The notes under the pieces: generated by a model
What the model was told of the DNA's origin: nothing
The model's database searches: none
What the model saw: only the letters and a program-made list of their open reading frames with translations
In this document: in pieces, positions 1 to 62,602 of the stretch
How positions within the stretch are numbered: position 1 is the first letter of the stretch
How the letters are laid out: each line of letters begins with the position of its first letter
Position numbers and translations under genes: made by a program
Assembly (NCBI GenBank): GCA_903865745.1
Contig: CAIPKV010000073.1
Span: forward strand, 1 to 62,602
DNA length: 62,602 nt
Direction: 5' to 3'
Source of the DNA: an uncultured Verrucomicrobia subdivision 3 bacterium
GTDB lineage: Bacteria > Verrucomicrobiota > Verrucomicrobiia > Limisphaerales > UBA11358

Positions 1-1
1 T

Positions 2-1447
2 GTGGACGGAGTCACTGCTGGAACCGGCAGTGGCACTTTCACACCTGACGCAGCCGCCAAGCTTATTTTTGGGGCACAGGATAATAGCGGCTATCGTAGT
101 TCCGGCGCTTTGCTTAGCGACTTGCGGTTTTATAACTACGCCTTGACCGCCAGTCAGGTGAGTGAGCTGACCCTGGCCCCCGGATTGCCGACCGTCAGCA
201 ATCCCAACAGCTTGGAGATATATCAAGGGCTGAATGCGACCTTTAGTGCGGTTGCGCTCGGCAATCCGGAACCCACGGTTCAATGGTATCGCAACGGCAA
301 TCCTATTTCCGGGGCCACCAGCCCAACCTTAACCATAACCAATGTGGGAATTGCCCAACAGGCTTCCTACACGATTGTTGCTGCCAACAGTTTTGGCAGT
401 GTCACGTCCAGTCCGGCCATATTAACCATCATTAATCCGCCAGGGAATGGCACCTATGCCAGCGCCATCCTCGCCCAGAACCCGATGGGCTACTGGCGTT
501 TCAGCGATGGCGGTGGCACGAATGCGTATGATTATGTCGGTGGCAATAACGCTTACGACACGAATTACATGAATAACGGCAACGGCAGCACGGGCAACCC
601 CGCCACCTTGGGAGCCGGTCCGCAGCCATCGACGTTTCCCGGTTTTGAAACCACGAACACGGCGCCGTTCTTGGATGGTCTCAGTCAGGGTTACTCGTCT
701 AGCGTTGGCTTGTTCAACAATCGAAGCAATTTCACCATCATGGGCTGGTTCAATCTTGATCCAAGCCAATATCCGATAGCCGCTGATCCGTTCATCCATC
801 CGGATGGGCGCGCGTCACTGTTCGGCCAAGAATGGGCGTCGGAAATAGGCATTTATCAGGGCACAAACCTGTATTTCTACGCCACCGGCATCAGTGCCAC
901 GATATTCGCCAATACCAACCTTGTTCCTGGCGTTTGGAACTTCGTTGCGGCGGTATCAGACGCGACGGCCAATACCACCACGCTTTATTTGAATGGCGCG
1001 GTGGTTGGGACAGCATTGGCCTGCCCAGGAACGGTGAATCCCTACCTTTTCAGCATCGGCAAGAACGTGGCCTATTTCCCTTCGGGCGGGTATGACAACG
1101 CGTTCTTCCCCGGCAGCCTGGATGAGGTGGCGGCGTTTGATCACCCGCTTTCCTTGTCGCAAATACAGGCACTTTACCAGACAGCGGTTGCCCTCGCCAA
1201 CGTGCCTCCGACCAATGTGGTAGCCAAGGTCGCTAGCATCAGCGGCACGAACAACCTCATCCTCACCGGAGCCGGCGGCAGTGGTTCAAGCTATACGGTG
1301 CTGACGACAACCAATCTGACCACGCCGCTGGCAAATTGGTCCACCAATGCGACTGGCCTGCCGTTTGGTGCGGGCGGTTCGGTGAATTACACGAATCCGA
1401 TTAACCCGGCCACACCGAAACTCTTTTATCGTATCCGCGTCCCTTGA
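2..1447 (+). CDS. LamG/Ig-like secreted protein, 5' truncated
   Basis: The reading frame is open from the first bases of the window, so this is the C-terminal 481 residues of a longer protein whose start lies upstream. It begins with the tail of a LamG (concanavalin-like) domain, followed by an Ig-like domain at about residues 58-142 (YQGLNATFSAVA, VQWYRNGNPISGA, ASYTIVAANSFG). A second LamG/laminin-G-like domain lies at about 150-395 (GYWRFSD, FTIMGWF, GSLDEVAAFDHPLS). The end (YTVLTTTNL ... LFYRIRVP) resembles the closing segment of many verrucomicrobial extracellular proteins. An exported, surface or polysaccharide-binding role is inferred from the domains; the signal peptide is outside the window. 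No enzymatic motif is visible. Confidence 0.85.
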   Translation: MDGVTAGTGSGTFTPDAAAKLIFGAQDNSGYRSSGALLSDLRFYNYALTASQVSELTLAPGLPTVSNPNSLEIYQGLNATFSAVALGNPEPTVQWYRNGNPISGATSPTLTITNVGIAQQASYTIVAANSFGSVTSSPAILTIINPPGNGTYASAILAQNPMGYWRFSDGGGTNAYDYVGGNNAYDTNYMNNGNGSTGNPATLGAGPQPSTFPGFETTNTAPFLDGLSQGYSSSVGLFNNRSNFTIMGWFNLDPSQYPIAADPFIHPDGRASLFGQEWASEIGIYQGTNLYFYATGISATIFANTNLVPGVWNFVAAVSDATANTTTLYLNGAVVGTALACPGTVNPYLFSIGKNVAYFPSGGYDNAFFPGSLDEVAAFDHPLSLSQIQALYQTAVALANVPPTNVVAKVASISGTNNLILTGAGGSGSSYTVLTTTNLTTPLANWSTNATGLPFGAGGSVNYTNPINPATPKLFYRIRVP

Positions 1448-1478
1448 GCGGCGGGCGGCATTTGCTTAGATTGATGTA

Positions 1479-2311
1479 ATGAGAATTAGTCACAAAGACC
1501 GGCTGGAGGTTGACAAGCCTTCAGTCGGTTTCACTTTAATTGAACTCTTGGTGGTCATTGCGATCATCGCCATTCTGGCGGCCTTGCTGCTGCCGGCGTT
1601 GTCGATAACCAAGGCCAAAGCCAAAGCGATTAATTGCGTGAGCAACGACCGGCAGGTGATGCTGGCGACGAAGCTCTATATTGATGACAACGGCGGCACG
1701 ATCCTGCCCTTGTGGATCAATGTCGGGGCGGGGGGCTACATGCGCCCGATCCGACGTTCGCCCTCCAGAACACCACGTTTTATTGGTGGCCGGACAAGCT
1801 CCGGAAAGACGGCTACGGTGCGGAAAAGGGCGTGATGAACTGCCCTGCGCTCACCCAAGCCGCATCAAAGGCCAATGGCGGCCAGGCCAACTCCACCCAG
1901 CCGCTCGGCATCGGCATGAATTCCTTTGAATATGGCTGGACCGCCCAGACACCCGGCCTGCCGCCGCACCCATACAGTCATGCCAAGGAAAATCAGGTGG
2001 CCGAGCCGGGTCAATCCGTGACCTTTGCGGATGCGGCCCTGGTTTCCAATCCGCGCGATCCGGATGCGGACAACTGGAAGGAAGTTCCGGCGACTGCCAG
2101 CATTTATTTTCGCGTGCCTAGCGATTCGCAAAACGGCAATGAATACGTGCTGGATCCGACACGCACCATCGGGCGTCATGCCGGGCGGGTGAATGCATGC
2201 TTTTTTGACGGTCACGTGGCGGCGATCAAAAACAGCGCGATGGGCTATAATTATCAACGAACCGACGAGCTGGCGCTCTGGGCCAGAAACCATAACGGAC
2301 TTATTCCATGA
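1479..2311 (+). pseudogene. Pseudopilin-like protein (H-X9-DG type), frameshifted
   Basis: The N-terminus carries a type IV prepilin signal ([20 protein letters not shown]), and the rest matches its neighbour at 2308 in layout, ending in a GRHAGRVNACFFDGHVA block typical of the verrucomicrobial/planctomycete pseudopilin family. The frame is broken: residues up to about 1740 read in one frame, and the downstream part (from [18 protein letters not shown]) reads in the -1 frame. The break falls at or just after a G-rich run at 1725-1735 that ends in six Gs. It could be a real mutation, a base lost in sequencing, or -1 slippage on the G run. The 3' end overlaps the next gene start by ATGA (2308-2311), suggesting translational coupling and a once-intact gene. 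If functional it would be an exported, membrane-anchored protein processed by prepilin peptidase. Confidence 0.8.
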
Positions 2312-3126
2312 AACTCCAAATTTCACTTTCATTACGGCGGGCATTCACACTCATTGAACTGCTGGTGGTCATCGCCATCATCGCCATTTTGGCGGCGATG
2401 CTGCTTCCGGCCTTGAGCAAGGCCAAAGCCAAGGCCAAGACCATCGCCTGCCTGAGCAACATGAAGCAGGTGGGGATCGCCGAAATCATGTATAGCGACG
2501 ACGCGCAGGGGCAAATCATTCCGCTCTACACGGTGCCCACCACGCCGTTGGCCATCGACCCGAACTGGATTGTGCAAAACGCAACCGGGTATTTCTGGCA
2601 GGATCGGCTGCGCTTGGGCGGATATATGAAAACCTTCAGCGCGTTTGATTGTCCGGCCTTGCAAGCATTTGCGGGTAATGCCACGCAGAACATCGGCGGC
2701 GGTTTTGCGGTCAACCATACGCTAGGCATCGGCATCAACGAGCCGGAAATTGGAAATTTCTGGCGGGATGACGCTCCAGCTGTGCCGTTCAAACAGACGC
2801 AAGTTGCCATGCCTTCCCAGTGCATTGGCTGGGCCGATGCCGGAGCCGTGACCCCGGCCAGTGTGCGGAAGGGTCCGGACAATTGGGTGCCGGATGCGAC
2901 CTATGATGCGCTGGCGTTTTCGTATTTGGGCTTCGGGGCGACGTATTTTCGCGATCCTACGGATGGCCTATGGGTAAATGGCGATGCCTTGCCGGTTCCA
3001 CGGCATGGCCAGCGGGTGAACTTCCTATTCATGGATGGCCATGACGAGAGCAAAAAGAACAGCAGCATTGGCTGGTCATTACCCCGGACTGACGAGGGTG
3101 CCCTGTGGGCGCGCAGTCACAGCTGA
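2308..3126 (+). CDS. Pseudopilin-like protein with prepilin N-terminal methylation domain
   Basis: This 272-residue protein starts with a short basic leader, then [20 protein letters not shown], the class III signal recognised by prepilin peptidase with the conserved glutamate at +5. The body has the family landmarks: a [15 protein letters not shown] helix, a DCPAL motif, and a C-terminal [16 protein letters not shown] block. The protein is a paralogue of the frameshifted gene immediately upstream and its start overlaps that gene's stop, so the pair arose by tandem duplication. In Verrucomicrobiota such proteins occur in many copies, often beside secreted carbohydrate enzymes; their molecular role is not established. 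No pilus assembly genes are in the window. Confidence 0.9.
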
Positions 3127-3141
3127 TTTCAGGTTCTTGCC

Positions 3142-3414
3142 ATGAAACCTATTTTTCTTGCGGGTCTGCTGTTCTTGGCGCTGGTAACGGGTTGCGGCCA
3201 TAAAAAAAGCCCCGGGCCGGAAAATGCGGCCTCGTTGGAGGAGCTGAACCGCGCACTGGCCGTGGTGGCGATGCGCAGTGGTTATAATCCGCCGCCGACC
3301 AACGAGCTGGCAAAATTTCTGGCGCTCTCTGGCAAGACCATGCCGGTGCCGCCGCCCGGCAAAAAATTAGTGATGGCTCCAGATCGACGCCAGTTCGTGC
3401 TGGTAGATCAATAG
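3142..3414 (+). CDS. Small lipoprotein
   Basis: A 90-residue protein with a lipoprotein signal (FLALVTGC, lipobox cysteine at about residue 18) followed by a short lysine- and proline-rich mature part. It starts 15 bp after the pseudopilin stop, so the two are probably cotranscribed. No conserved enzymatic domain is recognised. The mature part contains two proline-rich patches (PPPTNE and PVPPPGKK), which fits a periplasmic tether or small accessory factor for the neighbouring exported proteins. The function is unknown. Confidence 0.75.
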   Translation: MKPIFLAGLLFLALVTGCGHKKSPGPENAASLEELNRALAVVAMRSGYNPPPTNELAKFLALSGKTMPVPPPGKKLVMAPDRRQFVLVDQ

Positions 3415-3528
3415 CGGCAATTTTAAGGCTGCAGCGGTTGAAGCGCGGCTCAATGATTTTTTAATTTACCTTGAGCGTGAGCTTCGATGACTCGGCTTGT
3501 AACAGGGTTGGCAAAAAACAGCGCGATT

Positions 3529-6500
3529 ATGAAAAATATATTTAATTGGCGACGGCTCGTATTGGCCTTGGCCGGTGCGCTGGCCTGGAATGCGTCCGCT
3601 CAACTGGTGGTTTTCGAGCCAGCAAGCGGCTACTGGAATGTTCCAGGCAACTGGAGTAGCGGTAGCGTGCCGATGAACGGTCAGAGTCCCGATATCCTCA
3701 ACGGCAGCACGGCCATCGTCACCAACGACGTTGGGAGTTGCGGGAACACTTATGTGGGTCAAGGTAATTACCCAACCTTAACCGGCACGGTGCTTTTCCG
3801 TCCCGGAGCGATTTTGACAACGGCAAATTTGTTCCTCGGGCGTGACTCGACAAATTATGGCCAATTCAGTCAATCTGGCGGTGTATTGACCGTTCCTGGC
3901 TACGTGAGTGTCGGCGATGCGGCAGACGGTTCGGGTGCCAGTGGCGAATACGATCTTTCAGGAGGCCTGCTGCAACTGCCAGTTGGCGGCAGCTATGTGC
4001 AGGTGGGTAACCAAGGCTTGGGTCGGATGGTGGTGGCGGGTTCGGCGGTGCTCAACACGCCTACGCTGGCGGTGGGTAACACCGCCGGCTCTTCCGGGTC
4101 GCAATTGTTCCAGTGGGGCGGAACGATCAATGTGACCAATTTTACCATTGGCTCCATGGCGGGCGAGAGCAATTGTTCCTACACGATTTCGGCCGGCGCG
4201 GTGCAGTGGAGCGGGCTGTTGTTGATTCAGGATTTGATGGCAGTGCAGGGCACCCGATATTCGTTGCAAGGCCCGACCACCGGCGTCGTGGGGTTGCAAC
4301 TGACTGGTGCTGGCACGCTACAGTTGCAAATGGACGGAGCAGGCATTGCGCCGATTCAGCTTAACGGCTCTCAACTGGCCATCGCTGCCGGCAGCAAACT
4401 CATCGTGGATGGCTCTCAATATTCGCGTTGGAACGGAAGTCCGGGCAGCTTTACATTGATACACCACGGCGGATATGCCGGCCAGACGGGTTTCACGGCC
4501 ACGAATGTCATCTTCACCGGATTCGGGAATTTGACACCCACGCTGGTATATTCGCCGAATACGGTGACGCTGGTGTTAAGCCTAGCGGCGGGCGGGCAGC
4601 CGCAGTCCGGTCAGGGTTTGCTGTGCGAATACTGGCAAGTTCCCATCACGGTGAACCCAAGCCTGAACAACCGATCCATACCAGCGCCATTGTCTGTGCT
4701 ACCGGATTTTACGAACTCGCTGGTGGCGGAGCACCCCATTTTTGGACGAGTCGTGTCGAATTTTGACCTTTCCGGACGCTTGCAGGACACGAATTATTTC
4801 ATGAGATTCTCAGGTTACATAAATGTGCCTACCAACGGTTCGTATACTTTTTACCTGAGTTCGGACGATGGCTCGAAGTTGTGGCTGGATAGCGCTCTGC
4901 TGGTCAACAATGACGGAGTTCATGCCGCGCAGGAGGTTTCAGGTCTTACCAATCTTGCTGCCGGAATGCACTCGCTAGTTGTCGGCTATTTTCAAGCAAG
5001 CGGCAACCAGAGTCTGGCCGTCAGTTGGAGCGGACCAGGATTTGGCAAGCAGGCCATATCTAATTCTGCATTATATCTTTCAGCCCAAATCAACCAGCCG
5101 GTGCGGCAGCCGGTATATCAGAATATCGTTCAGGACTCTGAGGCTACTTATAACTACGCCCCGTCCTTCATGTATGACGAGGTGGAGGGTCTTTACAAAA
5201 TCTGGATGTGCGGTTCCGGCATCCCCGGTTGTGTGGGGGGCGACAACATCCTCTACCGCGAAGCCACCTCTCTACAAGGTTTGATGACGGCCCCGCTTTC
5301 GGTGGCGTTGCAACCCAGTCTGGACCCGACCAAGTTTGACCAAATCCACGCGTGTGATCCAAATGTGTATCGGGTTGGCAATCTCCTGTATATGGGATAC
5401 GGGGGAAACACCGACGGCAGTCAGTTGGTGGCGACCACGCGTCTGGGCATGGCCGTTAGCTATGACGGCGGGCGGACGTTTCAGCGATTGAACAATGGTA
5501 ATGCCATCATTTCACCCAGCTCGCCCGACGCCAATCTTTATGGCATAGGCCAGCCGGCGGTGGCGCAAGGTCCGGATGGTTATTACTACATGATTTATAC
5601 TGACGTTAGTGCCACCAATTCAAATGTGGGTGGAGACATTCGCGTTATCAGATCCTCTGACCCCGGTTTTTCGCCGGGAAGTTTTACCAATGTGGCAACC
5701 CTTACGGTCAATTCGGTTGGCGGAGCCTCACTTGATTTGGGATACGACACGAACAAGGCGCAGTTCATTATTATAGTGAATCAATCACCTGTTAATACAC
5801 TGGAGTATTATAACACCAATTGGAGCTACGATCATGCGGTTTTTTATACCAACAATTTTGGCTGGCAGTTCGGAGAGGGAATAGGCCTGCTGATGACTTC
5901 GCATAAACAACCGGTGAGTTATCTGCAGGAGGGCGTGCCAAACTATGTTTTCTCGGCGTCCGTGGTGGACTCGACCAATGACACGTCCTTGTGGGCAAAT
6001 TGGGTGGCGGGGGATCTGAAATACCTTGTTTATCCGCAAACTTTGACGCCCGCAACCAATCTGATCATTAACGGCAATTTCACGGCGAACGCGGTGGCGT
6101 TCACCAACCCGCCGGGCTATACCTCGCCTTGGAGTTCTGGAAATCCTTCTGCCATCACCGGCTGGATCAACCTGTCCAATTCATTGGCGGGCGTGAACGG
6201 CATCGCCACCAGCGCGGGCGATGCCTTTGGCCCGGCCAGCACCGGTGGCCGCAATTATGCCTTCATTCAAGGCGGCGTAAACGGGTTGGCGCAAAATCTG
6301 GCGCTGGCAGCCAACACGACGTATCAGTTGGATTTTGAAGTCGCGGCGCGCGTGGGCAACACGCCTAATTATCAGGTTCTCCTTGGCGACGGCACGCAGG
6401 TATTTTATACGTTCACCAATGCCGCCAACAACGTCGCGTTCGTCCACATTACGGCGACATTCACCACGCCTTCCGCTTTCAAGGCCACGCCGTTCATTCA

Positions 6501-7665
6501 GCTACTTAATCTCAGTCCCGGCGACAACACGATTGATTTTGCCAACGTCTCGCTGTTTGTGGTGGGAGGCAAAGGTCCCACCCAAACTTCGCTGGTAGTG
6601 AGTCCGAATCCCTCGACCTACGGCGGTGCGGTGACGCTCACCGCTACAGTGCGAACCACCAACGGAATTCCGACGGGCACGATCACGTTCATGGACGGCG
6701 TAAAAATTCTCGGCTCGGCTGCACTCGGCAACGGTAGCGGCCTCACCGCCACGGCCGTGCTGACGCTCACCAATCTGGTAGCAGCTACGCATAGCCTCAC
6801 CGCCACATACGGTGGCGACACCAACAATGCTGGAAGCCTTTCAAGTATCCGTTCACTGACGGTGAATCCATCATCTTCCACCACTGCCTTGGTGAGTTTG
6901 CTGAATCCGTCGCTACCCGGACAGAATGTGACTTTCACGGCCACGGTCAGAGCGGTTTCTCCGGGAGCAGGCACGCCAACAAATCTCGTTCAATTTCGCA
7001 CCAATAACGTGGCGGTCGCGCTGGTCAATTTAGACGCCAGCGCGCAGGCGGTTTTCGCCACGGGTTTGTTGCCGCACGGATCAAACACAGTTACGGCGGA
7101 ATATGTGAGCGATGGGAATTTTTTCGCCAGCACGAACAGCATGACGCAGGTGGTCAACACACCGCCGGTGGTAAACCCACTGTTGCTCGGCGCGGTGAGT
7201 GGATTGCGGGCAACTTTGAAAATCATCAATGGTGGCAACGGTCCAACGGATGCCGAGGGTGATCCGCTGTTGGTCACGGCTGTGGGCGCGCCCGCTCACG
7301 GTCTCGCCAGCACTGACGGCACCAACGCAACTTACACGGCGACGAACAATTTTGCCGGCACGGATGCTTTCAGCTTCACGGTGAGCGACAACTATGGCGC
7401 AACGGCGACGAATGCCGTAACGGTGACCGTCATCGCCAACAGTGCTGGTTTGAATCAGTTGACCGCCGGATTGAGCAGTGGGAATGTGGTGTTGACGTTT
7501 TCTGGCATTCCGTGGAACACCTATGCCTTGGAGCAAACGTTCAACTTGTCACCGGCAGTCTGGTTGCCGGTCGTGACCAATCTGGCCGCCGCCAACGGTT
7601 CCCTGCAATTTACCAATTCGACAATTGGCACGAATAGCTTCTGGCGAATCCGAAATGTTCCGTAG
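3529..7665 (+). CDS. Giant secreted PA14/beta-propeller/Ig multidomain protein
   Basis: About 1378 residues from ATG 3529, chosen because it places a clean signal peptide (MKNIFNWRRLVLALAGALAW, cleavage after NASA) at the start; an ATG at 3487 adds 14 residues ahead of it. Regions in order: repeat-type beta-helix passenger (about 25-350, motifs such as LFLGRDSTNYGQFSQSGGVL); PA14 domain (about 361-517, NGSYTFYLSSDDGSKLWLD); a five-bladed-propeller region like GH43/sialidase folds (about 530-837, YAPSFMYDEVEGLYKIWMCG); a CBM/DUF642-like region (843-1010, GNFTANAVAF, YQLDFEVAA); two Big_3_5 Ig-like domains (1017-1210); a cadherin-like domain (about 1224-1302, DAFSFTVSDNYGATATN); and the terminal FWRIRNVP segment. 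It is probably an exported glycan-binding or glycan-degrading protein; catalytic residues of the propeller cannot be assigned by eye. Confidence 0.85.
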   Translation: MKNIFNWRRLVLALAGALAWNASAQLVVFEPASGYWNVPGNWSSGSVPMNGQSPDILNGSTAIVTNDVGSCGNTYVGQGNYPTLTGTVLFRPGAILTTANLFLGRDSTNYGQFSQSGGVLTVPGYVSVGDAADGSGASGEYDLSGGLLQLPVGGSYVQVGNQGLGRMVVAGSAVLNTPTLAVGNTAGSSGSQLFQWGGTINVTNFTIGSMAGESNCSYTISAGAVQWSGLLLIQDLMAVQGTRYSLQGPTTGVVGLQLTGAGTLQLQMDGAGIAPIQLNGSQLAIAAGSKLIVDGSQYSRWNGSPGSFTLIHHGGYAGQTGFTATNVIFTGFGNLTPTLVYSPNTVTLVLSLAAGGQPQSGQGLLCEYWQVPITVNPSLNNRSIPAPLSVLPDFTNSLVAEHPIFGRVVSNFDLSGRLQDTNYFMRFSGYINVPTNGSYTFYLSSDDGSKLWLDSALLVNNDGVHAAQEVSGLTNLAAGMHSLVVGYFQASGNQSLAVSWSGPGFGKQAISNSALYLSAQINQPVRQPVYQNIVQDSEATYNYAPSFMYDEVEGLYKIWMCGSGIPGCVGGDNILYREATSLQGLMTAPLSVALQPSLDPTKFDQIHACDPNVYRVGNLLYMGYGGNTDGSQLVATTRLGMAVSYDGGRTFQRLNNGNAIISPSSPDANLYGIGQPAVAQGPDGYYYMIYTDVSATNSNVGGDIRVIRSSDPGFSPGSFTNVATLTVNSVGGASLDLGYDTNKAQFIIIVNQSPVNTLEYYNTNWSYDHAVFYTNNFGWQFGEGIGLLMTSHKQPVSYLQEGVPNYVFSASVVDSTNDTSLWANWVAGDLKYLVYPQTLTPATNLIINGNFTANAVAFTNPPGYTSPWSSGNPSAITGWINLSNSLAGVNGIATSAGDAFGPASTGGRNYAFIQGGVNGLAQNLALAANTTYQLDFEVAARVGNTPNYQVLLGDGTQVFYTFTNAANNVAFVHITATFTTPSAFKATPFIQLLNLSPGDNTIDFANVSLFVVGGKGPTQTSLVVSPNPSTYGGAVTLTATVRTTNGIPTGTITFMDGVKILGSAALGNGSGLTATAVLTLTNLVAATHSLTATYGGDTNNAGSLSSIRSLTVNPSSSTTALVSLLNPSLPGQNVTFTATVRAVSPGAGTPTNLVQFRTNNVAVALVNLDASAQAVFATGLLPHGSNTVTAEYVSDGNFFASTNSMTQVVNTPPVVNPLLLGAVSGLRATLKIINGGNGPTDAEGDPLLVTAVGAPAHGLASTDGTNATYTATNNFAGTDAFSFTVSDNYGATATNAVTVTVIANSAGLNQLTAGLSSGNVVLTFSGIPWNTYALEQTFNLSPAVWLPVVTNLAAANGSLQFTNSTIGTNSFWRIRNVP

Positions 7666-7831
7666 CTGGGCGTTTCACCACCATTCTCAAAAGAGCTTCA
7701 TATGCGCCGACGCAAATCAAACAGTCGCCACCGCCAAATCCCAATAATGGCTTTGGCCGGAACGCCTGTGTGCATAGGCGATCCTGCAAGCATGACCGAA
7801 AACAACTTTTTTACCCCGCGCTGCTGAGATC

Positions 7832-9871
7832 ATGAGCCAACGGTTTTTCAACACAATCATTTTGGGTATGCTGGTCGCAGCGGGCGGGGTTTGGGCCGGA
7901 GACTTGCCCTATTACCGCGACCTGTATCCCGATACCTGGGTCGGTCATGATTCGTTGGGACGCAATCAACCGACAGCGCAGGTGGTTGGGCCGGTAAAAA
8001 CCGACCATCGGCGTGTGACGGGTATTTTCTATATCACATGGCATAAGGATTCGAGACACGACCCGTTGATGAAATCGTATAATGCAGATGTCACCAAAGT
8101 GCTGGCCGCTGATCCCCAAGCCCGGCTGGATGCCAAACACCCGCTTTGGGCCAATCCGGATTATCATTGGAGTGAACCGGAGGCAGGCTACTTTTTGAGC
8201 AAGGATGAATATGTCATCCGCCACGATATGTCCATGCTCGCCGACGCGGGCGTAGATGTCATCATTTTGGATGTTACCAATGCAGAGCGTTATTGGGCCG
8301 AGTGGGAGGTAATATTTACGGTGATGCAAAAGATGAGAGCCGAAGGGAACCGCGTGCCGCAAATCTGCTTTTGGGCTTTCAACGGTCCGGTGATCACTGT
8401 GGTGCAGGAATTGTTTGAAAAAATCTATCAACCGGGCAGATACAAAGATCTTTGGTTTTATTGGAATGATAAGCCGTTGTTGCTTTACAACGCGACACCG
8501 GAAGTGGACGCAAACGGCCAGGGTATCAAACATCCCAATCCACATTATGATGCCGCCGCCAAGACCGACCCCAAACATCTGCATTACCGCGACCCCGAAT
8601 ATACCGAACCGTTCTATAAAGATTACACCCAAGCGGTCAAAAACTTCTTTACGCTCCGAACGATGTGGTGGGGTTACCGCGAATGGGCCGGAAAACGTTT
8701 CGTTGGCACGGAAGACAACTGGAGCTTCGGTTTGGATTTGGGCGACCCGCGTGTGGCTAAGATGACGCCCGACGAATTGGTGTCTACCCATAACGGGAAG
8801 AAGGAAGAAGCGGCGGTCACCCCCGCGCAACATGCTTCGTCCTTTGTCGGCAAGTCTTGGACACGGGCGGGCGGCGAGCCGACATTGAACCAGTATGATT
8901 TGCCGGAACCGACCTTGGTGCCGTGGCTTGGTAAAAAGGTAGAACATCCCGAGGGTTACGGAATCTATTTCCAGCAGCGCTGGGACGAGGCGATTCAGGG
9001 AGATCCACAGTTTATTTATATCAATGATTGGAATGAATGGATTGCCGGTAAATATCAACCGAAAGAAGGCGAGACAACTCCATTCATGGGTCGGAACAAT
9101 TCTTACTGGTTTGTTGACCAATACAACGCGGAATTTAACCGCACCATTCAGCCAATGAAGGGCGGCTACACGGACAATTACTACATGCAGATGGTGCAGA
9201 ACATCCGCCGCTACAAAGGCGTCCGCCCCATCCCGGAACTCCACGGCCTAAAGTCAATCAAGCTGGATGGAGGCTTCGCCGACTGGTCTGGCGTCGAGGT
9301 CGAATTCCGCGACACCGTGGGAGACACGATTCACCGCGATTACGATGGCTACGGCGGCTTGCATTACACGAATAATCTTGGTCGCAATGACATCATTACC
9401 AGCAAAGTCGCGGTGGATCAGGACAACGTGTATTTCTATGTGGAAACGCAGGACGCGCTCACGCAGCACACCGGCACAAATTGGATGTTGCTGCTGATCG
9501 ACGCCGACCAGAACCCAGACACTGGCTGGAACGGTTACGATTACATCATCAATCTCCAGGTGGTGGATGACAAGACCACCACGCTTCAGCGTTACGCCCC
9601 AGACGCTCCCGGCGGCCCGTGGATTGAAGTGGCCCGGCTGAATTATCGCTATGCCGGCAAGCGACTGGAACTAGCCGTGCCGCGCAAACTGCTTGGCTTG
9701 AAAGGCGATGCGTTCAGCTTTGACTTCAAATGGTGCGACAACCCGCCGGACTTGAAAGACCCGATCTCCTTGTGTCTCGCTGGCGACACCGCCCCGAACC
9801 GGCGGTTCAACTACCGCTGCCTCTGGAAGAAGAACGGGACGCAGATGGCTGCCACCAAACCTCTGAATTGA
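7832..9871 (+). CDS. Secreted GH71/GH99-like glycosidase with C-terminal CBM9-like domain
   Basis: 679 residues with a signal peptide (residues 1-22, FNTIILGMLVAAGGVWAG). Residues about 50-460 look like the (beta/alpha)8 glycosidase fold of the GH71/GH99-type group: the GIFYITWH start strand, MLADAGVDVIILDVTN, WFYWNDKPLLLYN and the late FIYINDWNEWIAGKY strand with the WNEW motif. The C-terminal 200 residues (from LKSIKLDGGFADWSGV) resemble family 9 carbohydrate-binding or DOMON-like domains (NVYFYVETQD, LLLIDADQNPDTGWNGYDY). It is the first gene of a run of exported glycosidases that ends in alpha-rhamnosidase, so it probably acts on the same polysaccharide. The exact GH family and substrate are uncertain. 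Confidence 0.75.
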   Translation: MSQRFFNTIILGMLVAAGGVWAGDLPYYRDLYPDTWVGHDSLGRNQPTAQVVGPVKTDHRRVTGIFYITWHKDSRHDPLMKSYNADVTKVLAADPQARLDAKHPLWANPDYHWSEPEAGYFLSKDEYVIRHDMSMLADAGVDVIILDVTNAERYWAEWEVIFTVMQKMRAEGNRVPQICFWAFNGPVITVVQELFEKIYQPGRYKDLWFYWNDKPLLLYNATPEVDANGQGIKHPNPHYDAAAKTDPKHLHYRDPEYTEPFYKDYTQAVKNFFTLRTMWWGYREWAGKRFVGTEDNWSFGLDLGDPRVAKMTPDELVSTHNGKKEEAAVTPAQHASSFVGKSWTRAGGEPTLNQYDLPEPTLVPWLGKKVEHPEGYGIYFQQRWDEAIQGDPQFIYINDWNEWIAGKYQPKEGETTPFMGRNNSYWFVDQYNAEFNRTIQPMKGGYTDNYYMQMVQNIRRYKGVRPIPELHGLKSIKLDGGFADWSGVEVEFRDTVGDTIHRDYDGYGGLHYTNNLGRNDIITSKVAVDQDNVYFYVETQDALTQHTGTNWMLLLIDADQNPDTGWNGYDYIINLQVVDDKTTTLQRYAPDAPGGPWIEVARLNYRYAGKRLELAVPRKLLGLKGDAFSFDFKWCDNPPDLKDPISLCLAGDTAPNRRFNYRCLWKKNGTQMAATKPLN

Positions 9872-9907
9872 TTAACCATTGCGAAAACACAACGTTCCTA
9901 TCACTTA

Positions 9908-12721
9908 ATGAAAGCAACTAAATTCCTGTTTGCCATTGCGCTTGGTTTCCAAGCGTTATTGGTTTGTGCCGCCCAACCCAATTTGCTCCCGCAGCCGGGG
10001 GCATCGCCGGACTGGAGCATCGGTTTGCAGGAACTGGACTTAAGTTCGATGAGCCAAGGCTGGGGAACGCCGCAAATTGACAGGTCGGTGGGTGGCCAGC
10101 CGCTTGCGATTGGCGGTCGCCATTTTGCACATGGGGTGGGCACCCATGCGGTCGGGGAATACGCGCTTGATCTCCACGGCACGGCGACGCATTTCAGCGC
10201 CTGGGTGGGTGTGGACGACGAGGCTCAGGCTCCCGGCTCAGTGGTGTTTCAAGTGGTGGGAGACGGGAAGACATTGTGGGAATCCGGCGTGATGCGCAGA
10301 GGTGATCCCGCCAAGGAGGTGAGCATTGACCTCGTGGATGTAAAGAAATTGGTATTGCAGGTGGGTGATGCGGGTGACGGAAATGGAATGGATCACGCCG
10401 ACTGGGCGGAGGCTAGGATTGCCGGACATTCCAATAAACCGGTTCCATGGCCGTGTGATTATCATCAAACGCTGGATTTGAGCCAGCCGCTCGCCATCGG
10501 GCCGGTTGGAAAAAATTCCTGGGGCGGCATAAATCCGCACGGCGACCGCGTCAGCGTGACCAGTCAATCACTGGAATGGAACGGCAAGCCTTTCATCATC
10601 GTAGCCGGCGAAATCCATCCGACGCGCACAGACGAAAATGCCTGGGAAGAGTCCATCCTAAAAATGAAGGCCGGCGGCTTGAACATGGTTTCGTGTTATT
10701 TGCTGTGGAACCATTTTGAGCAGGAGCCCGGCAAGTTTGATTTCACGGGCAACCGGAACATCCGCCGTTTCGTCCAGTTGTGCCAGAAGCACGGAATGTT
10801 TGTCTGGCTGCGCATCGGGCCGTTTTGCAATTCAGAAGCGCTCGCCGGCGGTTTGCCGCAGTGGCTCTTTGGCGAACCGGTGCACGAACGCAGCAACGAT
10901 ACGAATTACTTGTTTTATGTTGAACGCCTCTATCGCGCCTATGCCCAGCAGCTTCAAGGCCTGACGTTCCGCGACGGTGGCCCGGTGATTGCCATTCAGG
11001 TGGAAAACGAATACCAAGTCGCAACGCCTTACTGGGATTATCCTTATCCCGGCGCTGGTGGCGGGAACACAGGCAATGACGGAGTAGCGCATATGCTGAA
11101 ACTCAAGCAACTCGCGCAAGCCGCTGGCCTGGACGCACCGCTATGGACCTGCACCGGCTGGCAAGGCGCGCCGGTGCCGACGGGAGAATTGCTTGCCACC
11201 TACGGCTGTTACGCTTATCTCGGCGCGGGCGGGCCAACCATCGCCTCGGCTTTTGTGGAACACTTAAAACAACCCGCGTATCCGCTGGCGTTTTGTGAAT
11301 TGGGTGGCGGCACGCCGGCGCAGGCATCGTGGCGTCCGATTGTGCCGCCCGAAAGCGTCGAGGTCGGACTGTTCACGCGCGTTGCGACCGGCGGCAATCT
11401 TACCGGTATCTACATGTATCACGGCGGCATGAACCCGCTTGGCAAACACGGCCCGCTGAGTGTGGCCACTTGGCTGCCAATTTTGTCCTACGATTTTTCC
11501 GCGCCCATCAGCGAGTTCGGCAAGCTGCGGCAATCGTATTATCAGTGCCGCCCGTTTCAGCAATTTCTGGATGAATTCCCCGAATTACTGGCACCAATGC
11601 AAACCGTCTGGCCGGAACATGACGTGCAACCAACCGACACCAAGAGCCTGCGCTACATCGCGCGCGTCAATGGCAACAGCGGTTTTCTGTTCCTGAATAA
11701 TTATCAAGACAAGCTCGATTTGCCCGATCGCAAAAACGTGCAGATGAGTCTCAAGTTGAAGGATGAAACGTTATCCATCCCGGACAATGACGCCGGGCTG
11801 ACGCTGAAATCCGGCGTCATGGCGGCGTTGCCGTTCAACCTGCCGTTGGCCAGCACGCGGCTGAAGTATGCCACCGCCCAGTTGATGTCCAAGGTGGATG
11901 CGAAGGGCGAGCGCACCCTGGTATTTTTTGCGCCAACCGGCATGGCCACGGAATATGTGTTCGATGCCGCCACGGTGAAGGATATTCAAGGCGCGTCGGC
12001 ACTCCGTTCCGGAAACACCATCCGGATCAGCGGGGTGGGACCCGGCACCGGGGCCGCGTTTAAAGTCACGCCCGTAACCGGCCCGCCATTTTCAATTCTT
12101 ACACTCAACCGACATCAAGCCGAACACTGTCTGAAAGTGCCAAGCCTTTGGGGTGCGGAACGTCTGGTGTTGTCGGACGACGACGTGATTTGTGACGGCA
12201 AATCGCTGCGCGTTTCGTCCGTGGGTAACGAGAATTTGAGTTTCGCCGTGTTTCCAAATCCAGCGGGAAAAGTGAGCGGCCCCGCAGGTGAACTCGCCGG
12301 GGTGCCAGATGGTGTATTCACCCGTTACACCATCAACCTGCCGAAACACGAGGTGCAGGCCGAAATAAAAAAAGTGGCCATAGACAAGGTCTTGGTGAAA
12401 GTCCATCGGTCAGAATTCAAAAACATCAACGATATTTTCCTGCAGGTGGATTACGCGGGCGACCGGGGATGGGCGTTCCTGGACGGGACGCTGGTGGCCG
12501 ACAACTACAACTTTGGTGTTCCGTGGGAACTGGGCTTGAAACGCTGGCAGGCGGATTTGGCCGACAATGGGTTGTTCGTGCGCATCGTGCCGTGGAAAGG
12601 CGATACCAGCAAAGTTCTTTTCGACGGGATCACGTTCAAACCGGTGGATAGCGTGCAAGGTGCGGCGGTCGGCTTCAAATCCATCAAACTCGTGCCCGAA
12701 TATGCTGCAGAAATCCGTTAA
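9908..12721 (+). CDS. GH35 beta-galactosidase with N-terminal NPCBM domain
   Basis: 937 residues with a signal peptide (MKATKFLFAIALGFQALLVCAA). Residues about 23-168 form an NPCBM-like sugar-binding domain (FAHGVGTHAVGEYALDL, FSAWVGVDDEA). The GH35 catalytic domain follows (FIIVAGEIHPTR, WEESILKMKAGGLNMVSCYLLWNHFEQEPGKFDF compressed here to its key parts). The NE pair in VENEYQ gives the probable acid/base Glu368, and Glu464 in LAFCELGG is the probable nucleophile; this second motif departs from the common GH35 form. The C-terminal part holds beta-sandwich jelly-roll domains. It should remove terminal beta-galactose from pectic or arabinogalactan side chains outside the cytoplasm. It starts 36 bp after the preceding glycosidase and is followed after 10 bp by the next gene, indicating one transcript. 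Confidence 0.9.
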   Translation: MKATKFLFAIALGFQALLVCAAQPNLLPQPGASPDWSIGLQELDLSSMSQGWGTPQIDRSVGGQPLAIGGRHFAHGVGTHAVGEYALDLHGTATHFSAWVGVDDEAQAPGSVVFQVVGDGKTLWESGVMRRGDPAKEVSIDLVDVKKLVLQVGDAGDGNGMDHADWAEARIAGHSNKPVPWPCDYHQTLDLSQPLAIGPVGKNSWGGINPHGDRVSVTSQSLEWNGKPFIIVAGEIHPTRTDENAWEESILKMKAGGLNMVSCYLLWNHFEQEPGKFDFTGNRNIRRFVQLCQKHGMFVWLRIGPFCNSEALAGGLPQWLFGEPVHERSNDTNYLFYVERLYRAYAQQLQGLTFRDGGPVIAIQVENEYQVATPYWDYPYPGAGGGNTGNDGVAHMLKLKQLAQAAGLDAPLWTCTGWQGAPVPTGELLATYGCYAYLGAGGPTIASAFVEHLKQPAYPLAFCELGGGTPAQASWRPIVPPESVEVGLFTRVATGGNLTGIYMYHGGMNPLGKHGPLSVATWLPILSYDFSAPISEFGKLRQSYYQCRPFQQFLDEFPELLAPMQTVWPEHDVQPTDTKSLRYIARVNGNSGFLFLNNYQDKLDLPDRKNVQMSLKLKDETLSIPDNDAGLTLKSGVMAALPFNLPLASTRLKYATAQLMSKVDAKGERTLVFFAPTGMATEYVFDAATVKDIQGASALRSGNTIRISGVGPGTGAAFKVTPVTGPPFSILTLNRHQAEHCLKVPSLWGAERLVLSDDDVICDGKSLRVSSVGNENLSFAVFPNPAGKVSGPAGELAGVPDGVFTRYTINLPKHEVQAEIKKVAIDKVLVKVHRSEFKNINDIFLQVDYAGDRGWAFLDGTLVADNYNFGVPWELGLKRWQADLADNGLFVRIVPWKGDTSKVLFDGITFKPVDSVQGAAVGFKSIKLVPEYAAEIR

Positions 12722-12731
12722 GTGAAATCTC

Positions 12732-14975
12732 ATGAAAATTCATAAAGCCTCTATGGTTTCATTGGCGATGACGCTGCGTATCGCAACCCTGGCGTGGCGG
12801 GGAGTTTGCTTTGCTTTGGCCACCGGGATTGCACGCGCGGACAATCCCGTCATCCCGCACCAGGGAGTCTGCGATCCGCGCATCCACATTTTCAATGACC
12901 GGGCGTATCTGTTCTCTACCCACGACGACGCGCGCGGCCATTCGGGATTTGTAATGTATGACTGGCAGGTTTTTTCGTCGCCCGATCTGGTTCACTGGCG
13001 AAAAGAGTTCGTGCTTAAACCGGAAGAAACTTTCCTGGGACCCACCACCAACTGCTGGGCCACCGACGGTGCTGAGCGACACGGAAAATATTATTTCTAC
13101 TTTTCCGAGGGGCAGGACTGCCTTGGCGTGGCGGTGAGTGCCAACGGGCCGGGAGGACCCTACCATGACGCGTTGGGCAAACCGCTTTTACCAAAGGGCC
13201 TGACCCCGACGGCCCAGTATGATCCCACAGTGTTTGTGGATGATGACACGGCGCACACCCCGTATCTCGTTTGGGGCTATACCGTGGTCGGCCAGCAATA
13301 CCATATCGCCCGGCTGAACGAAGATATGATTTCACTGGCGGAGAAACCCCGGCCCGTCACTTTGATCAATGGCTGGCAAAATGACGCGCCGTTCATTATG
13401 AAGCACAACGGGATTTATTATCTCAATTCCCACGGCGGCGTTTACGCGACCGCCACCAATGTATACGGACCCTACACGTTTAGGGGCGTGTATTCCCATG
13501 ATCAGACGGTCGATCACGCCGGATTTTTCGACTGGCACAACCAGACGTTTCTTACCTACGCCGTGCCGGATGGCGACACCTATTATCGGAAAACCAAAAT
13601 TGCTTATGCTCACTTCAAGGACAACGGCGACATCGCGGACGATCCGTTCATAGAACAATCACCGCTGGGCGTGGGGCAGTATGACGCGCGCTGGGAAAAA
13701 ATTCAGGCGGAGTGGTTCTTCGCCGCCGCAGACGGCGTAGAGAAGCACGAGAACGCCACCGGTTTTGAAGTGCGAAATCTCACCGACGGCTCCTGGCTGG
13801 CGTATCCCAAGTTCCGCAACCTCATGGAAAATGCGGTGTTGAGCTTCTGCGTCAGCTCGGGCAAACCGGCTGGCGGCAGCATCGAAGTTCGTCAGGATAA
13901 TGTAAATGGCCTCGTGCTTGGCCAATGCCTTGTTCCGTATACCGGCAGCTGGACCAATTACCAGACGGTCAAATGCAAACTCACGAACCGCGCCGGCACC
14001 CGCGATCTCTGTCTGGTTTTCAAGGGCAAAGCCGGCGAACTGTTGCGGTTGGACTGGTTCAAGGCCGAGGGTTTTGACGGGACGGCAAAATGCGACGCGC
14101 AGGCAACCCGACCTCGCCTTTCCGTTTCGCGCAGCGATTCCGAAGTTAATAAGCCTAATGATGTCAGCCCGCCGGATCTGAGTGGGCAGACCACAAACAG
14201 CACCACGAACGTAGTCAATACCAACAAGGTTTATGTTTCCCAAATCTGGGATGATGCCATCCTGAATGATTTGCGGCTGATAAAGATAATCCAGAAATAT
14301 AATGCCAAAGCCACGTTTGCCGTTGATGCGGGAGACCTGACTGAAAAGCAGCAGACGAACGCCTGGATAGTTGGGGGGACACCGTTCGGCAAGGTGTCGA
14401 TTGATGATGTAAAAAACATCTATTCCGAATTTGAAATCGCCAGTCACGGGCTTACTCACAAGGCGCTGCCCGGCTTGTCTGCCGCTGAAATGAAACGGGA
14501 GGTGGTTGACTCCAAACAGTTGTTGGAATCATGGCTTGGGCACCCGATCAAAGGGTTTGTGTATCCGGGTTGTCCTTACGACGAGGCCGCCAAAGAAGCG
14601 GTTCGGGCGGCCGGTTACTGGTGGGCGCGAACTTGTGAGAACGCTCCAGATTTTTACCCGGTCGCCGACCCGATGGCCATGCGGACGACGGTGGCTTTCA
14701 ATGCCCCAGACTTCTGGGAGGAATTTAACCGGATCAAAGCCAAGGGCGGAGTTTTCCTATTTTGGGGGCATGCCTTCTTCCGCACCGAGGCTGAATGGTC
14801 TGACATAGAGGCTAAAATTGCCAGCCTCTCCCAAGATCCTTCAGTGGTTTGGGTAAATACTTCGGATCTTTTCGATCCCTTGAAAGGATGTTGTCCGCCG
14901 GTGGACAATCCAGTTTCACCGTCGAAACACAATGTTGTTCCTGAGGTTAAAGCCCAGACAAAGATTATGAAATAG
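12732..14975 (+). CDS. GH43-CBM6-polysaccharide deacetylase (NodB) fusion
   Basis: 747 residues with an N-terminal signal. A GH43-type five-bladed propeller spans about 40-325 (GVCDPRIHIFNDRAYLFSTHDD, VFSSPDLVHWRK, QYDPTVFVDDD, APFIMKHNGIYYLNSHGG). A CBM6-like region follows at about 327-451 (SIEVRQDNVNGLVLGQ, GSWTNYQTVKCKL, LLRLDWFKAEGF). After a linker of about 45 residues rich in Ser, Asn and Thr comes a NodB-type deacetylase domain (about 499-713) with the metal motifs WDDA and SHGLTH and the later FLFWGH strand. GH43 enzymes cleave arabinosides, xylosides or galactosides; NodB domains remove acetyl groups. The joining of both in one exported chain is unusual. The metal Asp and both His are present, so the deacetylase half may be active. 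Confidence 0.85.
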   Translation: MKIHKASMVSLAMTLRIATLAWRGVCFALATGIARADNPVIPHQGVCDPRIHIFNDRAYLFSTHDDARGHSGFVMYDWQVFSSPDLVHWRKEFVLKPEETFLGPTTNCWATDGAERHGKYYFYFSEGQDCLGVAVSANGPGGPYHDALGKPLLPKGLTPTAQYDPTVFVDDDTAHTPYLVWGYTVVGQQYHIARLNEDMISLAEKPRPVTLINGWQNDAPFIMKHNGIYYLNSHGGVYATATNVYGPYTFRGVYSHDQTVDHAGFFDWHNQTFLTYAVPDGDTYYRKTKIAYAHFKDNGDIADDPFIEQSPLGVGQYDARWEKIQAEWFFAAADGVEKHENATGFEVRNLTDGSWLAYPKFRNLMENAVLSFCVSSGKPAGGSIEVRQDNVNGLVLGQCLVPYTGSWTNYQTVKCKLTNRAGTRDLCLVFKGKAGELLRLDWFKAEGFDGTAKCDAQATRPRLSVSRSDSEVNKPNDVSPPDLSGQTTNSTTNVVNTNKVYVSQIWDDAILNDLRLIKIIQKYNAKATFAVDAGDLTEKQQTNAWIVGGTPFGKVSIDDVKNIYSEFEIASHGLTHKALPGLSAAEMKREVVDSKQLLESWLGHPIKGFVYPGCPYDEAAKEAVRAAGYWWARTCENAPDFYPVADPMAMRTTVAFNAPDFWEEFNRIKAKGGVFLFWGHAFFRTEAEWSDIEAKIASLSQDPSVVWVNTSDLFDPLKGCCPPVDNPVSPSKHNVVPEVKAQTKIMK

Positions 14976-15098
14976 GACCAAACTGACTTGTCCTGTTATG
15001 TCAAAGTGCTGGCGAATCTGGAATCTGAACGCAATGAAACCCAGCACCATCATCGGCACTGGCAGCACCGAACTGACCGCCATAAATGAAAATAAAAA

Positions 15099-18056
15099 AT
15101 GAAAAATAAAATTCTCCTCACCCTCATTTTCGCCGTAGCGCTAAAAGCAAATGCTGCCATGCTGCCGGTGGCAATGCGTTGTGAATACCGAGTCAATCCG
15201 GCAGGCATTGATGAAGCTCAACCCCGCCTGTCGTGGCGCGTTGAATCTTTGGAACGTGGACAAAAACAGACTGCTTATCAAATCCTCGTCGCTTCGACCC
15301 CAGAGTTGCTCCAAGCGAACATAGGCGACCTTTGGGACAGCGGGAAGATTTTTAGTGGCGAAACGATAAATATCGCCTACGCCGGCAAGGCGCTGGCATC
15401 ACGCCAACAATGTTTCTGGAAAGTGTGCACTTGGGATAAGGATGGCAAAGCCCAGCGGAGCGATCCTGCGTTATGGACGATGGGACTGCTCAAGCCGGGA
15501 GATTGGCAGTCAGATTACATTTCGTTCCGCGACGCCTCGCCGATTTGGAAAGATACCGCGAATCTTTTCCTGCCGCCAGCGCGGCAATATCGCAAGGAAT
15601 TCACCGCCGCCAAATCCATTAAGCGCGCCACGATTTATTCCACCGCGCTCGGCATCTACGAGCTTTATGTGAATGGCCGACGCGTTAGCGATGCGCGATT
15701 TGCACCCGGTTGGACGGATTATCATCAGCGCGCTTATTACAACACCTATGATGTGACGCCGCTCGTGAAGCGCGGCGGCAACGCTATTGGGGCGTGGGTG
15801 GGTGATGGTTGGTATTCCGGTTATATCGGCTTTGGTTTAATGACCAGCATCGGCACCGAACATATTGGACGTTACACCTATGGCAAGACACCCGCACTAA
15901 TGGCACAGCTTGAAATCGAATATACCGACGGCACGCGCAAAATCATTCCTACGGACAAATCTTGGAAGGTGACCGGCGACGGGCCGATCCGCGAAGGCGA
16001 TTTTCTGATGGGCGAAAGTTACGACGCACGCAAGGAAATACCCGGCTGGACGCAACCGAATTTCGACGACGCCAAATGGGAGTCGGCGATTCTAGCTTCC
16101 GAAAATGGCTCTGTGCCCGCGACATTTTACGAATATCAAAACGCTGTAAAGCCTGGCGACGCTGTGGAGATCAAAGGTCGGCCGATTGACTTGGGCTTCA
16201 AGCAACCAGCAAAACTTGAAGCCTTTCCTGGTTTGCCGGTGCGTCCGATTGAAGAAATCAAACCAATGGCAATCACTTCGCCGACGAACGGCGTTTATAT
16301 TTTCAACCTCGGTCAGAATTTTGCTGGCGTGGTGCGGTTAAAAGTCAAAGGCCCGGCTGGCACAGACATTCAGCTCCGTTTCGGCGAGATGTTGTATCCC
16401 GACGGCCGGCTGATGAATGACAATTACCGCAAGGCCCGCGCCATTGATCACTACATTCTGCGCGGTGACAAAATTGGCGAGACTTGGACGCCCCGCTTTA
16501 CGTTCCATGGTTTTCAATACGTCGAAGTCACCGGCTACCCCGGCCAGCCAGACAAAGATGCGATTACCGGAATTGTTTTGCACAGCGACACGCCGTTGAC
16601 GAGCGACTTCGAGTGCAGTGATCCGATGGCGAACCGGCTGTTCAAAAACGTCGTGTGGACACAGCGCGCGAACTTTTTAGATTTGCCCACGGACTGTCCG
16701 CAGCGCGACGAGCGTTTCGGCTGGATGGGCGACGCGCAGATTTATGTTCACTGTGCGACACTTAACGCGGATGTCGCGGCGTTTTATACGAAATGGCTTC
16801 GTGAAGTCATGGAAGCACAGCGGCCTAGCGGCACGTTTCCCGGCTATGCGCCGTATCCGTTCCAGCACGGTTGGGATTTCGGCACGGCGTGGTGTGATGC
16901 GGGCGTGATTTGTCCGTGGACAATCTGGCAGGCTTACGGCGACACACGGATCATCGAGCGTTGCTGGCCGTTCATGGAAAAATTTATGAATTGGCGTAAA
17001 AGCACGAGCCAGAATTTCCTCGGTATCAACCATGGCAATGAATGGGGCGACTGGCTGTCGTTCGGCGCGAAAACGCCGCTGGATTATGTGGACACAGTTT
17101 ATTTCGCCTATTCCGCCAACCTCATGGCACAAATGGCGGCGGCTATTGGCAAGCAAACTGAAGCGGCGGAATACGGTGAGTTGTTTAACCGCATCAAGTC
17201 GGCATTCAATGCAAAGTATGTCCATGCCGATGGCTCGTTGGCAGTAGACACAGAAACCGCTTATGCACTGGCGCTCTATATGAATTTGATTCCGACCGAC
17301 CTGCGGGTGAAGGCGGGGAAGTTTCTGGCGGAGAAATTGCGCGGCGGCGAAACAGCCGACAATTCCGGCATGACCACCGGTTTTCTGGGAACGAGGCCGT
17401 TACTGCCCGTGCTAACAAGCGTGGGAGAAAACGACCTTGCGGTGAAACATTTTCAGAGTCGCAAGTTCCCATCGTGGGGCTATGAAGTGGATCAGGGCGC
17501 CACGACAATCTGGGAACACTGGGACAGTTATACGAAGGCGCATGGTTTTGGTGGCATGGATGGCACGCAGAACGCCTCGATGAATTCTTTCGCGCATTAT
17601 TCCTTTGGCGCGGTCTGCGAATGGATGATCAACGATCTCGCTGGCATCCAGTCCGACGGGCCGGGTTACGACAGAGTCATCATCCATCCGCATCCGCCGA
17701 CAACCGGCAGCAATCCCGACCACCCGCCAATAAACTGGGTGACGGCGCATTACGATTCTATCCACGGTCGCATCACCAGCAACTGGCGCTTGAAAAACGG
17801 CCGCTTTGAATTTGAGACCACGATTCCGGCGAACACAACAGCGACGGTTTATGTGCCGGCGATCAGAGTGGAGCAGGTGACCGAAGGCGGCAAGCTGCTG
17901 GCGAAAGCACGCGGCGTGAAATTTCTTCGCATGGACAGCAACTGTGCGATTCTGGCGGTTGAATCAGGCACATATCGGTTTATTTCCACCAGCCTCGCAC
18001 GAACAACGAGCAATGTCATGGCTCAAGAGATTCCTCAAAGCCAAGCAGCGCAATAG
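15099..18056 (+). CDS. GH78 alpha-L-rhamnosidase
   Basis: 985 residues with a signal peptide ([19 protein letters not shown]). The order is that of the Bac_rhamnosid family: an Fn3-like N-terminal domain ([21 protein letters not shown]), a concanavalin-like domain with [12 protein letters not shown] and [13 protein letters not shown], the (alpha/alpha)6 catalytic barrel with the acidic signature [16 protein letters not shown] from residue 532, then WEHWDSY and a C-terminal beta-sandwich. The enzyme releases L-rhamnose from glycans in the periplasm or outside the cell. The gene sits directly upstream of the rhamnose isomerase and transporter genes, so liberation, import and catabolism are encoded together. 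A gap of 123 bp before it may hold its own promoter; none was recognised. Confidence 0.95.
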
Positions 18057-18121
18057 TCCAGAAGAGACAAATCACATCGTCGACGTCAACAAATTCTGTT
18101 CGATTGCCTGCAAACATTTTT

Positions 18122-19390
18122 ATGCCACAAAAAATAAATGCCATCGAGAGTGCTTACCAACTCGCTCGCGAACGTTACGCCGGACTCGGCGTGGATGTTG
18201 ATCACGCACTGAAAACCCTTGCGCAAATTCCCATTTCGCTGCACTGCTGGCAGGGCGACGACGTGGGTGGTTTTGAAAACGCCGGCGGCGCGCTCGGCAA
18301 CGGTCTGGCCGTCACCGGCAATTATCCCGGCAAAGCGCGCACGCCGGAAGAACTCCGCGCCGACCTCGACAAAACTTTGTCGCTCATTCCGGGAAAACAT
18401 CGTTTTAATTTGCACGCGTTCTACGGCGAATTCGGCGGCAAAAAAGTTGACCGCGACGCGATTGAGCCGAAACATTTTGCCAACTGGATTTCCTGGGCGA
18501 AGAAAAACGGCCTCGGCCTCGACTTCAATCCAACTTGCTTCTCACATCCAAAAGCCGCTGACGGTTTTACTTTAGCCAATGCTGATAAGGGAATTCGCCA
18601 GTTTTGGATCGAGCATTGCATCCGCAGCCGCGAAATCGGCGCCGCGATGGGGAAGGTGCTCGGCAAAACCTGCGTGACGAATGTGTGGATTCCTGACGGC
18701 TATAAAGATACACCGGCCGATCGCGTCGCGCCGCGCGCGCGCTTGGCCGAATCGCTGGACGCGATTTTCAAAAAGCAAATTTCACCGAAACTGAACCTTG
18801 ATGCGGTCGAGCCAAAATTATTTGGCATCGGCAGTGAAAGTTACGTCGTCGGTTCGCATGAATTTTATATGGGCTATGCCGTCAGCCGCAAAAAATTGCT
18901 GACGCTCGACGCCGGTCATTACCATCCGACCGAAGGCATCGCGGACAAGATTTCCAGCGTGCTGCAATTCATGCCGGAGATTTTGCTGCACGTTAGTCGC
19001 GGCGTTCGTTGGGACAGCGACCACGTCGTAATTCTCAACGACGATTTGCTTTCCATCGCCCGCGAGATTGCGGTAAACGGTTTTGAAAAGCGTGTCCACA
19101 TCGGCCTCGATTATTTCGACGCCAGCATCAATCGCGTCGCCGCGTGGACGATCGGGACGCGCAACATGATTCGCGCGCTGCTCATCGCGCTGCTGGAAAC
19201 GCCGCTCATCCGCACGGCGGAGGCCGCAGGCGATTTCACCACGCGCCTCGCATTGCAGGAAGAAGCCAAGACGCTGCCGTTTGGCGCGGTCTGGGATCAT
19301 TACTGCGAGCAACAAGGCGTGCCCGTCGGCGAGCATTGGCTGACGGAAGTGAAGAGCTACGAGAAAAATGTTTTGCGCCAACGCAACTAA
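18122..19390 (+). CDS. rhaA: L-rhamnose isomerase
   Basis: 422 residues from ATG 18122, close to the 419 of E. coli RhaA; an upstream TTG at 18104 would add six residues with no family support. Conserved segments include [15 protein letters not shown], the [13 protein letters not shown] strand, [41 protein letters not shown] and [11 protein letters not shown] with the metal-binding acid and histidine residues. It converts L-rhamnose to L-rhamnulose in the cytoplasm with a divalent metal. It is preceded by the rhamnosidase (66 bp gap) and followed 20 bp later by the transporter, as expected for one operon. Confidence 0.96.
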
Positions 19391-19410
19391 ACCAAACAAC
19401 ACACCTAAAT

Positions 19411-20586
19411 ATGGGCAATCCTTTTCTTGGCGTCGTCTTTCACTGGCTGGGCGGCCTGGCCTCCGGCAGTTTTTATGTGCCGTATCGCGGCGTCAAAAAA
19501 TGGTCGTGGGAAACTTACTGGCTCGTCGGCGGTTTCTTTTCTTGGATCATCTGCCCCTGGGTCTTTGCGTTGATCATGACGAACGATGTGGTCGGCGTAT
19601 TGAAACAGCAAACCGCCAGCACACTGTGGTGGACGTATTTCTTTGGCGCGCTGTGGGGTGTTGGCGGACTCACCTTCGGTTTGACAATGCGTTATCTCGG
19701 CATGTCGTTGGGCATGGGCGTGGCGCTCGGCTATTGCGCAGCGTTCGGCACACTGGTGCCGCCGATTTTCAAACAGTTCATGCCGAGCCTCCCGGTCGGG
19801 GCGAGCATTTCGGAAATCGCCAGTTCCTTGCCTGGCCAGGTCACGCTCGCGGGCGTGGGGGTTTGTTTGCTGGGCATCGCCATCGCGGCGCTGGCCGGTT
19901 TCACGAAGGAACGGGAAATGCCCGAAGCCCAGAAAAAACTGGTCATCAAGGAATTTAATTTCAAGAAGGGCCTGATGGTGGCAACGTTCTCCGGCATCAT
20001 GAGCGCGTGTTTTTCGTTCGCGCTGACGGCGGGCAATCCCATCGGTGACGCGGCCAAGGCAGCCGGCACTTCAACCTTGTGGACTGGCCTGCCGAAACTC
20101 TGCGTGGTGCTGGCCGGCGGGTTCACGACGAATTTCATCTGGTGTGTGCTACTGAACATCAAAAACCGCACCGGCTATCAATACCTTGCCTCGCACGTCA
20201 AAGAGGAGCACGCGCATCACGGCGGCATGGGTGGCAGTGAACACGGCGCGGAGGCAAGGGCGGCTGGCGGCATTGTGGCGGACTTGAAGATTCCGGCGTT
20301 GGCCAACTACCTGTTCTCCGCGTTGGCGGGGACATGTTGGTATTTCCAGTTCTTCTTCTACACGATGGGTGAGACGCAGATGGGCAAGTTCAGCTTCGCC
20401 TCCTGGACACTGCACATGGCAAGCATCATCATCTTCAGCACGATGTGGGGCTGGATTTTGCATGAATGGAAAGGCTCCAGTAAAAAGGCGCACCTGCTCA
20501 TTGCCGGCGGCATCGGCACACTCATCCTTTCGACCATCGTCATCGGCTTCGGCACATATCTGAAAGGCCTCGGCGGCGGACATTGA
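19411..20586 (+). CDS. rhaT: L-rhamnose/H+ symporter RhaT
   Basis: 391 residues from ATG 19411. The frame is open further upstream inside rhaA, but the family N-terminus GVVFHWLGGLASGSFYVPY begins here. Around ten hydrophobic segments are visible, with the RhaT signatures WETYWLVGGFFSWIICPW and GGLTFGLTMRYLGMSLGMG. It imports rhamnose with protons across the inner membrane. It is about 45 residues longer than E. coli RhaT (344). Much of the excess lies in a hydrophilic loop at about residues 259-285 rich in His and Gly (EEHAHHGGMGGSEHG). Its place between isomerase and catabolic genes supports rhamnose as substrate. Confidence 0.95.
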   Translation: MGNPFLGVVFHWLGGLASGSFYVPYRGVKKWSWETYWLVGGFFSWIICPWVFALIMTNDVVGVLKQQTASTLWWTYFFGALWGVGGLTFGLTMRYLGMSLGMGVALGYCAAFGTLVPPIFKQFMPSLPVGASISEIASSLPGQVTLAGVGVCLLGIAIAALAGFTKEREMPEAQKKLVIKEFNFKKGLMVATFSGIMSACFSFALTAGNPIGDAAKAAGTSTLWTGLPKLCVVLAGGFTTNFIWCVLLNIKNRTGYQYLASHVKEEHAHHGGMGGSEHGAEARAAGGIVADLKIPALANYLFSALAGTCWYFQFFFYTMGETQMGKFSFASWTLHMASIIIFSTMWGWILHEWKGSSKKAHLLIAGGIGTLILSTIVIGFGTYLKGLGGGH

Positions 20587-20617
20587 ATAAAGATTCGAGC
20601 TTTCAAACCAAAAGCTG

Positions 20618-22123
20618 ATGGCATCCTCGACGCACATTGAAAACCCCGACGTCATTCTGATCGGTAGCGGCGTCATGTCCGCCAATCTCGCAGCCTTGCT
20701 CAAGCGCCTCGACCCAGGGATCAGGATTCAGCTTTATGAAGTCACCGACGGACTCGCCCAAGAAAGTTCGGATGGCTGGAATAATGCCGGCACCGGGCAC
20801 GCGGGCATTTGCGAGCTGAGCTACACGCCGAAGCGGGAGGCGGATGGGTCGGTGAATGTCAGCAAGGCGATCGAGATCTTCGAGCAGTTCGAGCACTCGA
20901 AGCAGTTCTGGAGTTACGCCGTTGCGAGCGGCATGGTGAAGCGTCCTAAGGAATTCATTAACTCCGTCCAGCATATCAGTTTCGTGCATGGCGCGGCACA
21001 GGTTGATTTTCTGAAAGCCCGGCACGCCGGGATGGCGGCGCACCATTTCTTCCACGAAATGGAATACTCCACCGACCGCGCCACCATCGCGGGCTGGGCT
21101 CCGTTGCTGCTCGAAGGCCGCAGCGACGTGCCTATCGCCGCGACGAAGATGGACGCGGGGACGGATGTAAACTTCGGCGAGATTTCGCGCAAGCTACTAA
21201 ACTGGCTGGGCGAGCAGGAGGGATGCGGTATCGCGTCCGGCCATCGCGTCGTCGGCCTGAAGAAAAGCAGCACGGGTTGGGAAGTGCGTGCAAAAAATCT
21301 CGCAACCGGGGAAGTCCGCGAGAACCGCACGAAGTTCGTCTTCGTTGGTGCCGGCGGCGGCAGTCTACCGTTGCTGCAAAAATCCGGCATCCCAGAAGCC
21401 AAGGGTCTGGGCGGCTTTCCCATCGGCGGGCAATGGCTCATCTGCGACAATCCGGAGATCGTCAGCCAGCATCAGGCGAAAGTCTATGGCCAAGCGCTTG
21501 ATGCCGCGCCGACGATGGCGGTGCCGCATCTCGACACGCGGATTCTCGATGGAAAAAAGACGCTGCTCTTCGGCCCGTTTGCCGCGTGGACGACCAAGTT
21601 TCTCCACAAGCAAGGCAGCCTCACTGATCTGCCTTTCTCCGTCCGACCGGACAATCTCGCCACGCTCCTCAATATCGGAATCCACAATCTTGATCTCGTC
21701 CGCTATCTCGTGCAGCAAGGCACGCAAAGCATGGCGGATCGCATGGAAGTCCTCCGCGTTTTTTATCCCGGTGCCCAGGCCCAGGATTGGAAATTGATTG
21801 ACGCCGGCATCCGGGTGCAGGCAATCAAAAAGACCGATGGCCAGGCTGGCATCGTCCATTATGGCACCGAGGTGATCACCGACGCGAACCGTTCTATCTC
21901 TGCTCTGCTCGGCGCCTCACCCGGTGCCTCGGTCTCGGTAAACATCGTGCTCGAAGTCATCAAGAAATGTTTTCCGCAACTGCTGTCCAGCAGCGATGGC
22001 CGAGGGCGGATGAAGGCGATGATCCCTACCTATGACGAAGACATCAAGCTGCCCGAGAACGCCGCGCGCTTCCGTGAAGTCAGTCAACGTGTGGACGAAA
22101 TGCTTGGGCTTCGCTCTCCCTGA
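20618..22123 (+). CDS. mqo: Malate:quinone oxidoreductase
   Basis: 501 residues. The FAD-binding Rossmann motif VILIGSGVMSANLAALL opens the protein, followed by SSDGWNNAGTGHAGICELSYTP, GGQWLICDNPEIV, KTLLFGPFAAWTTKFL and the end block ITDANRSISALLGASPGASVSVNIVLEV, all Mqo family landmarks. It oxidises malate to oxaloacetate and passes electrons to quinone at the inner membrane. It lies 31 bp after rhaT and 36 bp before the aldolase start, so it is embedded in the rhamnose operon, which is not a usual place for it. Mqo would feed oxaloacetate to the TCA cycle and gluconeogenesis during growth on C3 products of rhamnose; a changed substrate cannot be excluded from sequence. Confidence 0.93.
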   Translation: MASSTHIENPDVILIGSGVMSANLAALLKRLDPGIRIQLYEVTDGLAQESSDGWNNAGTGHAGICELSYTPKREADGSVNVSKAIEIFEQFEHSKQFWSYAVASGMVKRPKEFINSVQHISFVHGAAQVDFLKARHAGMAAHHFFHEMEYSTDRATIAGWAPLLLEGRSDVPIAATKMDAGTDVNFGEISRKLLNWLGEQEGCGIASGHRVVGLKKSSTGWEVRAKNLATGEVRENRTKFVFVGAGGGSLPLLQKSGIPEAKGLGGFPIGGQWLICDNPEIVSQHQAKVYGQALDAAPTMAVPHLDTRILDGKKTLLFGPFAAWTTKFLHKQGSLTDLPFSVRPDNLATLLNIGIHNLDLVRYLVQQGTQSMADRMEVLRVFYPGAQAQDWKLIDAGIRVQAIKKTDGQAGIVHYGTEVITDANRSISALLGASPGASVSVNIVLEVIKKCFPQLLSSSDGRGRMKAMIPTYDEDIKLPENAARFREVSQRVDEMLGLRSP

Positions 22124-22159
22124 TTGCAACGACCCACGCGCCAGAACAACAATTTTCAC

Positions 22160-23458
22160 ATGAAAACCATTCCCACCGCCCCGCGCACATTTCTCCATCC
22201 GCGTGATGAAATCATGCGCATGATGGAGCGCATCTATCGCTACCGGATGACCACCACGTCCGGCGGTAATCTCTCGATTCGCGAACTCAACGGCGACATC
22301 TGGATCACGCCTGCTCGCGTGGACAAGGGCAGCCTGCGCCGCGAAGACATCGTCTGCGTCCGCGCGGACGGACGACGTGAGGGATTGCATCCGCCGTCCA
22401 GCGAACTGCCTTTCCATCAGGCCATCTATCAGCAGCGGCCAGATCTGGGCGGCATCGTGCATGCGCACGCAGTCGCGCTCGTGGCCTTCAGTGTTTGTCG
22501 TCGGGTGCCAGATACGCGGTTGTTTCCGCAGGCACGCCACGTTTGCGGTGCAGCTGGATTTGCTCCTTACGCCTTGCCGGGCAGCACGGCGTTGGGAGAG
22601 AACATCGCCCGAACCTTCGCCGAGGGTTTCAATTGTGTGGTGCTGGAGAACCACGGTGTCGTCTGCGCCGGGGAAAATCTTCAGCGCGCCTTCGAGCGTT
22701 TTGAAACGCTGGAGTTCACGGCCAAGACCATCATTAAAGCCAGCCAGCTCGGTGAAGTTCGCTACCTGAATGATGAGCAGGTGGCGCAACGGCATGGAAT
22801 CGCACTGCCGCAGTTCACGCCCACCGCTGCCGGCGAGGAGGAAAACGAACTTCGCCGCCAGCTTGCCAACTTCCTGCAACGCGGCTATCGGCAACGGTTG
22901 CTGATCAGCACCGAAGGCAGTTTTTCGGCACGGCTTGCCGATGGCTCGATGCTCATCACGCCTTCGCGTGCAGATCGCGGCTTGATTGGTATCGCCGACC
23001 TGGTGCTGGTGCGCGATGGCGCGGCGGAGGCGGGCCGTCTGCCGAGCCGGGCGGCGCAATTACACGCCGCAATTTACCGTCGTCACCCGAAGGTGCGGGC
23101 CATTGTCAACGCGCTACCCGTGAACGCGACCGCCTTCAGCGTCACCGACTCCCATCTGGATAGTCGCACAATTCCCGAGAGCTATCTTTTTCTCAAGGAT
23201 GTGGCGCGCGTGCCGTTCGGGGAACAATACAAGGACGGACAGGCGGTCGCGGAACGGCTGTCGCCCGAAAATCCGGTTGCTCTCATTGAGAACGACGGTG
23301 TGCTGGTCTGCGGCACCAGCGTGCTCGATGCCTTTGACCGGCTGGAAGTGCTGGAGACGACCGCCGAGGCGATCATCAACAGCCGACCGCTGGGGAAAGT
23401 TGTCCCCATGTCTGACGCGATTATTGCGGAACTGACCGCCGCCTTTTCCACGAAGTAA
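22160..23458 (+). CDS. Tandem class II aldolase/adducin protein (rhamnulose-1-phosphate aldolase candidate)
   Basis: 432 residues from ATG 22160, made of two class II aldolase/adducin domains. The first (about 1-205) has the full active site: [12 protein letters not shown] phosphate-binding loop, Glu82 in SSELPFHQ, His101 and His103 in the HAH pair, and His165 in LENHGVV. The second (about 230-432) keeps the fold pattern ([36 protein letters not shown]) but the equivalent positions are Ala298, Asn317, Leu319 and Asp379, so it has lost every metal and acid residue. The first half probably cleaves L-rhamnulose-1-phosphate to DHAP and L-lactaldehyde; this is inferred from its position before rhamnulokinase, since no separate rhaD is visible. 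The inactive half may be structural, because these enzymes normally assemble as tetramers. Confidence 0.85.
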
Positions 23459-23469
23459 ATCCATCAACC

Positions 23470-24948
23470 ATGAAAGAAAAAGTTTATCTGGCAGTTGACC
23501 TCGGCGCCGAAAGCGGGCGCGTGATGGCCGGCCTTTGGAACGGACGCAAACTTCGACTGGAAGAAATCCATCGCTTCCCGACCGGCGGCGTTTATCTCGG
23601 CGAAACCTACCGCTGGGACGTGTTGCGGCTGTGGTCGGAAATCCAGATCGGCCTCACGCTGGCCGGCAAGAAATATGGCAAACGAATCATCTCTGTCGGC
23701 GCAGATACCTGGGGCGTGGACTTCGTGCTGCTAAATAAACAGGATGAAATCCTTGGCCAGCCTTACCACTACCGTGATGTCCGCACGCGCGGTGCCTTGG
23801 AACGCACCTTCAAAAAAGTTCCGCGCGCGGAAATCTTCAAACAGACCGGATTGCAATTCATGGAGCTAAACTCGCTCTATCAATTGCTCGCGTGGAAACA
23901 AAATTCACCCGCCATTCTTGATACTGCCGACACGCTGCTCTTCATGCCGGACTTTTTGCACTGGGCCATGTGCGGTGCGAAGCGGGCCGAGTTCACCGTC
24001 GCCTCGACGTCACAATGCGTGCATCCACTCAAGCGTGACTGGTCGCTGCCACTATTCAAGAAGCTTGGTTTGCCCACACATTTCCTGCCGAAGATTGTCC
24101 CGCCCGGCACAACGCTGGGCAAGTTCCGAAAATCCCTCGCCGAGCGCACTGGGCTGACGGGCGTGAAAGTCGTCACGCCGCCGTCGCACGACACCGCTTC
24201 CGCTATTGCGGGCGTGCCGACGGTGAACACGGGCAAGGCGAATTGGGCTTACATCAGTTCTGGCACCTGGTCGCTCATGGGCGTGGAAGTGAAGCAGGCT
24301 AATTTGTCGCCGCGCGCGCTGGAGCTTAACATGACCAACGAAGGCGGGGTGGACGGCACCTATCGCCTGCTCAAAAACATCATGGGTCTTTGGCTGGTGC
24401 AGCAGTGCAAGCGCTCGTTCGACGCGGCGGGCCGGAAATATGATTACGTCCAGATTGCTGAACTTGCGACGAAGGCGAAACCGTTCCGCTCCACCTTGAA
24501 CCTCAACGACGCGCGCTTTTTCAATCCGCCAGATATGCCGAAAGCGATTCAGGCTTTCTGCCGCGAGACGAAACAGCCCGTGCCAAAAACCGATGGTGAA
24601 CTGATGCGGTGCTGTTACGAAAGTCTCGCGCTCAAGTATCGCGAAGTCCTCGGCTCACTCGAAGAACTCACCGGCGAAAAAACCGAAGCCATCCACATCG
24701 TCGGCGGCGGTTCGCAGAATAAATTCTTGAGCCAGCTTGCGGCGGACGCCTGCCAGCGGCCAGTCATTACCGGACCGGTCGAAGCTACGGCCATGGGCAA
24801 TCTCCTGACCCAAATTCGCGCCGACGGCGAATTGAGTTCTTTGGCCGAGATGCGTGAAGTGGTTCGGGTGTCCAGCGAGGTTCAACATTACGAACCGTCG
24901 GACGGGAATCATTTTGCCTCAGCTTCGGATATATTTGGATGTAAATGA
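23470..24948 (+). CDS. rhaB: Rhamnulokinase
   Basis: 492 residues, near the 489 of E. coli RhaB. It belongs to the FGGY kinase family: N-terminal YLAVDLGAESGRVMAG, GADTWGVDFVLL, YHYRDVRT, the middle SHDTASAIAGVP and YISSGTWSLMGVE, and the C-terminal IHIVGGGSQNKFLSQLAADA ATP-binding block. It phosphorylates L-rhamnulose at O1 using ATP. The gene starts 11 bp after the aldolase and 12 bp before the GlpX-like gene, so the order isomerase, transporter, mqo, aldolase, kinase, phosphatase is a single compact operon. Confidence 0.96.
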   Translation: MKEKVYLAVDLGAESGRVMAGLWNGRKLRLEEIHRFPTGGVYLGETYRWDVLRLWSEIQIGLTLAGKKYGKRIISVGADTWGVDFVLLNKQDEILGQPYHYRDVRTRGALERTFKKVPRAEIFKQTGLQFMELNSLYQLLAWKQNSPAILDTADTLLFMPDFLHWAMCGAKRAEFTVASTSQCVHPLKRDWSLPLFKKLGLPTHFLPKIVPPGTTLGKFRKSLAERTGLTGVKVVTPPSHDTASAIAGVPTVNTGKANWAYISSGTWSLMGVEVKQANLSPRALELNMTNEGGVDGTYRLLKNIMGLWLVQQCKRSFDAAGRKYDYVQIAELATKAKPFRSTLNLNDARFFNPPDMPKAIQAFCRETKQPVPKTDGELMRCCYESLALKYREVLGSLEELTGEKTEAIHIVGGGSQNKFLSQLAADACQRPVITGPVEATAMGNLLTQIRADGELSSLAEMREVVRVSSEVQHYEPSDGNHFASASDIFGCK

Positions 24949-24960
24949 ACTTTTCAACTT

Positions 24961-26025
24961 ATGAATCAACCATTTTCTCTTACCAGCTCTGATCCCGAAC
25001 GAACACTTGAATACGAATTTGTGCGTGCTACTGAAAATGCGGCGCTCAATGTCCTGCAATGGCTTGGACGTGGGGAAAAGGAAATGGCCGATGCCGCCGC
25101 GTGCGATGCCATAAATGGCGTCTTCGATCTCGTGGACATACGTGGCGAGGTCGTCATCGGCGAAGGCATCAAAGACAACGCGCCCGGCATATTTCTTGGC
25201 GACCGCCTGGGTAATTGGAAGCCGGATGCACCACTGTTCGACATCGCCCTCGATCCCGTGGATGGCACCTCCAATCTGGCCAATGGTCTGCCGCATTCCA
25301 TCTCCGTGATGGCCGCCAGCGAGCGATGCAACGGTCAGGCCCGTTCAATGAAAGACTTGCCAGCGTTTTATTCGGACAAATTGGCCTTTGGCCCGGCGGT
25401 GGTGAAGGCCATGCAAGGCGGTTTGGAGCCGATTCAAATCGATGATCCGCTGGAAAAAACGTTGCCGCGGGTGGCTGAGGCTTTGGGTAAACGGGTGCAG
25501 GAACTCGTCGTGTGCACCATGAATCGTCCGCGGCACGCTGAGCTCATCAAGGAAATCCGCCGCGCCGGTTCCGCCTTGCGTTTGATCAGCGATGGCGACA
25601 TCGCGGCTGCAGTGGCACCCTCGCTGCCGGATTCGGGCGTGGATCTCTATATGGGCATCGGCGGTTCGCCCGAAGGCGTGCTGGCGGCGGCGGCGTTGCG
25701 CGCATTGGGTGGCGATATGTTGCTGCGGATGTGGCCGCGCGATGATGCTGAGCGCAAGGAATTGCTTGGCCAGATGACCGAGGCGGAGTTGAGTCGGGTT
25801 TTCCGTTCCAGTGATTTGGTCACAGGCGAAAGCGCAGTTTTCTGCGCCACCGGAATTAGTGACAGCGCGATGTTGCCGGGCGTAAAACTAATGGGCAAAA
25901 AGGCGATCACCCATTCAATCCTCATGCGCGCCCGGAGTCGCACGGTGCGCTACATCCGAGCCGTGCATGATCTGGAAACCAAGACCATTCACTTGCGAAG
26001 CGTGCATCGGGAGCAAAAGCTTTAA
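24961..26025 (+). CDS. glpX: Class II fructose-1,6-bisphosphatase (GlpX type)
   Basis: 354 residues. Family landmarks are RATENAALNVLQWLGRGEKEMADAAA (shown in part), EVVIGEGIKDNAPGI, the metal-binding DIALDPVDGTSNLANG, RLISDGDIAAAVAP and MGIGGSPEGVLAAAALRALGG. It hydrolyses fructose-1,6-bisphosphate to fructose-6-phosphate in gluconeogenesis. Bacterial GlpX proteins are about 330-340 residues, so this one is slightly long, mainly at the termini. It is the last intact gene of the rhamnose operon. DHAP from the aldolase would need this enzyme to be turned into hexose, which gives a metabolic reason for its location. Confidence 0.92.
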   Translation: MNQPFSLTSSDPERTLEYEFVRATENAALNVLQWLGRGEKEMADAAACDAINGVFDLVDIRGEVVIGEGIKDNAPGIFLGDRLGNWKPDAPLFDIALDPVDGTSNLANGLPHSISVMAASERCNGQARSMKDLPAFYSDKLAFGPAVVKAMQGGLEPIQIDDPLEKTLPRVAEALGKRVQELVVCTMNRPRHAELIKEIRRAGSALRLISDGDIAAAVAPSLPDSGVDLYMGIGGSPEGVLAAAALRALGGDMLLRMWPRDDAERKELLGQMTEAELSRVFRSSDLVTGESAVFCATGISDSAMLPGVKLMGKKAITHSILMRARSRTVRYIRAVHDLETKTIHLRSVHREQKL

Positions 26026-26033
26026 GGAATACC

Positions 26034-26397
26034 ATGCAACTTGATCCGGCGGCGGTTAAAAAATTGTTCGGGAGGTGATGGCTAAACGCATCGGTGCGGC
26101 CACGCCAATTTCCGCCGCAGCGAAAGTCGGTTTCTTCGTGGATGGCGGCGAATGCAGCATCAATCCGCACGATGACATTTGCAAAAGGGAGATCATGCTC
26201 GTCGGCAGTTGGCCATACAATATCCGAATGTCTACCACTTTCTGCAACTGGCGGCACGGATTGGTATTCCGGTGAAAAAATTACTCACCCATCGCTTTCC
26301 GTTGGACCGCATCGCCGAGGCGTTCCAGACGAACATCCGGCAGGAAGGCATTAAAATCGTGGTCGAAAACCAGAACTTCCACCCTCGGTGCCCATAA
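26034..26397 (+). pseudogene. Decayed zinc-type alcohol dehydrogenase remnant
   Basis: No intact frame is present, but pieces of a medium-chain dehydrogenase/reductase can be read. A short frame from ATG 26034 (QLDPAAVKKLFG) stops at once. From about 26075 a second frame reads AKRIGAAT, then KVGFFVDGGECSINPHDD and REIMLVGSWPYN, the end of a nucleotide-binding domain. The frame then shifts at about 26215 to YPNVYHFLQLAARIGIPV and LTHRFPLDRIAEAFQTN, the usual C-terminus of this family. At least one frameshift and an internal deletion are therefore present. Standing just behind the rhamnose operon, the original enzyme may have processed lactaldehyde or a related alcohol; this is a guess from position. 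Confidence 0.7.
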
Positions 26398-26654
26398 ATC
26401 TTAATCTGGACTCACCGTGAATCATCTCTCTCTTCTCGTGAACAACACTCCCCGCGCGAAATCTTAAACAGAAAAGCCCCGGAGCCGGGCAGTTTGTCAC
26501 AGGTGGAGGCCGGATGGTATATAGACGGCACGACCTTGACAAACTGACTGGCGACATACCATTGAATCTGGATTCGCGCGCGTCCTGATTGGTGCGACTA
26601 CGCCCCTCAACGGAATGACTTTGGGTTAATAAGTGAAACGTAGATTTCCGCACG
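26398..26654. other. Intergenic junction between rhamnose operon and accessory island
   Basis: 257 bp without a supportable gene, lying between the plus-strand catabolic operon and the minus-strand TraM-like gene. It contains a small GC-rich hairpin (described separately). No second copy of the serine tRNA 3' end found at 34946-34974 is visible here, so the left edge of the island cannot be placed. Confidence 0.5.
26471..26491 (-). terminator. Possible Rho-independent terminator of the tra-like operon
   Basis: On the minus strand the sequence reads GCCCGGCTCCGGGGCTTTTC, a short GC stem (GCCC with GGGC) around a six-base loop followed by four Ts. It lies about 165 bp beyond the stop of the TraM-like gene, in the right orientation. 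The stem is short, so confidence is limited. Confidence 0.4.
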
Positions 26655-27248
26655 TCAGCGATATTTGAATGCAATGACCACGCCGACACCGAAACCAATC
26701 ACGATGCCGATAGCAATCAGTCCGAGCAAGGCCAGCCAGTCTCGTCTGATTTGCAAACCGGAGATGCGGGCATCCAGTTCCTCGCAGGTTTTGTGAAATC
26801 TTTCGCTGGCGGCTTTGAGATCGTTCTTTACGCGATGATGGGCGGAAACCCCGTCGTCCAGATGCCTTCTGATATCCATGGCGGTGGCTCCGATTTCCTT
26901 CAGCTGGCTGCGAAACGAACCGGAAGCCTGATTCAAAGCCTCGGTATGAACTTTGACGATGTTGTTTAATTCCCCGGTTTGCTCCTCACCAACGGCGGAA
27001 AGATTACCGATCAGCGCAGCGGTCTGCCGCCGGTATTCGGCCAGATGCAATTCAATCAATTTGCGGGATTCATTGACCGCCTGTGGCACCAGCGCCGCCG
27101 CGCGCCATTGCGCTCGCGTCAGCATCACCAGTTGGACGGGGAATCCATCTTCATCCCCGTCACTCCATTCGACCAAAATCTTCCGCATCCGTTTGGCTTC
27201 TTCGGCGGAAAGCCCGTTGCACAAAAAATCAAAATCCGTGTCCTCCAT
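26655..27248 (-). CDS. TraM-like coiled-coil protein with C-terminal membrane anchor
   Basis: 197 residues from ATG 27248, chosen because a GGAG ribosome site lies just ahead of it; a TTG at 27260 is the alternative. The protein is acidic at the start (EDTDFDFLC, SDGDEDGFP), has a long helical coiled-coil middle, and ends in one membrane segment (LALLGLIAIGIVIGFGVGVVIAF) with a basic tail. IncP plasmid RP4 TraM has a similar plan, a helical protein with a C-terminal transmembrane segment, and follows traL as here. The similarity is in architecture and gene order, not in obvious residues. It starts one base after the TraL-like stop, indicating tight coupling. The TraM role in conjugation is poorly known; it may tether a transfer complex to the membrane. 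Confidence 0.65.
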   Translation of the reverse strand: MEDTDFDFLCNGLSAEEAKRMRKILVEWSDGDEDGFPVQLVMLTRAQWRAAALVPQAVNESRKLIELHLAEYRRQTAALIGNLSAVGEEQTGELNNIVKVHTEALNQASGSFRSQLKEIGATAMDIRRHLDDGVSAHHRVKNDLKAASERFHKTCEELDARISGLQIRRDWLALLGLIAIGIVIGFGVGVVIAFKYR

Positions 27249-27249
27249 A

Positions 27250-28068
27250 TTATTCTCCAAAGTTCAATTGCGGCTGTGGTTCGGCTTTCGCCTTTTCCTT
27301 CGTCGGCACGGATTTTTCCTTGGGAACAAATTCTGTCGGTAACAACAAATCGGCGATGGTGTCGTATTGTCGGAATAATTTCTGCATCGCCCATTGGATT
27401 TCCCCGGCGAGCAACCGCTCCAAGTGACCGGCCTCAACGTGCGACAGTTCGGCAAAGCTCAAACCGCGCTTGGCGATGGCCTCGGCCTTTTCAATCGCCA
27501 GCAAGGTTGTTGGTGTTACGGCTGGCAACGTCACGGACTTCGCGCCGAACTCCAGTAACTGTTTTTCCAGTTGCGAGCCTTTGAACAAATCCCCACGCGC
27601 CTTGGCGGGATTGTTGACAATGCAATAGTCCACGCGGTCGCCCGCATAGAGAAACAGTCGCCCGGCGTTGGTCATGCTCTCCGTGTCGTCAGTCGGGAAC
27701 AGGAAAAATGTCAGTCGCACGCCTTGTTCGGCGCACACGTCCAGCACCTGCAATTCCTCCAAAGCGCCCAAGATCAAAGCGTCGGCCTGGGCGCGAGTGT
27801 CAATGACGTGAACGGGTGCGGAATCTTTCAACACGCGGCGGAACAAGCTTAACAGAGCCGTCTTACTCTCGTGTTCGTTGCCGAGGTGATAGGAGCGCAC
27901 CGCTTGCGGGTGCCGGTTGGCAAATGTGTGATGTCGGTCGTCGAGGTCGGAGCCATTCCACGGCACGCCGAGCTGGTCGAGCCAGGCGGTGCGGAATTCG
28001 GCTTCAAAACTTTTGCCGAGATTGCCTTTGGATTGGGGATTGAGGTGGATGCGTCGGGTGGTGTTCAT
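27250..28068 (-). CDS. TraL-like ParA-family ATPase with altered P-loop
   Basis: 272 residues. The start RRIHLNPQSKGNLGKSF parallels the IHxxLQGKGGVGKS deviant Walker A motif of TraL/ParA ATPases, keeping Lys14, Gly18, Lys19 and Ser20 but with Asn16 in place of the second glycine. Further matches in order are VHVIDTRAQA, the VDYCIVNNPAKARGDLF strand with FKGSQLEK, and the late LSFAELSHVEAGHLERLL and FRQYD. In RP4, TraL lies between traK and traM in the leading operon beside oriT, and the same order is seen here. The C-terminus is a charged tail (KEKSVPTKEKAKAEPQPQ). Its start overlaps the preceding TraK-like stop by ATGA. It may help position the transfer machinery or DNA; whether it binds ATP with Asn16 is open. 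Confidence 0.72.
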   Translation of the reverse strand: MNTTRRIHLNPQSKGNLGKSFEAEFRTAWLDQLGVPWNGSDLDDRHHTFANRHPQAVRSYHLGNEHESKTALLSLFRRVLKDSAPVHVIDTRAQADALILGALEELQVLDVCAEQGVRLTFFLFPTDDTESMTNAGRLFLYAGDRVDYCIVNNPAKARGDLFKGSQLEKQLLEFGAKSVTLPAVTPTTLLAIEKAEAIAKRGLSFAELSHVEAGHLERLLAGEIQWAMQKLFRQYDTIADLLLPTEFVPKEKSVPTKEKAKAEPQPQLNFGE

Positions 28069-28430
28069 AGTTTTGTGGGATCGTTTAGTTTGATGTTTTC
28101 ATGACTCGGTTGCCGGAATGAACGGGGCGTTGGCGTAGCCGCCAGCACCGGCCTGCTGGCCGATGCCGATGGGTTCACCGGAGCCGGTTGCACCATCACT
28201 CCGCCGTCCTCCCAGTGAGGGCGAGCTTGGCGTTTCAGGTAGCGCCGGTAAAATTGGTGCAATCCCTGAAACGTGATGACGCAACCTTTCTCGGTGCGGA
28301 GCAGCGCGGCGATTTCCTGCCATGTCTTGCGGTGCCGGCGTTGTTCGTGAATGAAGTCCACGAACGATTCTAGCCGGCTGCGATACGCGCGCCCGCCGCC
28401 ATGCTGGTCATTTCTGGTTTCCGAATCCAT
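28065..28430 (-). CDS. TraK-like putative oriT-binding protein
   Basis: 121 residues. The front half (ESFVDFIHEQRRHRKTWQEIAALL, FQGLHQFYRRYLKRQARP, both shortened) is a helix-turn-helix-like basic region. The rest is a Pro/Ala-rich tail ending NIKLNDPTKL. RP4 TraK has the same plan: an N-terminal DNA-binding half with a tryptophan-containing helix, a Pro/Ala-rich spacer and a short C-terminal motif of the FNPTPDKKDL kind. It is the first gene of a three-gene operon (TraK-, TraL-, TraM-like), and the 822-bp stretch just upstream carries phased GTTGAA boxes that could be its binding sites. TraK in RP4 binds next to oriT and bends it. The assignment rests on architecture and synteny. Confidence 0.65.
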   Translation of the reverse strand: MDSETRNDQHGGGRAYRSRLESFVDFIHEQRRHRKTWQEIAALLRTEKGCVITFQGLHQFYRRYLKRQARPHWEDGGVMVQPAPVNPSASASRPVLAATPTPRSFRQPSHENIKLNDPTKL

Positions 28431-28530
28431 TCACCGTCAGTTTATCCCGGCCAATGATGGTGGTGTTAGCGAGTAGCGGGCGAGTTGAGGCGGGAAAATG
28501 GGCAAGTTAATGGCGATAACTTTTCTGAGC

Positions 28531-28640
28531 ATTGAAAGGCGTTGAATCGCCGGTTGAAACCGGTTGAACGGTGTTGAACCGTGATGTTGAAAGATGTTGA
28601 ACCGCGTTGAATTCATCAACGCCCTTCAACGCATTTCAAC
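28531..28640. repeat. Helically phased GTTGAA iteron-like array
   Basis: Eight TTGAA-type boxes in direct orientation begin at 28531 (ATTGAA), then GTTGAA at 28541, 28553, 28563, 28573, 28586, 28596 and 28606. Spacing is 10, 12, 10, 10, 13, 10 and 10 bp, close to one helical turn. They are followed by the inverted box TTCAAC at 28625 and 28635, again 10 bp apart, and a partial ATCAAC at 28615. Such a layout is typical of cooperative protein binding on one face of DNA. It begins 101 bp upstream of the TraK-like start codon, so autoregulation or oriT nucleoprotein assembly are likely roles. Confidence 0.8.
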
Positions 28641-28848
28641 ATGGTGATTTCGGCCGCCGGCGCATTGCCGAAAAACCTACGCGAAACCGTAGGGGTGAGG
28701 CGTCCACCTTCAAGCAGACGAATAGGAGGCCAACCCATTTGCATAAAATCCGACCGGTATCGGTCAAACACTAATGTTCATTGCCAACATTGGGCGATGG
28801 TTGATTGGATGAAAATTGATCTCGTGTCGCGCTGATCGTGTCGCGCTG

Positions 28849-28918
28849 AATGTCCGTTTCTGAAACCGGAGCGCAACGAAGCGGCTGTGGAGTAAGCGAG
28901 GTTTTAGAAACGGACATT
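28849..28918. repeat. Inverted repeat with 13-bp perfect arms
   Basis: AATGTCCGTTTCT at 28849-28861 is matched by its exact reverse complement at 28906-28918. Pairing continues inward with GAAACC against GGTTTT (one mismatch), giving about 19 paired positions around a loop of about 32 bases. It sits within the non-coding stretch upstream of the TraK-like operon. MobF relaxases recognise an inverted repeat beside nic, so this is a candidate, but the large loop is not typical of that signal. Confidence 0.6.
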
Positions 28919-28957
28919 GAGGGCGTGACAGACTTGGTTCAGGTCACCTGCCGGTGA

Positions 28958-29002
28958 TTTGTCTGCGCGGTTTGTGAGGCACGAGCAAACCGGGCAGTCA
29001 AA
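28958..29002. repeat. Hairpin repeat, copy 1
   Basis: TTTG, CTGC and CGGTTTG on the left pair with CAAACCG, GCAG and CAAA on the right around the 11-base loop TGAGGCACGAG; only two positions of 17 are unpaired. It is followed by GCGCCGTAATC. A second hairpin at 29193-29238 has the same loop and trailing bases but altered paired stem bases, so the structure itself appears to be conserved. Confidence 0.65.
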
Positions 29003-29192
29003 GCGCCGTAATCCCACCGTTCAATTAAATCTCGGTTTGTGCCTGCTGGATTGCCTACGCACTGAACGGGCGTGCTGAAACCGGCAGCGAAACGGAGCAG
29101 GTCGGGAGTGGCATGAACGGACGACGGTGGAGTTGCGCGCGGTTGCAGAAAGACCGATGAGTGCCCGAACGTCTAGGATTTGTTTGCGGCGA

Positions 29193-29238
29193 TTGGTCTG
29201 GCGGGTTTGTGAGGCACGAGCAAAGCCCGCCAGTCCAA
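29193..29238. repeat. Hairpin repeat, copy 2
   Basis: TTGG, CTGGCGGG and TTTG pair with CAAA, CCCGCCAG and CCAA around the same TGAGGCACGAG loop as copy 1, with one mismatch and one bulge. The trailing bases read GCGCCGTCATC. It lies 14 bp beyond the stop of the nucleotidyltransferase gene (minus strand), so it could also act as that gene's transcription end, though no T run follows. Confidence 0.65.
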
Positions 29239-29252
29239 GCGCCGTCATCACA

Positions 29253-30017
29253 TCAGATGGAAACGCCCTTGGATTTTTTATAGCCCTGTTCCAATTGCTG
29301 TTCCTGAAACCGTTTGATCTTCTCGTTCTGGCTTTTGACAATGGCAGTCAGCGGCAGAATCTCCTGCCAATTGATCAGATGCTTTGTCGCAATTTTCCGG
29401 GCGCGATTATCAGTTGTCAGTTTCAACACTTGATTCCCTGCGCCGAGCCAGTGCCTTGCCGGAATCTCGCCGCGTTCGACTCGTTGCAGGAATTCATCCA
29501 GAAACGCCCGGACACAGGGCAGTAGAATTTTCAGGTGCGGCACATCGTGACGCTTTTCCTGCGGCACACTGGCGACCAGTTCCAGTTTGCAGGCCAGCAA
29601 TGAAATGGGGTCAATCACGCGGATGGTTTTCCCATTCCACTCTGTTTGAACTGACGATTCGTCCACTGAACCCGAAACCCCAGGAATCCGTCGGACCACT
29701 TCAATGGCTGACTTCAGGTCGCCGATTTGGAAAGGAATGACTCCGGCCAATGCGGTCATTTGCACCTTGGGCGGATAACCGGGAGCCAGATCCAGTTGCC
29801 GGGCGATGCGCTGGACATCAGCGGTCCCGCCTTTGAAATCGATGTCCTCGCTGGTGAACGGCTGTAATGATACAAGCTGTGGTTCGGTGGCCAGATAGTG
29901 TTCCGCCCAATAGTTGACCGCCTGACCGCCGATGAGGAGATAGGGTTGGCCGGTGGCGTCGCGGATGTTGAGGACTTCCGAAAATTGCTGGAGGGAAAAG
30001 CCCACGGTTACGCCCAT
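29253..30017 (-). CDS. Nucleotidyltransferase-fold protein (AbiEii/MNT-like)
   Basis: 254 residues. The N-terminal part carries a nucleotidyltransferase signature: YLLIGGQAVNYWAEHYL with the GG motif and, about 20 residues on, SEDIDFKG with the paired acids. Middle strands include TIRVIDPISLLACKL. The C-terminus is basic and helical (KSQNEKIKRFQEQQ, QGYKKSKG). Proteins of this fold next to a small partner often form toxin-antitoxin or phage-defence pairs (AbiE, MNT/HEPN), but no HEPN or AbiEi-type partner is clear here. The gene overlaps the small upstream gene by 10 bp, which suggests coupled translation. It is probably cargo of the mobile island. Confidence 0.72.
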   Translation of the reverse strand: MGVTVGFSLQQFSEVLNIRDATGQPYLLIGGQAVNYWAEHYLATEPQLVSLQPFTSEDIDFKGGTADVQRIARQLDLAPGYPPKVQMTALAGVIPFQIGDLKSAIEVVRRIPGVSGSVDESSVQTEWNGKTIRVIDPISLLACKLELVASVPQEKRHDVPHLKILLPCVRAFLDEFLQRVERGEIPARHWLGAGNQVLKLTTDNRARKIATKHLINWQEILPLTAIVKSQNEKIKRFQEQQLEQGYKKSKGVSI

Positions 30018-30211
30018 TTAGCCATGGCGCGGGCAACCTGTTTGAAATTGGTTATGCGCCACTTGGCCCCATCTCCGACGAGTGAAGCCCGTTGCTGTTG
30101 GGCCGCTGCTGCTGCCGGACTGCGGCGGGCTCGGCGCGCAGCCGCCATGCGGCTGTTCGCTTCCTGTCGTTTCACTGCATTGAAATCCACCGTCTTCACA
30201 GACCAACACAT
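30008..30211 (-). CDS. Small basic protein coupled to the nucleotidyltransferase
   Basis: About 67 residues from ATG 30211 (GTG 30199 is an alternative; the frame stays open up to 30310). The chain is rich in Arg and Ala (RMAAARRARRSPAAAAAQQ) and ends GAKWRITNFKQVARAMAKWA. It overlaps the nucleotidyltransferase start by 10 bp. A small protein translated just ahead of such an enzyme is usually its partner or antitoxin; no family was recognised. No strong ribosome site precedes either start. Confidence 0.5.
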   Translation of the reverse strand: MCWSVKTVDFNAVKRQEANSRMAAARRARRSPAAAAAQQQRASLVGDGAKWRITNFKQVARAMAKWA

Positions 30212-30331
30212 ACCGCAATCTGAATAAGGAAGCAAGTTTGCGCCGGCATCGCATCTTCCACGTCCATCCGAAAACAACGCGACCCGCCAGATGATTCCAG
30301 CGGGCCGCACAAGTTCAATTCGGTGTGCGTC

Positions 30332-30625
30332 TCAGGTCGCTTCCACCAATTCAATCCGCACGGCTTTGCCCAACGCCCGCGCCACTCGCGACACCGTGGA
30401 CAAACGCACGTCTTCGGCATGGTTTTCCAGCCGCGAAATCGCCGACTTTTTCGTCTTGGTGATCCGGGCCAGTTTTTCCTGGGTCACACCGGCCTGTTCG
30501 CGGGCTTCCCGCAGCATCAGCCCAATCTTGAACTCGGCGTAGCCCGTTTCAAAATCATTCGCAAACGCCTTGTCCGTGCGTTTGCGCCGTTCGATGTAAT
30601 TTTCCACGTCGTTTTTCATAGTCAT
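30332..30625 (-). CDS. higA: XRE-family antitoxin (HigA-like)
   Basis: 97 residues from ATG 30625, which overlaps the toxin stop by ATGA; an ATG at 30619 is an alternative. The C-terminal half is a Cro/C1-type helix-turn-helix: [20 protein letters not shown], then [20 protein letters not shown] (parts shown). The order toxin first, antitoxin second is that of higBA systems. It should neutralise the HigB-like RNase and repress the operon by binding its promoter. This is a typical stability module for a mobile island. Confidence 0.85.
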
Positions 30626-30969
30626 TTCTTTCGGCTCAAATAGTCGCGCTTGCGTTGTTCCGCCAGCGCCAGTTCGCGTTCCGGGGTTTTCTGCGTTTTC
30701 TTCGCAAATCCATTCGTCAGGATGATCAAACGCCCGGCATCCCAAAAGCCCAGCAACCGGAACGCGTCGCCGCCAAATTCCGCCCGCACTTCCCAAAGAT
30801 CATCGCGTCCCTCCAGTTTTTTGAAATACTGTTGCGGCACACGCGGAAGTTCTTGCACGGCGCGCAGCACCCACAAGACCTTTTGCACCTGCTTCGCATT
30901 CAGCGAATCCAGAAACTCTTCCACCGGACAGGCTCCGGCTGCGGTCCGGTAATATTGGACTTCCAACAT
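30622..30969 (-). CDS. higB: RelE/HigB-family toxin
   Basis: 115 residues. The sequence follows the HigB/Gp49 family: an N-terminal [21 protein letters not shown], a central [21 protein letters not shown], then [19 protein letters not shown] and [19 protein letters not shown], with the lysine-rich tail typical of ribosome-dependent mRNA interferases ([20 protein letters not shown]). It probably cleaves mRNA on the ribosome when not bound by the antitoxin encoded next. It is the first gene of the pair. Confidence 0.88.
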
Positions 30970-31064
30970 TGCGACAGGTTAACACAAGTGTGAACCTCTG
31001 TCAAACGTGGTTGCCCACCGTTTTTGCCATGCATAGCAAGGTGAAGTTGTTCGCGGCCTGATTC

Positions 31065-33881
31065 TTAAACACGGACACCGTGCGATTTTGAAACCTGCTG
31101 TGTTTGCGCCTGACGAATCGCCTCGTGTTCCCGCGCCCGCCGGCTATTGGTCATCAGCACCGCCGTGCGTTTGCCCCAGCGTTTGGCGATCAGCCGATAA
31201 CGCGGGTCGTTTTGATAATGCGCCGCCAGCAGGTCCAACACCGACAGCCGATCCCCGCTGCGCGTGATGTTCTCGCGTAGCTGCTCCTTGTCGCTGGTAA
31301 AAATGTGAATCCCTTTCTTGCCGCGCGAAATCGTGACATACCATTGCTGCTGGCTCGTGGCGGCTTTCGCCGCTGAATCGGAAAACAACACCTGATCCAA
31401 AGACTTGCCCTGCGAGGCGTAGGACGTGATGGCGTAACCCCGGACGAACTGTCGAAAGTTTTTGTCCAGCACCCGGCCGTCCGCCAGCGTGATGCGCCCG
31501 TCGGGGTGAACCATCTTCACCGTCACCAGTTCGCCATTGACCAGCTTCCGTTTTTTCACACTGCGACCGTTTGCCTTGAGTTGCAGTCTGTCGCCTGAAG
31601 CCAATGCCAGTTCCTTGCGCTGGCAGGCCGTCAGTTTGTCCAGTTGCTTGAACGGAATGGGAACCGTCCGCGAATCAGCTTCTACCAGCAAATGCGTGTC
31701 CATAATCTGTTTCAACTTCGCCGATTCTCCGGCCTTGAACCCGCGCACGTCGCGATTGAACACCAGCACGGTGTTGGCATCATAAGAGCGAGCATCACGC
31801 TTTTGCGCGTCGGTCAAGTCCACTGGCTGAAAAGCCGTTACCGTGATTTCCATTTCACTAATCAATTTCTCCTGCTTGAGCGCGGTGCGAATGGCGTCAT
31901 TCACTTTATGAATCTCATTCCAACTTTGGGAAACGATCACGGTGGATTGATGTTCTTTTACCAGTTCCAAGTAACGCGCCGTCAGCTTTTCATGTTTGTC
32001 GGCCAGCGTGCAGGACTCGATGGTTTTCATTTTTTCCAGTCGCTCGAAGGATTCGGTGAACTTGCCGTCGCGGGCTTCCGTGACCGCTCGGCGGTATTCC
32101 CGGATGCGCCGGCGTTCCTCAATGGATTTGGCCAGCGCAGGATTTTGGCGACGGATGTTTGTCAATTCCACGGGGCGAATACCGGAATGTTTTTCAATCG
32201 CCCGCAAGGCGTCAGTCGCCTCGACTGCACCGTGTTGGCGGGTATCACCTGACAATACCAGCCGTGCCTTTCGCTGCACCGCCAATCGGATCAACTCCAA
32301 CATTGTCTTGCCACCAAGCTGGCCGGCCTCGTCCACAATGACGACGGAACCTTCAGCTAGTTCGCGTTTGGCCAGAAAACTGGCCACGGTCGCTGGCGAC
32401 GGAAATCCGTCGCGTTCCATGTCCAGCACCTGCTGACGCTGCGGCGCAAGGACGACCACGCCGCGCCCGCCATCGCGGATTTGTCCGACCAGTTCACGCA
32501 GCACAAAACTTTTGCCCGTGCCGGCACCGCCGCGAAAGACCGAGACGCGGTTGCGGTTGGATAACAGCGCAGCGAGCGCTTCACGTTGTTCTTCATCCAG
32601 CTTGGGATCAAACGGCTTTGGCTCCCACACCAGTGGATAACAATCACTGATGCCCTGCCTGACGGCGCAAACAATTTGCAGCTCGCGTTCGAGATGCTCG
32701 CGCGTGGAAACTTGGCCGGGATGATGGTCAAATCGCAGATAGCCGCGCTGCCGCGTGACGGCTTGAATATCAGCCAGTGAAACGTTCTGACCTCGGACCC
32801 GTTCGAGCGCGTGACGCCACAGCTCATGCTCATGAACGATGGAGCGGCGTTCAAACAGATGTTGTTCCGCCCAGGCGACCGCCTGCTCGGCAACTTTCAC
32901 GTCGGAAACCAGCTCGGGAGATTTTGCCACCGTCAAATGATTCAATGACGATATTTCATCCGCCGTCATCTGGCTGGCCCACACGGTTTGCAGTTTTGCC
33001 AGACCGATGTCCCTGATTTTCCGGGGACGTTCCTTGTGCGCGATGTTCTCCCGGATGGCCGCAAGGTTGCCGTCCGCTTTTTCCGGCTCGCGGGCCAGTA
33101 GTTCCCGCGTTTGCTGGTCAATCTCCCGATGCCGCTTGGAAAATTTATCTATCAATGCCGGTGTAACGCCCTTGATCTCAAAATCGCCGCGCGTTTTGTT
33201 TTTAATCTGATAACCAAACTTCACCAGCTCGCGGGTCAGCTCATGGTAATAAACATTCTCGACAAATTTCTGGGCGGCGAACATTTCGTGATTTTGCAAC
33301 GCCTTCCATTGCTTTTCGATGGCATCAAATGTGGCGTTGAACACGATGCAGTGCGTGTGCAGGTGCGGATCAAGTGCCCGCGACGAGTCATGCCGGAATA
33401 TGGCCGTCACCAAGTTGCCCGTCTGCCGGTCGGTGCATTGGTTATTTTTGCGCACCCTAGTTGCGGCGAAGGTTTGCAATTGATTCATGGCCAACGTCAC
33501 CGCCTGCTCGTGCGCCTCGACGATTCGCGAGTCGTCACCCACCAGCGCGGCGATGGAGACCGATTTGGGCGGAGAAAAAGTAAAGTCATAAAACACTCGG
33601 CGATTGGCCGTCTCGCGTTCCTTGCCATCCGCACCCATCTCGGTTCGGGTGGTCTTTTGCCGGAGCGTCAGCCGTTCGCCGGTCTGCGGATGAAGATTTT
33701 CACACAGGCGGGTGAACTCGTCGGCGGTGGTAATGCCATTCAGTCCGAGTTCGGCGGCACCCTGGCCGAACCAATGGCCGGGGACGGTTTGCCCCTCGGC
33801 ATAGTAATCGCCGACCGCCAGATGTTCCTTAAAATACTTTTTGGCGTCACCAAGATTATATTGCGCTTTGGGGGCGAGCAT
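31065..33881 (-). CDS. MobF-family conjugative relaxase-helicase (TrwC/TraI/TraA type)
   Basis: 938 residues. The N-terminal relaxase has the tyrosine pair Tyr26-Tyr27 in GDYYAEG, the metal-binding triad His173, His175 and His177 in DPHLHTHC, and FYDFTFSPPKSVSIAA. A superfamily I helicase follows from about residue 440 with Walker A FRGGAGTGKSFVL, Walker B SVVIVDEAGQLG, SGDTRQHGAVEATD and the C-terminal GYAITSYASQGKSLDQVLF and YVTISRGKKGIHIFTSD. It would nick oriT, stay bound to the 5' end and unwind the strand for transfer. It is preceded by two small genes and has no coupling protein beside it, so the island looks mobilisable, not self-transmissible, at least in this window. Confidence 0.94.
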   Translation of the reverse strand: MLAPKAQYNLGDAKKYFKEHLAVGDYYAEGQTVPGHWFGQGAAELGLNGITTADEFTRLCENLHPQTGERLTLRQKTTRTEMGADGKERETANRRVFYDFTFSPPKSVSIAALVGDDSRIVEAHEQAVTLAMNQLQTFAATRVRKNNQCTDRQTGNLVTAIFRHDSSRALDPHLHTHCIVFNATFDAIEKQWKALQNHEMFAAQKFVENVYYHELTRELVKFGYQIKNKTRGDFEIKGVTPALIDKFSKRHREIDQQTRELLAREPEKADGNLAAIRENIAHKERPRKIRDIGLAKLQTVWASQMTADEISSLNHLTVAKSPELVSDVKVAEQAVAWAEQHLFERRSIVHEHELWRHALERVRGQNVSLADIQAVTRQRGYLRFDHHPGQVSTREHLERELQIVCAVRQGISDCYPLVWEPKPFDPKLDEEQREALAALLSNRNRVSVFRGGAGTGKSFVLRELVGQIRDGGRGVVVLAPQRQQVLDMERDGFPSPATVASFLAKRELAEGSVVIVDEAGQLGGKTMLELIRLAVQRKARLVLSGDTRQHGAVEATDALRAIEKHSGIRPVELTNIRRQNPALAKSIEERRRIREYRRAVTEARDGKFTESFERLEKMKTIESCTLADKHEKLTARYLELVKEHQSTVIVSQSWNEIHKVNDAIRTALKQEKLISEMEITVTAFQPVDLTDAQKRDARSYDANTVLVFNRDVRGFKAGESAKLKQIMDTHLLVEADSRTVPIPFKQLDKLTACQRKELALASGDRLQLKANGRSVKKRKLVNGELVTVKMVHPDGRITLADGRVLDKNFRQFVRGYAITSYASQGKSLDQVLFSDSAAKAATSQQQWYVTISRGKKGIHIFTSDKEQLRENITRSGDRLSVLDLLAAHYQNDPRYRLIAKRWGKRTAVLMTNSRRAREHEAIRQAQTQQVSKSHGVRV

Positions 33882-33905
33882 TGTGGCCGGCGTAAATCAA
33901 GCGGC

Positions 33906-34238
33906 TTAAATCAGTTCACGAGCAGCCGACGCGCTCATCTGAATCACCACACCATTTGCTCTTTTGGATTTGCGGGCATTCTTGGCCTGCCAGTGCTGGC
34001 TCAAAGTTGCGGTGGCCCGTGACAGCCATTCTTCGTCGTCCTCCAGTTCCAGCACCTTTTTCCGGCTGAAATATTTTTCACTGCTGGGGGCGCGTCGCCC
34101 CAGCGGTTTCAGCAGGCCGCGCGCGACTAGAATCGGAAGATCATGCGGTTTGAAACCCAGACAGGCCGCGACCTGCACAATGTTCATCCGGGCAGGCAAC
34201 CGGGTCAGATTCAACACCTCTTTCAGCTCGTTATTCAT
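33906..34238 (-). CDS. Small helix-turn-helix protein upstream of the relaxase
   Basis: 110 residues from ATG 34238, which has a good ribosome site (GAGAAGAAAC); the frame is open upstream to 34268. The segment MNIVQVAACLGFKPHDLPIL resembles a MerR/excisionase-type helix-turn-helix, followed by LVARGLLKPLGRRAPSSEKYF (in part) and a basic C-terminus (AKNARKSKRANG). It lies 24 bp upstream of the relaxase and is probably cotranscribed. A role in regulating or assisting the relaxase is inferred from context only. Confidence 0.7.
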   Translation of the reverse strand: MNNELKEVLNLTRLPARMNIVQVAACLGFKPHDLPILVARGLLKPLGRRAPSSEKYFSRKKVLELEDDEEWLSRATATLSQHWQAKNARKSKRANGVVIQMSASAARELI

Positions 34239-34348
34239 AGTGTTTCTTCTCGGTGAACGTTTTCTCAAAAAACGGATTTTTCAACTCTGCCGGAAATGCG
34301 GCGCGCGGACTTGTATCGCATACACAAAACGAATGGCGCATATCTCAG

Positions 34349-34579
34349 TTACTCTGGTGGTGATTGATTCGGCGGTCGCGTTGTAAAGATAATGGCGGGA
34401 ATGATTGTGACAGGGTTTCCCGGTGGCTGTCTCCGCCGCAAGCCGCCGCCCAACACCCAGGCAATCACCGCCAGAGACAGCCAAACGAAAACGAGGTAAA
34501 GAGAAACGCCGTAATTTGCGATCAGGGCGTCCAGAAAGTTGAACACGGGATTCAGCACATCCGCCGGATTTAAGTTCAT
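34349..34579 (-). CDS. Small membrane protein of the mobilisation region
   Basis: 76 residues from ATG 34579, selected for its GGAG ribosome site about 8 bases ahead. It has one hydrophobic stretch, YGVSLYLVFVWLSLAVIAWV, possibly two closely spaced ones with the preceding NFLDALIA, then a basic GGGLRRRQPPG and a proline-rich tail. It is the outermost gene of the minus-strand island. No family was recognised; small membrane proteins are common in mobilisation clusters. Confidence 0.6.
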   Translation of the reverse strand: MNLNPADVLNPVFNFLDALIANYGVSLYLVFVWLSLAVIAWVLGGGLRRRQPPGNPVTIIPAIIFTTRPPNQSPPE

Positions 34580-35153
34580 GGTTGGTTCTCCGTTTTCAGT
34601 TTGTAAGTCTCGCGTCCAAATCGCAGCCGTTGCTTTTGCCAGTCTCGCCAGCACGCTTTTCTAAAGCGGTGACTCCTTGTGGGATCCGCCCGCCAAAATG
34701 CCCGACCAGTAAGCGCGTTAAATTCGATTGCGCCGCGCTCAAGTAGAATGTTATGTTCAAAGTCATAATGGTCGGTGGAGAATCAGCTTGCCGTCCGAAC
34801 AATGGCGAGGATGGCGGCTTTGATTGGCGCGGAAAGTTTTGCCCAAGCGGTGACTACTTGAGACAAGTCAGGACAGGAAGGGATTGAATTTCGGGAGTCT
34901 ATTCGGGAGTCTCCGTGAGATTTCCCTTTATTTACGGGCAAAACTGTGGGGTTCGAATCCCCCCCTCTCCGCCACGCGACTTTCGTATAATAAATTTAAT
35001 TTTAATACCATGCAGACGCTTTGCAAAGTATTAACCATGACGGTAGCTGGCAACATGCGCATCGGTATCAGAACTAGTTTTAAGCCTTCTGCTGTGGACT
35101 TTTTGTCGAAACTGCGTGCGTCAGCAAAGTCCGTCTCGTACCCTCTGCTTTGA
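34580..35153. other. Island edge: repeats, tRNA 3' fragment and leader of the next gene
   Basis: 574 bp without a supportable gene. Two near-identical 17-bp copies of AAGCGGTGACT(C/A)CTTG lie at 34663-34679 and 34844-34860. Two tandem TTCGGGAGTCT units occur at 34890 and 34902, 12 bp apart, close to the tRNA fragment, and could be integrase arm sites. After the fragment, 35097-35135 can form a hairpin (GGACTTT with AAAGTCC) in the leader of the adenylate-kinase-like gene. Confidence 0.5.
34946..34974 (+). mobile_element. tRNA-Ser 3' end fragment, probable attachment site
   Basis: The bases GGGGTTCGAATCCCC followed by CCCTCTCCGCCA are the T-arm and acceptor 3' strand of a serine tRNA, including the encoded CCA. 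The matching 5' strand (GGAGAGG) and the D and anticodon arms are absent from the preceding 100 bp, and the T stem has one unpaired position. A lone tRNA 3' end at the boundary of a mobilisation island is the typical att site left by tRNA-targeting tyrosine integrases. The intact tRNA gene and the integrase are not in the window. Confidence 0.7.
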
Positions 35154-36380
35154 ATGGTTATGAATTCATCCATTGACCAAGCGGCGGCAGCAATTGCGCC
35201 AGCCGCACCCAAGCGCAGCGATCTTGAAATTAAGGACGCCCAGCTAATTTTCGGTTCCATCTGGCGGGAACTGGAAGCGGAGTTTGGACACGAGCAGATG
35301 CGTTTCCCAAAGGAAATCATCCTGCTCGGCGGCGCACCTGGTGCCGGCAAAGGTACCAATACCGCCTTCATCGCCAAGGTGCGAGGCTTGACTTGCCAGC
35401 CCATAGTGATCAGCTCGCTGCTCAAGTCGCCGGAAGCCCAGAAGTTGAAGGATGCCGGCAGCATGGTCGGCGACCGGGATGTGATTGGTCTGGTGCTGCG
35501 GGAATTGCTCCGAGCGGAGTATCATGATGGGGTCATTCTGGACGGCTTCCCCCGCACCAATGTTCAGGTCGAGTGTTTGAAGCTGCTCGTTGACAAAATG
35601 CACGCGCTGCGCCGGGAATTTTTCAACACACCGCTTAGTATTCATTTTCGCCAGCCGACCATCCACATCATGGTGCTTTTCGTGGACGAAAAGGAATCCG
35701 TCGCCCGCCAGCTCAAGCGCGGGCGCGAAACCAAGGCGCTCATGGAGCTGGCCTCGCGCACGGCCGACACCCCATTACCGGAAGATCGGCCGACGGACCA
35801 CGATGAATCATTAGCCCGGCGCCGTTATCGGGTGTTCAAGGAGCAGACTTGGGAAGCGCTGCAATCGCTCAAGGAAATTTACCATTACCACTTTATCAAC
35901 GCCCAAGGCCCGGTGGCGGAAGTAGAGGAAAACATCCTGCACGAGCTGGAATATCAGAGCACGCTGGAACTCGACTCGCGCACGGTGGACCGGCTGCGGG
36001 GCGTGCCCGTGGCCAGCCAGATAATCATCCACGCCCGGCAGGAACTGGTTAAGCGGCTCGACAGCTATGAACTGGAACACAGCGCACTGTTCGCCAGCAT
36101 CATCGCCTTCATCGAGGAGAAGATTCTGCCGATTGTCCTGCGCCACGCCATTTCCGGCACGGCCCATATTAATACGGAAGATAAGCTGTTGGACGACCCG
36201 CTGGCGCTGGCCATGTTGATCGATGTGTTTTCGGAACGCGGCTATCACGCCGGCGTAGATATCCACAAGATTGAAATCCCGGATCACATTGAGCTCAAGA
36301 CCGGCAAGGTAACTTGCCGCACCAAAAAAGTGTTTCGGATCGAAATCCGGTTCCAAGGTTCGGAAATCCGGCGCGGTTGA
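35154..36380 (+). CDS. Adenylate kinase-like protein with long C-terminal extension
   Basis: 408 residues from ATG 35154; ATG 35160 is equally possible. The kinase part has the P-loop ILLGGAPGAGKGTNTAF (from about residue 55), ISSLLKSPEA in the AMP-binding position, GVILDGFPRTNVQVECL and a LID-like region near GRETKALMELASRTADTP with ARRRYRVF after it. Normal bacterial adenylate kinases are about 210-220 residues; here about 50 extra residues precede and about 150 follow the kinase domain (LDSRTVDRLRGVPVASQ, FASIIAFIEEKILPIVL). The extension is not recognised. It should phosphorylate a nucleoside monophosphate; whether AMP is the substrate is uncertain. It begins just outside the island and is likely chromosomal. 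Confidence 0.8.
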   Translation: MVMNSSIDQAAAAIAPAAPKRSDLEIKDAQLIFGSIWRELEAEFGHEQMRFPKEIILLGGAPGAGKGTNTAFIAKVRGLTCQPIVISSLLKSPEAQKLKDAGSMVGDRDVIGLVLRELLRAEYHDGVILDGFPRTNVQVECLKLLVDKMHALRREFFNTPLSIHFRQPTIHIMVLFVDEKESVARQLKRGRETKALMELASRTADTPLPEDRPTDHDESLARRRYRVFKEQTWEALQSLKEIYHYHFINAQGPVAEVEENILHELEYQSTLELDSRTVDRLRGVPVASQIIIHARQELVKRLDSYELEHSALFASIIAFIEEKILPIVLRHAISGTAHINTEDKLLDDPLALAMLIDVFSERGYHAGVDIHKIEIPDHIELKTGKVTCRTKKVFRIEIRFQGSEIRRG

Positions 36381-36454
36381 AGGCTGCGAGTAGTACCGAT
36401 GTCTCCCCTGATCGTCTGGATGCTCCCGTTTCAACGGTCAGCTGAACCCAAGGT

Positions 36455-36490
36455 CTGCCGCGAACGGTTAAGTCCGTTTCTTGGCGGCAG
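36455..36490. terminator. Possible bidirectional terminator hairpin
   Basis: CTGCCGC pairs with GCGGCAG, and inside it ACGG pairs with CCGT, forming a two-part stem between the ends of two convergent genes. There is no clear T run on either side, so it is a structural candidate only. Confidence 0.35.
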
Positions 36491-36553
36491 TGAAGTCATT
36501 TACCAAAATGGTCTTTGCTGAAAAACCGGGTTACTCAACAAGCGAGTACTTAA

Positions 36554-39500
36554 TCAGGCTAAGAGTTCTTGGATTTCTTCCCAGTTCAGTGACTCGGCAA
36601 ATGCCTCCTCGCCGCTGATGGTGGCCTCGGTGACGGCGCGCTTACGGTTTTGCAGGAGCAGGATTTTTTCCTCCACCGTGTCGCGCGTGATGAGCTTGTA
36701 ACTGGTCACGACTTTGGTCTGGCCGATCCGGTGGGCGCGATCGGTTGCCTGATCTTCCACAGCCGGGTTCCACCAGGGATCAAAATGAATGACCGTATCC
36801 GCACCCGTCAGGTTCAGGCCCACCCCGCCGGCTTTAAGGCTGATGAGAAATACGGGAATCGCGGGCTGCGTTTGAAAGCGTTCCACGACGGCCGCCCGGT
36901 CAGTCGTAGAACCGTCGAGATAACAAAAATCAATGTTCGCCTCGGCCAACCGCTCCTTCAATAAGGTCAGCATCCCGACAAACTGGCTGAACACGAGTAC
37001 GCGGTGCCCGCCGTCCATCACTTCTTCGAGCAGTTCGGTGAACAGTTCTAGTTTTCCCGAAGCCTTCGCCGGGTTCACGTTTTCCAATTTCAAAAGGCGC
37101 AAATCGCAGCAGACCTGCCGCAACCGCAGCAGCGCGGTCAGCACTACCAGGCGGCTCTTGGCGATACCCTGCGCACCCACCGCTGCCAGCACTTCTTTGC
37201 GGCTGGCTTCAATGACTTGCTGATAAACCCCTCGTTGATCCGGGGTGAGTTCACAGAATGAAACCTGCTCAATCTTCGCGGGCAAATCCGCGGCCACATC
37301 CTTTTTCAAACGGCGTAACATGAAGGGTCGCAGCCGCCGGGCGAGCCGCGCTTGCGCCTCCACACTTTTCTCCCTGGCAATCGGCTGTTCGTAGCGTTCG
37401 CGAAAATCCTTCGCCGTGCCGAGATAACCGGGCATGAGAAAGTCGAAGATGGACCACAAATCGAGGACGGAATTTTCCAGCGGCGTGCCAGTTAGCACCA
37501 GCCGGTGCTTCGCCCGAATCGCCTTCACGGCTTGCGCGTTTTGCGTCTGGCGGTTCTTGATGTGCTGGGCCTCGTCGAGCACCACGGTGTCGAATTCCAG
37601 TCCGCGATATTTTTCTGCGTCGCGACGAATCAACGCGTAGCTGGTCACGACGATATCGCTCGTGGTGATTTCGGCGAACCGCGCGTGCCGATCTGGACCA
37701 TGCAGCGCCAGGATTTTCAAATCGGGGGTGAACTTTTTTGCTTCCGCAAGCCAGTTGAACACCAGGCTCGTGGGGCAAACAATCAAATGAGGATGGCGGA
37801 TGGAAGATTGCGGATAGGTGTTGGCGGTTCGCAATGTGTTCAAGAACGCCAAGGTTTGCAGCGTCTTACCCAACCCCATCTCGTCCGCCAGAATGCCGCT
37901 AAAATCGTTGGTTCGCAAAAAGTGCAGCCACGCCACGCCCTGTTTTTGGTAAGGCCGGAGCACCGCTTCCAACTCTCCGAGCGGCGGACATTCCAGTTTG
38001 GCTTCACCGCTTTGTTTGGCTGCCCGCTCACGCCACACGGCGGGAGCTTTAACCTTCCAATCGGCGTGCTGCCGCAGCGTGGCTTCGAGAAAGCCCGCCT
38101 GCTGGCTGTTGATGCGATAGCCCGCCGGGTTTTGTTGCGAAACGCAGTCGAGCAACACTTCCTGCAATTCTTCCACTGCGCCAGTATCGATGACGGCCGT
38201 TTTACCATTCTTGAGGCGCGTATGATTCTGCCCGGACAAGATCAGCCGTTGGATGTCCGCCGGTGAAAAAGTTTCCCCGGTACTGGACGCGAACACGACC
38301 CCGAGGTCAAACCATTGTACGCCGGAAGGCGTGATTTGAAACTGCGGCTCGACGCGCTCAAGGTTTTTCAGCGTACGGTTTTCCAATTGCTCATGCAACG
38401 TCACGCTCCATTCGCGCTGGAGCTTGGGAAATTCCCGGACGAGAAAGTTAAGCACGGTATTCTGTCCGGCTAATTGTAACCGCCCGTTGGTATCGGGACT
38501 GGTAAACCCGCTGCGCTGCAACCGCCCTAGTGCCGCGGCTTCAGCATTGAAATCTCGCGTCGCATAGCGCGTCGGCACCTCCGGGTCCGGCAGCCAGAGG
38601 TTTTCATCGGCCGCCGTGACGCCGACCGTCATGATGCGTGCACCGTAGGCGCATTGCAGCAGCGCGCTCAATTGCGTGAGACCGCCTTTGAGCGCCAGCA
38701 GAAAGCGCGGGGCCTGCGGCGCGAGCGAAAAATCTGCCAGCTTGAAATTTGCTTCGACGCCACCCGCCGCCGCCAACTGCGGCCACTGCTGGCTTAGGAA
38801 CTGCGGCACTTGCGCCCGCGTCAGGCGCACGGGGGCGCGCAAAACCTCTTTCAAGGGCGCCGGCAAGCCCAGCGGCTGCAACGAATTGTTTTGCCAGACC
38901 CAATCGCCCACCAGCGCCAGCGCCGCCGGCTTATCTTTCAGAGCTAAAACAATTTCACCGTTCGTTTCCAACTTTGCCCGCAGCGACAACTGGTAGGAAG
39001 TTTTGGTGACGGTGATAGTACTGGCTTTTCCGAGCGTGAGGTTATCGCGCTCCACCAGCAGCGGAATCAGCGCAACAAAATCTTTCGTCTCCATTTGCAA
39101 TAGCGCTGGCGTTTCGCCGTTCGTCAATACTTCCAGGTACTCGATAATCGCGTTTTCCTGCGGCGTAAAAGTGAAGGTGCGACCTTTCGGCAGGGCATTG
39201 AGTGGGCACCGCCCGCCGCCCCACTTCGCCTCCAGCACCAGCATCAGCTTGCCGCGGGTGAGCGCCTGATCGAAATTGGGGGGAAAGATGATGCATAATT
39301 CCGCCGGTTCGCCGTCCGTCGCGCGCAATAGGGTTGGGTTCTTTCTGGTCGGCGACGGGGCGGGCGGGCGGGCCGGAACCGGATCCGGCTTCTGCGCCTT
39401 CAGCCAATGTAGGCCGACTGCAACGCCGTGGGCGCAGATTTTACCCCATTCACGGGCCTCGCGGCAGTTGCAGAGGTTTTCGATATCAACGGAGTTTTGG

Positions 39501-39673
39501 ATAACCAGCGAGCCGCGAAAGGTCATCCCCTCGTTCTGCACTACGCCCCGTAATAATGGCGGCGCCCAATACGAACTTACGACCTGGCCCTGTGCCAGAT
39601 AAACCCGGGCACGCTTCATGACATCCCAGCCAGCGGCCTCGGCAAGTAAAGCTTCGGTAAGTTCAACAGCCAT
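36554..39673 (-). CDS. SNF2-family helicase with SWIM zinc finger
   Basis: 1039 residues from ATG 39673 (the frame continues to a TTG at 39703). The N-terminus contains a SWIM finger, CNCREAREWGKICAHGVAV, with the C-x-C and C-x-H metal pairs. After a long middle region comes the SNF2/RapA ATPase core: GILADEMGLGKTLQTLAFL (motif I), VVLDEAQHIKN (motif II), LVLTGTPLENSVLDLWSIF, then RVLVFSQFVGMLTLL, ISLKAGGVGLNLTGADTVI and DRAHRIGQTKVV. It belongs to the bacterial SWI/SNF-like translocases thought to remodel RNA polymerase or DNA-protein complexes. It is followed downstream by nothing on its strand until the convergent kinase gene. Confidence 0.92.
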   Translation of the reverse strand: MAVELTEALLAEAAGWDVMKRARVYLAQGQVVSSYWAPPLLRGVVQNEGMTFRGSLVIQNSVDIENLCNCREAREWGKICAHGVAVGLHWLKAQKPDPVPARPPAPSPTRKNPTLLRATDGEPAELCIIFPPNFDQALTRGKLMLVLEAKWGGGRCPLNALPKGRTFTFTPQENAIIEYLEVLTNGETPALLQMETKDFVALIPLLVERDNLTLGKASTITVTKTSYQLSLRAKLETNGEIVLALKDKPAALALVGDWVWQNNSLQPLGLPAPLKEVLRAPVRLTRAQVPQFLSQQWPQLAAAGGVEANFKLADFSLAPQAPRFLLALKGGLTQLSALLQCAYGARIMTVGVTAADENLWLPDPEVPTRYATRDFNAEAAALGRLQRSGFTSPDTNGRLQLAGQNTVLNFLVREFPKLQREWSVTLHEQLENRTLKNLERVEPQFQITPSGVQWFDLGVVFASSTGETFSPADIQRLILSGQNHTRLKNGKTAVIDTGAVEELQEVLLDCVSQQNPAGYRINSQQAGFLEATLRQHADWKVKAPAVWRERAAKQSGEAKLECPPLGELEAVLRPYQKQGVAWLHFLRTNDFSGILADEMGLGKTLQTLAFLNTLRTANTYPQSSIRHPHLIVCPTSLVFNWLAEAKKFTPDLKILALHGPDRHARFAEITTSDIVVTSYALIRRDAEKYRGLEFDTVVLDEAQHIKNRQTQNAQAVKAIRAKHRLVLTGTPLENSVLDLWSIFDFLMPGYLGTAKDFRERYEQPIAREKSVEAQARLARRLRPFMLRRLKKDVAADLPAKIEQVSFCELTPDQRGVYQQVIEASRKEVLAAVGAQGIAKSRLVVLTALLRLRQVCCDLRLLKLENVNPAKASGKLELFTELLEEVMDGGHRVLVFSQFVGMLTLLKERLAEANIDFCYLDGSTTDRAAVVERFQTQPAIPVFLISLKAGGVGLNLTGADTVIHFDPWWNPAVEDQATDRAHRIGQTKVVTSYKLITRDTVEEKILLLQNRKRAVTEATISGEEAFAESLNWEEIQELLA

Positions 39674-39722
39674 GGGCGACAGTATGCCGATGTCCGAAGC
39701 CAATGAAAATTATGAATCGCAT

Positions 39723-42700
39723 CTAACGCACCGCCAGCCCGGAGGTATACAGCAGTTGATCGAGCCGCTGAGGTGAGACCGGCACGGCGGTGCCCAGCTC
39801 CTGCGCAAATAGTGAAACTTTGTATTCTTCCACCAGCCAGCGGAATTCTTCCACCAGCAGTCGTACTTCGGCTGATTTCGCCGACTGCTCGCGGAGTGAC
39901 TTTAGCTTGGCGAGGTAAGGCGCGAGAAGTTGGGCGCGCTCCTGGTCCTTCAGAGGATTCAACTTGGCCCGTTCCCGGCGCGTGGCGAGCGCCTTAAGAT
40001 AGCGCGGGACGTGCGCGAGCCGGGCAAAGGGTATGTCGGCCAGAAAGTTGCGCGGCAGCAGGGCGTCCAGTTCTTCCGACCACATGTCCACTGGCTGGGC
40101 GGCACCAGTCGTGACCAGATTAAACTGACTTAAATCGGCAAGGGTCTTGGTCGTCGGCAACTTAGGCGTCGGCCGGCTACGCGCCAGAAGTTCATACCTC
40201 GCCCGGAGGATAACCCCGACTTGATCTACCAGTTTCAGGGCGAGCCCGGGGATCATCAGGCGGGTTCGTTGCACGGCGGCTTGAAAGTTATCCTCGTTCA
40301 ACACCGGAAAAACCTCGTCCGGCAGCACATGGCGTTTCAGATTCTCAAAGGCGGTCGCTTGCAATTCGTCCCGCGAACAGAAGTTGACGATCAGCGCGTC
40401 GAACTGATTCAGCTCCCGCAAATCCCGGTGCAGCCACGCGAAATCTTTGGCCAGCGCCAGCTCCACGAGCTTTTGAATGCCACCCAACGTCGCCAGCTGC
40501 GCCAACGCTTCCGTGCGGAATAGCCGCAGGCTCACCGCATCTTTCTCGACCGTCAAGCCGGGCCACGCATAAGTCGGCACCGGGCCGGTTTCGCTGACGG
40601 TGATACGCGCGGGCAAGGTGCCAAAATTCCAAGTGGAGATGCCGGCGCGTTCCCATGACTGCGCGACGCGCGACCACGCAGAGTCGTCCGGCGCAGGCTT
40701 GGCCTGCACTTGCTCCAGCTTTTGCCGGAGCACGCCGAGGTCGCGGCTGGTGCCGAGGGTTTTCTGGTCGTTGCCAAGGACTTCGATGCGCGGGCGCAGG
40801 TGCGCGGGAATCGCGTCGGTCGGCCACGCGTCCAGCGGGATGGCCACGCCGTAGCGCTGGCGGATGAACCGCGCCAGATCCGCCTGCAATGACTCGCCGG
40901 TGGCCTGGAGTTCGCTGACGATTTCCGCCACCTTCGGCGGGAACGGTTGTAACTCGCGGCGGAGTCCCTTAGGCAGCGCGCGCAACAGTTCGTTCACCAG
41001 CCCTTCGCGCAGGCCGGGCACCGACCATTCCACGCATGACTGCGATACGGTTTGCGCCAGCCCGAAGCCGAGTTTCACGGTCGCGCCATCATGTTCCTCG
41101 CCCGGCGAATAGGCGTAAGCCACCGCCACCGGCTGGCCACCCAGCGGCACAGCATCGGGAAAGGCGTCGTTGTCGAAAGCTAAAGCCGCGCCGCCGGTCA
41201 GGTCCGCTTCCGTCACGCAGAGAAAATCCGGTCCGCCGCAATCGCGAATCAGCCGGTTCAGTTCGTGCACGGACGAGACGTTCTGAATCCGCTGCGAATA
41301 AAACGCGGCAAGCCTTTCGTCCAGATTGCCGAGGTCATGCCGGCGCACGCGCGTCTGCCACATCTCAATCTTCTGGCGCACGGTACGGTTGTGTTCGAGG
41401 AACGCATATTGTGGCGGCAAAGGCGTCTGATTGGCCGAACGCAAAATGCGCGTGTCGTCCTCGTCGCTCTCGTCGTCCGTAACTTTGCGGCGGGTCGGCA
41501 GCAAGTCATCTTCGACGAGCGCGGCGCGGATGAAGATGTCCGTGGCCTCCGCCGGATTGATGTTGCCGTGCGCGACTTTCACCTTCCGCACTTCTAAGCC
41601 GTAGAGCGTGGTGCGTTCCTCGACCAGCACATTGCCTGCCGCGACGCTCCAGTGCGGATTCTGGTGCGTGGTTTTGCACAGATGCGGCGCAAGCTGGACA
41701 ATCCACAGCGGATCAATCCCCGCCACCGTGCGCGCGAACAACTGCGAGGTCTCGACGATTTCTCCCGCCACAATCCACGGCGGTTGCTGCGTGGACGCAG
41801 GCTTTTGAGGAGAGTGGTTCGCATGGCGCGCAGCGGGTTTGGGCTGGCGCTCGTTCCGGTCAAACAGCGCCGAGCCGGGGAACAGCGCGAGTTGGCGGTT
41901 GCCGGTGCCCTGATACTGGTTGCGTTCCTTGCGCAGCGCGATGTGGCCGAGCAGGCCGGTGAGAATCGAGCGGTGGATGGCCGCGTAATCGGCGTTGCTC
42001 TCGTTTAACTTGAACCGGCCCAAGTCCTCCAGCGCGCCGTGCAGTTGCGCGTGCAAATCCTGCCACTCGCGCATGCGCAAGTAGGAGAGAAAGTTCGCTT
42101 TACAGAACTTCCGCCGCTGGCCCTGCGAGCGCAGCCGCTCCCATTGGTCATGGACCGCATCCCAAATCTTTAACAACGACAGAAAATCCGATGCCGGATC
42201 GGTGAAGCGTTTATGCGCAGCAGCGGCGGCCTCTTTGCGGTCGAGCGGACGTTCGCGCGGGTCCTGAATACTCAATCCAGCGGCAATGATGAGCAGTTCA
42301 CGCGTGGCGTGTTCGGACTGCGACTGGAGCAGCATCCGGCCCAGCGTCGGGTCAATTGGTAGCCGCGAGAGATCGTGACCGAGCTGCGTGAGTTCGCGTT
42401 TCTCGTCAAGCGCGCCGAGTTCCTGCAATAACAGATAGCCGCCCTGGATCGCGGCCGGCGGCGGCGGATTGACAAACGGGAACGTCTCGATGTCGCCCAG
42501 CCGATACGCCTTCATGCGCAAGATGACTTCGGCCAGATTCGCGCGCTGGATTTCCGGCTGCGTGTATTGCGGGCGCTCCGCGAAGTCTTCTTCGCTATAC
42601 AGCCGGATGCACACGCCGTCTTGCACGCGGCCGCTGCGGCCTTTGCGCTGGTTGGCGCTACTCTGCGAAATGGCTTCGACCGGCAAACGCTTCGTGCGCG

Positions 42701-43832
42701 TGCGCGGATTGTAGCGGCTCATCCGCGCCAACCCGGAATCAATGACGTAGCGGATGCCGGGAATGGTCAGCGACGTTTCCGCAATGTTCGTGGCCACAAC
42801 TATCTTCCGGTGCGCACATGGCGCGAAGACGCGTTGCTGATCAGCCGCGCTTAACAAGCCGAACAGCGGGATGATCTCCGCCTCGCGCCCGAAACGGCCT
42901 TCCAACAGATCGCACGTCTCGCGGATGTCGCGTTCGCCGGGCATGAAGATGAGGATGTCGCCTTGGCCCGGTTCGCACAGCGCGGTTTCGGCGGCGCGCA
43001 CGGCGGCGTCCACATACGTGATGTCACCGCGCTCCTCCGAGTCCGCATCGAACGGCGCGTAGATTACTTCCACCGGATACAGCCGCCCGGAGACTTCGAT
43101 GATGGGCGCGTCGTTAAACGCTTTGGAAAACGTCGCCGTATCAATCGTGGCCGACGTGATGATAAGCTTGAGATCGTTGCGCTTGGCCAGCAAACCCTTC
43201 AGGTAGCCCAGCAAGAAATCAATGTTCAAACTCCGCTCATGCGCCTCATCAATGATGATGCAGTTGTATTCGGAAAGGAGCGGGTCGCCCTGCGTCTCGG
43301 CCAGCAGGATGCCGTCGGTCATCAACTTGATATAAGTCTGCGCACTGCTGCGGTCGTCAAAGCGGATGGTGCAGCCGACCTCGCGGCCCCAGGTCACTGC
43401 CAGTTCTTCCGCGATGCGCCGCGAGATGGACAAGGCCGCCACGCGTCTCGGCTGGGTGCAACCAATCTTTGCCTCAATACCCAAACCAGCTTCCAGGCAC
43501 ATCTTGGGAATCTGCGTGGTCTTGCCGGAACCCGTTTCGCCTGCGATGACGACGACTTGATGCGCGCGGATGGCGGCGACAATATCGTCTTTACGCGCCG
43601 TGATGGGCAGGTCGGGCGGACAAGTGATGGCCGGAACTTTTAACCGGCGTTCCTCCCGCAAAGCCACCGACGCGCGAACCTGGGCGAGCAGCCGGTTTAA
43701 GACCGCGTCATGCTGTTGGGGATGGAGGCGGTCGCGCATAAGACGAACCATCCGGCCGCCGAGATGCACCCAGTCGGGCAGCATGGCTTGGGGCAGGAGC
43801 TGGCGAATCTCATCAACGCGGGCATCCTTCAT
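39723..43832 (-). CDS. hrpA: ATP-dependent RNA helicase HrpA
   Basis: 1369 residues, close to E. coli HrpA (1300). DEAH-box motifs are in order: VVIAGETGSGKTTQIPKM, GCTQPRRVAALSIS, the box DEAHERSLNIDFLLG, TSATIDTATFSKAF, IFMPGERDIRETCDLL, VVATNIAETSLTIPGI and QRKGRSGRVQDGVCIRLY. The HA2 and OB-fold regions follow, and the C-terminal half is the DUF3418 region typical of HrpA. It unwinds RNA; in E. coli HrpA acts in rescue of stalled or collided ribosomes and mRNA processing. It lies 50 bp upstream of the SNF2 gene on the same strand, so the two may be cotranscribed. Confidence 0.95.
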   Translation of the reverse strand: MKDARVDEIRQLLPQAMLPDWVHLGGRMVRLMRDRLHPQQHDAVLNRLLAQVRASVALREERRLKVPAITCPPDLPITARKDDIVAAIRAHQVVVIAGETGSGKTTQIPKMCLEAGLGIEAKIGCTQPRRVAALSISRRIAEELAVTWGREVGCTIRFDDRSSAQTYIKLMTDGILLAETQGDPLLSEYNCIIIDEAHERSLNIDFLLGYLKGLLAKRNDLKLIITSATIDTATFSKAFNDAPIIEVSGRLYPVEVIYAPFDADSEERGDITYVDAAVRAAETALCEPGQGDILIFMPGERDIRETCDLLEGRFGREAEIIPLFGLLSAADQQRVFAPCAHRKIVVATNIAETSLTIPGIRYVIDSGLARMSRYNPRTRTKRLPVEAISQSSANQRKGRSGRVQDGVCIRLYSEEDFAERPQYTQPEIQRANLAEVILRMKAYRLGDIETFPFVNPPPPAAIQGGYLLLQELGALDEKRELTQLGHDLSRLPIDPTLGRMLLQSQSEHATRELLIIAAGLSIQDPRERPLDRKEAAAAAHKRFTDPASDFLSLLKIWDAVHDQWERLRSQGQRRKFCKANFLSYLRMREWQDLHAQLHGALEDLGRFKLNESNADYAAIHRSILTGLLGHIALRKERNQYQGTGNRQLALFPGSALFDRNERQPKPAARHANHSPQKPASTQQPPWIVAGEIVETSQLFARTVAGIDPLWIVQLAPHLCKTTHQNPHWSVAAGNVLVEERTTLYGLEVRKVKVAHGNINPAEATDIFIRAALVEDDLLPTRRKVTDDESDEDDTRILRSANQTPLPPQYAFLEHNRTVRQKIEMWQTRVRRHDLGNLDERLAAFYSQRIQNVSSVHELNRLIRDCGGPDFLCVTEADLTGGAALAFDNDAFPDAVPLGGQPVAVAYAYSPGEEHDGATVKLGFGLAQTVSQSCVEWSVPGLREGLVNELLRALPKGLRRELQPFPPKVAEIVSELQATGESLQADLARFIRQRYGVAIPLDAWPTDAIPAHLRPRIEVLGNDQKTLGTSRDLGVLRQKLEQVQAKPAPDDSAWSRVAQSWERAGISTWNFGTLPARITVSETGPVPTYAWPGLTVEKDAVSLRLFRTEALAQLATLGGIQKLVELALAKDFAWLHRDLRELNQFDALIVNFCSRDELQATAFENLKRHVLPDEVFPVLNEDNFQAAVQRTRLMIPGLALKLVDQVGVILRARYELLARSRPTPKLPTTKTLADLSQFNLVTTGAAQPVDMWSEELDALLPRNFLADIPFARLAHVPRYLKALATRRERAKLNPLKDQERAQLLAPYLAKLKSLREQSAKSAEVRLLVEEFRWLVEEYKVSLFAQELGTAVPVSPQRLDQLLYTSGLAVR

Positions 43833-43917
43833 TTAGGAGCCAAGCAGTCTAACCAATTAATAATTGCGGGTAAATCATCGCGTCAAAATTTGTGGCAGGT
43901 CAAGGTACTGGCCTGGT

Positions 43918-44547
43918 TTAGAAATTTATTCCGATGTAAGACGTATGCCACCGCAAATCTTTTTGCAACACACCTTTAGCCGACTCTGCCCTGAGGATAC
44001 CTGCCACCTGACTCCACTCCATTTTTAGATCACCCGAGTCTGGCCAGTCACGTTCGTCTGACAGCATTGCCCCCGGCGTAAACTCCAGATGAATGACAAG
44101 CAGACCGCTCTGGTTTTCAACGGTGAACTCGCTGAAACGGTTTCTGGTTTGGGTGAAATCCCGGCCAGTGGCTTTTGACCAGCGCCACAGGACTTCGTCG
44201 GTGATGTCGACCGGCACGGCGGGAGCTTTTACGGCAAACAGACGGGGGCGGGTGTTTTTACCACTCGCATCCACATAAGCTTTGTCGCCCAGAAATACGG
44301 CCACGTCGTCTTTGACGACACATTGACCTGAATAGATGTCCGGCCAGATCAGGATGGCTTTTCCCGAGGCTGTCCGAAATTGAAACGAGACGCGGGGTGT
44401 TTCCGGTTCAAAGCTAATCGGGCAGGTAGGGTGGATTACCTTTTCATAACCGTTCGCCACGGGCGCCAACTGCGACCGGCAGCCAGTCAGACCAAGTGCG
44501 AGCAGCCCCAAAGCAAGGTTACAGGGCCATGCCCGGAGCCAATTCAT
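43918..44547 (-). CDS. Lipoprotein coupled to the TIR gene
   Basis: 209 residues from ATG 44547, which overlaps the TIR gene stop by ATGA; the frame extends upstream inside that gene but the lipoprotein signal starts here (WPCNLALGLLALGLTGC, lipobox cysteine about residue 24). The mature part has strands such as VSFQFRTASGKAILIWPDIY and a closing helix region. No family is recognised. Tight overlap means the two proteins are made together, and a lipoprotein anchored in the envelope could work with the membrane-spanning TIR protein. Confidence 0.78.
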   Translation of the reverse strand: MNWLRAWPCNLALGLLALGLTGCRSQLAPVANGYEKVIHPTCPISFEPETPRVSFQFRTASGKAILIWPDIYSGQCVVKDDVAVFLGDKAYVDASGKNTRPRLFAVKAPAVPVDITDEVLWRWSKATGRDFTQTRNRFSEFTVENQSGLLVIHLEFTPGAMLSDERDWPDSGDLKMEWSQVAGILRAESAKGVLQKDLRWHTSYIGINF

Positions 44548-46511
44548 AGCAGCGCACGGTAGCGCGGGGCGTCCGCACTGGCCAGCGGAATCCGCGGTTG
44601 GGTCTGAGTGATTTCTAGCAGCAAATCTGAGCCCGTGGTCCATTCCCACGCGGCAAACGGATCAGCTTGTAACCAAAGCCGGACTATGACTGCGCTGCGG
44701 CAATCGCCGGCAGGCAGAGCTTTGGCTAAGGTCAGAGCTTTGACAGCATCAGTCTTAGCCAGTTCACTCAAGCAGGCCGCCAGAATTTTGTTCTGGGAAT
44801 CGGATGCAGGCTGGTCGGCCACCGCGTGGATGGTTTTTTCCAAGAGCTGCTGCCTAGAATCTGCGTCGGACAACTGGGTTAGCCAGTTGAGTGCGGCTGG
44901 CAAATCGGTCTTGAGCCAGTTTTCCAGTACGGCACTTTGCAAGTAGAGGCGGGAATCCGGCTGGCCATCCGCATTCACAATATTCCCGTCAATCGCACTC
45001 GCGCAAGTCATCGCCGACACGGGATTCACCCAGCCAAGCCGAATCAGCAGCCACTTCTGAAATCGAGTACGCGGCTCATCGCTCAAGATAAGGGCTGAAT
45101 CCAACAGGGCGCCGGGGATTTCCGCCGTTGGAATCTGGGTGGCCATTTCATCGAGACTGTGCCAACGATTGCTAGCCTGCTCCACCCCATCGATATGTTG
45201 CAACAAACGCCGGACCTCTCCCGCATCCATCGCGGCTTCGGTTATATCATACCTTCCGGCCGCTTCCGCAGTCGCCTGAGCGAGGGCTTGGCTGGTAACC
45301 CGGCGTTGATACACGGCCAAGCCTGCGGTCAGTGCCGCCAGTACCGCCAAAACCGCAAACACTTGGGTGAGCCGCCGCTCCGTCGGACTTTTTACTGGTA
45401 ATGGTGGAAGCAACCGAGAAGCTTCTACGCGCTCGCTCTGGGTGACCTGCGCCGCGCGCGATTCAATTCTGCTCTCCTCGAGTTGAGTTTGCACCAACGT
45501 CATCTGGCGCTTAATTTCCAGCGCTTTGTTTTCAGCGGCGAGCGCGCGTTGGCTGGCGGCCTCAAGCTGATCCTGGGTGTCCCGAACTTTATTTTGATAT
45601 TCCTGGAGTTGTTGCTGGGCTTCGCGCGTCTGGTTCTGGGCTACCTGAGCTTGATTTTGCGCTTCCTGAATTTGGCCGTGAACATCGCGCGGCAGGTCTT
45701 GTATTTCGAGGGCTTTTGACTGCGCTTCGCGGACCTGGCGTTGGGCGTCCTGCAACTGCCGCCGGACTTCCTCGACTTGGCCAAGCGCTGCCTGAGCCGA
45801 CTGGCGGGCCTCGGCAAAATCTAAGTAGTGTCGCTTTTGTTCACGCCACCATAAACCGTTGAACCCAACGCCAAACACCAGGGCAATCAATTGGATTTTG
45901 GCCATCTCCAAATCGGCTTCGGCGTTCCGGTGATCTTTTGCCAGTACCTCCCGCTTCTCAACGCCATGCCGCGCGTCCACAAAAATATGTTTGCCTGACA
46001 GCCGGCTCGTATCAATGGTTCTATCCGGTGACACCGGATGACGCAGCGCAGGGGCAAAGCATTCGGCATCCGGCGCCATGCCCTGCTGGTTTCCCGTGCT
46101 GGCATAGGGTTCTCCTGCAATCACGATGGGCAGGATGTTTTTGCCGCGACCGATTTGCTTGAAGTAACGCACGACTTCATTCACCTGTCGGCTTTGGGCG
46201 GAGCGCGGCGAACAGATCACGATCAGGCAGCTGGATTGTTCCAAGGCTTCGCGGACCTCCGCGCTCAGGTACCCAGCCTCAGACAGCTCCGCCGCATCCT
46301 GAAAAATGGATTCAATCTGTTGGGGGATAATTTCACCGCGACCATTGAGCTGGCCGACAAACTCCGTCGGGATGGCAAAAGTCTTCAGGGCCTCGACCAG
46401 CCAACTGGCCCAACACCGGCAGCTCACATCCGGCGTTCCGGGACGTCTTTCAACATTGTCCAGCTCGCTATAACTAAGGAACGCCCAATACTTGTTTTTG
46501 TTTTCGGTCAT
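44544..46511 (-). CDS. TIR domain-coiled coil-transmembrane protein
   Basis: 655 residues. Residues about 7-190 form a TIR-type domain: YWAFLSYSELD at the first strand, SSCLIVICSPRSAQSRQVNEVVRYF with Glu112 at the position of the usual catalytic glutamate, then ILPIVIAGEPYA. A segment MAKIQLIALVFGVGFNGLW followed by REQKR, often seen after bacterial TIR domains of this type, comes next. Residues about 225-370 are a long Gln/Ala/Glu-rich coiled coil with repeated AQxQxREAQ units. One membrane span follows (VFAVLAVLAALTAGLAVY, about 390-410), then a helical C-terminal domain of about 240 residues with Ala/Leu repeats (AALNWLTQLSDADSRQQLL) recalling HEAT-like folds. It could be a signalling or defence protein; TIR domains in bacteria often cleave NAD. 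Confidence 0.8.
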   Translation of the reverse strand: MTENKNKYWAFLSYSELDNVERRPGTPDVSCRCWASWLVEALKTFAIPTEFVGQLNGRGEIIPQQIESIFQDAAELSEAGYLSAEVREALEQSSCLIVICSPRSAQSRQVNEVVRYFKQIGRGKNILPIVIAGEPYASTGNQQGMAPDAECFAPALRHPVSPDRTIDTSRLSGKHIFVDARHGVEKREVLAKDHRNAEADLEMAKIQLIALVFGVGFNGLWWREQKRHYLDFAEARQSAQAALGQVEEVRRQLQDAQRQVREAQSKALEIQDLPRDVHGQIQEAQNQAQVAQNQTREAQQQLQEYQNKVRDTQDQLEAASQRALAAENKALEIKRQMTLVQTQLEESRIESRAAQVTQSERVEASRLLPPLPVKSPTERRLTQVFAVLAVLAALTAGLAVYQRRVTSQALAQATAEAAGRYDITEAAMDAGEVRRLLQHIDGVEQASNRWHSLDEMATQIPTAEIPGALLDSALILSDEPRTRFQKWLLIRLGWVNPVSAMTCASAIDGNIVNADGQPDSRLYLQSAVLENWLKTDLPAALNWLTQLSDADSRQQLLEKTIHAVADQPASDSQNKILAACLSELAKTDAVKALTLAKALPAGDCRSAVIVRLWLQADPFAAWEWTTGSDLLLEITQTQPRIPLASADAPRYRALL

Positions 46512-46570
46512 GTAAAGCAGGGCAGAATAAGTTCTTTGGGCAAAAGAATCAATTCTCCGCCGAAACGATA

Positions 46571-46984
46571 TTATAGTATGGCTTTAATCACTGCCTGATG
46601 GAGCAGGTTCGTTATTTCCACTTGCTCGGGTAGGACGTGTTTTTGAACGAGCGTTTTAAGAACGGCATCGAGCCATGCTCGCGACACCTCAATGGTGCCG
46701 GGTTCAACCGATAGACTATTACCCGCCACCTCAATGATTCGATAGTTTGAAAATTTGATCCGGATACTCTCCTTTTCTCCTTTCAAAGCCAAATCCACAC
46801 TGATGGTCTTATGGTCTTTGTTTATTTCCAGCTCATTCAGCTTCCCATACTTTTTCAAAAGACCTCGGTTAAGCTCGGCCTTCACTTTTTGGATTTGGGC
46901 GCCCCTCGGCAACATTTTGAATAAAACGATTTTCACCGTATCAACCAACCCGCTGCCAGCGTTTAAGAAATCACTCGATTGCAT
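46571..46984 (-). CDS. Conserved-looking hypothetical protein
   Basis: 137 residues, alpha/beta in pattern: VDTVKIVLFKMLPRGAQ, a KAELNRGLLKKYGKLNELEI strand-helix unit, SVDLALKGEKESIRIKFSNY and a helical end (ITNLLHQAVIKAIL). No signal peptide, membrane segment or known motif was seen. It lies 60 bp upstream of the TIR gene on the same strand and may be cotranscribed with it. The function is unknown. Confidence 0.65.
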   Translation of the reverse strand: MQSSDFLNAGSGLVDTVKIVLFKMLPRGAQIQKVKAELNRGLLKKYGKLNELEINKDHKTISVDLALKGEKESIRIKFSNYRIIEVAGNSLSVEPGTIEVSRAWLDAVLKTLVQKHVLPEQVEITNLLHQAVIKAIL

Positions 46985-47093
46985 GGGCTGAATATGAGAC
47001 CGGTTGCGTCAGGCAGCAAGAATTCATACTCCACCCGAACCTGCGCTAACCTCAAAGTCTTTCAAACCACTGAAAATCTGGTATCATCTCATT

Positions 47094-47471
47094 ATGGACA
47101 TCGATTTGACCGGGTTTTCGGCGACACAAAAGCAGGCGCTTTTTGACCTCTTAATTCTGGCCATGTATGCGGACGGTCACCTTTCATCGGTGGAAGACGA
47201 GCGTTTGCAGAAATTATTGGCCGCGATGGGATTTGACGACGAGATTGATCGCCAACGTGAATTTGATGCCGCCGTGACCCGAATACGGCCGAGCATTCAA
47301 TCCATTCATAAAGCCAAGACGCAGGCACTTTTACTTGCCGACGCCTTCCAGACTCGCCCGCAGCACAAGCTGGTTTATGGGGCGGTTGAGCAGCTCATGA
47401 CCAGCGACAACAACGTAAGTACCTGGGAAAACACCCTGCTCATGGAACTGCGGATGAAATTCAGGCTGTGA
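47094..47471 (+). CDS. TerB-like protein
   Basis: 125 residues from ATG 47094; the frame extends upstream but the family start MDIDLTGFSATQKQALFDLL is here. The acidic helix pair ILAMYADGHLSSVEDERLQ is the TerB/DjlA-type metal-binding helical signature, and the rest is all-helical. TerB-like domains occur in tellurite-resistance and envelope-stress proteins and in many small stand-alone proteins of unknown role. It stands alone here, divergent from the hypothetical gene upstream. Confidence 0.75.
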   Translation: MDIDLTGFSATQKQALFDLLILAMYADGHLSSVEDERLQKLLAAMGFDDEIDRQREFDAAVTRIRPSIQSIHKAKTQALLLADAFQTRPQHKLVYGAVEQLMTSDNNVSTWENTLLMELRMKFRL

Positions 47472-47582
47472 ATTAGCCGTGCAATTTCCTCAATAAAATT
47501 CACATTTTTATCTTGGCGTACGGTTTCCAGCCAGCTTTAATGAGGGCTCGGCAACATTAACAACAAAAAACATAATACTATC

Positions 47583-47873
47583 ATGGCTAAAGCACTGACC
47601 AAATCACAAATCGCATCTGAAATCGCTGAAAAGAACGGCATCACCAAAAAACAATCCGTCGAGATTCTCGAACAACTCGCTGGCCTCGCCTACAAGCACG
47701 CCAAGGACTCGTTCACCATCCCCGGTCTCGGCAAACTCGTTTTGGTCAATCGCAAAGCCCGCGTCGGCCGTAACCCGGCGACTGGCGAAACGATCCAGAT
47801 CAAGGCCAAAAAGGTCGTGAAATTCCGCGTCGCCAAAGCGGCCAAGGACGCGATCTTGGGCGTGAAGAAATAA
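47583..47873 (+). CDS. hup: HU-family DNA-binding protein
   Basis: 96 residues, the usual HU size. It shows ALTKSQIASEIAEKNGITKK at the start, the dimer strand SFTIPGLGKLVLVNRKAR with the conserved arm (ARVGRNPATGETIQIKAKK), and a basic C-terminal helix. HU binds and bends DNA non-specifically and compacts the nucleoid. The arm keeps the proline of RNPATGE that intercalates at bends. It is a single gene with its own terminator immediately after it. Confidence 0.95.
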   Translation: MAKALTKSQIASEIAEKNGITKKQSVEILEQLAGLAYKHAKDSFTIPGLGKLVLVNRKARVGRNPATGETIQIKAKKVVKFRVAKAAKDAILGVKK

Positions 47874-47889
47874 TTTTCACCAGCTTATG

Positions 47890-47925
47890 AAGGCACTCTG
47901 ATTCTTTCAGAGTGCCTTTTTATTT
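47890..47925 (+). terminator. Rho-independent terminator of the HU gene
   Basis: AAGGCACTCTGA and its reverse complement TCAGAGTGCCTT form a perfect 12-bp stem around a short TTCT loop (47890-47917), followed by a T-rich tract. It lies 17 bp after the HU stop. Confidence 0.92.
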
Positions 47926-48013
47926 TTTTAGACTGTTCCGGTCCTGACTAGTGATAATATGCTTTTGCACCCATCTTACCTGTGATTAAGTTTAATATAT
48001 TAAATCCGGAATT

Positions 48014-51000
48014 ATGAAGCGAACCATATACCTGACGGCGGTTACTCTGGCGGCTTCGGTAATCACTGGCTTCGCCGGCCGACTGGAACAACCAATTAAT
48101 CTGACCAAACTTCAAACGCCCACATATACCGTCGAGGGCGATGCGTTTGTCCGCCACAATGGTGACCGCTATTGCAATCGCCCGCTCTATTGCAACCATA
48201 CTTACGCCGTAGCCTTGGGCGGCGACAAACCATTCTTAATGGTCGGTGATGACAAGTCCTGCTTGGGCAACTTGATGTTCGCCTTGCTCCGGCAGGGTCA
48301 GGGTAAATGGTTGCAACACGCCTCGGACATTACGTCCAAATATCGTCCCGGCCGCATGGAATGGATTGTCAAAGACCCAGCTTGGGGCAAGACCGCCATT
48401 TATCTGGAAGCCGTTCCCGCCGCAAATGGGGCGGGCGTGGTCGTGCGCATTCACGTGGAAAAATCCTTGCCCGGCGACACGTTATTGTGGGCGAGCGGCG
48501 GCTTTAACAACGCGAAGGAGGGCATACTGGGAGCCATGGACATGACCAGTCAAACTGTAAAATACATGTTACGTGGTTTTGCTGCGTCGGATTGCAAAAA
48601 CAATAAAGTCTTAACCCACGGCGCTTCTTGGACCTTGCAGTCGGTCACGGAAAAAGACCAGGACACGGCTGTGGGGATGTGCAGCACCGACACACAGGCC
48701 AGAATTGCCGATGCCAATTATTGGGAAAATCCGGCGGCACTTTTAGCCAGCCATGGCAATGAATTGCCCATGGCTTGTGGCACTGTGGCGCTGGTCGGGG
48801 GACAGGATTTATATTGGGGTTTGCGTAGTTCGCGGTCGGAAGGTGCGACCGCGCCGCCAACCCTTGCCGAACAATTCGCCGCTGGTTTACGCCGCGTGGT
48901 TGAGTTTGAGAAACGAGTGATTGTGGAGACTCCAGATTCGTGGCTCAACGCTGCTGTCGGCGCATCAGTTATTGCGAATGACGCGCACTTTCGCGATGGC
49001 ATATATACGCATTCTGGCATGCGCTGGGGCGTACCGTTGCTCGGTTGGCGCACTGTCTTTGGCGGTACCGTTTACGGCTGGCATGACCGCGTTAAAACCG
49101 ACGCCCAAAAGTTCATTAGCAAACAAATAACGGATTCTGATAAAACCACGGCTCACGCCAATCCGTCGGCGTTGCTCACGAGCCAGGCGCCGGACTCGCG
49201 GTTATTTGGCAAAGGCCGTATCGATTTTCATAATCCGCATCACTACGACATGCAAAGTCAGTTCTTCGATCAAGTACAACACGCCTGGCGCTGGACTGGC
49301 GATTCCGAATTGGAAAAGCTGCTTCGCCCAGCGCTCAACCTGCATTGCGAATACATCAAAGTCTGTTTTGATCCCAGCAATCTGGGCATTTACGAAAGCT
49401 ACGCCAACACCTGGCCAACCGACGACCAATGGTATAATGGCGGCGGCACTTCTGAAGAAACGGCATACGCCTATGCCTCGGAAAAAACCGCACTGCAACT
49501 GGCACAGCGGGTTGGCGACCAACCGAACATCCAGCTACATACCGCAAACCTCGAACGCATCCGCAAAGGCTTCTTCGATTTGCTGTGGATTCCCAGACTG
49601 GGTTATCCCGGGGCTTACCGCGAACAGATTGGCTACCAGCGACTGCATGAAAGCCCCTGGCTTTACGCAATCTTTTGCCCCATTGACGCCGGCTTGCTCG
49701 ACCCGGAACAGGCGGCGCAGGCCTTGCAATTTAGCGAATGGGGATTGGAGCGGGTGACCCTGCCTTACGGCGGCGAACAATGCTGGCCTTCCGACTGGTT
49801 GCCTTCAATCTGGTCGGTTCGCGAAATGTGGCCGGGCGACAACTATCAGCTGGCTCTGGCATATTTTCAAACCGGTCTGGCCGATGATGGCTGGAAAGTC
49901 CTCCACGGCACCTTCCCGCAGCAGTTACTGTACGGCAATGTTCCAGGAGACCTGGGGCATCCCGCTGGCGGAACGGACTTCAACGATTGCAACAGCACCT
50001 TTGCCCGAGCAGTGGTGGAAGGCTTGTTTGGCTATCGTCCAGACTATCCGAATGGCCGCGTCACCATTGCGCCGCAATTTCCAAATGAATGGGAGCATGC
50101 CTTGATTCGAACCCCGGACGTAAGCCTCAAATATGTCCACCATAACGAGACTAGCAAACTTGATATCACGCTGGCACAGGCCGCTGAACTGACCGTGCAA
50201 GTGCCCATTTCAACCACAGCCGTGCAAGCGGTGACGGTGAATGGCCAGCCGACAAAATTTGAGCTGATCCCCGGCTTTGGCCGCAGTCTGGTGGAGTTGA
50301 CGTTGCCCCGCACAAATTCGGCCGCCATCGAAGTAACTTGTCAGGACACCCGTAAGGTTTATCCAGCAACTTATCTATCCGGCAACAGTGGTGACTCTGT
50401 GACACTTCAGGCCGAGGACGGCCAGTTGGTTGATTTTCATGATCCTCAAGGCGTATTGAAAGATGTCCAGCTACAAAATGGGACGCTGGCCGGCGTACTG
50501 ACGACCAATGCCGGGAATCATTTGGTGTTCGGCTTGGCCCAAGTGGGAGCTGCCAAGCAATGGCGTCTCTTCAAAATAAAAGTGACCGACGCGCAGGCTG
50601 ATAAATATCTCGCAGACAAAACTCGCGTGGAAATCGCCGCCACTGCGCAGTGGGATACCGTTAATCTGCAAGCCGTGCTCAATGGCGACATCCGCACCAT
50701 CTACCAGCAGAAGTATCTTTCGCCGCGCCCGAATACCTGTTCGCTGCGACTCGCGACCGATGGTTATTCAACCTGGCAACAGGTCCTCAGCAAAGACTTT
50801 CACGCGCCGGAAATAAGCCTGAACCTGGTACCGACGCTGCTCGACCGAAAGGGACAACTCCTGACCAGTAATAACGTACCGTTTATCTGGCCGGGCGAGA
50901 AAACGAACATCGCCTTCACTTCGCAATGGGACAACTGGCCAAAAACAATCACCGTCCCCGTGAATAAAACCGGCCAGGCCATTTGGTTTTTGTTGTGCGG

Positions 51001-51322
51001 TACAACCGACCCGATGGAAGTGCGCATCGCCAATGCCGAGTTGCGATTGAAGTATGCCGACGGCGTCGTGGAAAAGCTGGAACTGATTCCGCCCTTCAAC
51101 TTCTGGACCCTTTGCCCGTTCGGCGGCATCGACTATGATTATCAACGTGACGGGTTTGCCTTGCCGAAAGTGCCGCCGCTCACCGTGCAACTGGGTCAGA
51201 ACTGCCGGGCCGTGGTCTTGCCGTGGCGACTGCGCCCCGGCGTCCCGCTGGCCAGTGTCACCTTGGAAACCTTGTCCCAAGAAGTGGTTATTGGCCTGAT
51301 GGGCGTGACCGTGATGAACTAG
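48014..51322 (+). CDS. Very large secreted DUF4450-like glycosidase
   Basis: 1102 residues with a signal peptide (MKRTIYLTAVTLAASVITGFA). The first 300 residues form beta-rich domains (TYTVEGDAFVRHNGDRYCNRPLYC in part; VGGQDLYWGLRSSRS). A six-hairpin (alpha/alpha) barrel region follows, with GMRWGVPLLGWRTVFGG, LGIYESYANTWPTDDQWYNGG, LPYGGEQCWPSDWLPSIWSVRE and GHPAGGTDFNDCNSTFARA. The end is a set of jelly-roll domains. The sequence order resembles the DUF4450 proteins of Bacteroidota polysaccharide utilisation loci. Acidic residues around DDQWYNGGGTSEE and GGTDFND are candidate catalytic sites. The substrate is unknown, and no transporter lies next to it. Confidence 0.7.
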   Translation: MKRTIYLTAVTLAASVITGFAGRLEQPINLTKLQTPTYTVEGDAFVRHNGDRYCNRPLYCNHTYAVALGGDKPFLMVGDDKSCLGNLMFALLRQGQGKWLQHASDITSKYRPGRMEWIVKDPAWGKTAIYLEAVPAANGAGVVVRIHVEKSLPGDTLLWASGGFNNAKEGILGAMDMTSQTVKYMLRGFAASDCKNNKVLTHGASWTLQSVTEKDQDTAVGMCSTDTQARIADANYWENPAALLASHGNELPMACGTVALVGGQDLYWGLRSSRSEGATAPPTLAEQFAAGLRRVVEFEKRVIVETPDSWLNAAVGASVIANDAHFRDGIYTHSGMRWGVPLLGWRTVFGGTVYGWHDRVKTDAQKFISKQITDSDKTTAHANPSALLTSQAPDSRLFGKGRIDFHNPHHYDMQSQFFDQVQHAWRWTGDSELEKLLRPALNLHCEYIKVCFDPSNLGIYESYANTWPTDDQWYNGGGTSEETAYAYASEKTALQLAQRVGDQPNIQLHTANLERIRKGFFDLLWIPRLGYPGAYREQIGYQRLHESPWLYAIFCPIDAGLLDPEQAAQALQFSEWGLERVTLPYGGEQCWPSDWLPSIWSVREMWPGDNYQLALAYFQTGLADDGWKVLHGTFPQQLLYGNVPGDLGHPAGGTDFNDCNSTFARAVVEGLFGYRPDYPNGRVTIAPQFPNEWEHALIRTPDVSLKYVHHNETSKLDITLAQAAELTVQVPISTTAVQAVTVNGQPTKFELIPGFGRSLVELTLPRTNSAAIEVTCQDTRKVYPATYLSGNSGDSVTLQAEDGQLVDFHDPQGVLKDVQLQNGTLAGVLTTNAGNHLVFGLAQVGAAKQWRLFKIKVTDAQADKYLADKTRVEIAATAQWDTVNLQAVLNGDIRTIYQQKYLSPRPNTCSLRLATDGYSTWQQVLSKDFHAPEISLNLVPTLLDRKGQLLTSNNVPFIWPGEKTNIAFTSQWDNWPKTITVPVNKTGQAIWFLLCGTTDPMEVRIANAELRLKYADGVVEKLELIPPFNFWTLCPFGGIDYDYQRDGFALPKVPPLTVQLGQNCRAVVLPWRLRPGVPLASVTLETLSQEVVIGLMGVTVMN

Positions 51323-51336
51323 GGCGAACGGTCCCG

Positions 51337-53454
51337 TTAATTTGCCCAGAGCGTGCCAGCAGAACTGACGGGCATGAACTGGTTATTGCCAATGTATTGC
51401 AGTTCCACCGCCGAGCCTTGGCTGCCGGTGAGCGTTCCGTTTGTGCTGGTAGTGCTTTGCGCGGCGGCGGCTGAATAATAAATTTGCCCAGAGGCAGAAT
51501 TGACCGCACCGGCTAGCTTGGTTCCGTCCGCCGAGGCGGCCAAGGCCGACCAGACCTGATTGGTCGAACCACTGAGCGGGGACCAGTTTGCCCCAAAATT
51601 AGCCGAGGCATAGATGAGGCCGCTGCTGACGCCCGCGATGAGCCGCGTGCAATCCGCAGACGCGGTGAGGCAACCCCAGTTTGTCAAAGGTGCGGTCGTG
51701 ATGTTCCAGTTCGCGCCACTGTTAGTGGAAGTATAAATGCCGCCGGGGTTGACGCAGGCGGCTAGCTTGGTGCCGTCGGCGGAAATGACGAGACCGGTAA
51801 CCGCCCGGTTGGTCAGATTCACACTGCCAGCAACCTTAGAAAACACATTACCGTTGGCGCTGCCAGCAGCATAATTTCCGCCATTACCCGCATAAGCCAC
51901 GACACCCCAATTATTGCCGGTCGCGCCGATGCTAGCCCAACTGTTGGCGGGGCTGGCAGGATTGTTAGTGTAAACAAGACTGCTCTGCCGCGAGGCGATG
52001 ATGCTCTTGCCATCTGAGGAACAGGCGACATCAACCCATTGATATACGCCACTGCCGGGAGCGTCACTCCAAGACGACGTCGCCCCGGCGTTGGTGGAAA
52101 TTTGAACCGCCTTGGAAGTACCGGTGGTCACAGCGAATACCGTCTGACCGTTGGCCGAGGTGGCCACGGCATTCCATGAGCCGGCCGAAATGACGTTTCC
52201 ACTCCAAGTATGGCCGGCATCCGTAGAAGTAGACACACCGGCACTGCTAGCCGCATACATGATTGTACTATCATCGGAAGCGGCAAGCGAAAGCCAATTG
52301 GCGCTGCCGGCAGATGAGACCAGCCAGAGGGATGGACGGTAGCTGACAAAATTGCCGATGATGGACTGGTTCGTCCCCTGCCCCACACACCAGCCACCGG
52401 CACCCGCACCGGAGATGCGGACGATATCGCCGATGTAAAGACTAGCGCTTGGTGGCAAACTGACCGTGGTGAACTGCGGGCTCGTCAGGAGATAGCCGGT
52501 ATCCGGCAACGCCGTTACCGCCGTGTTGGAAACCACAATCCAGCCAACCAGTCCGTTGCCAAAGAAGCTGCCGGTGAAATTATTAGCGCGGTTGGTGAAG
52601 TTATTCGCGCCATTAAAGTAATTCGAGCCGGTGAAACTGTTTGCGCTCGTGAACACATTGGAGCCGCTAAAAGTCTGGTTGCCATTCAGGAACGCCACAT
52701 TAGTCGAGAGCCGCATGTCCGCCACCGTGCCAGTGGTTACTTGCGTGCCGTTCAAGTTCGTCACGAGCGCACCGTTGCCAATGAAGTTGCCGGTAAAACT
52801 GTTGCCACCATTGGTAAAACTATTCACCCCGGAGAACGTCTGGTTCGTGTTCAGCAGCGCTACATTCGGCGTGAGCCGCGCATCAGCCACCGTACCGAAT
52901 GTCACCTGCGAACCATTCAGGTTCGTCAGCGACCCACCGTTGCCGATGAACGTGCCGTTCAAACTATTGCTCGCATTGGCGAAACTTACCTGACTGGTAT
53001 AAGTGCCCGCAATCTGTGCCGAGGGCAACGCGCCGACCAACTGCGTCGTACCCAGTGTGCCGAACAGGTTGCTCGCACCCGTGGCAAAGATGGCGTACGG
53101 CACTGGCAACACCGGCTGGCGCGGAGCCAGACCCGTGAAAACGCCCGGACCCGCCGGGCGCACCGCGAGATCGAGCCACTCATTCGCGCCGGTGAAAATA
53201 CCCGGACCAAAATCAAGCGTCACAGTGAACAACCCGTTGCTCACGGACACCGCAGAATTGGTCAGAGTCGCGCTGACCGGACTGCCACCGGCGACGACGT
53301 TGTAAACCGCGAACTGGAAATCATACGAGCCATTGGCGGGCGCACCGGCGACGTTCAAGCGGCCTTGATAGGTGAAGGCCGTCCCTTGCGCATCCGCGCG
53401 CAAGGCGGCGCTCACGAGCATCAGGAGCAATAAGATTCGGCAATTCACAACCAT
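51337..53454 (-). CDS. Secreted tail-fibre-like repeat protein with BNR/propeller region
   Basis: About 705 residues from ATG 53454 (TTG 53472 also in frame). It has a signal peptide (VVNCRILLLLMLVSAALRADA). A domain of about 120 residues starts FTYQGRLNVAGAPANGSYDF, common at the front of verrucomicrobial and planctomycete surface proteins. The next part has repeated units GNFIGNGALVTNLNGTQVTTGTVADMRLS-type and NNFTNRANNFTGSFFG-type, recalling phage tail-fibre stalks. The C-terminal half is a beta-propeller of BNR-like blades (TSTDAGHTWSG, STNSGANWNITTAP, ASANFGANWSPLSG). It is probably a surface or adhesive protein. Confidence 0.8.
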   Translation of the reverse strand: MVVNCRILLLLMLVSAALRADAQGTAFTYQGRLNVAGAPANGSYDFQFAVYNVVAGGSPVSATLTNSAVSVSNGLFTVTLDFGPGIFTGANEWLDLAVRPAGPGVFTGLAPRQPVLPVPYAIFATGASNLFGTLGTTQLVGALPSAQIAGTYTSQVSFANASNSLNGTFIGNGGSLTNLNGSQVTFGTVADARLTPNVALLNTNQTFSGVNSFTNGGNSFTGNFIGNGALVTNLNGTQVTTGTVADMRLSTNVAFLNGNQTFSGSNVFTSANSFTGSNYFNGANNFTNRANNFTGSFFGNGLVGWIVVSNTAVTALPDTGYLLTSPQFTTVSLPPSASLYIGDIVRISGAGAGGWCVGQGTNQSIIGNFVSYRPSLWLVSSAGSANWLSLAASDDSTIMYAASSAGVSTSTDAGHTWSGNVISAGSWNAVATSANGQTVFAVTTGTSKAVQISTNAGATSSWSDAPGSGVYQWVDVACSSDGKSIIASRQSSLVYTNNPASPANSWASIGATGNNWGVVAYAGNGGNYAAGSANGNVFSKVAGSVNLTNRAVTGLVISADGTKLAACVNPGGIYTSTNSGANWNITTAPLTNWGCLTASADCTRLIAGVSSGLIYASANFGANWSPLSGSTNQVWSALAASADGTKLAGAVNSASGQIYYSAAAAQSTTSTNGTLTGSQGSAVELQYIGNNQFMPVSSAGTLWAN

Positions 53455-53496
53455 ATAGTGGCGGGGGAACAAACGCTTTTCAATGTTGAATCCCGC

Positions 53497-54372
53497 TCAC
53501 CGGGTGGACAAAGCCGCGAGAATCTCCGACGGCGGCTGGAGTTGGCCGAGCGTGTTGGTCGCCGGCGCGCCCGCATTAATCCACCATTTCAAGACCGCGA
53601 TCTCGGCGGCGGTCAGCTGCGGCTTGCCATCCGGCGGCATATGGTCATCGTCACTCGCGGGCAGCAGCGCGCGCTCCAGCAGCGGACTTTGCGCGGCGTC
53701 ACCGGGCTTGATGGCAATATCATCCTTACCCCCGCGCTGCAATCCCGCATACGAATCGAGGCGCAGGTCGCCCTTGGTTTTCTGCGGACCGTGACAGCTC
53801 ACGCACTTGCCTTGAAAAATCGGCTCAATGACGCCGGTGAAAACTGGTTGCGCGAGCAACTCATTGATCGAAACCACCGTAGCGTTTCCCGCCTTCGACG
53901 CTGTCTTAGAGGTGGCCGTGATGCCCAGCAATTTCTTAAGCGGTGCCGGCGCATATTGAGTGAGATAATCACTGCCATGCGTCAGCGAACCGCCCAGGTG
54001 CCCGGCTACCATCAGCACACCGACCGCGACCAGCAAGGCGACGCGATACGCCACCAACTTTCCGCGCCAGAATAAAACCGCCGCGACCACCGTCAGCACC
54101 GCTGTACCGATGCCCAGCCATTTATGCCACGCGAGCAGCGTTTCATCATAGCCACCGGCGAGCGACAACAGCCAACCGCAGACCGCCGTCACCACCGCGA
54201 GCGGCGCGGCGAGCGCGAGGATGAAGCCTGCACTGGCAGCCGCATTTTTGAAGCGTGGGAGCAGCGCGAAGATTTCCAGAGTAGCCAGCGCCGCCAACAT
54301 GCCGATGGGCAGATGCACCAGCAATACGTGGAAGTGACCGAAGAAAAGCAGAATGTCGGGTGGCGGGTACAA
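53497..54372 (-). CDS. DUF2231 membrane domain-cytochrome c fusion
   Basis: 291 residues from TTG 54372; there is no ATG nearby, so the start is less certain. Four hydrophobic segments in the first 140 residues (HVLLVHLPIGMLAALATL, FILALAAPLAVVTAVCG, GTAVLTVVAAVLFW, VALLVAVGVLMVAGHLGG) match the DUF2231 membrane domain. The C-terminal part is a planctomycete-type cytochrome c with the haem motif CVSCH at residues 190-194 and a later MPPDGKPQLT with a probable methionine ligand. It likely carries electrons at the periplasmic face. The same fusion is common in Verrucomicrobiota and Planctomycetota. Confidence 0.85.
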   Translation of the reverse strand: MYPPPDILLFFGHFHVLLVHLPIGMLAALATLEIFALLPRFKNAAASAGFILALAAPLAVVTAVCGWLLSLAGGYDETLLAWHKWLGIGTAVLTVVAAVLFWRGKLVAYRVALLVAVGVLMVAGHLGGSLTHGSDYLTQYAPAPLKKLLGITATSKTASKAGNATVVSINELLAQPVFTGVIEPIFQGKCVSCHGPQKTKGDLRLDSYAGLQRGGKDDIAIKPGDAAQSPLLERALLPASDDDHMPPDGKPQLTAAEIAVLKWWINAGAPATNTLGQLQPPSEILAALSTR

Positions 54373-54480
54373 GCTAATGAGTTTTAAGCAGTCTCAACTG
54401 GTTTGCAGATGCTACGGCGAGCCCTTGGCGAATCAAGCGCATTCTCCATTTCAGCCGCGAAGGCAACCGTCGCCAGCGCT

Positions 54481-55116
54481 TCACACCTCAAACCCAGGCA
54501 GATTCTTGAAGTGGCCGTTGAGCTGGATCTTCTCCTTCAAGGATTCCATGCTGGCGAGGATGGGCAACACCCGTTCCAGATGCCGCCGCAGATACTGCTG
54601 GCGTTCAACCTCGGAAAAAAGCGCCAGCAATTCATATTCCTCAGCCAGCGTCAGGCCCACATGATGCGCCACATCGTAGCTGGTCAATTGCGATTCCGGT
54701 TTGGGCAGCTGCTTTTTGACCTTGAGCAAGGCATGCAACTTTCTGGTATCCGCCACCAGCTGACGCATCACCTTCGCCTCCCCCTTTTCATCGATATCGG
54801 GATAGGTCACGATGGCGGCGCTGTAGAGTTTGCCCGGATAAACTTTACGGAACTCCACCACGTTGAAAATTCGTCCGCCCCGGGTTTTAATATCCATCTG
54901 GCCGTCGGCTTGGACATTGGCGACGCTGCTCAATTCCACCAGCGTCCCCAGCAAGCCGATCTTCCGGCCCACCACGGTCGGAATGCCGAACGGCTTTTTG
55001 TTTTTCACGGTGTCATTGATCAACTGCTGATAGCGCGGCTCAAAGATGTGGAGGTTCAATTCGTCGCCGGGATACACCACAACTTCGAGCGGGAAGATGG
55101 GAATTAGTTGTTCCAT
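54481..55116 (-). CDS. LON substrate-binding domain protein
   Basis: 211 residues from ATG 55116, where the family start EQLIPIFPLEVVVYPGDELN lies; the frame extends ten residues upstream. Landmarks are LHIFEPRYQQLI, FGIPTVVGRK and GTLVELSSVANVQADGQMDI, all of the Lon N-terminal (LAN) domain. Neither an AAA ATPase nor the protease part is attached. Such stand-alone proteins are widespread; their role is not firmly known, and many are annotated as peptidase S16-like. Confidence 0.85.
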   Translation of the reverse strand: MEQLIPIFPLEVVVYPGDELNLHIFEPRYQQLINDTVKNKKPFGIPTVVGRKIGLLGTLVELSSVANVQADGQMDIKTRGGRIFNVVEFRKVYPGKLYSAAIVTYPDIDEKGEAKVMRQLVADTRKLHALLKVKKQLPKPESQLTSYDVAHHVGLTLAEEYELLALFSEVERQQYLRRHLERVLPILASMESLKEKIQLNGHFKNLPGFEV

Positions 55117-55210
55117 AATAATGAGCGGCGCGCGCCGCGTTGCCAATCTAATCGCGACGGCTATTAACGCAAGTTCTGACCGGCTGGAACCGGGCTTGAG
55201 GGGAATGGCA

Positions 55211-55857
55211 TACCGCGAAAGACGCTAAATACGCGAAAAGAGAACAGCCGCACTTTAGGTTGTCACCGCCGGTCATTGCTTGGCGACCGCCGATTCTCCA
55301 TGGGCAACCACCAGTCACTCGCCGTCGACGGCCAGTCATTCGCCGTCGCCAGCCAGTCATTCGCCGTCGCCAGCCAGTCATTCGCCGTCGCCAGCCAGCC
55401 ATTCGCCGTCGCCAGCCAGCCATTCGCCGTCGACCACCAGCCATTCGCCGTCGACCACCAGCCATTCGCCGTCGACCACCAGACGTTGCCGGTCGGCGGC
55501 CAGTCATCGGCGGTCGACGGCGAGCCATCGGCGGTCGCCAGCCAATGATTGGCGGTCGCCTTTCAATTTAGCGCTCACCACCCCGGAACCTTCCTATAAC
55601 CCACCAAAGAGCAGCTAGTTATGCCCCAGCAAGCTTATATTCACCACACCGAGCTCGGTCTGCCCTCGCCAAACCCCAAACCCTCCCCCAGCCTACAGCC
55701 AGCCGAACCCCGGCCGGGCGTATTGCCCCTTCCCACAGGCTTGGAAACTTAACGGCGAGGGAGGATCGTTAGAGAACTGCGCAACGTGCTTGCCTTGCTT
55801 CAGGTGGCACTCCGCAAGGAGCCCTGCCCGTTCGCGTATTTAGCGTATTTCGCGGTA
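55211..55857. mobile_element. Possible non-autonomous element bounded by 27-bp inverted repeats
   Basis: The left arm at 55211-55237 starts TACCGCGAAAGACGCTAAAT, and the right arm at 55831-55857 is its reverse complement with a single mismatch at base 11. The enclosed 593 bp have no gene and contain the 21-bp minisatellite. Inverted ends around short non-coding DNA suggest a MITE-like element. The arms resemble repeats of the CGCGAAA/CGCTAAATACGCG kind that are scattered in many environmental genomes, so two dispersed repeats lying in opposite directions is the other explanation. No flanking target duplication was identified. Confidence 0.45.
55270..55563. repeat. 21-bp tandem repeat (minisatellite), about 14 units
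   Basis: The core unit is CAGTCATTCGCCGTCGCCAG plus C. Units start every 21 bp from 55312: two or three near-identical copies, then variants ending CGACCAC (55417-55479), then variants with CGGCGGTCG. Diverged units extend left to 55270 and right to 55563. The graded change along the array indicates repeated duplication. The 21-bp period equals two helical turns and keeps reading frames open. Confidence 0.9.
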
Positions 55858-55878
55858 AGTATCCGGCTTTGCCCCTAG

Positions 55879-57063
55879 TTAAAACTTACCCTTCATACTT
55901 TTGCTGTAGCCGGTGAGTTCCAGGTAGGCCCGGCCAATCTCGTGGTTCTGCTCATTCAGCACGCGGCAGGCCCCTTCCCAATAGCCGACACCCCCCACCC
56001 GGCCCGTCAGTTCTTGATCGGCGACATACGGCTGGATGATGAACGTTTCCGGCTGGCCGGTGGCCGGATTGATGGCTTCCAAGCGCACCAAAGACGGATA
56101 ATCCGCACCGGATTTGGGGCTGTGCCAGTGCGCAAGCATAGTCCACTTGAATTGTTCCGGACCGATTTGCCGGACCTGGCCCGCCGCATCAATCCAGGCC
56201 ACCGTGGAGTACGGGTCGGTGCCGCCGCCCTGACGCCGCATCCGATAGGACATCAACTCCCGACCGTCGAACAATTGCAGGCTCAACCAATCCCAGCCGA
56301 CCTGACCGGCCCCGAGCTGGCTGCTGCTGAATTCATGATCCATCCACGCCTGACCCGAGACCGGCAGGTTGGTCGCCGCCACCGTGAGCGTGCCGCTCAC
56401 GGCGAGACGCGGAAACGTCAGGTAATGACTGGCCGCCGTGGGGTCCGCCGCCTTCCGGGATACGCCGTTCGTGCCAAAAACCACCAGCGGCTTCGTCGGC
56501 TGAAGTTGCAGCGTAAAAGCGTCGTCCGCCCCGACGCCGCCTTGCAGCTCGAACAATTCCGGGGTGCCGTTGGTGTTCGGTGCCAGCTTTAAAGACCAAT
56601 TACCATTGTGGACAGCCAGCGTGTTGGTGGCGGACGAGGCATCCCAGCCATCGCGATTCAAGCGTTCCTGAAAAACGAATTCGCCGGTGTGCTTGTTTAC
56701 CAGCGCCATATGCGCCAGATAAATCTGGGCATTGCCAAACGCAGCGGAGGCAGAGTGGTTCGTGCTCCCCGGCGGCACGAGGGCGCGCCGGAAGAAGGTG
56801 GCTTGAAAGCCAAACTCGGCTTGATTGGTCGCTACGAGGTGACCGGTGATATACCACCACTCAATGGAAAACTCCGGATGACTGCCGTGATCGCGCGGAA
56901 AGCTAAAGCTTCGACCCGGCTGCGGCACCGCATAGCCATCGGCGGTGAGCTGAGGAATTTGCTCAGCAGCGTTCGCTAAAACATTGGTCAAAGCCAGCAG
57001 CAGACCGATGACAACCGTCAGCCGATAAATCATCCGATAAAATTTGTTATGAGACGGTTTCAT
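55879..57063 (-). CDS. CrtC/AttH-like predicted secreted hydrolase (lipocalin-like)
   Basis: 394 residues with a signal peptide (MIYRLTVVIGLLLALTNVLA). The pattern is that of the COG5621/CrtC family: FPRDHGSHPEFSIEWWYITGHL (part), FGFQATFFRRAL, GQAWMDHEFSSSQLGAGQVG, WDWLSLQLFDGRELMSYRMR and the closing YWEGACRVL. The family has two lipocalin-like domains; it includes carotenoid hydratase and proteins of unknown substrate. It overlaps the permease stop by ATGA and is the third gene of an ABC-ATPase/permease/CrtC-like operon, a set that recurs in many bacteria. Its real substrate is not known. Confidence 0.88.
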   Translation of the reverse strand: MKPSHNKFYRMIYRLTVVIGLLLALTNVLANAAEQIPQLTADGYAVPQPGRSFSFPRDHGSHPEFSIEWWYITGHLVATNQAEFGFQATFFRRALVPPGSTNHSASAAFGNAQIYLAHMALVNKHTGEFVFQERLNRDGWDASSATNTLAVHNGNWSLKLAPNTNGTPELFELQGGVGADDAFTLQLQPTKPLVVFGTNGVSRKAADPTAASHYLTFPRLAVSGTLTVAATNLPVSGQAWMDHEFSSSQLGAGQVGWDWLSLQLFDGRELMSYRMRRQGGGTDPYSTVAWIDAAGQVRQIGPEQFKWTMLAHWHSPKSGADYPSLVRLEAINPATGQPETFIIQPYVADQELTGRVGGVGYWEGACRVLNEQNHEIGRAYLELTGYSKSMKGKF

Positions 57064-59720
57064 TCTTCACGTTCCGCCGGTAAGCGCGCCGACCAGCGGC
57101 CTACGAACCAACCCGCCACTAACGCGCTCGCGAGCACCAGTAACGCCAGCGCGGCGAGTTGTCCCCACGGCCGGTCGGTTTGGAGCGTCCAGCCAAAGGT
57201 TTGTTTGTTGATGCGATAGATGAGCAACCAGCCGAGAGCCAGACTCACGAGCAAGCCCATCAGCACCCCGGCGGCCGCGGTCAAAGCGCCTTCCCACGCA
57301 GCGGCGGCGGCCAGTTCCGTTCGCCGCATGCCAAGCGCGCGCAACGTATTCAAATCCAGCCGGCGTTCCCACAGCAGGCTCGCCAGCGTGAACGCCAGAC
57401 CGGCGATGGCGACGACGACGCCAATCAATTCCAGCGCGTAGGTGACGGCGAAGGTCTGATGAAATATCCGCAGCGATTCGCCGCGCAGGAAGTTGCTGGT
57501 GAATACGCCGAGCCCGGGATATTTCTGGCGCAACTCCGCGCGCAAGGTCTCCGCATCGTAGCCGGGTTTTAAGGCGAGGATTAAGCTCGCGACGAGTTCG
57601 TTGCCAAACCAGTGCGTGAACTGGGCACGCTCAATCAGCAGCGAGCCGCGTTCGTTGCCGTAATCAGCAAAGATACCCGCGATGGTGACCGCCTGAAAAC
57701 CCGCTGGCGTTGGCACTTGAACCTGGTCGCCGCGATGAATGCGGAAGCGCTCTGAAAACGCTTCGCTCGCGAGGGCCAGCGCGGCATTCCGATTGGTGTC
57801 GAACACGGTGTCGGCGAGGGGCGGTTCCACCCAGGCGGGATGGGCGTGATCGCGAAAGAAGGCCAGCCGGTTGCCAATCAGCATCGTGCTGACGCCATTA
57901 AGAGTGATGTCCATGACCTGAAGGACGTTCGCCTCCTGAACCGCCGGTTGCGCCACGACTTGTTTCCAGGTAGCCGGCGAAATCCGGCTGGTCGTCCCGG
58001 CCGTTTGCGCGCCATCGCTGGAAATAAACAGGTCGGCCTGAAAGGTGCGGCTAATCCAGCCGCGCATGGTCGTGTCAAAACTGCCGACGAGAATGGCCAT
58101 GCCGGCGGTCATGCCCACGGCGCACACCAAACTCGCGGCGAGCAGCCGATGCCGTCCGCTGGGGGCCCGCAAATGACTGCCGGCCAGACGCAATGCGATG
58201 GAATTAAGTTGAAGCCACTTGATGCCAGCGCCCAAGCCCGCCAGCAACGCGCCGGCGAATATGCCGCCGCCAAAAATCCAGCACAGGGCCGTTCCATAAG
58301 CCGCGATGGGAAAACGGCCACCGCCCGTCAGGCGCAGGGGCGGCAACCAGGTTAGTCCGAGGCCGATTAAGATGAGCAGCAGTCCGAGGCCGGGCCGGCG
58401 CAACAACTTGCCGCCCGGATAATTTCCCGTGCCGGAGCGAACGGCAATTTGGGCGGGAGGCGTGTTGGCCGCCAATCGGGCGGGCCACCAACCGGCGAAG
58501 GTGCTCGCCAAGACGGATACCAGCAAAGCGATGCAGGCTTCCTTAAAATCGAACGACGCGGAATTAATTGAATCCGCGTAGTAAAGGGCGTTGACCGTGC
58601 GGGCCACCATTATCACCGCGAGCTGCGCGCCCAGCCAGCCCAGTCCAAGCCCCACCAGACCGCCCGCCAAACCGACGCTGGCCGCCTCCGCGAGCCAGGC
58701 CCATTGAATCTGGCGCGACGTGACGCCCAGCGAACGCAGCACGGCAATTTCACTGCGCCGCCGAACTACTGACCCATCCAATCCTTGAAAAACCAGATAG
58801 AGGCCAACCAGCAAGGCCAGGAGCGACAAGATGGTTAGGTTTAAGCGGAACGCGGCGGTCATGGTGACGGCGCTGGCACGGCGGTCTGCGGGCGAGCTGA
58901 CTAGCCAGCGAGGTGCGCCGGCGGGATTGGCCGATTCCAATTTTTGTTTGATGGCCGCCCACTGCGCGGCGCGGTGTGGACCCGCCGCCAGCACAAACTC
59001 CACCCGATCCAACTGGCCGGTCTTATCCGTCAATTGCTGCAACGCCGGCAAGTCCATGATGAGCAAATTGGGCGGCGCGGCGGGCTGACCGGAATTGACA
59101 GGAATGATGCCAGCGACGTGAAGGGTCACGGGATGTTCATTGATGATGAGCGGCAAGTCCGAACCGATTTTAAAGGGTCCGCGCTGTTCAAGAGCGGCAC
59201 TGATAAATACCGCGTTCGGCTTCCCCCAAATCGGCGATTGGTTCTTTTTGGAATCATTCGTCTGACTATCCGCCGTGGCCGCAAACCAATCGGGAGCATT
59301 GTCCGACTGGCTGGTTAAATTAACTAACGCGGGCAAGTCCAGTCCGAGCAATTGAAACGTTGGCCGCGACCCGATGCTCTGCTTGTCTTCGTGGCTCGGC
59401 GCAATGCCGCTCGTTTCCAAGACGGGTACCAGGTCAACGGGTTGATTGCCGAGCAACTGGCGCAATTCAGGCAAGACCGATTCCGACAACATTCCGACGG
59501 GCGCGGTTATCAGGCCATCGCTTTGCGATGTAATCAGGTCCGTGAAATTCTGGAAGCTGGCGACGGCGGCGCGGTTGGCGAGCCGGATGGAAAAGAAAGC
59601 CGCGACGCCGATGGCAAGAATCAGCAGGAGCAAGCCGGAGGAAAGCGGCGAGAGCCACCAGTGCCGCCACGTAAAGCGCGCCCAGAGCAGGCGCAACACG
59701 GATTGATTCGTGGCCGCCAT
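57060..59720 (-). CDS. FtsX/MacB-type ABC transporter permease
   Basis: 886 residues with a membrane segment near the N-terminus (WLSPLSSGLLLLILAIGVAAFF), a large periplasmic region, then a first FtsX domain (LNLTILSLLALLVGLYLVFQG, DGSVVRRRSEIAVLRSLGVT), more spans, a second periplasmic region, and a second FtsX domain at the end (ELIGVVVAIAGLAFTLASLLW, ERRLDLNTLRALGMRRTEL). This two-FtsX layout is common in lipid- or lipoprotein-export permeases. The ATPase gene ends immediately before its start codon and the CrtC-like gene overlaps its stop, so the three form one complex or pathway. Confidence 0.92.
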   Translation of the reverse strand: MAATNQSVLRLLWARFTWRHWWLSPLSSGLLLLILAIGVAAFFSIRLANRAAVASFQNFTDLITSQSDGLITAPVGMLSESVLPELRQLLGNQPVDLVPVLETSGIAPSHEDKQSIGSRPTFQLLGLDLPALVNLTSQSDNAPDWFAATADSQTNDSKKNQSPIWGKPNAVFISAALEQRGPFKIGSDLPLIINEHPVTLHVAGIIPVNSGQPAAPPNLLIMDLPALQQLTDKTGQLDRVEFVLAAGPHRAAQWAAIKQKLESANPAGAPRWLVSSPADRRASAVTMTAAFRLNLTILSLLALLVGLYLVFQGLDGSVVRRRSEIAVLRSLGVTSRQIQWAWLAEAASVGLAGGLVGLGLGWLGAQLAVIMVARTVNALYYADSINSASFDFKEACIALLVSVLASTFAGWWPARLAANTPPAQIAVRSGTGNYPGGKLLRRPGLGLLLILIGLGLTWLPPLRLTGGGRFPIAAYGTALCWIFGGGIFAGALLAGLGAGIKWLQLNSIALRLAGSHLRAPSGRHRLLAASLVCAVGMTAGMAILVGSFDTTMRGWISRTFQADLFISSDGAQTAGTTSRISPATWKQVVAQPAVQEANVLQVMDITLNGVSTMLIGNRLAFFRDHAHPAWVEPPLADTVFDTNRNAALALASEAFSERFRIHRGDQVQVPTPAGFQAVTIAGIFADYGNERGSLLIERAQFTHWFGNELVASLILALKPGYDAETLRAELRQKYPGLGVFTSNFLRGESLRIFHQTFAVTYALELIGVVVAIAGLAFTLASLLWERRLDLNTLRALGMRRTELAAAAAWEGALTAAAGVLMGLLVSLALGWLLIYRINKQTFGWTLQTDRPWGQLAALALLVLASALVAGWFVGRWSARLPAEREE

Positions 59721-60434
59721 TTAATCTTTGTCGCGCTGCCCGCCAATTTGTCCGTCCCGCAGATGGATTTCCCGATGACAAATCTGCGCCGCCGCGCCGC
59801 TGTGCGTCACGAGGACGAGGGCGGTACCGGTCTCATCCGAAAGTTCGCGGAGTAATTCGAGGATGACCGCGCCATTGCGGGAATCGAGATTGCCGGTCGG
59901 CTCGTCCGCCAGCAGCACGGCGGGCCGGTGCGCCAGCGCCCGGGCGATGGCGACGCGCTGCATCTCGCCGCCGGAAAGTTGCCCCGGGAAAGCCTCCGCG
60001 CGACTCGTCACCCCTACCCGCTCCAACAGCAACCGAACCCGCTCTGCGCGTTCGGCGGAAGCAACGCCGTTCAATTGCAGCGGCAGTTCCACATTCTCGG
60101 CCGCCGTCAATGTCGGCAGCAAATGAAAGAATTGAAAGATGGTCCCAATATCGCGCCGCCGCACTTCGGTGAGGCCATCGGCATCGAGCGTTTCCAGCGC
60201 AATGTCCTTGAAGCGAATACTGCCCGCATCAGGCCGGTCCACGCCGCCGAGACAATTTAACAAGGTGGATTTGCCGCTGCCCGAAGCGCCCGTCAACGCG
60301 AGTCGTTCGCCGGCGCGGACTTCCAGCGAGACGCCGCGCAGGACCGGTCGCCCGGCGTAGGCTTTCGTGACGTTGCTGGCCGTGAGCACGACCGGCGAGG
60401 TGGATTGAGTCGGAACAAACTTTGTTTCGGTCAT
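59721..60434 (-). CDS. ABC transporter ATP-binding protein (LolD/MacB type)
   Basis: 237 residues. Walker A is [20 protein letters not shown], the Q-loop is [13 protein letters not shown], the ABC signature is [17 protein letters not shown], Walker B is [13 protein letters not shown], and the H-loop is VLVTHSG. The EIGTIFQ/LTAAENV style is that of the LolD/FtsE/MacB group. It powers the downstream FtsX-type permease. It is the first gene of the operon. Confidence 0.94.
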
Positions 60435-60638
60435 GTCTAATTAGATCTGGCTTGATTGATGGTCATTTCGAATGAGGGGCTCCCCATCGGCGGGTACAAT
60501 AGCTTATAAAAATGTTTTTGCGAATTTTTGAGTCTCCCACTTTGAAAATTACCAATTCGGTGTATGGTCTCGCACGCCTGCGCGCAATGGCAGAGTTAAA
60601 AAACATCGAACAATTGATTTCTCAAGCGTTGTAATATT

Positions 60639-61391
60639 ATGAGCAATGAAAATACTCCGGTAGTCATCATCGTCGGGGCTGGTGGCGGCATTGGTTCCGC
60701 CGTGGCCAAAAAACTGGCGGCCAGTGGCTGCCACCTGGTCTTAGCCGGGCGCAACCTGGAACGACTGCAAAGCGTCGTTGCTGAGACCGAGACCGAAGCC
60801 GTGACCCTCGACGCCCGCGACAGTGCGGCGGTGGCGGCTCTGATGCAATCCGTCCACGCTACTCACGGGCGCATTGATGGGGTGGTTAATTGTGCCGGAT
60901 CGATTCTCTTAAAACCCGCGCACTTGATCAGCCCACAGGAATTCGCCGATACCCTGGCCACCAATCTCATCACGGCTTTCAATGTTGTGCATAGCGCCGC
61001 CGGCCTGATGATGAAGCAAGCCAGCGGCGGCAGTCTGGTTCTCTGTTCCTCCGTGGCCGCCCGACGTGGGTTGGTAAATCACGAAGCCATCGCCGCCGCC
61101 AAAGCGGGCGTGGAAGGTCTGGCGCTGGCCGCAGCGGCAAGTTATGCGCGGTACAAAATCCGCGTGAACTGCGTCGCCCCCGGGCTCACGCGCACTGGAT
61201 TGACCAGCTCGCTGACCCAGAACGAAACCATTGCCAAGATGTCCGCCGCCATGCATCCACTGGGTCGCATCGGCGAACCGGCGGAAGTGGCTTCGGCTAT
61301 TTGCTGGCTTCTGGATCGCGAGCAAAGCTGGGTCACCGGTCAGGTCATTGGCATTGATGGCGGTTTGGGCCAGGTGCAAGCCCGCAGCTAG
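60639..61391 (+). CDS. Short-chain dehydrogenase/reductase lacking the catalytic Tyr
   Basis: 250 residues in FabG style: TGxxxGIG-like VIIVGAGGGIGSAVAKKLA, GVVNCAGSIL, SLVLCSSVAARRG with Ser138, and VNCVAPGLTRTGLT, with WVTGQVIGIDGG at the end. In FabG numbering Ser138, Tyr151 and Lys155 form the active site. Here Lys155 is present in AAAKAG, but position 151 is Ile (EAIAAAK). The fold and NAD(P) motif look intact, so the protein may bind a cofactor without the normal reaction, or use another residue such as His148. It is a single gene, divergent from the ABC operon across 204 bp. Confidence 0.88.
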   Translation: MSNENTPVVIIVGAGGGIGSAVAKKLAASGCHLVLAGRNLERLQSVVAETETEAVTLDARDSAAVAALMQSVHATHGRIDGVVNCAGSILLKPAHLISPQEFADTLATNLITAFNVVHSAAGLMMKQASGGSLVLCSSVAARRGLVNHEAIAAAKAGVEGLALAAAASYARYKIRVNCVAPGLTRTGLTSSLTQNETIAKMSAAMHPLGRIGEPAEVASAICWLLDREQSWVTGQVIGIDGGLGQVQARS

Positions 61392-61550
61392 ATTTAACCT
61401 GGGAATCCGGGATGATTCGACGGACAAGTTTTCCGTAGATTTCACAGGTTGACGCAGAGATTTGTTTTTTAATCAGCAGAATCTGCGGGAACATCCAACC
61501 CCAAGGAAAACAGATTGCCGCCAGCCGACCCGCTGCCTACGCTAAACCGC

Positions 61551-61940
61551 ATGTCAGATTCCAAACGCATATCCACCGAGGGCGGGCCGGCTCTAGCGCA
61601 AAACCCTTTTGCCGCGCTCTCCAGCGACGGATTGCCGGTCGGCCCGGAGACATTGCCCACCGCCCAAACTGCGCCCGGCAAGCCGGCACGGAAACATCGG
61701 GGCCGGGTGGACATCCTCCGCGTGAAAGCCGGGCGCGGGGGCAAGACCGTGACCATTATAAAAAACTTTGTCGGCATCGGCCTGCCGGAAAAGGAGCAAC
61801 TGGCCAAAGCCATGCAACGCGCGTGCGGCACGGGCGGCACAGTGAAAGACGGACAGATTGAGATCCAAGGTGATAAGCGGGAGGAAGTGGCCCGCATCCT
61901 GGCCGAAGCCAACTTTCAGCCTGTGTTCGCGGGCGGCTGA
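61551..61940 (+). CDS. SUI1/YciH-family translation factor
   Basis: 129 residues from ATG 61551; the frame is open upstream to 61515. The C-terminal half is the SUI1 domain: GRVDILRVKAGRGGKTVTII, FVGIGLPEKEQLAKAMQRAC (part), GTGGTVKDGQIEIQGDKREE. The N-terminal half is a low-complexity linker. Bacterial YciH is related to eukaryotic eIF1 and affects start selection fidelity in E. coli. Confidence 0.9.
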   Translation: MSDSKRISTEGGPALAQNPFAALSSDGLPVGPETLPTAQTAPGKPARKHRGRVDILRVKAGRGGKTVTIIKNFVGIGLPEKEQLAKAMQRACGTGGTVKDGQIEIQGDKREEVARILAEANFQPVFAGG

Positions 61941-61975
61941 AGTCTTAAGTGAACCGCTTTAGCGGCTTTAGAAAG

Positions 61976-62050
<75 letters not shown>

Positions 62051-62571
62051 AAAATGTTAAATCAGCCAGTACTTTGCTGTTCAACAAGGGCAAAAACACT
62101 ACCACAAAGCCAGCGCCAACCGCAAGCGCAGAATGCCCGCCGACGGGTGAATACCTCCAAACACACGATTCACGCAAACCCTAGCCATGCCGGCGCGGTT
62201 GAAGCTGGAATAAGCTTAGTTTCAAAGCCCAAGCCAGGGACCGCCCCACGGTATAGAAAAACGGATAAATGCGCAGCAGCAAAATAAAATGTGTTTTGTG
62301 CAAAAAATGGTGGACAGGGATTCTGGTCTAAAATATAAAGGCGGTGAGGCGGGAGATTCGGGCTTCAAAGTGCCATGTTGTATCGGCTGTTTTCTTTGGG
62401 CTGCGTAACATTGTTGTATTGCAGGCAAATATTTAATCATAATGAAAAAATTCATATATCAGCAAAGCATTGCTATTTTCTTTGTCGTTCTAGTCCCATA
62501 TTTCCCAAATAAGCTTCACAAGCTGATGTTATTGACTTACACTGAAGCCGCATAAACAAAGGCTTTCATCT
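62051..62571. other. AT-rich leader upstream of the last gene
   Basis: 521 bp with no supportable gene. The last 200 bp are distinctly AT-rich. TTGACT at 62532-62537 with TAAACA at 62553-62558 (spacing 15) is a weak promoter candidate for the gene starting at 62572. Confidence 0.4.
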
Positions 62572-62602
62572 ATGTCCAACCAACAAAAAACGGCGAATCC
62601 AA
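62572..62602 (+). CDS. Start of a gene cut by the window edge
   Basis: ATG at 62572 opens a frame (MSNQQKTANP) that runs off the end of the window. Only ten codons are visible, so the product cannot be guessed. An AT-rich leader with a weak promoter-like sequence precedes it. Confidence 0.4.
   Translation, partial: MSNQQKTANP

Follow-up and report, generated by a model that had tools for sequence, protein, structure and literature searches.

Positions 26436-34974 of a 62,602-nucleotide contig from an uncultured Verrucomicrobia subdivision 3 bacterium (this whole stretch is referred to as the window) probably constitute an integrative mobilisable element (IME, here 'iMOB') that would depend on a helper for its transfer. 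Read from the sequence, the region contains an intact MobF relaxase gene, a TraL/StbB-type operon, cargo genes and an attachment end at tRNA-Ser; upstream of the operon it has a site made up of a hairpin and a motif (Table 1). It is best described as a chromosomal hitchhiker that encodes its own predicted enzyme for nicking DNA and a helper operon resembling those of plasmids, that has a likely origin of transfer, and that lacks a transfer channel. It appears to be one of a network of elements in environmental Verrucomicrobiota, some of which transfer themselves, some of which depend on a helper and some of which are minimal and 'origin-only'.

Table 1. Features of the predicted element, with positions in the window.
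Feature	Position	Strand	Support or remark
Left end, by homology	26436..26654		similarity to contig C5 copy starts here; flanks differ
Third operon gene (TraM/StbC position), C-terminal membrane anchor	26655..27260	-	likely ATG at 27248
TraL/StbB-family ParA-like ATPase	27250..28068	-	P-loop KGNLGKS
TraK/StbA-like small protein	28065..28430	-	weak support
Iteron array upstream of traK-like gene: 7 direct GTTGAA repeats 10-13 bp apart, 2 inverted	28541..28640		fold z -4.4
oriT-like site: hairpin CCTACG/CGTAGG, then GGTGAGGCGTCCACC (proposed nic region)	28669..28709	+	covariance model E 4.5e-5
Conserved non-coding block with long inverted repeat	28842..29009		z -5.4
Second conserved non-coding block; hairpin repeated from first block	29059..29252		84-87% nucleotide identity in L026, L028, L040
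Cargo: 254-aa protein	29253..30017	-	no significant family match; DNA here differs in C5 copy
Cargo: XRE-type antitoxin	30332..30625	-	HTH_3 3.2e-10
Cargo: Gp49-type toxin	30622..30969	-	PF05973 3.1e-22
MobF relaxase-helicase (TrwC-like), 938 aa	31065..33881	-	Pfam TrwC 3.8e-86; NCBIfam MobF 4.4e-71
F09: small conserved protein upstream of relaxase	33906..34268	-	no family match
F08: small hydrophobic protein, at attachment-site end of several of these elements	34349..34582	-
tRNA-Ser 3'-end fragment (attachment-site remnant), element/chromosome junction	34950..34974	+

A MobF relaxase accompanies a TraL/StbB-type operon

The relaxase is 29% identical to R388 TrwC (E 6e-75). The initial annotation had described it as a MobF enzyme with Tyr26-Tyr27, His173/175/177 and a helicase, and this was confirmed by the Pfam and NCBIfam matches and by the presence of these residues at those positions, together with Tyr16; the TrwC domain, N-terminal tyrosines, HxHxH triad and helicase are thus all present. 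Where IncP-type regions have a MobP relaxase, TraI, with TraJ beside oriT (the R751 order was inspected), the element has this MobF enzyme instead. F09, encoded next to it, is perhaps DNA-binding.

The operon (28430-26655) consists of three overlapping minus-strand genes in the order K-L-M. The product of the middle gene had no match above cut-off in Pfam or NCBIfam. A profile of 12 relatives that includes it matched the IncP TraL of R751 at 98.9% (E 3.5e-17) over 221 columns, against 79% (E 1.6e-5) over 40 columns for an ordinary ParA used as a control. By this family profile the protein is a ParA-type ATPase homologous to TraL/StbB, although the window's own TraL-like subgroup, taken alone, matched weakly (37%, E 3.6e-4; against both plasmids, 23%, E 9e-4). 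An AlphaFold2 model of the protein (pLDDT 81.5) had ParF, ParA and MipZ as its nearest solved folds. The TraL-like family matched the IncP TraL of R751 at 99.0% (E 2.5e-18) and R388 StbB at 33.6% (E 4.4e-4), and from these scores we judge it to be closer to the former.

The first gene product gave weak matches to R388 StbA (40%, E 2.9e-4) and R751 TraK (10%, E 3.2e-3). The third is predicted to be a tail-anchored coiled coil; it had no sequence match to R751 TraM, and the two resemble each other only in being small and in having a membrane anchor at the C-terminus. The likeness to the IncP (RP4/R751) traKLM trio that was originally claimed therefore extends to the gene order and to TraL, but the TraK match is weak, TraM is unrecognisable, and the IncP relaxase is of the MobP class.

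A candidate origin of transfer lies upstream of the operon

The hairpin and GGTRRGGCKTSYC motif at 28669-28709 on the plus strand are consistent with a MobF oriT, since the site adjoins relaxase or stbA-like genes and shows covariation in its stem. A regular expression was derived from 11 upstream regions and found 17 matches in 940,687 bp, 10 of those regions among them, compared with 0-1 in five shuffles. A covariance model from which the window had been left out recovered the window site (Table 1) and gave 11 independent matches below 0.01, all of them about 1 kb or less from an stbA-like or F09 gene. The site was present in 20 of the 27 genomes with a relaxase and in 4 of the 32 others (Fisher 2.6e-6), and the stem had 13 double-change cells against 3.2 ± 1.6, in a test whose input sequences were chosen for a good stem. 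More than half of the model sites (39 of 69) had no relaxase or stbB start within 5 kb. The model found no site in 7 of the 27 relaxase genomes, and none below E 0.01 in loci L024, L029, L030, L031, L062, L063 and L067, among others, so some relaxase copies may lack this oriT or use another.

In most elements that have an stbA-like gene the site is 19-360 bp from it, as might also be seen if the hairpin and motif served the stbA promoter as an operator or attenuator and were not an oriT. We consider this unlikely, because the site is also found in L026 and L028, where no stbA-like gene lies within 7 kb of the relaxase, because it is on both sides of stbA in six relaxase-less satellites (described below), and because the R388 site, too, consists of a hairpin and then a short single-strand stretch. 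MobF sites generally share this layout.

A GTTGAA-type array was also identified by eye in L005, L022, L025 and L027. For the repeats at 28952-29016 and 29187-29252, an integron attC or REP origin was considered and rejected; among the loci compared, the exact loop was found only in window DNA, with looser matches in relatives.

The element differs from the MOB-Stb region of R388

The MOB-Stb region of the IncW plasmid R388 (trwABC-oriT-stbABC) resembles the element in having a TrwC-type MobF relaxase of similar length, an stbABC-type operon adjoining the transfer origin, and repeats upstream of stbA; the GTTGAA array is at the position of the R388 stbDRs. An integrated relative of this region, R388-like in all respects, would account for these features and is nevertheless improbable. 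The TraL/StbB protein is nearer to the IncP type, whereas R388 StbB is of the SGxxGK subgroup. In most relatives the coupling gene follows the Stb operon and is not found with the relaxase gene (L025 is the exception). The oriT motif is unlike the R388 nic region and has the opposite direction, R388 nic pointing toward stbA. Finally, the element is integrated near tRNA genes, whereas R388 is a plasmid that encodes both a T4SS and a coupling protein.

In the available portion of Guynet 2011 (PMC3098194), R388 StbA/StbB and RP4 TraK/TraL are treated as homologues, R388 StbC is called an orphan, and RP4-type StbB/TraL is grouped with MOBP plasmids, MOBF11 being in another subgroup. Since RP4-type StbB/TraL goes with MOBP there, the TraL-type/MobF pairing of the element differs from the pairings in that portion of the paper. 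The pairing of TraL with TrwC suggests that the Stb/TraKLM module has been exchanged between relaxase classes.

A possible helper channel is encoded elsewhere in the genome

Searches of the whole window by tblastn with four integrases and three coupling proteins of relatives found neither type of gene, and PF10412, PF03135 and PF19044 had no match on the contig. The window element accordingly lacks the coupling protein and T4SS of an ICE. The earlier statement that coupling and secretion genes are missing is correct for this copy, but not for the family at large: 7 of the 14 relaxase copies scored below have a coupling protein nearby, and some relatives have T4SS genes. In the source genome itself, a coupling protein is encoded on contigs C80/C50 and a T4SS cluster on C79, which is unlinked to the relaxase contigs in the draft assembly. 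PF03135 (VirB4) matched in none of the 59 genomes; a 'no T4SS' reading of this result was overturned by PF19044, which matched in nine, with only the C79 protein above its cut-off. Many PF10412 matches cover just the first 35-150 positions and are probably other ATPases. The HMMs for VirB genes were built partly from the same loci, and a separate BLAST check was run.

Element ends and a second copy in the same genome

The right end of the element is a tRNA-Ser 3' attachment site, and the end that would carry an integrase is absent; in place of an own integrase and flanking att repeats there is this single tRNA-Ser end. F08 and the tRNA-Ser 3' end are common to the window, the C5/C15 copy and L072, with different flanks in all three, and the window and C5 copies have a common left boundary without a tRNA. 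Relative to the tRNA fragment, the F08 arm of the window is oriented differently from that of the G031:C54 element. The right-hand neighbour gene is present in nine genomes, including the source genome, at an identity of at least 83%. The left neighbour showed no synteny in stretches from seven other genomes carrying that gene, and the empty insertion site can therefore not be reconstructed. An Rfam scan at gathering thresholds had tRNA-Lys as its sole match.

The three-gene operon is kept as a unit in the second copy (contig C5), at 89% nucleotide identity. Between the two copies, pN/pS was 0.13 for the relaxase, 0.03 for the TraL-like gene, 0.33 for the TraK-like gene and 0.12 for the gene at the TraM position. 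Because the copies differ mostly at silent sites, the reduced, channel-less form of the element appears to be under selection. These values (0.03-0.33 across all four transfer genes) argue against a decayed ICE, a remnant minus coupling protein, T4SS and integrase that no longer moves, as do the attachment end shared by three copies with different flanks and the different cargo of the window and C5 copies. Decay would explain the missing integrase and the tRNA-less left end, and some relatives are indeed broken, with split relaxase frames in L027/L065 and L064; we regard it as possible, if rather doubtful. An IME, with a relaxase, an oriT recognised by its sequence and no T4SS, is the reading that we prefer, and the window copy of it may be stranded because it has no integrase and no tRNA at its left end.

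Relatives include ICEs, IMEs and satellites

Relatives of the relaxase were found in 27 of the 59 genomes. The elements are of three types: ICEs with a coupling protein, T4SS, tyrosine integrase and tRNA site; relaxase-bearing IMEs like that of the window; and relaxase-less satellites. The 36 loci contain 31 full-length relaxase copies, and the 14 flanked on each side by 4.5 kb or more were used to score co-occurrence: StbA was near 11, StbB near 10, StbC near 10, a coupling protein near 7 and an integrase near 5. The initial annotation had treated relaxase and operon as one element, and the stbA-like and stbB-like counts bear this out. Contigs G031:C54 and G044:C114 have both a coupling protein and a T4SS.

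The satellites are at tRNA-Ser genes. Three are fully bounded, at 10.0-11.3 kb, each with a tyrosine integrase, and F08 with the tRNA-Ser 3' end also occurs in satellites bounded by 24-bp repeats. We lean towards the view that MobF ICEs and IMEs are accompanied by tRNA-Ser satellites in which an stbA-like gene is between two outward-pointing oriTs of two sequence classes, that these would be mobilisable by either of two relaxase lineages, and that the tRNA-Ser group includes the window element as a member with a relaxase. Of the eight pairs of sites, two (L115, L116) contain no class B site.

Discussion

In the mechanism that we propose, the relaxase would bind the hairpin, nick just 3' of it and remain on the 5' end, the TraK/StbA-like protein would bind the GTTGAA iterons, and the ParA-like TraL/StbB would carry the element DNA to the membrane. 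The relaxosome would pass to a coupling protein and T4SS provided in trans by a related ICE. Excision and integration would use an integrase in trans, since the window copy has none.

Such an element would resemble canonical IMEs, which have a relaxase and no coupling protein or T4SS, in that its relatives have tyrosine integrases and are inserted at tRNA 3' ends, and helper dependence is inferred. A 2017 IME review knew of no canonical IME whose relaxase is of the MobF class, and in searches of open-licence papers no account of such an element in Verrucomicrobiota was listed. The original proposal of a distinct kind of mobilisable element survives insofar as the element looks mobilisable and not conjugative, but R388 already combines an stb/traKLM-type operon with a neighbouring MobF relaxase.

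According to the accessible part of PMC4652767, the pWBG749-type oriT mimics of Staphylococcus plasmids are likewise relaxase-less and have two oriTs, one on each strand, which mostly belong to different subfamilies. The satellites described here differ in being chromosomal, in having MobF-type sites around an stbA-like gene, and in occurring in Verrucomicrobiota. The oriT sequence model could be used to find helper-dependent islands that have no mobility gene and lets one ask which relaxase moves which satellite. If our reading is true, the dual-oriT satellites would be the equivalent, on the chromosome and based on MobF, of the dual-oriT mimicry known in staphylococcal plasmids.

A MobF relaxase beside a putative TraL-type operon

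The draft genome that contains the window (contig C73) comprises 3.63 Mb in 87 contigs. The relaxase gene encodes a MobF protein, which matches TrwC in Pfam (3.8e-86) and MobF in NCBIfam (4.4e-71) and aligns with TrwC of R388 at 29% identity (E 6e-75). Tyrosines are found at residues 16, 26 and 27 and an HLHTH motif starts at residue 173, in agreement with the initial annotation, which had described a MobF enzyme with Tyr26-Tyr27 and His173/175/177.

Positions of the element and of features within and near it.
Feature	Position	Strand	Remark
Possible broken gene	26026-26390		short stretch beside the left end, which we take to resemble an alcohol-dehydrogenase-type gene
Element	26436-34974		
Third gene	26655-27260	-	TraM/StbC position
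TraL/StbB-like	27250-28068	-	
TraK/StbA-like	28065-28430	-	
oriT candidate	28669-28709	+	
Structured block 1	28842-29009		conserved, non-coding, 3' side of proposed nic
Structured block 2	29059-29252		conserved, non-coding, 3' side of proposed nic
Relaxase	31065-33881	-	
Cargo-like stretch	47580-47861		resembles cargo DNA in the C5 copy (L005 12383-12664) at 77% nucleotide level

The neighbouring operon had been read as a TraK-TraL-TraM trio. None of its three proteins gave a match above cut-off in Pfam or NCBIfam; profile comparison through relatives indicates that the middle one belongs to the TraL/StbB ATPase family. The window subgroup matched other Verrucomicrobiota sequences (99.7%, E 7.6e-26), and these matched R751 TraL (99.0%, E 2.5e-18) and R388 StbB alone (33.6%, E 4.4e-4), with an R751 ParA control at 80% (E 1.4e-5, 33 columns). 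Against R751 TraL, the profile of all 12 sequences scored E 3.5e-17, while the window subgroup by itself was weak (E 3.6e-4), yet across 224 columns. An AlphaFold2 model (pLDDT 81.5, pTM 0.82) resembles ParF, ParA and MipZ structures, with moderate TM-scores of 0.44-0.58 for ParF/ParA. The P-loop reads KGNLGKS in the window and KGGVGKS in most relatives of the larger group, the latter type marking the RP4 group of StbB in the relevant section of Guynet 2011 (PMC3098194). The TraL assignment is upheld by the profiles, that of TraK finds a weak match to TraK/StbA, and that of TraM falls away, the third protein resembling TraM/StbC in size and membrane anchor only.

Further copies of the element

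Contig C5 of the same genome carries a second copy, matching 26436-29084 at 89% and 30298-34251 at 90% around differing DNA. The start of contig C15, which holds F09 (the small protein upstream of the relaxase), F08 (a small hydrophobic protein at the attachment-site end) and a tRNA-Ser 3' end, is probably the absent right end of this copy. In L072, one more copy aligns with 30066-34592 at 90%; it too carries such a tRNA-Ser fragment, set in a different flank. Coding differences between the window and C5 are predominantly silent (pN/pS: relaxase 0.13, TraL-like gene 0.03, TraK-like gene 0.33, third gene 0.12), and the genes have therefore been under selection since the two copies separated. 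That the element is instead a decayed ICE that no longer moves seems to us unlikely.

A candidate oriT

Reading eleven elements revealed a hairpin followed by GGTRRGGCKTSYC upstream of stbA. A regular expression (stem of at least 5) found 17 sites in 70 sequences (940,687 bp), against 0-1 in five first-order shuffles; ten of the 17 fall in the upstream regions first read and two (L029, L062) seem spurious. Among nine sequences picked for gap-free stems, four of six stem pairs change on both sides. A covariance model made from the same nine gave 21 matches at E <0.01 in 62 sources (909,872 bp): the nine training sites, one duplicate contig and 11 independent sites, including that of the window (E 4.5e-5). 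All 11 are situated within about 1 kb of an stbA-like or F09 gene.

Across 59 genomes the model found 69 sites in 24 genomes, 30 of them no more than 5 kb from the start of a relaxase or stbB gene and 39 farther away. Such sites are present in 20 of 27 genomes with the relaxase vs 4 of 32 others (Fisher 2.6e-6, uncorrected for kinship). The 3' part of the motif partly follows the relaxase tree, with GCGTCC in the clade of the window and in neighbours of that clade. Structured block 2 recurs at 85-87% identity in L026 and L028, loci whose relaxases are only 62-63% identical; speculatively, both blocks could possibly be single-strand initiation or promoter sites.

Relatives, ICEs and satellites

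Relatives of the relaxase occur in 27 of the 59 genomes, with up to 13 matches in one genome, fragments included, when at most 14 candidates per genome were scored; TraL-like relatives occur in 19. Named records exist for 24 related loci, 22 from Verrucomicrobiota, many of them Limisphaerales or 'subdivision 3', and two labelled just 'bacterium'. The initial annotation had proposed scanning Verrucomicrobiota genomes for the gene set. Here 36 loci yielded 31 full-length relaxase copies, and within 7 kb of the 14 that have 4.5 kb or more on each side lay stbA (11), stbB (10), stbC (10), a coupling protein (7), an integrase (5) and F08 (4). L066 and L068 carry StbA, StbB, StbC and relaxase genes in that order on a single strand, a circularly permuted form of the window's arrangement. 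Tyrosine integrases adjoin tRNA genes in eight loci (L022, L025-L027, L029-L031, L036), four being confirmed by PF00589.

Transfer genes also lie elsewhere in the window's genome. Contig C80 carries another relaxase (53%) adjoining StbABC and a coupling protein, whose gene is joined up by a 141-base identical overlap with C50. The T4SS cluster at the start of C79 matches P-loop_TraG (37.6 bits, cut-off 25.8), T4SS (24.9, cut-off 24.7) and TrbI (71.2, cut-off 35), and CagX under its cut-off. The VirB proteins of this cluster share 51-73% identity with those of a roughly 55-kb ICE in genome G031 (contig C54), which runs from a tRNA-Ser 3' fragment (L034 ~1600) to an intact tRNA-Ser(GCT) (L051:17987) and encodes an integrase, relaxase, StbABC, coupling protein and VirB4, 5, 8, 9 and 10, its VirB4 matching PF19044 under cut-off only. 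A contig of another genome (G044:C114) combines relaxase, StbA, StbB, coupling protein and T4SS genes. Both clusters have, after their T4SS genes, a gene for a protein of 1725-1754 aa (L049:7710-12887, L051:11928-17192); the very long C79 protein has matches among defence-system models, namely those for helicases and methyltransferases.

Eight pairs of oriT-like sites, 0.35-1.4 kb apart and always minus then plus, point outward, and six flank an stbA-like gene. Such pairs around an stbA-like gene mark satellites without a detected relaxase (L111-L114, L117, L055/L034); no relaxase was found in stretches L111-L117 or between both tRNA-Ser fragments of the G031:C54 IME. This 10-kb IME (L055:10525 to L034:1574) and the 55-kb ICE are arranged in tandem at a single tRNA-Ser(GCT) gene. 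L111, L112 and L113 each encode an integrase and lie between 24-bp tRNA-Ser 3' repeats (24/24, 24/24 and 23/24 identical) 10.0-11.3 kb apart; their distal arm beside F08 is similar to the window's right end, in L112 nearly letter for letter. L111-L114, L117 and the IME have one class A site (GGTAAGGC or close) and one class B site (GGTMRCGCGTGC), while in L115 and L116 neither site is class B. A class B site is also present in the neighbouring ICE. In the covariance model such sites, that of L055 excepted, receive low scores (E 7.6e-5 to 1.5e-3 per genome). Four oriT-like sites occur in genome G033, where nothing matched the window's relaxase.

Discussion

Judged from its sequence, the element is real and the initial annotation mostly correct. 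A trio beside MobF is not in itself the novelty; the relevant parts of Guynet 2011 (PMC3098194) describe stbABC with MOBF11, StbB subgroups and stbDRs. Searches of open-licence literature on Verrucomicrobiota (including Akkermansia), MobF and integrative elements turned up no description of this family; in the portions consulted, an ocean mobilome paper mentions Verrucomicrobia once and a Vibrio paper on MobF plasmids and ICEs/IMEs leaves this absence unchanged. The corresponding part of Guedon 2017 gives no canonical IME with MobF, that of O'Brien 2015 (PMC4652767) has two oriTs always on opposite strands, and the terms iMOB and iOriT come from part of a PLoS Biol 2024 review. What is new is that an IncP-type TraL occurs on a MobF-based IME of Verrucomicrobiota. 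With functions predicted throughout, the element is part of a network of ICEs, IMEs and satellites with one common candidate oriT type.
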